A DNA stretch of 41,415 nucleotides, taken from positions 1 to 41,415 of the forward strand of contig JALRCN010000128.1 in assembly GCA_023257295.1 (NCBI GenBank), read 5' to 3'. A program made the position numbers and the translations under genes. Positions within the stretch are counted from its first letter, which is position 1. Each line of letters begins with the position of its first letter. This DNA comes from Nitrosomonas sp. GTDB lineage: Bacteria > Pseudomonadota > Gammaproteobacteria > Burkholderiales > Nitrosomonadaceae. Under the pieces are notes generated by a model that did not search any database, was not told where the DNA came from, and saw only the letters and a program-made list of their open reading frames with translations. Below, piece by piece: positions 1 through 41,415 of this stretch.

Positions 1-679
1 CGTCGGCGGCGGCTTGCCGCGCGGCTTCGGCATTGCTGGCGGTATTGATCAATGCGGTATCCGGCAGATGCGGCAAATGGGTTTTGAGCCACTGCTGACA
101 CTGCGCCAGCGATTGTGGATGCGAAAATATTTTGGCGATCCGGGACAAATCGGTTTGCTGCGCCATGAGAAATTGATGCACGGGGATTTGGATCTCGCCG
201 CAAATGGATAATGGCGATTGCAGCAGCAAATCCATGGTTCTGCCCACTGCGCCTTCGGAAGAGTTTTCCACCGGTACTACGCCATAGTGGGCGGTTTCCG
301 ATTCCACTGCGCGGAATACGTCGTCGATCGAGTCGCAGGCAACGGCGGTAATGGCGCTGCCGAAACGTTTCAGCGCCGCTTCTTCGGAGAAAGTGCCGTT
401 CGGCCCCAGGTAGGCGACACCGATGGCGCTTTCCAAAGCGCGGCATAGCGACATGATTTCGATGAATAAATGCTTGATATGCGCATTGCTGATCGGGCCG
501 GGATTCTGTTCCTGCACGCGCGTCAAAATTTGCGCTTCGCGCTCGGGGCGGTAGATGACGATGCCTTGTTTTGCTTTGCCGATTTGCTGCGCCAGCGTCG
601 CGCGCTTACTGATGAGCTGCAGCAATTCGTTGTCGATGGCATCGATCTGATCGCGTAATTGTTTTATTTGTTCGGACAT
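1..679 (-). CDS. pheA: Bifunctional chorismate mutase / prephenate dehydratase (P-protein), 3' end cut by window edge
   Basis: Reverse complement from 679 reads MSEQIKQLRDQIDAIDNELLQLISKRATLAQQIGKAKQG... (chorismate mutase), then ...VAYLGPNGTFSEEAALKRFG...VVPVENSSEGAVGRTMDLLL... (prephenate dehydratase). Open to the window edge, so absent from the ORF track. Confidence 0.93.
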   Translation of the reverse strand, partial: MSEQIKQLRDQIDAIDNELLQLISKRATLAQQIGKAKQGIVIYRPEREAQILTRVQEQNPGPISNAHIKHLFIEIMSLCRALESAIGVAYLGPNGTFSEEAALKRFGSAITAVACDSIDDVFRAVESETAHYGVVPVENSSEGAVGRTMDLLLQSPLSICGEIQIPVHQFLMAQQTDLSRIAKIFSHPQSLAQCQQWLKTHLPHLPDTALINTASNAEAARQAAAD

Positions 680-721
680 GGCAAATCATTCATTCGTGGT
701 TGAACGGTCATTCGTCGACAT

Positions 722-1924
722 TTAATCGCAATGGGGTAAATAACGGGCCGTCAGCACACCGGCAATTGCTGCAATTTCATCCAGCACGCGCTGCGGCACT
801 GGGCTATCGGAATCGACCAAAGTATAGGCCATTTCCCCACGGGATTTGTTGATCATATTATGAATATTCAATCCCGCTTTGGCCATGCCGGTGGAGATCT
901 GCCCCAGGATGTTCGGCACGTTGGCGTTGGCGACCGCGACACGGTACGGCGCTTCGCGTTCCATCCGAGTATCCGGAAAATTGACGGTGTTGGCGATGTT
1001 GCCGTTTTGCAGAAAATCGATCAATTGATCGGCTACCATGACGGCGCAGTTATCTTCTGCTTCCGTCGTCGATGCACCCAGATGCGGTAATGTGACGACA
1101 CCTTGTTGGTGCTGTAATTTCCGGCTGGGAAAGTCGCTGACATAGGTTTTGATTTTCTTGGCGGCAATGCCGCGCAAAACGGCATCTTCGTCGACGATGG
1201 CACCGCGCGAAAAATTCAGCAAAATCGCATGCTGCTTCATCGATTGAATGGTTTGTTCATTGATTAAGTGCAGCGTCGAATCCACTAACGGTACATGCAC
1301 GCTGATAAATTCGCTGTGGCGCAGTAGATCTTCCATGCTGTTGGCTTTTTTGACTTCCGCCGACAGACTCCACGCTGATTCAACCGTGATTTTCGGATCG
1401 TAGCCAATCACTTTCATGCCGAGCCTGATCGCGGCGTTGGCGACCAAGCGGCCGATCTCGCCCAAGCCGATCACGCCGAGCGTGCGTCCCGGCAGCTCGA
1501 TGCCGGAGAAGTGTTTTTTGCCGTCTTCCGCTTGTTTGTTCAGCGCTTCGTCGTCGCCCTGCAGGCTGTCGGCGAATTGCAGCGCAGGCGCCAGGTTGCG
1601 CGCGGCCAGAAACAGGCTGGCTAAAACCAGTTCCTTGACGGCATTGGCGTTGGCGCCGGGCGTGTTGAACACGGGAATGCCGCGTGCATTCATTGCTGGC
1701 ACCGGTATGTTGTTGGTACCGGCGCCGGCGCGGCCAATGGCTTTAACGCTTGCCGGAATGACGCTGTTGAGCATGTTGTGCGAACGCACCAGAATGGCGT
1801 CCGGCTCCGTAATGTCATGACCGATGCGGTAGCGGTCGGCAGGAAAGCGGCTCAAGCCGTGCGGCGAAATCGCGTTGAGCGTGAGAATGTTGAAGGTTTG
1901 TGGTTCAGGCATGCTGGCTGGCAA
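722..1924 (-). CDS. serA: D-3-phosphoglycerate dehydrogenase with C-terminal ACT-like region
   Basis: 400 aa ORF; NAD-binding motif LGVIGLGEIGRLVANAAIRLGMKVIGYDP and LPHLGASTTEAEDNCA; overlaps the serC end by 20 bp. Start could be the second Met (MPEPQ). Confidence 0.92.
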   Translation of the reverse strand: MPASMPEPQTFNILTLNAISPHGLSRFPADRYRIGHDITEPDAILVRSHNMLNSVIPASVKAIGRAGAGTNNIPVPAMNARGIPVFNTPGANANAVKELVLASLFLAARNLAPALQFADSLQGDDEALNKQAEDGKKHFSGIELPGRTLGVIGLGEIGRLVANAAIRLGMKVIGYDPKITVESAWSLSAEVKKANSMEDLLRHSEFISVHVPLVDSTLHLINEQTIQSMKQHAILLNFSRGAIVDEDAVLRGIAAKKIKTYVSDFPSRKLQHQQGVVTLPHLGASTTEAEDNCAVMVADQLIDFLQNGNIANTVNFPDTRMEREAPYRVAVANANVPNILGQISTGMAKAGLNIHNMINKSRGEMAYTLVDSDSPVPQRVLDEIAAIAGVLTARYLPHCD

Positions 1925-2996
1925 ACGCTTTCATGAAAGCGACCAATTTTGCCACACCTTCGATCGGCATGGCATTGTAAATCGATGCGCGCATGCCGCC
2001 GACCGAACGATGGCCTTTCAGTTGCAACAAGCCGCAAGTTTCCGCTTGCTTGAGAAATTCGTTATCCAATGCCGGATTCTTCAGCGTGAATGGAACATTC
2101 ATGCGCGAGCGGTCGGCTACGGCGACCGGGCAGCGATAAAAATCGGTGCTGTCCAGTAATTCATACAACAAATTGGCTTTGGCGATATTGGTTTTTTCCA
2201 TCTCGACCAATCCGCCTTTCCGCTTCAGCCATTCGAATACCAGCCCGGTGATATATAGGGCATAGGTAGGCGGCGTGTTGTACATCGAATCGTTTTTGGC
2301 GTGCACTTGATAATCAAACAGCGTCGGTGTGCCGGGTAGTGGCGTGCCGAGCAAGTCTTCGCGTACGATGACCAGTACCAACCCGGCAGGGCCGAGGTTT
2401 TTTTGCGCGCCGGCATAGATCAGTCCAAAGCGCGTGATGTCCAGGGGGCGTGACAAAATATCCGACGACATATCGACGACCAACGGGATATCGCCGCTTG
2501 AATCCAATTGCGGAACCCAATGAAATTCGACGCCACCGATAGTTTCGTTGCTGGTGTAGTGCACGTAAGCCGCTTCTGGATCGAGGTGCCATTGGTCTTG
2601 CGGCGGGATATAGGTGAAATTTTTATCTGCAGATGAAGCGACAGTATTGACGCTGCAATAGTGGCTGGCTTCTTCGATGGCTTTGGTTGACCACTGGCCG
2701 GTATTGATGTAATCCGCTTTTGTTTTGCCGTGCAGCAAATTCAGAGGCACCATGGAAAATTGGCTGGATGCGCCACCTTGCAGGAACAGGATTTTGTAGT
2801 TGCTTGGAATATTCGCTAGCTCGCGTAAGTCCCGTTCGGTTTTCTCCGCGATCGACATGAATTCCTTGCCGCGATGGCTCATTTCCATCACCGACATGCC
2901 GCTGCCGTGCCAGTCCAACATTTCATCGCGCGCTTGTTGCAATACTTCTTTGGGAAGCACTGCAGGGCCTGCACTGAAATTATAGATGGGTTCCAT
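1905..2996 (-). CDS. serC: Phosphoserine aminotransferase
   Basis: 363 aa; MEPIYNFSAGPAVLPKEVLQQARDEMLDWHGSGMSVMEMSHRG and YAGAQKNLGPAGL PLP-lysine region. Confidence 0.96.
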   Translation of the reverse strand: MEPIYNFSAGPAVLPKEVLQQARDEMLDWHGSGMSVMEMSHRGKEFMSIAEKTERDLRELANIPSNYKILFLQGGASSQFSMVPLNLLHGKTKADYINTGQWSTKAIEEASHYCSVNTVASSADKNFTYIPPQDQWHLDPEAAYVHYTSNETIGGVEFHWVPQLDSSGDIPLVVDMSSDILSRPLDITRFGLIYAGAQKNLGPAGLVLVIVREDLLGTPLPGTPTLFDYQVHAKNDSMYNTPPTYALYITGLVFEWLKRKGGLVEMEKTNIAKANLLYELLDSTDFYRCPVAVADRSRMNVPFTLKNPALDNEFLKQAETCGLLQLKGHRSVGGMRASIYNAMPIEGVAKLVAFMKAFASQHA

Positions 2997-3027
2997 GACG
3001 TATCATTTTCCGTGTATCGGCGCGATG

Positions 3028-5595
3028 TTAATTGTCTGCGTCGCTATCCTCGCTGTCTTCGCTTTCGACCACGCGCTCCAGTCCGGCAAGTTTCTCCCCG
3101 GCATCCAGATTGATCAATGTGACGCCTTGCGTGGCACGGCTCATTTCGCGCACTTCATTGACGCGTGTGCGAATCATGACGCCGCCCGATGTGATCAGAA
3201 TGATTTCATCGTCCGGTTTTACCAGCTTTGCGGTGACAACCTTGCCGTTGCGCGGGCTGGTGATGATTGCGATCATGCCTTGCGTGCCACGGTTGTGGCG
3301 GGTGTATTCGCTGATTGGTGTGCGTTTACCAAAGCCATTTTCCGTGGCGGTTAATACGGCAAGCTCTTCGTTTTCGGCGACCAGCATCGAAATAACTTTC
3401 TGACCGGATTTGAGTTTCATGCCGCGAACGCCGCGTGCGGTGCGCCCCATCGGGCGCACGTCGTTTTCGTCGAAGCGCATGGCTTTGCCGTTGTCCGAGA
3501 ACAGCATGACATCGTGTTTGCCTTCGGTCAGTTCGACGCCGATTAAATAATCGCCTTCGTCGAGTCCGATGGCGATGATGCCGCTGCTGCGCGGACGGGA
3601 GAATTCGGATAGTGGCGTTTTCTTAACTGTGCCGAAAGAAGTCGCCATAAACACAAATCGGGTTTCGTCGAATGCCTTGACCGGTAAGATGGCGTTGATT
3701 TTTTCACCGCCTTCCAGTTGAACGAGATTGACAATCGGCTTGCCCAGCGATTGACGGCTACCTTGCGGGACGTCGTAAACCTTGATCCAGTACACGCGCC
3801 CGAGGCTGGAGAAACACAAAATATAGTCGTGTGTGTTAGCGATGAACAGTTTGTCGATGAAATCGTCATCTTTGGTGCCGGTGGCTTGCTTGCCGCGCCC
3901 ACCGCGCTTTTGTGCGCGGTAATCGTCGAGCGATTGGGATTTGATATAGCCGCTATGCGACAGCGTGACGACGACATCGGTCGGTGCAATCAAATCTTCC
4001 ATGCTCAAATCTTGCGTATCGGTGACGATTTCGCTGCGGCGCTTGTCACCGAATTGCAGTTTGATGGCGGTTAATTCTTCGGTAATGATGGCGGTAATGC
4101 GGCTCGGATTGGCCAGAATGTCAAGGTAGTCAATGATCCTGCCGATGACCTCCCGGTATTCGTCGACGATCTTTTCTTGTTCCAGACCGGTCAGGCGTTG
4201 CAGGCGCAATTCCAGGATTGCTTGTGCTTGGGCATCGGACAGGAAATAGCCTTGCGATTGCAAACCGAACGATATGTCCAGGCCTTCCGGGCGTAATGCA
4301 TCGGCATCCGCTGCCGCGCGTGTCAACATTTCCTGTACCAAGGCGGAGTGCCATGATCTTGCCATCAATGCTTCCTTGGCTTCAGCCGGTGTCGGGGCCG
4401 CTTTGATCAGCGCGATGATTTCATCGACATTCGATAATGCGACTGCCAGACCTTCCAGTAGATGACCGCGTTCACGCGCTTTTTTCAGTTCAAAAACAAT
4501 GCGTCGTGTGACGACTTCGCGGCGGTGACGCAGGAAGGCATCCAGAATCTGTTTTAGATTCAGCAAGCGCGGCTGGCCGTCGAGGAGTGCCACCATGTTC
4601 ATGCCGAACGTATCTTGCATTTGCGTTTCTTTATACAAGTTGTTCAGAATGACTTCGGGCACTTCGCCGCGTTTCAATTCGATCACTACGCGCATGCCGG
4701 ATTTGTCGGATTCGTCGCGCAGATCGGAGATGCCTTCGATTTTTTTATCGCGCACCAATTCGCCGATGCGGATCAGCAGGTTGGCCTTGTTGACTTGATA
4801 AGGTAATTCATCGATGACGATGCATTGGCGGCTGCCTTTTTCCATGTCCTCGAAATGTGTGCGTGCACGCATCACGACGCGACCTCGCCCGGTGCGATAG
4901 CCGTCTCTGACGCCGGTAACGCCGTAGATGATGCCGGCCGTCGGGAAATCAGGTGCCGGTACATATTCGATCAGCTCGTCAATGCTGATATCCTGATTGC
5001 TCAACAAAGCGAGACAGGCGTCGACGACTTCGTTTAAATTGTGCGGCGGGATATTGGTCGCCATGCCAACCGCAATACCGGATGAGCCATTGATTAAAAG
5101 GTTGGGTATTTTGGCCGGTAAAATCAGCGGTTCTTTTTCCGAGCCATCGTAGTTTGGGCCGAAATCGACCGTTTCTTTATCGAGATCGATTAACAGTTCA
5201 TGCGCGATGCGCGACATACGGATTTCGGTATAACGCATCGCAGCAGCATTATCGCCATCCACCGAACCGAAGTTACCTTGACCGTCGACAAGCATGTAGC
5301 GCAATGAGAAGTCTTGTGCCATGCGCACGATGGTGTCGTAGACGGCGGTATCGCCATGCGGATGGTATTTACCGATTACGTCACCGACGATACGTGCCGA
5401 TTTTTTGTACGGCCTATTCCAATCGTTCGAGAGTTCGTGCATGGCAAACAATACGCGCCGGTGCACCGGTTTTAAGCCATCGCGGACATCCGGCAGGGCG
5501 CGGCCGACGATTACGCTCATCGCGTAATCCAAGTAGGAGCGCCTCATTTCTTCTTCAAGATTGATCGGCAGGGTTTCTTTGGCAAACTGATTCAT
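3028..5595 (-). CDS. gyrA: DNA gyrase subunit A
   Basis: 855 aa; [39 protein letters not shown] and [23 protein letters not shown]; GyrA-box QKRGGRGKQ. Confidence 0.97.
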
Positions 5596-5875
5596 AGCTT
5601 ATTCTGATTTTTATGAGGGACAACAGGTTGTGATGAAGAAACAGCGTTTCTTAAAACTGTAAGTATGAAATCGTAAACATAGCTATTCTAACATGTCGAT
5701 ATCGATTCTCAGTTATCTTTGCAGCACAAAAGTTGCAATAGCAGGCGGATCCTTAAAGAAAAAAAGCTTGAAAAACCAAATTAAATAAGTAAACATAACA
5801 GTTTTTCCAAAATTTCAAAGCGGGTTTTGAGGGACGCTGAATCGAGATTTTTCACTTTGAGGCGGGTGCTGTGTC

Positions 5876-7048
5876 GTGTCGAATGTTATGAATACTTATG
5901 CGCGGTTGCCTGTCACCTTTGTCAAAGGTGAAGGCGTGTGGCTGTGGGACGATCGGGGAGAGCGGTATCTTGATGCTTTGTCGGGCGTTGCCGTATGCGG
6001 ATTGGGGCATTGTCATCCACGATTGGCTAAAGCGATCTGTGAGCAAGCAAGCACGCTGATTCATACCTCAAACCTATATCGAATCGAGAAACAAGAGCGA
6101 TTGGCCGAGTGTTTGGTTGCGTTGTCCGGGATGGATAATGCTTTTTTCTGTAACTCGGGAGCCGAAGCGAATGAGGCGGCGATAAAGCTTGCGCGGCTGC
6201 ATGGACACAATCGGGGGATTTCGCTGCCGACCATTATCGTGATGGAGCGTTCGTTTCACGGGCGCACCATGGCAACGCTGACGGCCAGTGGAAATCGTAA
6301 AGTGCAGGCAGGTTTTGAGCCGTTATTGTCGGGTTTTGTGCGAGCGCCTTATAATAATCTGGAAGCGGTCGCGCAAGTTGCGGCCAACAATAAGGATGTG
6401 GTTGCGATTCTGGTGGAGCCATTCCAAGGCGAAGGCGGCGTGAACATTCCGGAGGCGCATTACTTGCAGCAGTTGCGTGCATTGTGCGATCAGAACGGAT
6501 GGTTGTTGATGCTCGACGAAGTACAATCCGGTATTGGACGAAGCGGTAAGTGGTTCGCTTTTCAGCATAGCCAGATCATGCCGGATGTCATCACCTTGGC
6601 AAAAGGATTGGGCGGTGGCGTGCCGATTGGCGCTTGCTTGGCTAAAGGTGTGGCTGCCGACGTTTTCAAACCCGGCAACCACGCTTCGACATTCGGCGGA
6701 AACCCATTGGCTTGCGCTGCAGCCCTTGAAACATTGCAAGTGATTGAAGATGAAAATCTGATCGGGCATGCAGCGGAAATTGGCGATTTTATGCGCGATC
6801 GATTTAAGCGGCAATTGGCCGATGTCGTCGGTGTGGTGCAAGTGAGGGGACAAGGCTTGATCGTCGGCGTGGAGCTTGCCGTACCATGTGTCGAATTGGT
6901 GAAAAGAGCATTGGAGAGAAAGCTGCTCATTAATGTGACATCGGATAAGGTGGTGCGTTTGTTACCGGCGTTTGTGATGCAGCAACGCGAAGCGGAGCAG
7001 GTTGTCGATGTAACTTGCGAATTGATAAAGGAGTTTCTGAATAGCTAA
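5876..7048 (+). CDS. argD: Acetylornithine/succinyldiaminopimelate aminotransferase
   Basis: 390 aa class-III aminotransferase; NSGAEANEAAIKLAR, MLDEVQSGIGRSGKWFAFQH, TLAKGLGGGVPIGA; followed by argF and argG. GTG start; an ATG lies a few codons in. Confidence 0.92.
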   Translation: MSNVMNTYARLPVTFVKGEGVWLWDDRGERYLDALSGVAVCGLGHCHPRLAKAICEQASTLIHTSNLYRIEKQERLAECLVALSGMDNAFFCNSGAEANEAAIKLARLHGHNRGISLPTIIVMERSFHGRTMATLTASGNRKVQAGFEPLLSGFVRAPYNNLEAVAQVAANNKDVVAILVEPFQGEGGVNIPEAHYLQQLRALCDQNGWLLMLDEVQSGIGRSGKWFAFQHSQIMPDVITLAKGLGGGVPIGACLAKGVAADVFKPGNHASTFGGNPLACAAALETLQVIEDENLIGHAAEIGDFMRDRFKRQLADVVGVVQVRGQGLIVGVELAVPCVELVKRALERKLLINVTSDKVVRLLPAFVMQQREAEQVVDVTCELIKEFLNS

Positions 7049-7082
7049 CGGATGGTTGGTCCGATTGGTTATTTAACGCATT

Positions 7083-8009
7083 ATGCAATTAAAGCATTTT
7101 TTGCAATTCAGCGATTTTAACCGGGATGAATACGAGTATTTATTCGAGCGTACGCGCTGGATAAAGCAAGCCTTCAAGAATTACCGTCAATACTGGCCCC
7201 TGACCGATCGCACGTTGGCGATGATTTTCGACAAAAATTCAACGCGCACGCGATTGTCGTTTGAAGCTGGAATGCATCAATTGGGCGGTTCCGCCATCTA
7301 TCTGTCCACGCGCGATACGCAATTGGGGCGCGGGGAGCCTGTGGAAGATGCGGCGCGCGTGATTTCGCGCATGGTGGATATGGTGATGATACGCACTTAT
7401 CAGCATGAGGTTGTTGTGCGCTTCGCTAAAAATTCGCGAGTACCCGTGATCAATGGCTTAACCGACGAATATCATCCATGCCAGATTTTGAGCGATATTT
7501 TTACTTATATCGAATTTCGCGGCAGCATCGATGGAAAAGTGATCGCGTGGATCGGTGACGCTAATAATATGTGCAATACCTGGTTACAGGCGGCTGAGAT
7601 ATTCAATTTCAAGGTGCATGTATCCACGCCGGCGGGCTATAACATCAACTCCGATCGTATCGGATTGGAAGATAAGTCGCACTATGAAATATTTGCCGAT
7701 CCGCATAAGGCGGTGACCGGTGTGGATTTGGTCACCACGGATGTATGGACGAGCATGGGGTTTGAGGCGGAAACGGAACAGAGGAAAAAGGATTTCGCCG
7801 ATTTTTGCGTCGATGCGGAAATGATGGCGCTGGCGAAATCCGATGCATTATTTATGCATTGCCTGCCCGTGCACCGTGGCGAAGAGGTCAGCGCCGAAGT
7901 AATCGACGGACCGCAGTCGGTGGTATGGGACGAAGCGGAGAATCGGTTGCATACGCAAAAGGCGCTGATGGAATATCTGCTTTTGGGTAAAGTGGACGTG
8001 AATAAATAA
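7083..8009 (+). CDS. argF: Ornithine carbamoyltransferase
   Basis: 308 aa; FDKNSTRTRLSFEAGMHQLGG and FMHCLPVHRGEEV. Confidence 0.96.
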   Translation: MQLKHFLQFSDFNRDEYEYLFERTRWIKQAFKNYRQYWPLTDRTLAMIFDKNSTRTRLSFEAGMHQLGGSAIYLSTRDTQLGRGEPVEDAARVISRMVDMVMIRTYQHEVVVRFAKNSRVPVINGLTDEYHPCQILSDIFTYIEFRGSIDGKVIAWIGDANNMCNTWLQAAEIFNFKVHVSTPAGYNINSDRIGLEDKSHYEIFADPHKAVTGVDLVTTDVWTSMGFEAETEQRKKDFADFCVDAEMMALAKSDALFMHCLPVHRGEEVSAEVIDGPQSVVWDEAENRLHTQKALMEYLLLGKVDVNK

Positions 8010-8031
8010 CTTTTGGCTTACTAATTGAACA

Positions 8032-9255
8032 ATGAAGAAAATTAATAAAGTGGTTTTGGCATTTTCCGGCGGATTGGATACCTCGGTTATTTTGAAATGG
8101 CTGCAGGATACATATCAATGCGAAATTGTTACTTTTACCGCAGACATCGGGCAAGGCGAAGAAGTGGAGCCGGCGCGCGCCAAAGCCAAGCAATTGGGCG
8201 TTAAGGAAATCTATATCGATGATCTGCGCGAAGAGTTTGTGCGCGATTTTGTGTTTCCGATGTTTCGTGCCAATACGATTTACGAGGGCGAGTATTTATT
8301 GGGCACCAGTATTGCGCGCCCATTAATCGCTAAGCGGCAGATCGAGATTGCCAATGAAACCGGCGCCGATGCGGTATCGCACGGCGCTACCGGCAAGGGT
8401 AACGATCAGGTTCGGTTTGAGCTAGGTTATTATGCGCTGCAACCGGATATTCACGTGATCGCACCATGGCGCGAATGGGATTTGAATTCGCGGGAAAAAT
8501 TATTGGAGTATGCGGAGCGGCATGGCATTCCGGTCGAAATGAAAAAGAAAGCTGGTTCGCCGTACAGCATGGATGCCAATTTATTGCATATTTCATACGA
8601 AGGCCGGATATTGGAAAATCCGGCAACGGAGCCGGAAGAGTCTATGTGGCGCTGGAGCGTGTCTCCCGAGAGCGCTCCGGATGTTCCCGAGTATTTGGAT
8701 GTCGAATTCAAGCGTGGCGATGTCGTGGCGCTAAATGGCGTTCCGCTATCGTCGGCGGATGTGTTGGCGAAGTTGAATCAATTGGGCGGCAAGCACGGCA
8801 TTGGGCGGTTGGATTTGGTGGAGAATCGCTACGTTGGCATGAAGTCGCGTGGCTGCTATGAGACGCCGGGCGGAACGATTTTGTTGCGAGCGCATCGCGC
8901 AATGGAATCGATAACCTTGGATCGGGAAGTCGCGCATCTGAAAGACGATCTCATGCCGCGTTATGCTGCGTTGATTTACAACGGTTATTGGTGGAGTCCT
9001 GAGAGGAAGGTGTTGCAAGCCATGATCGATGCCACGCAAGAGAGTGTCAATGGCTGGGTACGGTTGAAATTGTATAAGGGCAATGTCATCGTGGTCGGAA
9101 GGGATTCGAAAACAGATTCTTTGTTCGATCCCACCATCGCGACATTCGAAGACGATGCGGGAGCTTATAATCAAAGTGATGCTGTCGGTTTTATAAAACT
9201 CAACGCGTTGCGGATGCGTATTGCGGCAAATTTGACCAAAAAGGCTAAAAATTAG
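8032..9255 (+). CDS. argG: Argininosuccinate synthase
   Basis: 407 aa; [38 protein letters not shown] and [21 protein letters not shown]. Confidence 0.97.
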
Positions 9256-9291
9256 TGTTTCCTTAAGTGAATCGGATAGGCGAGGATTGTT

Positions 9292-9777
9292 ATGCCAACA
9301 TTTGATATAGTTTCCGAAGTCGATAAGCAGGAAGTCAAGAATGCGGTCGATCAAGTCAATAAAGAAGTTGGCACGCGGTTTGATTTCAAAGGCTCCGATG
9401 CGAGGGTCGAACAGGCGGATTATCAGTTGTCCGTATACGCGGACGATGAGTTTAAGTTGGAGCAGGTGCAGGATATCCTGCGCACAAAATTAACCAAGCG
9501 CAATGTGGATGTGCGTTGCTTGGATAAAGGCGGAATAGAGAAAATCAGCGGCAATAAGGCGAAGCAGATTGTCACGGTAAAAACCGGTGTCGAGACCGAG
9601 CTGGCGAAAAAAATCATCAAATATATCAAGGACAGCAAGCTGAAAGTGCAGGCCAGTATCCAGGGCGATGTCGTGCGTGTATCGGGCGCAAAGAAAGATG
9701 TATTGCAAGAAACGATACAGTTGGTGAAAAAATCCGTAGCCGATTTTCCGCTGCAATTCCAGAATTTTAGAGACTGA
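9292..9777 (+). CDS. yajQ: YajQ family nucleotide-binding protein
   Basis: 161 aa; [37 protein letters not shown]...[10 protein letters not shown]. Confidence 0.94.
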
Positions 9778-9866
9778 GTATGGCGTTAATGGATAACCCG
9801 GATTCGATGCTGCAGGGCTAAAACTCAGGAAGGGTGTCAGGGTGAGCAATAAATACTGAGATTAGC

Positions 9867-9895
9867 TTGACATGCCTATATAAACTCAATAAAAT
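9867..9895 (+). promoter_or_regulatory. Candidate sigma70 promoter for rpsL/str operon
   Basis: TTGACA (9867-9872), 17-nt spacer, TAAAAT (9890-9895); upstream of rpsL with an approx. 125-nt leader. Confidence 0.7.
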
Positions 9896-9910
9896 CCGCA
9901 GTCCTTTTGT

Positions 9911-9954
9911 CGCATCGGGCTGTATCCGTAATGTAGTGAAAGCCTGGTGATGCG
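9911..9954 (+). promoter_or_regulatory. Predicted hairpin in the rpsL 5' leader
   Basis: CGCATC(9911-9916) pairs with GATGCG(9949-9954); inner GGGCT pairs with AGCCT (one G-U); 3-nt GGT bulge. Confidence 0.5.
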
Positions 9955-10027
9955 AGATAGTATTCGAGAGAAAATCGATAAAGCAAGCTGGTAGCGAAGC
10001 TGAAAAATTTTAGGAAATAGAATAGAA

Positions 10028-10405
10028 ATGCCAACAATCAGTCAATTGGTCAGAAAGCCGAGAGTTGAAAAGCGCGTGAAAAGTAGTGTTCCTGCGCTGG
10101 AAAACTGTCCACAAAAACGTGGTGTATGCACAAGAGTGTATACAACAACACCTAAAAAGCCGAATTCGGCGCTGCGTAAAGTTGCGAGGGTGCGGTTGAC
10201 AAATGGCTATGAAGTATCGAGCTACATTGGTGGCGAAGGGCATAATTTGCAAGAGCATTCGGTTGTATTGATCCGGGGAGGTCGTGTCAAAGACTTGCCG
10301 GGTGTGCGTTATCATACGGTTCGAGGTAGTTTGGATACGGCGGGTGTAAAAGATCGCAAGCAAGGCAGATCTAAGTACGGTTCCAAGAAGCCGAAGACAA
10401 GCTAA
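10028..10405 (+). CDS. rpsL: 30S ribosomal protein S12
   Basis: 125 aa; [12 protein letters not shown]...[20 protein letters not shown]...[11 protein letters not shown]. Confidence 0.98.
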
Positions 10406-10467
10406 TTGCTAAATAAAGCGAATGTGAACTTAAAAGAGAAAAAGTGGAAGAGTAAAGAGGATGCATA

Positions 10468-10938
10468 ATGCCTAGACGTAGAGAAGTTCCGAAACGGGAA
10501 ATATTACCAGATCCCAAGTATCACAATGTGGAATTGGCGAAGTTCGTTAACGTGTTGATGACGCGCGGTAAAAAATCGGTTGCAGAGAGAATTATCTACG
10601 GTGCGTTGGAGCATATCGAAAAGAAAACAGGCAATGATCCGCTGGAAGTATTTACGCAAGCGCTGACAAATGTGCGTCCATTGGTTGAGGTGAAGAGTCG
10701 TCGGGTCGGTGGCGCAAACTATCAGGTGCCGGTTGAGGTTCGGTCGGTGCGTAGAAATGCGTTGGCCATGCGCTGGTTGAGAGACGCGGCAAGAAAAAGA
10801 AACGAAAAATCAATGGATATTAGATTGGCGGGCGAATTGGTTGAAGCTTCGGAAGGTCGCGGCGGTGCAGTCAAGAAAAGAGAAGAAGTGCACAGAATGG
10901 CGGAATCAAATAAAGCATTCTCGCATTTTAGATTCTAA
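10468..10938 (+). CDS. rpsG: 30S ribosomal protein S7
   Basis: 156 aa; [37 protein letters not shown]. Confidence 0.98.
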
Positions 10939-10986
10939 TTGGTGGTATGAATATCAATATTTGTGTAAAACGTTAAGGCAATAATC

Positions 10987-13077
10987 GTGTCAAGAAAAAC
11001 CCCGATAGAGCGCTATAGAAATATAGGCATCATGGCCCATATAGACGCTGGTAAAACAACGACTACCGAGCGGATACTTTTTTATACCGGTGTATCGCAC
11101 AAATTAGGCGAAGTTCATGATGGTGCGGCAACCATGGACTGGATGGAGCAGGAGCAAGAGCGGGGGATTACAATTACTTCTGCGGCAACTACCTGTTTCT
11201 GGAAGGGAATGGCAAGCAATTATCCGGAGCATCGCATCAATATTATCGATACGCCGGGACACGTCGATTTTACCATTGAGGTTGAGCGTTCGTTGCGCGT
11301 GTTGGATGGAGCGTGCACGGTATTTTGTGCAGTCGGGGGTGTTCAGCCGCAAACAGAAACCGTCTGGAGACAGGCTAATAAGTATAAAGTGCCGAGATTG
11401 GCGTTTGTAAATAAGATGGACAGATCTGGCGCTAATTTTATGCGGGTTTATGAGCAAATTAAATCTCGCCTAAAGGCAACGCCAGTGCCTATTCAAATAC
11501 CGATCGGCGCAGAAGATAAATTTGAAGGTATTGTCGATCTCATTAAGATGAAAGCGATCTACTGGGATGAAGAAAGCCGCGGCATGAAATATGATGAGCG
11601 CGAAATACCGGACAATCTCAAAGCGGATGCGCAATCTTGGCGAGAAAAAATGGTGGAATCTGCGGCCGAAGCGAATGAAGATTTGATGAATAAGTATCTT
11701 GAAGGCGGAGAGTTGGAAATGTCAGAAATCAAGGCAGGGATACGCTCTCGAACGATAAATAATGAAATAGTGCCAATGATGTGCGGTACGGCCTTTAAAA
11801 ATAAAGGTGTGCAGGCAATGCTAGATGCGGTGATCGATTTTATGCCTTCTCCGACAGATGTTTTGGCGATACAAGGTGAAACAGAGTCCGGCGAAACGGA
11901 TAAGAGATCTGCGAGTGACGATGAGCCTTTTTCGGCATTGGCATTTAAGATCGCGACCGATCCATATGTGGGGCAATTGATTTTCTTCAGGGTTTATTCA
12001 GGCGTCGTAACATCGGGCGACACTGTATTTAATCCGGTAAAAGGAAAGAAAGAGAGGATTGGCAGGATTTTGCAGATGCACGCAAATCAACGAGAAGAAA
12101 TTAAAGAAGTGCGTGCGGGGGATATTGCGGCGGCAGTCGGGTTGAAGGATGTGATTACCGGAGATACGTTATGCGATCCGCAAAAGGTGATTACCTTGGA
12201 AAGAATGGATTTTCCCGAGCCGGTGATTCATGTTGCGGTAGAGCCAAAAACGAAATTAGACCAAGAAAAGATGGGGATTGCGCTCAATAGATTGGCGCAA
12301 GAGGATCCTTCTTTTCGTGTGCGTACCGATGAAGAATCGGGGCAGACCATCATTTCCGGGATGGGTGAGCTGCACCTTGAGATCATCGTTGATCGCATGA
12401 AGCGAGAATTTGGTGTGGAAGCTAATGTTGGTGCGCCTCAAGTGGCGTATCGCGAAGCGATTAAGAAACAAGTGGAAATCGAAGGAAAATTTGTTAAGCA
12501 ATCTGGCGGACGTGGCCAGTATGGACATGTTTGGTTAAAAATGGAACCCAATGAGGCTGGAAAGGGATTTGAGTTTGTTGATGAGATTAAAGGCGGTGCG
12601 GTTCCGCGTGAATATATACCTGCGGTAGAAAAGGGGTTGTTGGAAACATTGCCGAGTGGTGTTTTGGCTGGGTATCCAGTTGTGGATGTGAAGGTAACGC
12701 TTTTTGACGGTTCGTATCATGATGTGGATTCTAATGAGAACGCATTTAAGATGGCTGCATCGATTGCATTTAAGGATGGTATGCGTAAAGCCAATCCAGT
12801 TCTGCTAGAACCGATGATGGCAGTAGAAGTTGAGACACCGGAAGATTTTATGGGCAATGTTGTTGGTGATTTATCGTCCAGGCGTGGCATGATCCAGGGG
12901 ATGGAAGATATTCCAGGATTTAAGGTAGTTCGCGCTGAGGTTCCATTGGCGGAAATGTTTGGTTATTCGACAGCATTAAGATCTGCGACTCAGGGTAGAG
13001 CGACTTATTCGATGGAATTCAAGCATTATTCCGAAGCGCCAAAAAATGTGGCTGAAGCGATCATAAACAAAAAATAA
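10987..13077 (+). CDS. fusA: Elongation factor G
   Basis: 696 aa; [47 protein letters not shown] start. Confidence 0.98.
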
Positions 13078-13108
13078 GCATATAGTTTGAATTTAAAAGG
13101 AACAGATC

Positions 13109-14299
13109 ATGGCAAAAAGTAAATTTGAACGTTCGAAGCCACATGTGAATGTAGGGACGATAGGACACGTAGACCACGGGAAGACGACACTGACGGCGGC
13201 GATTACGACGATATTGACGAAGAAATTTGGTGGAGAAGCGAAGAGCTACGATCAGATTGACTCGGCACCGGAAGAGCGGGCTCGCGGGATTACCATCAAC
13301 ACGGCGCACGTGGAATATGAAACTGCGAATCGCCATTATGCGCATGTGGATTGTCCCGGCCATGCGGACTATGTCAAGAACATGATCACCGGAGCGGCGC
13401 AAATGGATGGCGCGATCCTGGTTGTATCGGCAGCCGACGGTCCTATGCCGCAAACGCGCGAACACATACTGCTGGCTCGCCAAGTTGGTGTACCGTACAT
13501 CATCGTCTACATGAACAAAGCGGACATGGTCGACGACCAAGAACTGATCGAACTGGTGGAAATGGAAATACGCGAACTGCTATCGAAATACGACTTTCCT
13601 GGAGACGACACCCCGATCATCGTGGGATCAGCCCTGAAAGCACTGGAAGGTGACCAAAGCGAGATCGGCGAAGCCTCCATTTTGAAACTGGCGGAAGCAT
13701 TGGACAGCTATATACCGCAACCTGAACGCGCGATAGACGGCGCCTTCATTATGCCGGTGGAAGACGTATTCTCGATATCGGGACGTGGCACTGTAGTGAC
13801 GGGACGCGTAGAACGCGGCATCGTCAAAGTTGGCGAAGAAATTGAAATCGTTGGACTCAAACCGACACTGAAAACGGTATGTACCGGTGTCGAAATGTTC
13901 CGCAAACTGCTGGATCAAGGACAAGCCGGAGACAACGTAGGCATACTGCTGCGCGGCACTAAGCGGGAAGAAGTCGAGCGCGGACAAGTATTGGCGAAAC
14001 CCGGCAGCATATCGCCGCATACCAAGTTTACTGCGGAAATCTATGTGCTGAGTAAAGAAGAAGGCGGACGTCACACCCCGTTTTTTCCGGGCTATCGTCC
14101 GCAGTTTTATTTCAGAACCACGGACGTCACGGGCGCAATCGAGTTGCCTGCCGGAACGGAAATGGTCATGCCGGGCGACAACGTATCTGTGACGGTAAAT
14201 TTGATCGCCCCGATTGCGATGGAAGAAGGCTTGCGCTTTGCGATACGTGAAGGCGGCAGAACGGTTGGTGCTGGCGTAGTTGCGAAGATTATTGAATGA
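13109..14299 (+). CDS. tuf: Elongation factor Tu
   Basis: 396 aa; [49 protein letters not shown]. Confidence 0.98.
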
Positions 14300-14365
14300 T
14301 TTTGAAAAGTCGATTGGTTTTTTGGAAAATAATGGGTTAAGTGAGTTAAAAACTCAGGAATAAAT

Positions 14366-14674
14366 ATGCAAAATCAGAAAATAAGAATTCGCTTGAAAGC
14401 ATTTGATTACCGATTAATAGATAAGTCGGCGCTGGAGATTGTTGAAACGGCTAAAAGAACAGGAGCGGTTGTAAAAGGTCCCGTTCCGCTACCGACTAAA
14501 ATAGAGAGATTTGATGTGCTGCGATCACCGCATGTAAATAAAACGTCAAGAGATCAATTTGAAATAAGAACGCACCTTAGATTAATGGATATTATTGATC
14601 CGACGGATAAAACGGTTGACGCATTGATGAAGTTGGATTTGCCCGCAGGCGTGGATGTTGAGATCAAGCTGTAA
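14366..14674 (+). CDS. rpsJ: 30S ribosomal protein S10
   Basis: 102 aa; [30 protein letters not shown]. Confidence 0.98.
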
Positions 14675-14711
14675 AAATATTGCGAAAAACGGTTTCTGAA
14701 AGAGGATAAAA

Positions 14712-15359
14712 ATGAGCTTAGGTTTAATCGGCCGAAAGATCGGTATGACACGATTATTTACTGAAAATGGAGATAGTTTGCCAGTGACAGTTATCGATGT
14801 TTCTGACAATCGTGTTACTCAGATAAAGAAATTAGAAACTGATGGGTATGCTGCGGTGCAATTGTCATTTGCCAAGAAGAAGGCAAACAGAACAAATAAA
14901 GCAATGGCAGGACATTTTTCAAAGGCAGGTGTAGAAGCTTGTGCCGTTGTGAAAGAATTTAGAGTAAAAAGTGAAGCTGAGATAGCGCATTTGCAAAGCG
15001 GAGAAGGTATTAAAAACGATATCTTTGCAGTGGGGCAAAAAGTAGATATATCTGGTGTTACGATAGGAAAAGGCTTTGCGGGTACTATAAAATTGCATCA
15101 CTTTTCATCGAATAGAGCGAGTCACGGCAATTCGAAAGCACACAGAAAACCAGGTTCAATCGGCATGGCGCAAGATCCCGGACGTGTTTTCCCGGGGAAA
15201 CGAATGGCCGGTCATATGGGAAATGTGAAAAGAACGACACAGAATCTTGAGATATTAAAAATTGATAACGAGAGAAATCTGTTATTGATTAAAGGTGCGA
15301 TACCAGGCTCCAAAGGCGGTTATGTGATAGTCCGCTCAAGTATCAAGGCGCGAAGTTAA
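14712..15359 (+). CDS. rplC: 50S ribosomal protein L3
   Basis: 215 aa; [14 protein letters not shown]...[34 protein letters not shown]. Confidence 0.98.
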
Positions 15360-15391
15360 ATAAATAAAATCTACAATAGAGCACTCAAGTA

Positions 15392-16012
15392 ATGGAACTA
15401 AAGCTTATTGGCGCGAAAGATCAGAAACAATCAAATATCGATGTTTCTGATGATCTATTCAATCGAGAATATAATGAATCGCTTGTGCATCAAGTGGTTA
15501 CATCTTATTTGTCAAATGCACGTAGTGCGACGCGGGCACAGAAAGGTCGATCCGAAGTGGCAAAATCGACACGTAAGCCGTGGAGGCAGAAAGGTACAGG
15601 ACGAGCTCGGGCAGGTATGGCGTCAAGTCCGATATGGCGAGGTGGTGGAAAAATATTTCCCAATAGTCCCGATGAGAATTATCGGAAGAAAATTAATAAA
15701 AAGATGTACCGTGCAGGAATGAGTGTAATATTGTCACAATTGATTAGAGATGGGCGCTTATTGGTGATCGATACATTAAGTGCGGATACTCATAAAACAA
15801 AATCATTTGTTAATCAGCTGAATTCGCTGGGATTGAAAGAGGTTGTTATAGTGACTGGAGAGTTAGATAGCAATTTATATTTATCTTCAAGAAATGTACC
15901 GCATGTTTATGTAACAGAAGTCCAAAACGTAGATCCTGTCAGTTTAGTGAAATTTGAAAAAGCGCTTTTTACTGTAGATGGAATACGTAAGATCGAGGAG
16001 CTTTTGGCATGA
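15392..16012 (+). CDS. rplD: 50S ribosomal protein L4
   Basis: 206 aa; [36 protein letters not shown]. Confidence 0.97.
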
Positions 16013-16338
16013 ATTTAATAGAGCAAGAACGATTGTTAAAAGTGATTATTGGACCTTATGTCTCCGAGAAGGCGACTTTTCTAGGCGAGAAAAATAATCA
16101 AACCGTATTCAAAGTGGCGACTGATGCAACTAAGAATGAAATAAAAGCGGCGGTAGAGATGTTATGGAAAGATCAGGCAATAAAAGTTGAGAGTGTTCAG
16201 ACCATAAATGTGAAGGGCAAAAAAAAGAGATTTGGAAGATTCTTTGGTAAAAGAAGCGATTGGAAGAAAGCGGTCGTTAATATTACAAAGGGCCAGGAAT
16301 TGAATTTCTCCAACTTATCGAGTATTGAGACGAAATAA
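16009..16338 (+). CDS. rplW: 50S ribosomal protein L23
   Basis: 109 aa; [42 protein letters not shown]. Confidence 0.97.
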
Positions 16339-17171
16339 TGGATCTTGTTAAATTAAAACCAACATCGCCGGGACGCAGAGCGGTTGTAAGATTAATAAAT
16401 AAAGATTTGTACAAAGGCCGACCTCAGAAAGGTCTGGTAGAAAAGCAATCCAAGACAGCGGGTCGTAATCACTATGGAAGAATTACAACCAGACATCGTG
16501 GAGGCGGGCATAAGCAGCATTATCGAGTAATCGATTTTAAACGAAACAAAGATGATGTTGATGCAATAGTTGAGCGTATAGAATACGATCCAAATAGAAC
16601 GGCTAACATTGCCTTAATATGCTATAAGGATGGAGAAAGACGATATATTATCGCGCCAAAAGGATTGGCGGTGGGTACAAAGATAAGTAGCGGAAAGAAT
16701 GCGCAAATAAAAGTGGGTGATGCATTGCCGCTAAGAAATATTCCAATGGGAACGATCATTCATTGCGTTGAACTACTGCCGGGTAAGGGGGCGCAGTTGG
16801 CTCGTTCAGCGGGATCTTCGGTTCAATTGCAGGCACGCGAAGGAAATTATGCGCAAATAAAATTGCGCTCTGGAGAAATGCGCAAAGTTCATATCGATTG
16901 CCGCGCAACCATCGGCGAAGTTGGTAACGCGGCGCATAATCTAAAATCCATTGGCAAAGCCGGTGCAGTGAGATGGAGAGGGATCAGACCGACGGTTCGC
17001 GGTGTGGCAATGAATCCAATCGACCATCCACATGGCGGCGGCGAAGGTAGAACATCGGCTGGGCGACACCCGGTGAGTCCGTGGGGTACGCCTGCTAAAG
17101 GTTATCGCACCAGAAACAACAAGCGCACCGAACAAATGATAGTGCGTCATCGGTATTCTAAGAAGGGATAA
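16338..17171 (+). CDS. rplB: 50S ribosomal protein L2
   Basis: 277 aa; [43 protein letters not shown]. Confidence 0.98.
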
Positions 17172-17174
17172 GAA

Positions 17175-17456
17175 ATGGCACGTTCGATAAAAAAAGGCCC
17201 TTATATTGATGCGAATTTGATTGCAAAAGTCGAAAAAGCTCGCGCAAGCAACGATAAAAGACCTATCAAAACATGGTCGCGCGCATCTACGATCATACCT
17301 GATTTCATAGGCTTTACGATTGCGGTACATAACGGTAAGCAACATATTCCAGTGTTCGTCACAGAGAATATGATTGGTCATAAATTTGGTGAATTTTCGT
17401 TGACTCGCACTTTTAAAGGGCATGCCGGCGACAAGAAAGCGGTAGCGAAACGGTAG
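17175..17456 (+). CDS. rpsS: 30S ribosomal protein S19
   Basis: 93 aa; [12 protein letters not shown]...[25 protein letters not shown]. Confidence 0.98.
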
Positions 17457-17464
17457 AGGATGAA

Positions 17465-17812
17465 ATGGAAACAACTGCAATACTGCGTGGAGCTCGTTTG
17501 TCAGCACAAAAGGGAAGATTGGTGGCCGATCAAATAAGAGGATTGTCGATCGAGAAGGCTTTAAATATCTTGGCGTTTAGTCCGAAAAAGGGTGCGGCAA
17601 TCATCAAAAAATTACTGGAATCCGCTGTGGCAAATGCAGAGCACAATGATGGTGCCGATATTGATGAGCTTAAGGTGGCAGAGATTCTGGTTGACCAAGG
17701 TGCTGTGATGAAGAGAACAAGCGCTCGGGCAAAAGGAAGAGGAAATAGGATCAGTAAGCCGACATGTCATATCGTACTAAAAGTAAGTGACGGATCAATT
17801 GAGGCGAGATAA
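17465..17812 (+). CDS. rplV: 50S ribosomal protein L22
   Basis: 115 aa; [35 protein letters not shown]. Confidence 0.97.
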
Positions 17813-17824
17813 AAGGCAATAATA

Positions 17825-18583
17825 ATGGGACAAAAAATACATCCAACGGGATTCCGATTATCAATTCAAAGAAATTGGTCGTCGAAATGGTACGCAAATA
17901 GTAGTAATTTTGCGACGATGCTTAATGAGGACATTAAAGTTAGGGCCTTTCTGAATGAAAGACTTAAAGGGGCATCTGTTGGAAGAATATTGATAGAAAG
18001 ACCATCAAAAAATGCGAGGATAACGATCTTCAGTTCACGGCCCGGTGTTGTCATAGGGAAAAAGGGTGAGGATATTGAAGTATTGCGCAATGAATTGCAA
18101 AAAAGAATGGGGGTTCCTGTTCATGTCAATATCGAGGAAATACGCAAACCGGAATTAGATGCGCAATTGATAGCGGATAATATTGCACAGCAATTAGAAA
18201 AGAGAATCATGTTTCGGAGAGCGATGAAGCGCGCTATGCAAAATGCGATGAGATTAGGCGCTCAAGGTATTAAAATAATGAGTTCTGGAAGATTAAATGG
18301 CATCGAAATTGCCAGAACTGAATGGTATCGAGAAGGCAGAGTTCCATTACATACATTGCGGGCGGATTTAGATTATGGAACTTCCGAAGCAAAAACGACA
18401 TACGGAATTATAGGAATTAAGGTGTGGATATTCAAGGGAGAATTTATTGGTCGTGATGATCAAAGTTCATCTGTGGCTTCTCCGAATAGTCCTGATACTG
18501 AAAAAAAGAAATCAAGTAAAAAGAATCAATTTTCGCTGACCGGTGTTTCTGATAATAAAGGCGAGCAGGATACTATAAATTGA
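17825..18583 (+). CDS. rpsC: 30S ribosomal protein S3 with extended polar C-terminal tail
   Basis: 252 aa; [26 protein letters not shown]-domain [17 protein letters not shown]; extra tail after [12 protein letters not shown]. Confidence 0.97.
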
Positions 18584-18651
18584 TATAGTAAATATTTAGG
18601 TGCGCAACGTGATAAATTTAAACATAAACTTTGTAAGTTCCGAGGGTAAAT

Positions 18652-19065
18652 ATGCTTCAGCCTGCTAGAACTAAATATAGAAAACAACAAAAAGGTAGAA
18701 ATACCGGTGTTGCGCTTAGAGGAGCGAAAGTTAGCTTTGGTGAGTTCGGACTAAAAGCGATAGAAAGAGGGCGTCTGACTTCGCGCCAAATTGAGGCTGC
18801 TCGAAGAGCGATGACCAGGCACATCAAGAGAGGCGGACGTATTTGGATAAGGATTTTTCCCGATAAACCAATATCGCGGAAACCCGCCGAAGTGCGAATG
18901 GGTAATGGTAAAGGGAGTCCTGAATATTACGTAGCAGAAATACAGCCGGGTAAGGTTTTGTATGAAATGGATGGCGTTAATGAAGAATTAGCGAAAGAGG
19001 CTTTTAGATTGGCTGCTGCTAAATTGCCGATTAAGACTATGTTTACAATAAGACAATTGGGCTAA
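18652..19065 (+). CDS. rplP: 50S ribosomal protein L16
   Basis: 137 aa; [36 protein letters not shown]. Confidence 0.98.
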
Positions 19066-19071
19066 TCTGAA

Positions 19072-19269
19072 ATGAAGGCAAGCGAATTAAGAAATCTGCA
19101 AGTACACGAATTGGATAAAGAGCTTATCTCCTTATTAAAAACACAATTTGTGCTTAGAATGCAATTAGCAACTCAGCAAATTAGCAATACAAAACAACTA
19201 AAAGCTACGAGAAAAGATATTGCGCGAGTAAAGACCATCCTAACTCAGAAAAAAACGAATCATGTCTAA
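19072..19269 (+). CDS. rpmC: 50S ribosomal protein L29
   Basis: 65 aa; [36 protein letters not shown]. Confidence 0.96.
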
Positions 19270-19504
19270 CGCTAAATTACGTCGAACATTAAGTGGGAAA
19301 GTTACAAGTAACAGTATGGATAAAACTGTAACGGTTTTGGTGGAAAGGCGACTAAAACACCCGCTATATGGTAAGTACATTACCCGCTCAAAGAAATATC
19401 ACGCGCATGTAGAAGAAAAATTGAATATTGGCGATTTAGTGATAATTGAAGAATGCCGTCCGTTATCCAAAACGAAAAATTGGATAGTAATTAAGCAGTC
19501 ATAG
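19262..19504 (+). CDS. rpsQ: 30S ribosomal protein S17
   Basis: 80 aa; [40 protein letters not shown]. Confidence 0.97.
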
Positions 19505-19579
19505 AAAATGCTTTCCATTGCCAGATTCGACTAATCGGAAAGTATATATTTTGACTACTATAAAAAGGTAATAAAACAA

Positions 19580-19948
19580 ATGATTCAGATGCAATCAATA
19601 TTAAAAGTGGCGGATAATACAGGCGCTCGCTCAATAATGTGCATTAAGGTACTTGGCGGTTCGAAAAGGCAATATGCCGGAATCGGAGATGTTATAAAAG
19701 TCAGTATTAAAGATGCAGCTCCAAGAGGTAGGGTAAAAAAAGGAGAGATTTATAATGCGGTTATCGTCCGAACTGCGAAAGGCGTAAGGAGAATAGACGG
19801 CTCACTTTTAAAATTTGATGATAATGCGGCAGTTCTGTTAAATAATAAATACGAACCAATCGGTACGCGGATTTTTGGTCCTGTAACCAGAGAATTAAGA
19901 AATGCGCGATTTATGAAGATTGTTTCGCTAGCTCCTGAAGTTTTATAG
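19580..19948 (+). CDS. rplN: 50S ribosomal protein L14
   Basis: 122 aa; [37 protein letters not shown]. Confidence 0.98.
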
Positions 19949-19963
19949 TAGCAAGGTATATAT

Positions 19964-20281
19964 ATGCGTAAACTAAAGAAAGGCGATAGTGTAACGATCA
20001 TCGCAGGCAAGGATAAAGGAAAGACGGGATCAATTCTTCGATTTGTAGGTGTTGATCGGGTCGTCGTGCAAGGTATCAATTCAATTAAGAAACACGAAAA
20101 ACCTAATCCAAGTAAAGGGATAACTGGCGGCATAATTGCAAAAGAAGCTTCGGTGCATATTTCTAATGTTGCCATATATAACTATGTCTCAAAAAAAGCG
20201 GACAAGGTTGGATTTATGATTGACGATGATAAAAATAAATATCGCGTATTTAAATCAACTGGCGAGAGCATAGAAGTATAA
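19964..20281 (+). CDS. rplX: 50S ribosomal protein L24
   Basis: 105 aa; [27 protein letters not shown]. Confidence 0.97.
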
Positions 20282-20298
20282 CGAAGGAAGTAATAAAA

Positions 20299-20838
20299 AT
20301 GTCTAGATTACAAGAATATTACCAAGCTACTATCACGAAACAGTTGATTGAGCAATTTAAATATAAATCACCGATGGAAGTGCCAAGAATAACTAAAATT
20401 ACACTTAATATTGGACTGGGAGAGGCGACTGCGGATAAGAAAGTCATAGAACATGCACTTTCTGATATGACAAAAATTAGCGGTCAGCGCCCAGTTATAA
20501 CAAAAGCGAAAAAATCTATCGCGACTTTTAAAGTGCGGCAGGATTATCCGATTGGATGTATGGTGACGCTTCGACGAGTACGGATGTATGAGTTTCTTGA
20601 TAGATTAATAACAGTCGCAATTCCGAGAATTCGTGATTTTAGAGGAATATCGGGAAGATCATTTGATGGAAGAGGCAACTATAATATGGGAATAAAAGAA
20701 CAAATAATTTTTCCAGAAATCGATTACGATAAAATAGATTCGTTAAGAGGTATGAATATATCTATTACAACAAGTGCAAAAAGCGATATCGAAGCTAAGG
20801 CGTTACTTGCTGCGTTTAGCTTTCCTTTTAAGAATTGA
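20299..20838 (+). CDS. rplE: 50S ribosomal protein L5
   Basis: 179 aa; [18 protein letters not shown]...[28 protein letters not shown]. Confidence 0.98.
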
Positions 20839-20845
20839 GGATGAT

Positions 20846-21151
20846 ATGGCCAAATTAGCACTTATTAATAGAAACCTAAAGAGACAAAAGATTGTGCAGA
20901 AATATTCAAGGCTAAGACAATCTTTGAATGACATTATTAGGAATAGCAAAATAAGCGAAGATGAGCGATTAAGCGCAAGATTAAAATTACAAAATTTGCC
21001 GAAGGACTCTAGTCCTGTTCGGTTGAGAAATCGTTGTACTTTGACGGGTAGGCCGAGAGGAGTTTATTCAAAATTCGGACTAGGAAGAAATAAATTGCGA
21101 GAAATAGCAATGAGCGGAAAAATACCCGGAATAATAAAAGCAAGCTGGTAA
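20846..21151 (+). CDS. rpsN: 30S ribosomal protein S14 (long form without zinc cysteines)
   Basis: The track ORF starts in frame upstream at 20774; the real start is probably ATG 20846 ([17 protein letters not shown]...[40 protein letters not shown]). Confidence 0.96.
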
Positions 21152-21192
21152 ACGAATTATTTTAAGAAGATTCAGAGAAGAGAATTGATATT

Positions 21193-21588
21193 ATGTCTAT
21201 GAGTGATCCAATAGCTGACATGCTGACGAGAATCCGCAATGCACAGCAAGCGAAAAAGCTAACAGTACAAATGCCGAATTCAAAAATGAAGCTATCGATC
21301 GCGAAGGTATTAAAGGATGAGGGATATATAGAGAGCTTTGATATCGTTAAGGATAATGAAAAGGCTGCATTGGTAATTACGCTTAAATATTTTCGCAATA
21401 ATCCGGTAATAGAAAAAATAACTAGAATTAGTAAACCGGGATTAAGAATTTACAAATCAAAGCCTGATTTACCTCAAATTATGAATGGACTGGGCATTAC
21501 GATCGTATCGACTTCAAAAGGTGTTATGACCGAACGCAAGGCAAAACAGGAAGGCGTTGGTGGTGAACTTATTTGCTTTGTGGTTTAA
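21193..21588 (+). CDS. rpsH: 30S ribosomal protein S8
   Basis: 131 aa; [22 protein letters not shown]...[26 protein letters not shown]. Confidence 0.98.
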
Positions 21589-21600
21589 AGGAAAACAGAC

Positions 21601-22137
21601 ATGTCGCGTGTAAGTAAGAATCCAATATTTGTTCCGGCGAACGTAGAAGTGAGTATATCGCCTTTATTGGTAACCATAAAAGGCCCGTTAGGCGTACTCA
21701 GTCAAACGATATCGAATGATTTATTGAGTCTTGAGCTAAAAGATAATTATTTGAGCATCAAGAAAGAGATAGAAACAAAAGAATCGGATGAAATATCCGG
21801 CACCGTAAGAGCGCTGCTAGCGAATATGGTGAAAGGCGTTACAGCCGGATTTGAAAAAAAATTATTGCTAGTTGGAGTAGGTTATAGAGCGCAAGCTGCG
21901 TCGAATAAGTTGAATTTGGCGTTAGGTTATTCGCACCCAATTGACCACCTTATTCCCGAAGGAATAAAGGTTGAAACGCCTACGCAAACTGAAATTATTA
22001 TCAAAGGCATTGATAAGCAAAAAGTTGGTCAGGTAGCAGCAGATATCCGTTCATACAGAAAGCCTGAGCCTTATAAAGGCAAAGGTATCCGTTATGCCGA
22101 TGAATCAATAATTCTTAAAGAAACTAAGAAAAAATAG
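21601..22137 (+). CDS. rplF: 50S ribosomal protein L6
   Basis: 178 aa; [19 protein letters not shown]...[20 protein letters not shown]. Confidence 0.98.
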
Positions 22138-22154
22138 TTATAGTTGATATAGAT

Positions 22155-22511
22155 ATGCCAAATCTAAAAAATAAAAGAAGTGCTCGTGCAAAGAAAACCA
22201 GAATTCTGATAGCGAATTCTGGAAATATCAGACTTTCGATACATCGAAGCAATTCGCATATTTATGCGCAATTGATAGATGATAAAAATAGTAAAACGGT
22301 TACGTCGGCGTCATCACTAGAACTAAAGAATGAAGGGAAAAAGAACCCCGGCGGTAATGTTGCCGGTGCGGCTATCATCGGTAGAAAAATCGCAGAAAAA
22401 GCTAAGGAATTTGGAATTTCTAAGATAGCTTTCGATAGATCTGGATATAAATATCATGGAAGAATAAAAGCTCTTGCTGAAGCGGCTCGAGAGAATGGAT
22501 TAATATTCTAA
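22155..22511 (+). CDS. rplR: 50S ribosomal protein L18
   Basis: 118 aa; [18 protein letters not shown]...[27 protein letters not shown]. Confidence 0.97.
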
Positions 22512-22522
22512 AAGGTTTAAAG

Positions 22523-23065
22523 ATGAGCAAAATGGTTAAAGCAAGTGCTAAAGCGGTTCTGGCAGAAGAAAGCGCAGATAGTCTACGTGAGAAAATGGTA
22601 TCGATTAATCGCGTAACTAAGGTTGTCAAAGGTGGTAGAATACTTGGTTTTGCAGCGCTTACTGTTGTCGGGGACGGGGACGGCGGCGTTGGAATGGGTA
22701 AAGGAAAATCGCGCGAGGTTCCGGTTGCAGTTCAAAAAGCAATGGATGAAGCAAGAAAGCGGATGGTAAAGATTAAGCTGAAAGGCGGAACTATCTATCA
22801 TCCTATCACTGCATCGCATGGCGCTGCCAAGGTGTACATGCAGCCAGCGCCGGAAGGTACTGGAATTATTGCTGGTGGTCCTATGCGAGCAATTTTTGAA
22901 GTGATGGGAATGACTAATATATTAGCAAAATGTATAGGATCAACTAATCCATATAACGTAGTCAGAGCGACGCTGAAAGGATTAAGTTCGATGAATACTC
23001 CGGCGGATATTGCGGCTAAGCGCAATAAAACTGTCAAAGAAATATTAGGACAAGAAAATGGCTGA
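22523..23065 (+). CDS. rpsE: 30S ribosomal protein S5
   Basis: 180 aa; [46 protein letters not shown]. Confidence 0.98.
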
Positions 23066-23255
23066 TGGAAATAAATCGAGTAACGGATCAATTAAAGTTA
23101 CGCTGATTAAAAGCATAATTGGCACAAAACAATCCCATAGAAAAACGATTCAAGGATTGGGCTTAAAGAAATTAAATAGCCATTCAGTGTTGAAAGATAC
23201 GCCAGCAATACGTGGCATGATAAATAAAGTCAGTTACTTAATTAAATGTGAATAA
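23058..23255 (+). CDS. rpmD: 50S ribosomal protein L30
   Basis: 65 aa; [51 protein letters not shown]; overlaps the rpsE stop. Confidence 0.95.
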
Positions 23256-23259
23256 TTTT

Positions 23260-23691
23260 ATGCATCTAAATGAGATTTCACCTGGCAAGGGTTCTAAGAA
23301 GCAAAAGATAAGAGTTGGACGCGGCATCGGTTCCAATTTTGGTAAAACTTGTGGAAGAGGACATAAAGGCCAAAAATCGCGTTCTGGGGGCTTTCATAAG
23401 ACCGGATTCGAGGGCGGGCAAATGCCAATACAGCGGCGTTTACCGAAGCGGGGTTTCGTGTCATCGACCAATGCTAATTCTGTAAAGCTTAGAGTGTCTG
23501 TACTTAATATTATCCAAGAAGATGTGATTTCTGCAGAAACGCTAGTGAAATATAACTTAGTATCTGCAAAAACCAAAAATATAAGATTTTATAAATCTGG
23601 GAATCTGGATAAAAAAATAACGATTGAAGGAATAAAAGCATCGTTGGGTGTAAAGAAGATGATCGAATCTTATGGTGGAAATATTTTATAG
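23260..23691 (+). CDS. rplO: 50S ribosomal protein L15
   Basis: MHLNEISPGKGSKKQKIRVGRGIGSNFGKTCGRGHKGQKSRSGG; a GTG start at 23248 overlapping rpmD is the alternative. Confidence 0.96.
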   Translation: MHLNEISPGKGSKKQKIRVGRGIGSNFGKTCGRGHKGQKSRSGGFHKTGFEGGQMPIQRRLPKRGFVSSTNANSVKLRVSVLNIIQEDVISAETLVKYNLVSAKTKNIRFYKSGNLDKKITIEGIKASLGVKKMIESYGGNIL

Positions 23692-23716
23692 GCATATGAG
23701 AGTAAATTAGGTTTAT

Positions 23717-25027
23717 ATGTCAACTAAAAATGTCGATAAATTTGCGGATTTAAAAAGACGTCTGTTGTTTCTTTTGCTGGCCTTGATAGTCTATAGAATT
23801 GGGGCTCATGTGCCAGTGCCTGGAATTGATCCTGTCATTTTAAAAGATTTGTTTGAGTCGCAAGAAAATGGTGTTCTGGGGATGTTTAATATGTTCTCAG
23901 GCGGCGCTTTATCTCGTTTTTCAATTTTTGCACTGGGGATAATGCCGTATATTTCTGCATCGATTATTATGCAGTTAGGTACTGTGGCGGTTCCATACTT
24001 AGAGCAGCTTAAAAAAGAAGGCGAATCTGGCAGAAGAAAAATTACACAATATACGCGGTATGGTACACTCGTTCTGGCTTTTGTGCAGAGTTATGGTATT
24101 TCTATAGCGCTACAGGCACAAGCGGGATTGGTTATAAATCCAGGCAATATGTTTACCGCTACTACAATCATAACACTGGTTACGGGAACCATTTTTTTGA
24201 TGTGGCTTGGTGAGCAAATAACAGAGCGTGGAATCGGTAATGGAATTTCCTTAATAATATTTGCCGGTATTGCGGCTGGTCTTCCAAGCGCTATTGGAGG
24301 AACGCTTGATTTGGTGAGTACTGGGTCAATGCATTTCTTAATAGCATTGGCAATATTTATTGCTGCTGCGGTTGTAACGGCATTTGTGGTTTTTGTGGAA
24401 AAAGGACAAAGAAGAATTCTGGTGCATTATGCGAAACGTCAAGTAGGGCAAAAAGTCTACGGTGGGCAGAGTTCTCACTTGCCTTTAAAGATAAATATGG
24501 CAGGTGTAATTCCCCCAATATTCGCTTCTAGTATCATTTTATTTCCTGCTACATTAGCTGGATGGTTCTCTAGTAATGATTCTCTGATTTTTTTAAAGGA
24601 TATAAGCTCTGCATTGTCGCCCGGGCAACCGGTTTATGTGATTTTGTATGTGGTGATGATTATATTCTTTTGTTTTTTCTATACCGCTTTGGTTTTTAAT
24701 CCAAAAGAAACTTCGGATAATCTTAAAAAGAGCGGTGCGTTTATACCAGGAATTCGTCCGGGTGAACAAACAACACGATATATTGAGAAAATTATATTAA
24801 GACTCACATTAGCCGGATCGATTTATGTTTCACTCGTTTGTCTTTTGCCAGAATTTTTGATATTGACATGGAACGTCCCTTTTTATTTTGGAGGTACTTC
24901 ACTTTTAATCATTGTAATTGTGACAATGGATTTTATGTCGCAAGTGCAGTCCCATGTCATGTCTTCGCAGTATGATAGTTTGTTGAAAAAAGCAAATTTT
25001 AAAACCAGTAATACTAAACCTAGTTAA
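23717..25027 (+). CDS. secY: Protein translocase subunit SecY
   Basis: 436 aa; multi-spanning; [46 protein letters not shown]. Confidence 0.97.
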
Positions 25028-25034
25028 ATCGTTG

Positions 25035-25253
25035 ATGGCAAAAGAAGAAACCATACAAATGCAGGGGGAGATACTTGAAACATTGCCCAATGCGACTTTT
25101 CGAGTGAAGTTAGAAAATGGACATATTGTTTTAGGACATATTTCCGGCAAAATGCGAATGCATTACATCCGTATTTTGCCTGGAGATAAAGTTACCGTTG
25201 ATTTGACTCCTTATGACCTGACAAAAGCAAGAATTACTTTTAGGGCTAAGTAA
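25035..25253 (+). CDS. infA: Translation initiation factor IF-1
   Basis: [72 protein letters not shown]. Confidence 0.97.
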
Positions 25254-25291
25254 TTAATTCTGCTATTTTTTTATTTTTTTGGATTAACAAA

Positions 25292-25405
25292 ATGAAAGTA
25301 AATGCTTCTGTGAAAAAAATTTGTCGAAATTGTAAAATTATTCGACGCAATCGAGTCGTTCGCGTAATTTGTACTGATCCTCGCCATAAACAGCGACAAG
25401 GCTAG
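25292..25405 (+). CDS. rpmJ: 50S ribosomal protein L36 (zinc-binding form); missed by the ORF track because of its length
   Basis: Own translation: [37 protein letters not shown], with CxxC...C...H; located between infA and rpsM as expected. Confidence 0.96.
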
Positions 25406-25434
25406 TGAGAAATTTTATTTTTGAGGGACATTAA

Positions 25435-25794
25435 ATGGCGCGCATTGCTGGTGTAAATATTCCTAATAACCAACATGTTGTAATCGCGCTTACGGCGATT
25501 TACGGCATTGGAAATTCTATCTCCAAGAAGATATGTAATAATATTGGGATTGAGTCGACAAAAAAAATAAACGAATTAAGCGATCAACAAATAGAAAAAC
25601 TGAGAGATCAGGTATCGAAGTTTACTGTCGAAGGCGATCTGAGAAGAGAAATCTCTATGAATATAAAGAGATTAATGGATCTTGGTTGCTATCGCGGCTT
25701 ACGTCATCGCCGAGGATTGCCGGTTAGAGGACAAAGAACTAGAACAAATGCAAGAACTCGGAAAGGTCCACGTAAGGCAATACGTGCAAGATAA
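25435..25794 (+). CDS. rpsM: 30S ribosomal protein S13
   Basis: 119 aa; [26 protein letters not shown]...[22 protein letters not shown]. Confidence 0.98.
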
Positions 25795-25821
25795 GCTATT
25801 AGGTTGATTTCAGGAAATATT

Positions 25822-26211
25822 ATGAATAAAGCTGCAGGAAGAGTTAAGAAGAAAATAAAAAAGAATGTTTCAGAAGGGATAGCACATATACATGCATCTT
25901 TTAATAATACCATTGTGACTATTACTGATAGGCAAGGGAATGCTCTGTCTTGGGCGACTTCTGGCGGTGCTGGTTTTAAAGGATCCAGGAAAAGCACCCC
26001 TTATGCTGCTCAAGTTGCAGCGGAAACCGCAAGTAAAATAGCGATTGATAGCGGTGTAAAGAATCTTGAAGTAAGGGTTAAAGGACCAGGTCCTGGGAGG
26101 GATTCTGCCGTTAGAGCACTCAATGCCGCGGGATTTAAAATTTCCAGTATATCTGACGTGACGCCTGTACCTCATAATGGCTGTCGCCCACCTAAAAAAC
26201 GCCGAATTTAA
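25822..26211 (+). CDS. rpsK: 30S ribosomal protein S11
   Basis: ATG 25822 preferred ([49 protein letters not shown]). Confidence 0.97.
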
Positions 26212-26222
26212 GGAGAATCTCA

Positions 26223-26849
26223 TTGGCTAGAAATCTTGCACCTAAATGTAAACAATGTCGAAGAGAAGGTGAAAAGCTTTTTCTCAAAGGCGTTAAGTGT
26301 TTTTCTGATAAATGTGCCATTGAACGCCGAAATTATCCTCCTGGTCAGCATGGACAAAAGAAAGGGCGATTGTCTGATTACGGAGTTCAATTAAGAGAAA
26401 AACAAAAAGTCAGAAGAATATATGGTGTGCTTGAGAAGCAATTTCGCCGTATTTACAAAGCTGCGGATAGATCTCGCGGAATTACTGGCGATAATTTGCT
26501 GCAGGCACTGGAATGTCGGCTAGATAACATTGCATATCTGATGGGATTTGGTTCTTCCAGAGCAGAGGCTAGGCAGATTGTCAGACATAACTGTATTCTG
26601 GTAAATGGAAAGAGTATCAATATTCCGGCATATTTAGTTAAGAATGGAGATGTCGTAGAAGTATCCACTAAGGCAAAAAATCAATTGAGAATTAAAGCTT
26701 CGTTGGATGCCGCAAATAATCGTAATTTCCCTTCATGGATTGATATGAATATAAAAGAGATGAAAGGAGTATTTAAGAATCGACCTGATCGTGCTGATCT
26801 GTCTTCAACGATTAATGAATCATTAGTAGTTGAATTGTATTCAAAATAA
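26223..26849 (+). CDS. rpsD: 30S ribosomal protein S4 (cysteine-containing N-terminus; TTG start)
   Basis: 208 aa; [54 protein letters not shown]. Confidence 0.97.
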
Positions 26850-26881
26850 CCTTTAAGTAACTATAAGTATTTATACTAACT

Positions 26882-27886
26882 ATGCTGGATACTGAATTAT
26901 TAACTCCGCGCATTATCGATGTTCAGAACATTTCTCCATTGCATGCTCGTATCGTGATGGAGCCTTTTGAACGAGGCTATGGCCATACGCTAGGTAATGC
27001 ATTGCGTAGAATTTTATTGTCATCAATGGTTGGATATGCGCCAACTGAGGTGAAAATAGCTGGGGTAGTACATGAATACTCTTCGCTTGAAGGTGTTCAG
27101 GAAGATGTGGTTGATATTTTGCTGAATTTAAAAGGCGTAGTCTTAAAGTTGCACAATAAGGACGAGGCTATAATTACTTTAAACAAAAGCGGCAAAGGTA
27201 TCATTACTGCTGGAGATATTGAAACTGGACATGATGTCGAGATTATTAATCCAGAACATGTCATAGCACACTTAACTTCCGATACGGCAATTACCATTCA
27301 AATCAAAATTGAAAAAGGGCGAGGTTATGTTCCTGCCACTGTCAAGAGATCGAAGAATAGTGATAGCAGCATCGGTACATTATATTTGGATGCCTCTTTC
27401 AGTCCTATACGGCGAGTGAGTTACGCAGTCGAGAGTGCTCGTGTAGAGCAAAAAACAGACCTTGATAAATTGATTATCGATTTGGAAACGAATGGAGTTG
27501 TTGAGCCTGAAGAAGCAATAAGATATGCATCGCGTGTGTTAGTTCAACAGTTATCGGTATTCGCCGATTTAGAAAGCACTCCGCTTCCGAAGGAAAAACC
27601 GCAAACACCGCAAATTGATCCGATATTGCTGCGGCCAGTCGATGATCTTGAATTGACCGTGAGATCAGCAAATTGCCTAAAAGTTGAAAATATCTATTAC
27701 ATTGGAGACCTTATTCAGCGCACTGAGGCTGAGTTATTGAGAACTCCTAATCTGGGAAGAAAATCTTTAAATGAAATCAAAGAAGTATTGGCTGCCAGAG
27801 AACTGACACTTGGAATGAAATTAGACAACTGGCCACCACCTAATTTAGAGAATAATACAAAGGATTCGAATCATGCGACACAGTAA
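26882..27886 (+). CDS. rpoA: DNA-directed RNA polymerase subunit alpha
   Basis: 334 aa; [23 protein letters not shown] and C-terminal [47 protein letters not shown]. Confidence 0.98.
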
Positions 27887-28268
27887 TGCATTTAGAAAGC
27901 TAAATAGATCAAGCAGCCATAGATCTGCAATGTTTAGGAACATGACAAATTCCTTGTTGAGGCATGAGATTATTAAAACGACTTTGCCTAAAGCAAAGGA
28001 ATTACGTCGTTTTGTTGAGCCGATGATCACTTTGGGAAAGACTGCAACATTAGCAAATCGCCGCATTGCTTTTGATCGATTGCGTGATCGTGATATGGTC
28101 GTAAAACTTTTTGCTGATTTGGGTCCGCGCTATACCTCTAGACCAGGGGGGTATGTGAGAATACTCAAGTATGGATACCGTAAAGGAGATAATGCGCCAA
28201 TGGCATTGGTCGAATTAGTCGATAGACCGATAGTGGGTTCAGATGCCCCGGAAACGGAAGACGCGTGA
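27873..28268 (+). CDS. rplQ: 50S ribosomal protein L17
   Basis: 131 aa; [46 protein letters not shown]; overlaps the rpoA 3' end. Confidence 0.97.
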
Positions 28269-28308
28269 TAAATTTGGAATAGAATACTGATTCAGATTGT
28301 AAAAATCG

Positions 28309-29294
28309 ATGAATCAGACAGCGCTGTCGATTTTGCGTCTTTTGTCCGATGGCGCTTATCATTCACTACATTCACTAGCTGAACGATTGGAAATTTCCGA
28401 GAAGCTGGTATCAAGAATCTTGAATGAGCAGATTTCGTCTGATATCGGTCTGATTGCGTCGAAGGATTTTTGTTATTGTTGGAAAAGTCCGATTCAATGG
28501 CTTGATAAAAACGCCATACGGGCTAATAAAAGCGATAGACACAACATTGATATTCAGCTATTTGATTGCATCGGTTCTACCAATGATTATTTAATCGATT
28601 CGATAAAAAAAAACCTTTAAGCAATCATCCGATACAAGTTGTTGCGGCAGAAGTCCAGATGCATGGGCGTGGCCGCATGCAGAGGAAATGGCTTAGTGGT
28701 TTAGGGGCTGGGCTTACGTTCTCGTTAAAATGGACTTTCCCCTCTACAGTTGTTAACTTACCCTCTCTCAGTTTATTAATTTCTCTTGCGGTTATCCGAG
28801 CACTCAGACGGTGCGCTCCGGTTGACGTCAAAGTTAAGTGGCCAAACGATATTATTTGCGGCTCAAAAAAATTGGCTGGCATTTTAATCGAAGGGCGGCA
28901 CGATGCTGCGACGGGAGCCTTTGTTGCAATCATCGGGATTGGCATCAATTTTAAGCTTCCAAATGAAATTAAGCTCGGTATCGCTAAAGAAGCGACGGAT
29001 TTGTTTGAAATAACCGGTCAAATACTGGATCGTAATTTGATTCTCGGCGTATTGCTCGATGAATTGATTGATATATTGAAGAGATTTGAAGTATCTGGAT
29101 TTGCGCCATTCAAGATCGGATGGATTAATCATCATGCATATCAAGGAAAATCGGTTAAATTGCTGATGCCTAATAACGAGGAAGTCTTTGGAACGATAAC
29201 CGGAATAAACGATGACGGCTCCCTTTGTTTGCAAACTACAGCCGGAACTCGATCTTTTTCGGTTGGTGAAATCTCGTTGCGGGATTTGCAATAA
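28309..29294 (+). pseudogene. birA: BirA (HTH plus biotin-[acetyl-CoA-carboxylase] ligase) split into two frames; may be programmed frameshift, slippage, pseudogene or sequencing error
   Basis: ORF 28309-28620 carries the HTH and ...DIQLFDCIGSTNDYLIDSIKKNL*. The -1 frame continues from the A9 tract (28605-28613) as KPLSNHPIQVVAAEVQMHGRGRMQRKWLSGLGAGLTFSLKW... to 29294 with the rest of the ligase (KWPNDIICGSKKLAGILIEGR). Confidence 0.85.
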
Positions 29295-29296
29295 TC

Positions 29297-30046
29297 ATGC
29301 AGCGGATATTGACGATCGATTCTGGAAATTCAAATATTAAATGGGGGTTATTTGAAGATGGATTGCTGGTAAAGAGCAATTGCGTGCCGTGCGAAAGTGC
29401 GGATTTGCTTGGCACCGAGTTTGCGCAGCTACCGGACCCGGATTCGATAATTGTTGCTCATGTGGCACGCAGATCGATCAGAACCAAACTGATTAAATTA
29501 CTATCGATTTGGCGTATTAAAATTCATTGGCTTCGAGCGGAGGCGCTGCAATGCGGCGTGCGCAATGGCTATATGAGACCCAGTCAATTAGGCAGCGATC
29601 GATGGGCAGCGTTGATCGCCGCTTGGCAATTACACCATCAATCTTGCCTGGTGATTAATGCCGGTACTGCGATGACGATCGATGCGCTATCTGACTCGGG
29701 AGAACACTTAGGTGGCATTATTTTGCCGAGCGCTTATTTGATGGCAAATTGCCTTTCTCGAGGTACGCAGCTGCCGCACATTGAATCGGGTGAGTTTGTC
29801 ATTTTTCCTGTTGATACATCCGGTGCGATATATTCCGGCACAATCCAAGCGTTGGTCGGTGCTATTGATCGAATGTATAATTCACTGGCCAGCAGAGTAA
29901 ATCATGCCAACAGTCGATGTATCGTTAGTGGTGGCGGTGCGCATGCTATTATTCCTCACATTCAATATCCTTATCAATTTATCGAATTCTTGGTTCTAAA
30001 CGGATTGGCTCTGATTGCCGGAGAAATTCAAGATAATCGAACATAA
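29297..30046 (+). CDS. coaX: Type III pantothenate kinase
   Basis: 249 aa; [64 protein letters not shown]. Confidence 0.93.
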
Positions 30047-30066
30047 CAACAGAGGCTGCACTGCGC

Positions 30067-30753
30067 ATGGCTTTATTTCAGGATGTGAGTTTTTTTACGT
30101 CGGTAAATGATGCAAGAGACTTACCGGAGAGTCAATGTATTGAAATTGCATTTGCAGGGCGTTCCAATGCTGGGAAATCGAGTGCGATAAATACCATCAC
30201 CAATCGAAACCGTTTGGCTTTTGTTAGTAAAACCCCGGGCCGTACGCAGCATATTAATTTCTTTCAGATGAATCCGAATCTATATTTTGTCGATTTGCCC
30301 GGCTATGGATATGCTAAAGTACCTGAATCGATACGACTGCACTGGCGGCGCTTGTTGAGCGAATATCTGCAAACACGATCTGCATTGAAGGGATTAGTTT
30401 TGATCATGGATATACGTAATCCGTTCAAGCCGCTCGATATGCAGATGCTCGATTGGTTTACACCGACAGGAAAGGACGTGCATATTTTACTAACCAAAGC
30501 AGATAAGTTAAGTAAATTACGCGCAAAAAATACTTTATTCGAAGTATCTCAGTTTTTGAAAAAAACATACCCGAATGTCAGTGTACAATTATTTTCCAGT
30601 CTGATCCCGAGCGGAGTCGAAGATGCATTGACAGTGATTAATCGATGGTCCGACGCAAAAGAATTATACAAAAGCCCTCCGCTGGTATTGCCAGGCGAAA
30701 AAAACCCGGTTAAAAGGGGATTAAAACCGGGTAACTACCTTAATATCACTTAA
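30067..30753 (+). CDS. engB: Ribosome biogenesis GTP-binding protein EngB/YsxC/YihA
   Basis: 228 aa; [60 protein letters not shown]. Confidence 0.95.
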
Positions 30754-30781
30754 GGCCCTGTCTTAGGGAGGGAGGACAGGG
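30704..30781 (+). repeat. Two consecutive inverted repeats at the 3' end of engB and just downstream
   Basis: ACCCGGTT(30704-30711)/AACCGGGT(30725-30732), and CCCTGTC(30756-30762)/GACAGGG(30775-30781). Neither is followed by a clear T-run. Confidence 0.5.
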
Positions 30782-30828
30782 GGACGATCAAGATGTCCAT
30801 TAATAAGAGCATGCTTTGCGTGAATTAG

Positions 30829-31869
<1,041 letters not shown>

Positions 31870-31926
31870 TTCCAAGGTATCTTGGCCCGATCGAGTGCGT
31901 TTCGCTTATTGCACCTTATGGTTACA

Positions 31927-32676
31927 TCACCCCAATCCTGGCCAATAATGACTATCCGGTAACGGGCGCTTGCCAAAAATCGCTTGTCCGACACGCACCA
32001 CAGTAGCACCTTCTTCAATCGCCAGTTCGTAATCGCCCGACATACCCATTGACAGTTCGTCGAACGACAAGCCTGCGGGCGCTTCCTGGCGCAACATGGC
32101 TTGAATTTCGCGCATTTTGACGAAGCATTCGCGTACGCGGTCGTGATCGGAGGAGAAGATGGCCAGCGTCATCAGGCCTTTAATGCGCAGCGATGAGAAC
32201 TGCGGCAGGTGTTGCACGAAATCGCGCACAGCTTCGGGGGGTAGGCCGAATTTGCTGGCTTCGCCGGAACTGTTGACTTGCACATAAACATTGATGGCGC
32301 GGCCTTCGTTTTGTAAGCGTTTGTCGAGTTCTTCGGCGACTTTGAGACTGTCCAGTGCCTGGAATTCATTGGCGAAGCGGGCCAAGTATTTGGCTTTGTT
32401 GGTTTGCAGGTGGCCGATGATCGACCATTTGATGTCCAGATCGCTCAATTCTTCTGATTTCTCGCGCGCTTCCTGGATTTTGTTTTCGCCCATCTCAATG
32501 CAGCCTGCGGCAAAAGCGATGCGCAATCGTTCTGCTGGTACGGTTTTTGTAACGGGGAGCAGCCGCACGCTGGCAGGGTCGCGGCCGGCTTTTTTGCAAG
32601 CATCGGAAATGCGCTGCTTGACGGTGGCGATGTTGTTTTTGATATCGGTGAGTTGCTGTTCTGCGTTGAATTCCAC
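31927..32676 (-). CDS. yggS: YggS/PROSC family PLP-homeostasis protein
   Basis: 249 aa; VRLLPVTKTVPAERLRIAFAAGCIEMGENKIQEAREK, LSMGMSGDYELAIEEGATVVRVGQAIFG. Confidence 0.94.
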   Translation of the reverse strand: MEFNAEQQLTDIKNNIATVKQRISDACKKAGRDPASVRLLPVTKTVPAERLRIAFAAGCIEMGENKIQEAREKSEELSDLDIKWSIIGHLQTNKAKYLARFANEFQALDSLKVAEELDKRLQNEGRAINVYVQVNSSGEASKFGLPPEAVRDFVQHLPQFSSLRIKGLMTLAIFSSDHDRVRECFVKMREIQAMLRQEAPAGLSFDELSMGMSGDYELAIEEGATVVRVGQAIFGKRPLPDSHYWPGLG

Positions 32677-32700
32677 GGCCTGCTCCTGTTGTTCGAGAAT

Positions 32701-33072
32701 TTAATTTTTCCTGGATGCTTGATGGAAAACCATTTTCCATCGGTTGTTGCGATATTGCCAAATCGAGGTTCTGATCGATTCCGTGTTTCCGGCATCGGGT
32801 TGCCCGGTTCTTTGCAGCGAATAAATTGCCAGTACCGTATCCTGCCCCAATGCTTTAACCCGGAAATCCTTGAAGGCCCATTGCATATCGGGGTCTTTGC
32901 GCTTCAGCCATCCAACTGCGTCGTTTCGAGTATGAAGTTGTCCCCGGTTGTCGATTTCTTCAAAATTCTCCGCCAGCAATTCGTCGATCAGTCCGGGATG
33001 CGCCGTCAGATTGCTTTGCAGCAATTTAAGTTCCAGGCGCTGAATCAGCCCGGCGAGGGCACTCGATTCCAT
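32701..33072 (-). CDS. Small DUF4440/SnoaL-like (NTF2-fold) protein of unknown function
   Basis: 123 aa; LLAENFEEIDNRGQLHTRNDAVGWLKRKDP...SIRTSIWQYRNNRWKMVFHQASRKN, a typical DUF4440-like pattern; sits tightly between metG and yggS. Confidence 0.8.
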   Translation of the reverse strand: MESSALAGLIQRLELKLLQSNLTAHPGLIDELLAENFEEIDNRGQLHTRNDAVGWLKRKDPDMQWAFKDFRVKALGQDTVLAIYSLQRTGQPDAGNTESIRTSIWQYRNNRWKMVFHQASRKN

Positions 33073-33083
33073 TTGTGACAGGG

Positions 33084-35189
33084 TTATTTGACCCGCATGC
33101 CCGGCTGTGCGCCGGAATCCGGTGACAGAACGAACAATTCACCGGGATTGCCGCCACCCGCAGCCAGCACCATGCCTTCCGACAGGCCGAATTTCATTTG
33201 GCGGGGCGCAAGGTTCGCGACCATCACCGTCAGGCGTCCTTTCAGTTGTTCCGGGTCATACGCGGATTTGATGCCGGCGAAAACCGTGCGTTGCTCGCTA
33301 CCGATATCGAGCGTCAGCTTCAGTAATTTCTCCGCACCGGGTACATGTTCGGCGTTGACGATTCTGGCGATGCGCAGGTCGATTTTGCTGAAGTCGTCAA
33401 TCGAAATCGTTTCGGCAATCGGCGTGACGGCATGCTGCTGTTTCTCGGCATGGCGTGCCGGAGATTCCGATGCCGGTGCGGCCAGGCTTTGCGTATTGGC
33501 GGCGATCAGCGCGTCGATTTGTTTAGCGTCGATGCGCGTCATCAAATGCTGATAGGCGTTGATCGCATGTCCCGCAGGCAACAATAAATCGGAAACCGGC
33601 TGATTGTTGCCGAGTTGCGGCCAGGTGAGCGGCGCGCAATTGAGAAACGCTTCAATCTGCTGCGCAGTGCCGGGCAGGATCGGCTTCAAATAGCGCGATA
33701 ATAGGTAAAACAACTGGATCCCGAGACTGCAGGTGCGCTGCAAATCGTCGCTGCGATCCGGGTTCTTGGCGATTTCCCACGGCGCGAGGGCATGGATCAT
33801 TTCATTGGCTTCGTCGGCGAATTTCATGATCTGACGGATTGCAGTGGAAAATTCACGTGCTTCAAACGCTTGTTCGATGACATCGGGGTGCCAGCTCGAA
33901 AAATGCTCGTTGATCATCACTTGCAAGGCTTGGTATTGCTCGTCGGCGACCAGTTTGCCGTCAAAGCGTTTGCTGATAAAACCGGCGCAGCGGCTGGCGA
34001 TATTGATGAATTTACCGACCAGATCAGAATTGACGCGTGCGACGAAATCGTCCAGGTTCAGGTCGATGTCTTCCAGAGTGCTATTGAGCTTGGCGGCGTA
34101 GTAATAGCGTAGCCATTCGGGATTCAAGCTTTGATTCAGATAGCTCTCGGCAGTGATGAATGTGCCGCGCGACTTGCTCATTTTTTCGCCGTTCACGGTC
34201 AGAAAACCGTGCGCGAAAATTTTCGTTGGCGTGCGGTATCCGGCATTTTGCAGCATTGCAGGCCAGAACAGGGCGTGGAAGTACAAAATATCCTTGCCGA
34301 TGAAGTGATACAGTTCGGCATTCGATTGCGGTTGCCAGAATTCATCGAATTGAATCTGTTCTCGTTCGCACAAATTCTTGAAGCTGCCCATGTAGCCGAT
34401 CGGCGCATCGAGCCAGACGTAAAAATACTTGCCGGGTGCACCGGGAATTTCAAAGCCGAAATACGGTGCGTCGCGTGAAATATCCCAATCGGACAATTTG
34501 TTTTCCCCGGCTTCGCCGATCCATTCGCGCATTTTATTGGCGGCTTCCGGTTGCAAATGATCGCCGTCGCAAGCCCATTGCCGCAGAAAATCGGCGCAGC
34601 GCGGATCGGATAGGCTGAAAAAATAATGCTCGGACGATTTATTGACGGGTTTTGCGCCGGATACGGCAGAATACGGATTTTTCAGTTCTGTTGGCGTATA
34701 CGCTGCGCCGCAGACTTCGCAAGAATCGCCATATTGATCCTTGGCGCCGCATTTCGGGCATTCGCCTTTGACGAAGCGATCCGGCAGGAACATGTTTTTG
34801 ACCGGATCGTAGAGTTGCTCGATACTGCGTACTGCGATCAATCCCGCCGCTTTTAGCTTGCCGTAAATTTCTTCAGAAAAATGCCGCGTTTCAGGCGAAT
34901 GAGTGCTGTAATAATTGTCAAACTCGATATGAAAGCCGGTAAAATCGCCGAAGTGCTCGGAATGAACGCGCGCAATCAGCGCCTCCGGCGTAATGCTCTC
35001 TTTTTCCGCACGCAGCATGATCGGCGTACCGTGGGTATCGTCGGCGCACACGTAGTAAACCGTATGCCCGCGCATTTTCTGGAAACGCACCCAAATGTCG
35101 GTCTGAATGTATTCCACCAAATGCCCCAAATGGATGCTGCCATTGGCGTAAGGGAGTGCGGAAGTGGCCAGGATTTTTCGCTTGTTCAT
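33084..35189 (-). CDS. metG: Methionyl-tRNA synthetase with C-terminal tRNA-binding (EMAPII-like) domain
   Basis: 701 aa; [37 protein letters not shown]-terminal [28 protein letters not shown]. Confidence 0.97.
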
Positions 35190-35301
35190 TGACTATGCAC
35201 AACTCGGATTGAATAAGTGGCAATTGTAACAAACTGTGTGCTTATTCCCGATATTTGTTACCATCCGATCCTTTAATGAACCATCGAAAAGGAAGTTTTT
35301 A

Positions 35302-36390
35302 GTGAGCATTACAGAGCAACAAGTACAAGCCGTTTTTTCTCAAACCATCGATCCGACCACCGGGAAAGATTATGTGTCGGGCAAGGCCGTGCAAGCGGTT
35401 CGCATCGAGCAAAACAATGTGAATGTGGAAATCGAACTCGGTTATCCGGCCAATAGCGTCAAAGGTGCGGTGCGGCAGCAAATTGCCGCTGCATTGCAAA
35501 CCATACCCGACATCGGTTCGGTGCAAGTCGCCGTACACAGTAAAATCATCCCGCACAGCGTGCAGCGCGGCGTCAAATTGATTCCGGGCGTCAAGAATGT
35601 GATCGCGGTGGCATCGGGCAAAGGTGGGGTCGGAAAATCGGCAACAGCAGTGAATCTGGCGCTCGCTTTGGCAGCGGAAGGCGCGGTAGTCGGTATTCTG
35701 GATGCGGATATTTATGGCCCGTCGCAACCGCAAATGCTGGGGATTTCCAACCATCCCGATTCGCTCGACGGCAAAACAATGGAGCCGGTTGTCGCACACG
35801 GTATTCAAGCGATGTCGATCGGATTGCTGATCGACGTCGAAACACCGATGGTGTGGCGCGGCCCGATGGTCACGCAAGCATTGCTGCAGTTGTTGAACGA
35901 TACCAACTGGAAGGATTTGGATTATTTGATCGTCGATTTGCCGCCCGGCACCGGCGATATTCAACTCACGCTGGCGCAAAAAATACCGGTCACCGGTGCG
36001 GTAATCGTAACCACGCCGCAAGATATCGCCTTGCTCGATGCACGCAAAGGACTCAAGATGTTTGAGAAAGTCGGCATTCCGATCTTGGGCATCGTAGAAA
36101 ACATGAGTACGCATACCTGCTCGCAATGCGGGCATACCGAACCGATTTTCGGCACCGGCGGTGGCGAGAGAATGTGCAAGGATTACCAGGTGGAATTTTT
36201 GGGTGCGTTGCCGCTCGACATCAAAATCCGTGAACATACCGATACTGGAAAACCGAGCGTGGTGGCCGAGCCGGACGGCAAAATCGCCGAAACTTATCGC
36301 TTGATCGCACGCCGCATTGCCGTCAAAGTGGCCGAATCCGCCGAGGATCATTCGGAGTTGTTCGCTAAGATCATCATGGAAAACGATTAG
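35302..36390 (+). CDS. apbC: Mrp/ApbC/NBP35-type iron-sulfur cluster carrier ATPase
   Basis: IAVASGKGGVGKSATAVNLALAL, YIVDLPPGTGDIQLTLAQK, ENMSTHTCSQCGHTEPIFG. GTG 35302 with an upstream GGAAG is a better start than the track start at 35236. Confidence 0.94.
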   Translation: MSITEQQVQAVFSQTIDPTTGKDYVSGKAVQAVRIEQNNVNVEIELGYPANSVKGAVRQQIAAALQTIPDIGSVQVAVHSKIIPHSVQRGVKLIPGVKNVIAVASGKGGVGKSATAVNLALALAAEGAVVGILDADIYGPSQPQMLGISNHPDSLDGKTMEPVVAHGIQAMSIGLLIDVETPMVWRGPMVTQALLQLLNDTNWKDLDYLIVDLPPGTGDIQLTLAQKIPVTGAVIVTTPQDIALLDARKGLKMFEKVGIPILGIVENMSTHTCSQCGHTEPIFGTGGGERMCKDYQVEFLGALPLDIKIREHTDTGKPSVVAEPDGKIAETYRLIARRIAVKVAESAEDHSELFAKIIMEND

Positions 36391-36412
36391 GAAATAACGA
36401 GGATAGTGCACA

Positions 36413-36979
36413 ATGACGATAAAATCGGATAAGTGGATACGCCGCATGGCACTTGAATGCGGCATGATCGAGCCGTTCGAGCCGAACCAAATTCGACATA
36501 AGGATAATCAACGCATCGTATCGTATGGCACTTCGAGTTACGGCTACGATATCCGTTGCTCGGATGAATTTAAGCTGTTCACCAATATCAATTCAACTAT
36601 CGTTGATCCCAAGAATTTCGACTCCAATTCGTTTGTCGATGTCAAAGGCGATGTCTGCATCATTCCGCCGAATTCGTTCGCGTTGGCGCGAACGGTCGAA
36701 TATTTCCGTATTCCGCGCAATATCTTAACCATTTGTTTGGGGAAATCCACTTATGCGCGTTGCGGTATCATCGTCAACGTTACGCCGTTTGAACCCGAAT
36801 GGGAAGGTTACGTGACGCTGGAATTTTCTAACACCACGCCGTTACCAGCCAAAATATACGCCAATGAAGGCGTTGCGCAAGTGATCTTTTTTGAATCCGA
36901 TGAGGTATGCGAAACCTCGTATAAGGATCGCGGCGGAAAGTATCAGGGCCAGCATGGTGTGACGTTGCCAAAGATCTGA
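36413..36979 (+). CDS. dcd: dCTP deaminase
   Basis: 188 aa; [24 protein letters not shown]...[13 protein letters not shown]...[37 protein letters not shown]. Confidence 0.96.
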
Positions 36980-37138
36980 AATGGCGAGAACGGAAAGTGT
37001 AAATGAGTTTAGCTGGAAGACGTAACTGGGTGAATAAAAAACGATTAAACTTTTTGTGAAATTTTTTATCTAATCGTCCATTATTGATATTTAATTAACA
37101 CATTGTTTTAAATGGTTATTATTTAATAAAAAAAATGC

Positions 37139-37166
37139 TTGATTTACGGTGGATGCAGACTATAAT
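37139..37166 (+). promoter_or_regulatory. Candidate strong sigma70 promoter upstream of the leader ORF and decarboxylase
   Basis: TTGATT (37139-37144), 16-nt spacer, TATAAT (37161-37166), preceded by a very AT-rich stretch. Confidence 0.65.
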
Positions 37167-37224
37167 GCGTGCAAAATTTACAATCGATATTTTAGATACT
37201 TTATTTAGCGAGAAGGAGGTCATC

Positions 37225-37290
37225 ATGAGAAGCATCAAGAACTTTTTTGCCCCGGCTGATTTAGTTAACGTACATATTCCTGAAACGTAG
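37225..37290 (+). CDS. Putative 21-aa leader peptide / small protein upstream of the decarboxylase
   Basis: Own translation: MRSIKNFFAPADLVNVHIPET*; AAGGAGGT (37213-37220) just upstream; stop 20 nt before the decarboxylase ATG. Below the track cutoff. An in-frame ATG at 37165 overlaps the -10 box and is less likely. Confidence 0.6.
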   Translation: MRSIKNFFAPADLVNVHIPET

Positions 37291-37310
37291 ATTTTTAGAG
37301 GAACGAACTC

Positions 37311-38486
37311 ATGTCCAAGCGCTCTGCCATACTTCAAAAAGCTGAACAAGCCGAAGTTTTGTTTGATACCCATCCCGAAATTAGTTTGAATTTTGAGCAT
37401 GTAAAAAATGCTCTGAAATCCGGTTACCACCGCCCTTTTTTATTGGTCGACAGCAATATCGTGCGACAAAAAGCACGACGATTTAAAGCTGCCATGCCGC
37501 GCGTGCGCCCCCATTATGCCGTTAAAGCCAATCCTGACGAACGCGTGCTGAGAACATTGATTGAGGAAGGTGTCGGTTTTGAGATTGCTTCTATCGCTGA
37601 ACTTGATTTGTTGATGAAATTAGGTGTTCCTGCTGCGGAGATTTTTTATAGTAATCCGATGAAATCGCGGGCATATCTTGAGTATGCCGCAGCCAAAGGC
37701 GTCGAATGGTATGTGCTCGATAGCGTGGAAGAGTTGCGTAAAATCGTGAGTGTAAAGCCCGATGCCAAAATGTATTTACGCATCGATACACCGAACATCG
37801 GCAGCGACTGGCCACTGGCTGGTAAATTTGGCACCCACTTGGGTGATATCAGTGCGATTATCCAAGCAGCAGTTGAACTTAAAGCTGATCTTGCCGGTGT
37901 GACATTTCATGTCGGTTCGCAATGCCGCAATCCGCAAAATTGGCGCGTAGGTATTGAGCGTGCAGTTAAAGTTTTTGCCGAAATGCGGGAGGTCGGCTTG
38001 AATCCGCGATTGCTAAACATCGGCGGCGGTTATCCTGTCCGGCATGTTAAGCCGATTCCTTCGATTGAAGTGATTGCAGATGTCATTAACGAAGCCATTG
38101 CCAATCTGCCGGAAAACATTCGAGTGATGGCGGAACCCGGTCGTTACTTGGTATCCGATTCCGCATATTTTGTGTGTCGTGTTGTGGGAACCGCAACGCG
38201 CAACGAGAAGCGTTGGATTTATTGGGATGCGGGAATGTTCGGCGGCGTGATCGAAATGACCGAGGGATTGCGCTATGAAATTCTAACCGATCGCCAAGGT
38301 CCAATGATGCCATGGTCCGTTGCCGGTCCGACTTGCGATTCGGTCGATATTCTGACGCATGATTTAATGTTGCCAAGTGATATGCAGGAAGGCGATTTTA
38401 TTTATATCCCGAACGCAGGAGCTTATACGACGGCTTATGCCAGCAATTTTAACGGCTTTCCTTTGCCGGATGTAAAAGTTATCTAA
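37311..38486 (+). CDS. Fold-III PLP-dependent ornithine/lysine-type decarboxylase (Orn/DAP/Arg decarboxylase family 2)
   Basis: 391 aa; PHYAVKANPDERVLRTLIEEGVGFEIAS, VTFHVGSQCRNPQNW, LNIGGGYPV, MAEPGRYLV, GPTCDSVDIL (ODC-like active-site Cys). Confidence 0.9.
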   Translation: MSKRSAILQKAEQAEVLFDTHPEISLNFEHVKNALKSGYHRPFLLVDSNIVRQKARRFKAAMPRVRPHYAVKANPDERVLRTLIEEGVGFEIASIAELDLLMKLGVPAAEIFYSNPMKSRAYLEYAAAKGVEWYVLDSVEELRKIVSVKPDAKMYLRIDTPNIGSDWPLAGKFGTHLGDISAIIQAAVELKADLAGVTFHVGSQCRNPQNWRVGIERAVKVFAEMREVGLNPRLLNIGGGYPVRHVKPIPSIEVIADVINEAIANLPENIRVMAEPGRYLVSDSAYFVCRVVGTATRNEKRWIYWDAGMFGGVIEMTEGLRYEILTDRQGPMMPWSVAGPTCDSVDILTHDLMLPSDMQEGDFIYIPNAGAYTTAYASNFNGFPLPDVKVI

Positions 38487-38501
38487 TCTAATATGATGCT
38501 G

Positions 38502-38537
38502 TGCTCGGGGTAAACTTCCGTTTCCCCCGGGCATTTT
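38502..38537 (+). terminator. Rho-independent terminator after the decarboxylase
   Basis: TGCTCGGGG (38502-38510) pairs with CCCCGGGCA (38525-38533; one G-U), followed by TTTTATT. Confidence 0.75.
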
Positions 38538-38627
38538 ATTGTCAATACGCATTTAACCGATATATTCGCGATAACACAATCGCTCCTTGCCATCCCGCAT
38601 AGTTTTACAATTTTTCTTGTACAGGTA

Positions 38628-38671
38628 TTGATTTTTTGTTGCAGCACTCATATAATTAAGAATCATTCTCA
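38628..38671 (+). promoter_or_regulatory. Promoter with overlapping Fur box upstream of bfd
   Basis: TTGATT (38628-38633), 17-nt spacer, TATAAT (38651-38656), then TAAGAATCATTCTCA (38657-38671), a near-perfect 7-1-7 Fur-type inverted repeat at the start-site region. Confidence 0.75.
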
Positions 38672-38743
38672 TTATTACTAGCATTTAGTCATTAATGTTG
38701 TAAGAAGAATTTTTCCCATTTACCTATTGGCTGAGAATTTAAT

Positions 38744-38968
38744 ATGTATGTGTGTGTCTGCAGGGGTGTAACGGAAAGCGCATTGCGCGAAGCGGTTTAT
38801 CAAGGAGCTGACCGCATGCGGGATTTAAAAGCTTGCCTCGGTGTTACGGAGCAATGCGGTATTTGCGCTTGCCATGCCAAGCAGATTCTCGATCAAATGC
38901 TGGCTCAAAAATCCGAAGTGCAAGACTTTCATTTGCAAACCGCATGTATGTGCGAAACAGCGGCGTGA
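38744..38968 (+). CDS. bfd: Bacterioferritin-associated ferredoxin-like [2Fe-2S] protein
   Basis: 74 aa; MYVCVCRGVTESALREAVYQGADRMRDLKACLGVTEQCGICACHAKQIL (CxC...CxxC BFD pattern). Confidence 0.88.
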   Translation: MYVCVCRGVTESALREAVYQGADRMRDLKACLGVTEQCGICACHAKQILDQMLAQKSEVQDFHLQTACMCETAA

Positions 38969-39061
38969 TAGATGTATCTGACTGATTGATACCATCTCTC
39001 CGACCCATTCATATTAATTCCAATTTAATTTCACCTCACCCGGTTTGATTACCGTTTAAAA

Positions 39062-41415
39062 ATGTTTCAGCACATCCGAGCGATTGCCGGTTCTGTCCAT
39101 AGAATCTGTTTCGCTGCTTTAATCGGGCTAAGTGCCTCTTTTCTGCCTGCACTCAGCTTGGCGGAATCGGGCGATACAACGGTAAAAGCAATGATCTCGA
39201 AGCGATCCTACGATATTCCTGCGGGCACACTGCACGATGCGCTGGTTCTGCTTGCCGAGCAATCCGGTGTTAAGCTGGCATTCGATCCGGGGTTTCTGCA
39301 AGGCAAAATCACCTTTGGTTTGACCGGAGATTTTGAATTTAAAGCAGCGCTCGAGCAGTTATTGGAAAACTCCGGGTTGCAGGTAACCGAACAGGCGGGG
39401 GGGTATGCAATTGTTGCTGCATCAGCTGCGGCAACGGAATCGGTGGTTACATTACCCTCGATCCAAGTTACCGCAGTGACTGCCAATCGCTACGCGGCTG
39501 TCAGTACTAGCACGGCGACCAAAACCAATACGCTGCTGCGCGATGTGCCGCAATCTATTACGGTGATTACCGACGATTTAATCAAAGATCAATCGATTCG
39601 CAGTCTCGGCGATGCCGTGCGCTATGTGCCGGGCGTGGGGGTTTCGCAAGGCGAAGGTAATCGCGATGCACTGGTGTTTCGTGGCAATCGTTCGACCGGA
39701 GATTTTTTCGTCGATGGTATCCGCGATGACGTCGAATATTACCGTGATCTTTATAACATCGAGCGTGTGGAAGTGCTGAAAGGAGCCAACGGCATGATTT
39801 TTGGCCGTGGTGGCTCGGGTGGCGTGATCAATCGCGTTACCAAGGAGGCCAATTGGAATCCGGTTCGCGAGTTTTCCTTTCAAGGAGGCTCGTTCAATCA
39901 AAAGCGAATGACTGCCGATGTGGGTTACGTGATCAACGATAAAGCGGCATTGCGATTGAATGCGATGTACGAGGATGCGGGCAGTTTTCGTGATGGCGTG
40001 AACATGGAACGACTGGGCATTTCACCCACGGTCACGATCAAACCGACGACGCGTACCAAGATCGTTGCCAACATGGAGCGGTTTCACGATGATCGTACTG
40101 CAGACCGGGGTATTACTTCGGTATTGGGCACCGCCGGACAGATCACCGGGCCTGTCGATGTATCGCGCTCCCAGTTTTTCGGCGACCCACGGCGCAGCAA
40201 CGCCAATGTCGATGTATTGGCGTTCAATTCCTTTATCGAGCATAAGTTTGAATCCGGCGTTACGTTGCAAAATCGTACTAACTTCACCACGTACGATAAG
40301 TTCTATCAGAACGTATTTGCCAACGGCGGCTTGAATCTCAACAGCGGATTGCTATCGCTCGGGGCGTACAACAACACGACTTCACGCGAGAACGTATTTA
40401 ACCAGACCAACTTGCTGTATTCGCTAAATACCGGTCCGTTTTTGCACACGTTGATGGCCGGTATCGAAGTCGGTCGTCAGGAAACGCACAATCGGCGTGA
40501 AGCCGGCTTGTTTAACAATGACCAGTCGCGCACCAATCTGTTTGTGCCGCTCTTCAATCCGCTGACAAATGTACCGATTACATTTAGGACTCGGGATTCC
40601 GGCGGGGATTTGGACGCGCTGAATCGCAGCATAGTCAATGTCACGTCGCTCTACATTCAGGACCAGATTGAAATCGTTCCGCAACTTCAAGCCATCGTTG
40701 GCGTACGTTACGATATGTTCGAGGTGGATTTTCAGCAAAAAAACGGCCCGCGAGATCATCTGAAGACGCGGGACGATTTGATCGCGCCTCGTTTTGGTTT
40801 GATCTATAAGCCGATTGAGCCGGTTTCGTTTTATGCCAGTTACAGCCAGGCTTATGTACCCCGCGCCGGTGATCAGTTGACGGCATTGAACGTCACGGTT
40901 GAGACATTGAAGCCGGAGAAATTCACCACCCTGGAAACTGGCGTTAAATGGGATATTCGTCCTGATTTGGCGTTTACCGCAGCGGTATATCAATTGGATC
41001 GCACCAATGTTATTAATTCCGTGATCGGCGGGCAGACCTTTTTAACCAAAGGACAGCGTACCGAAGGGGTTGAAGTCAGTCTTGCCGGGCAATTGACGTC
41101 AAACTGGAGTGTGATGGGCGGCTATGCCTATCAAGTGGGCGAAATCACCAGCGATATTATGGGAATTGCCAAGAAAGGCGCATCGGTCTCCGAACTTCCG
41201 CGCAATACTTTCTCAGTATGGAGTCGTTACGACATAACGCCAAAAATTGGTGCAGCCGTCGGTGTAATATACCGCGATGCGATGTACGCTTCGTTAACCA
41301 ATCGCGTGCGTTTGCCTGATTTTGTGCGCGTCGATGCGGCGCTTTTTGCACAATTCACCAAGAATTTCCGTGGACAGCTCAATATCGAAAATTTATTCGA
41401 TACCAAGTATTTCGC
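39062..41415 (+). CDS. TonB-dependent siderophore receptor with N-terminal secretin/TonB short (STN) domain, truncated by window end
   Basis: Own translation: MFQHIRAIAGSVHRICFAALIGLSASFLPALSLAESGD...YDIPAGTLHDALVLLAEQSGVKLAFDPGFLQGK... then LLRDVPQSITVITDDLIKDQSIRSLGDAVRYVPGVG...VEVLKGANGMIFGRGGSGGVINRVTK; still in frame at the window end (NIENLFDTKYF). Confidence 0.93.
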   Translation, partial: MFQHIRAIAGSVHRICFAALIGLSASFLPALSLAESGDTTVKAMISKRSYDIPAGTLHDALVLLAEQSGVKLAFDPGFLQGKITFGLTGDFEFKAALEQLLENSGLQVTEQAGGYAIVAASAAATESVVTLPSIQVTAVTANRYAAVSTSTATKTNTLLRDVPQSITVITDDLIKDQSIRSLGDAVRYVPGVGVSQGEGNRDALVFRGNRSTGDFFVDGIRDDVEYYRDLYNIERVEVLKGANGMIFGRGGSGGVINRVTKEANWNPVREFSFQGGSFNQKRMTADVGYVINDKAALRLNAMYEDAGSFRDGVNMERLGISPTVTIKPTTRTKIVANMERFHDDRTADRGITSVLGTAGQITGPVDVSRSQFFGDPRRSNANVDVLAFNSFIEHKFESGVTLQNRTNFTTYDKFYQNVFANGGLNLNSGLLSLGAYNNTTSRENVFNQTNLLYSLNTGPFLHTLMAGIEVGRQETHNRREAGLFNNDQSRTNLFVPLFNPLTNVPITFRTRDSGGDLDALNRSIVNVTSLYIQDQIEIVPQLQAIVGVRYDMFEVDFQQKNGPRDHLKTRDDLIAPRFGLIYKPIEPVSFYASYSQAYVPRAGDQLTALNVTVETLKPEKFTTLETGVKWDIRPDLAFTAAVYQLDRTNVINSVIGGQTFLTKGQRTEGVEVSLAGQLTSNWSVMGGYAYQVGEITSDIMGIAKKGASVSELPRNTFSVWSRYDITPKIGAAVGVIYRDAMYASLTNRVRLPDFVRVDAALFAQFTKNFRGQLNIENLFDTKYF

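Follow-up and report, generated by a model that had tools for sequence, protein, structure and literature searches.

Few leader peptides have been tied to polyamine synthesis in bacteria. In eukaryotes, very short polyamine-sensing upstream open reading frames (uORFs), such as MAGDIS of AdoMetDC and the uORF of antizyme inhibitor, pause the ribosome at their last residues and repress a polyamine gene. Among ornithine decarboxylases (ODCs), the enterobacterial enzyme encoded by speF is a fold-I protein, as distinct from the fold-III enzymes that concern us here. Ligand-sensing arrest at the end of a leader is known for TnaC and SpeFL, whose nascent chains block release factors (PMC8429421). SpeFL (orf34; PF10940, DUF2618), a 34-amino-acid (aa) peptide of the gammaproteobacteria (enterobacterial speF) with an HIRRT..HIM core, is encoded near the transcription start on the ODC transcript, within a leader of about 500 nt that has a Rho site and long-range RNA structure. 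In alphaproteobacteria, the odc1 motif (uORF-25-1) is a conserved 11-aa uORF on presumed ODC genes; its peptide is fixed, its start precedes that of the main ORF, likewise UUG, by two nucleotides and is itself UUG, and it is embedded in a hairpin with a pseudoknot that encompasses the ribosome-binding site (PMC8632094). ODC genes with a uORF are thus not wholly new, SpeFL and odc1 having preceded the one described below (PMC8632094). The alphaproteobacterial speF element (RF00518), finally, is a structured RNA (PMC1273637).

The locus that we analyzed belongs to a Nitrosomonas genome (2.0 Mb, 99% complete, 235 contigs) and lies in a window of 41,415 nucleotides, the whole stretch of DNA under study. 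A preliminary description had claimed a 21-codon leader ORF with a near-perfect Shine-Dalgarno (SD) sequence, placed behind a sigma70 promoter and ending 20 nt before a decarboxylase gene in another frame. The ORF is present as claimed, with the near-perfect SD abutting its ATG, and the gap of 20 nt and the difference in frame hold as well. For comparison, we assembled 85 distinct leaders from ODC-anchored upstream regions, using a P-x-T end as the acceptance rule. The features of the locus are as follows:

37139..37166, + strand: sigma70-type promoter TTGATT-N16-TATAAT, a sequence match whose spacing is kept in relatives
37213..37224, + strand: leader SD module AAGGAGGTCATC, directly 5' of the leader ATG
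37225..37290, + strand: leader ORF of 21 codons, MRSIKNFFAPADLVNVHIPET plus TAG, supported by the 85 distinct homologous leaders and by pN/pS
37273..37290, + strand: core motif HIPET-TAG, a proposed termination-pause signal of the general form [HDQ][ILTV]P[VEL]T-TAG
37297..37303, + strand: decarboxylase SD, AGAGGAA, 6 nt past the leader stop
37311..38486, + strand: fold-III PLP decarboxylase of the ornithine/lysine type, 391 aa, assigned from Pfam and solved relatives

Like SpeFL, the Nitrosomonas leader is a short ORF at the head of an ODC transcript, and by analogy we propose that the two share the logic of a termination arrest involving RF1. In other respects they differ: Nitrosomonas-type leaders are 13 to 24 aa long and have only P-x-T-stop in common, the window leader is followed by a 20-nt gap without structure, and the leaders occur in other lineages. 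Pfam returned no family for the 21-aa peptide, PF10940 (DUF2618) included, at E values up to 1, a search of limited power at 21 aa. The HIRRT..HIM core with its tandem arginine codons (PMC6386406) was found in 0/85 leaders, and a SpeFL-like long leader that sequesters the ODC start (PMC6386406) was absent, since the gap is 12 to 30 nt and holds no conserved pairing. With sequence, length, leader architecture and lineage all different, homology to SpeFL is not supported. The preliminary description had suggested a leader on a fold-III ODC as a parallel to SpeFL; what stands of this is a conserved, translated-looking ORF in cis, but one of unrelated sequence and different architecture.

The odc1 motif resembles the leader in being a conserved uORF on a presumed ODC gene (PMC8632094) but is set apart by its description, as the Nitrosomonas-type leader is an AUG ORF wholly upstream of the gene (by 12 to 30 nt), is 13 to 24 aa long and contains no conserved helix. 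The alphaproteobacterial speF element lies upstream of a related fold-III ODC, about 36% identical to ours (PMC1273637); we rejected kinship with it, as RF00518 had no match in the window (E up to 5) or in genomes G000 and G006, and no leader-like ORF was found in 28 loci that carry RF00518. TnaC is alike in its ligand-dependent arrest at the leader stop and in a proline near its end but it senses tryptophan, is 24 aa long with Trp12 conserved, and terminates at a Pro-stop that RF2 reads. The eukaryotic polyamine-sensing uORFs would be the nearest functional analogy to the negative feedback proposed below, and an analogy only, as they depend on scanning ribosomes and have other peptide sequences. 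The Nitrosomonas-type ODC leaders are a real new leader-peptide family, and we found no published description of a leader peptide for a betaproteobacterial ODC in a literature search that was thin on subscription journals.

The decarboxylase and the leader promoter

The decarboxylase matched PF02784 (Orn_Arg_deC_N; 1.5e-60) and PF00278 (Orn_DAP_Arg_deC, the C-terminal sheet; 1.2e-18). Its nearest solved chain is the lysine/ornithine decarboxylase 2plj, followed by human ODC, and it scores under the lysA cut-off, the true lysA being located on another contig. It is a fold-III ornithine/lysine decarboxylase, with a substrate assignment that is predicted. We found no match for speA over the curated cut-off and none for speE in this genome; the ODC gene is therefore probably the only route of the cell to putrescine, and a speE route to spermidine is probably lacking here. 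Related decarboxylase genes were also seen: this genome (G000) carries a third fold-III decarboxylase on contig C186 (11858-13042), which scores 241 bits against the lysA cut-off of 298 bits, and several genomes of the same genus (G007, G008, G016, G018, G020, G022, G023, and G032) have a second ODC-like gene of about 36% identity.

The promoter named in the preliminary description was confirmed, and 69/85 related leaders match it at a spacing of exactly 16 nt, 63 of these 69 in the form CTTGATT-N16-TATAAT. Promoter-like matches across the region were at chance level (9 observed, 8.4 expected); despite this, the leader promoter is credible because it is conserved in related leaders.

Distribution of the leader and conservation of its end

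The leader ORF is far from a chance occurrence. That relatives would keep the peptide, its start and its stop was a claim that could have failed, and it survived: all 35 same-genus loci examined, taken as the regions upstream of the ODC ortholog, contain the leader. At the level of the order, 37 of the 68 genomes with an ODC ortholog have it by the P-x-T rule, a tally in which about a dozen mostly distant orthologs lie outside the inspected set. Of the exceptions inspected, nine keep a ribosome-binding module without the motif and others keep neither. A search of 399 order genomes with the pattern ATG-N45-CAN-ATH-CCN-NNN-ACN-TAG matched 18, compared with 4 for a reversed control, and all 18 matches sit 18 to 23 nt 5' of an ODC start, which in L043 and L044 was taken as the ATG 18 nt past the leader stop. 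A wider scan of 84,980 species genomes across GTDB, limited to 21 codons with D or E at codon 12 and V or L at codon 20 (ending in -VT or -LT), gave 38 matches, 36 of which directly precede an ODC-like gene; the other two are a match in Nitrosomonas aestuarii, situated at a contig end, and a chance match in a Dadabacteria genome. The named taxa with the leader are Nitrosomonas, Nitrosospira, and Nitrosovibrio, joined by uncultured families of the Burkholderiales (betaproteobacteria). Neither the order-level nor the species-wide scan found the peptide away from ODC, and no P-x-T uORF was present 5' of 35 to 43% identical ODC-like genes elsewhere in Pseudomonadota (28 loci).

Most of the leaders (72/85) have 21 codons, and the others have 13, 16, 19, 20, 22, 23, or 24. 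Whatever the length, the motif stands at the stop, as in MTADQFNLHIPVT, MTRQPADLINLQIPVT, and MTSTRNSGSVVCSLDLPET. The shortest leaders, MTADQFNLHIPVT of L155 (13 aa) and MTRQPADLINLQIPVT of L147 (16 aa), show the motif in a naturally minimal form. The last five residues are HIPVT in 47 leaders, HIPET in 27, HTPVT and DLPET in 3 each, QIPVT in 2, and HVPVT, HIPLT, and DIPVT in 1 each (n = 85); Pro(-3) and Thr(-1) are present in 85/85, partly by construction, given the P-x-T acceptance rule. The conserved end can thus be written h-x-His-Ile-Pro-Val/Glu-Thr plus UAG, while the preceding sequence and the length drift. We know of no experimentally established arrest motif of the form P-x-T-stop.

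Conservation continues past the last residue. Read as sums over related sequences, which give a direction and a rough size and do not count independent events, the leader stop is TAG in 84/85 compared with 18/76 of the ODC genes of the same loci (TAG lay outside the acceptance rule, yet some loci were fetched with TAG patterns), C follows the stop in 65/85 compared with 13/77 for ODC stops, the Thr codon is ACG in 73/85, ACG being 18% of Thr codons in ODC genes, and pairwise pN/pS is 0.64 for codons 2 to 11, 0.21 for codons 12 to 21, and 0.13 for codons 17 to 21. Among the same-genus loci, which were fetched via ODC alone, the leader stop is TAG in 35/35. The synonymous bias that the preliminary description had called for is therefore found where the peptide is conserved, at a pN/pS of 0.21, and codons 12 to 21 are under purifying selection on the peptide.

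The initiation module and the gap to the decarboxylase

A second conserved part lies at the other end of the leader. AGGAGGTCATCATGACAAGC, which comprises the ribosome-binding site and the first codons, is kept at the DNA level in many families of the Burkholderiales and includes codons such as ACA and AGG, the latter making up 4% of Arg codons in ODC genes. Many ODC leaders of this order share AGGAGGTCATCATGA at the nucleotide level, including leaders that have lost the peptide motif. In L141, L142, L149, L152, L153, L174, and L193, AGGAGGTCATCATGACA(A/G)G is kept before ODC and the P-x-T-stop end is lost; in L174 (the same locus as L158), the leader reads on into an ATGA that its stop shares with the ODC start. 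Lineages with the module but without P-x-T-stop look like cases in which sensing was lost and coupling retained, and the module may act by itself, for example by plain translational coupling. The peptide end is in turn kept despite a weak or lost SD in L034, L035, and L052. Because module and peptide end each persist alone, one can be separated from the other, and the peptide end does not simply follow from DNA conservation. The Nitrosomonas lineages represented by L018, L020, L021, L034, L035, and L114 have a weak leader SD or none and keep an HIPVT or QIPVT end, so the strength of leader initiation differs between species.

We also considered whether the SD module is specific to ODC leaders and rejected this, as L176, L200, and L201 proved to be ordinary strong ribosome-binding sites of other proteins, the same AGGAGGTCATCATGA start region belonging to a small membrane protein of other Burkholderiales in L176 and L200. 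Since the SD part also stands before unrelated genes, we take it to be, most plausibly, a very strong initiation site.

The distance from the leader stop to the ODC start is 12 to 30 nt, with a mode of 22 nt (85 leaders). The purine run of the ODC SD begins at most 10 nt past the leader stop in 80/84 loci, mostly at 5 to 10 nt. A frameshift fusion of leader and ODC was rejected, as these gaps place ODC in all relative frames. No conserved fold emerged: RNAalifold gave 0.00 kcal on the family-wide and distant sets, in a model that leaves pseudoknots aside, and two close subsets scored no better than shuffled columns. In folds of single sequences, the partner with which the ODC SD pairs changes between species. 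A candidate SD-sequestering hairpin after the leader stop was discarded as well, for the stretch up to the ODC SD is pyrimidine-rich and its energies are weaker than those of same-letter shuffles. An Rfam search of the window returned no family of note. With neither RNA structure nor relative frame conserved, a riboswitch, an attenuator and a frameshift fusion are disfavored.

A proposed pause at the leader stop and its alternatives

The leader has two features of regulatory leader peptides, a short conserved ORF in cis directly 5' of a gene and a peptide under selection, and we are highly confident that the ORF encodes a cis-acting leader peptide of ODC. As to how it acts, we lean towards a pause in leader translation that blocks initiation at ODC. 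Given the conserved promoter and the very strong ribosome-binding site, almost all transcripts would be expected to have their leader translated. RF1 is the sole release factor for UAG, and its action at this codon would be slowed while the C-terminal motif lies close to the peptidyl-transferase center and the P site holds Thr-tRNA. As judged from toeprints, a ribosome that has a stop codon in the A site shields some 10 nt past it; the ODC SD is at the edge of this footprint, so a paused ribosome and an ODC-bound 30S subunit would be mutually exclusive, and the former would cover the ODC ribosome-binding site and block initiation. Once the pause was released, ODC would open, a long pause meaning repression and a short one expression. 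This sign of control is a guess, for which repression by a long pause is the simplest logic, because the strong SD keeps the leader occupied. The slowing would probably respond to the product or the substrate of the pathway, whose context suggests putrescine or ornithine as the signal (the choice of ligand is a guess), and the outcome would be negative feedback on the apparent sole source of putrescine.

A free N-terminus, a free length and conservation that extends into the stop codon and the next base would be the expected trace of a pause in nascent-peptide termination. We infer leader translation, pausing, RF1 dependence, the ligand and the sign of control from comparisons of sequence. In its most specific form, in which Pro-x-Thr-UAG is a minimal bacterial termination-arrest code that senses putrescine and represses ODC by steric blocking of the start site, the proposal is a tentative one.

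Arrest might instead switch ODC on, in the manner of SpeFL, if a ribosome stalled by ornithine protected the mRNA from Rho or from decay. There is precedent in SpeFL, where ornithine is sensed through an arrest at termination on the transcript of an ODC operon (PMC8429421), and in the Salmonella leader, whose translation blocks Rho (PMC6386406); the window leader, too, ends in a stop read by RF1. We find this doubtful, however. In Salmonella, the leader ORF is at +32 and speF at +516 (PMC6386406), whereas the gap of about 20 nt here could hardly accommodate a Rho terminator. The ODC SD would also be hidden under a ribosome that occupies the leader stop, and no SD-sequestering structure is conserved.

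The leader might also sense nothing, with a strongly translated ORF feeding a weakly initiated ODC through constitutive termination-reinitiation. Such coupling would fit the very strong leader SD and the short gap, as well as the lineages that have the SD module without the peptide motif, including the ATGA overlap of L174, but by itself it leaves unexplained the invariant P-x-T, the TAG and a protein-level selection that is limited to the last ten codons. We regard it as unlikely.

The preliminary description had named an antizyme-like regulator or other small protein as its alternative. A microprotein that acts in trans, as an ODC partner or otherwise, would agree with the protein-level conservation of the peptide and with its constant place next to ODC. 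It is nonetheless disfavored, and we hold it to be very improbable: lengths range from 13 to 24 aa with a free N-terminal half, what is kept is only the last residues, the stop codon with its following base, and the position before ODC, and the scans did not find the peptide elsewhere. A nucleotide-level element, be it a riboswitch or a site for an sRNA or a protein, in which the frame is open by accident, could account for AGGAGGTCATCATGACAAGC with its rare codons but is hardly credible given a C-terminal part that is free at synonymous sites (the Pro codon occurs in all four forms), an alifold energy of 0.00 and the lack of an Rfam match of note.

Whichever signal it serves, a leader on a fold-III ODC occurs in nitrifiers and other betaproteobacteria, here in a genome in which a second putrescine route was not found. 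Because the motif is very short, sits at the stop codon and comes in 85 natural versions of 13 to 24 codons, the question of how a nascent chain stops a release factor becomes directly testable. Under the proposed pause-and-block mechanism with putrescine as its ligand, the leader would be a bacterial product-sensing arrest peptide that acts by occluding the start site, with no part played by RNA structure or Rho. The polyamine-sensing uORFs of eukaryotes would then have their counterpart in bacteria, where a peptide of as few as 13 residues would do the work.

Two other genes of the window deserve mention. The biotin ligase gene is split into a winged-helix N-terminal ORF (28309-28620, + strand) and a catalytic and C-terminal part (28659-29294, + strand) in different frames; the break is, in the stretch inspected, near a run of A and is either a true frameshift or an assembly error. 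A gene for a small BFD-type [2Fe-2S] protein (Fer2_BFD; 38744-38968, + strand) has in its upstream region a Fur-box-like AT-rich stretch, GAATCATTCTCATTATTA, at 38660-38679.
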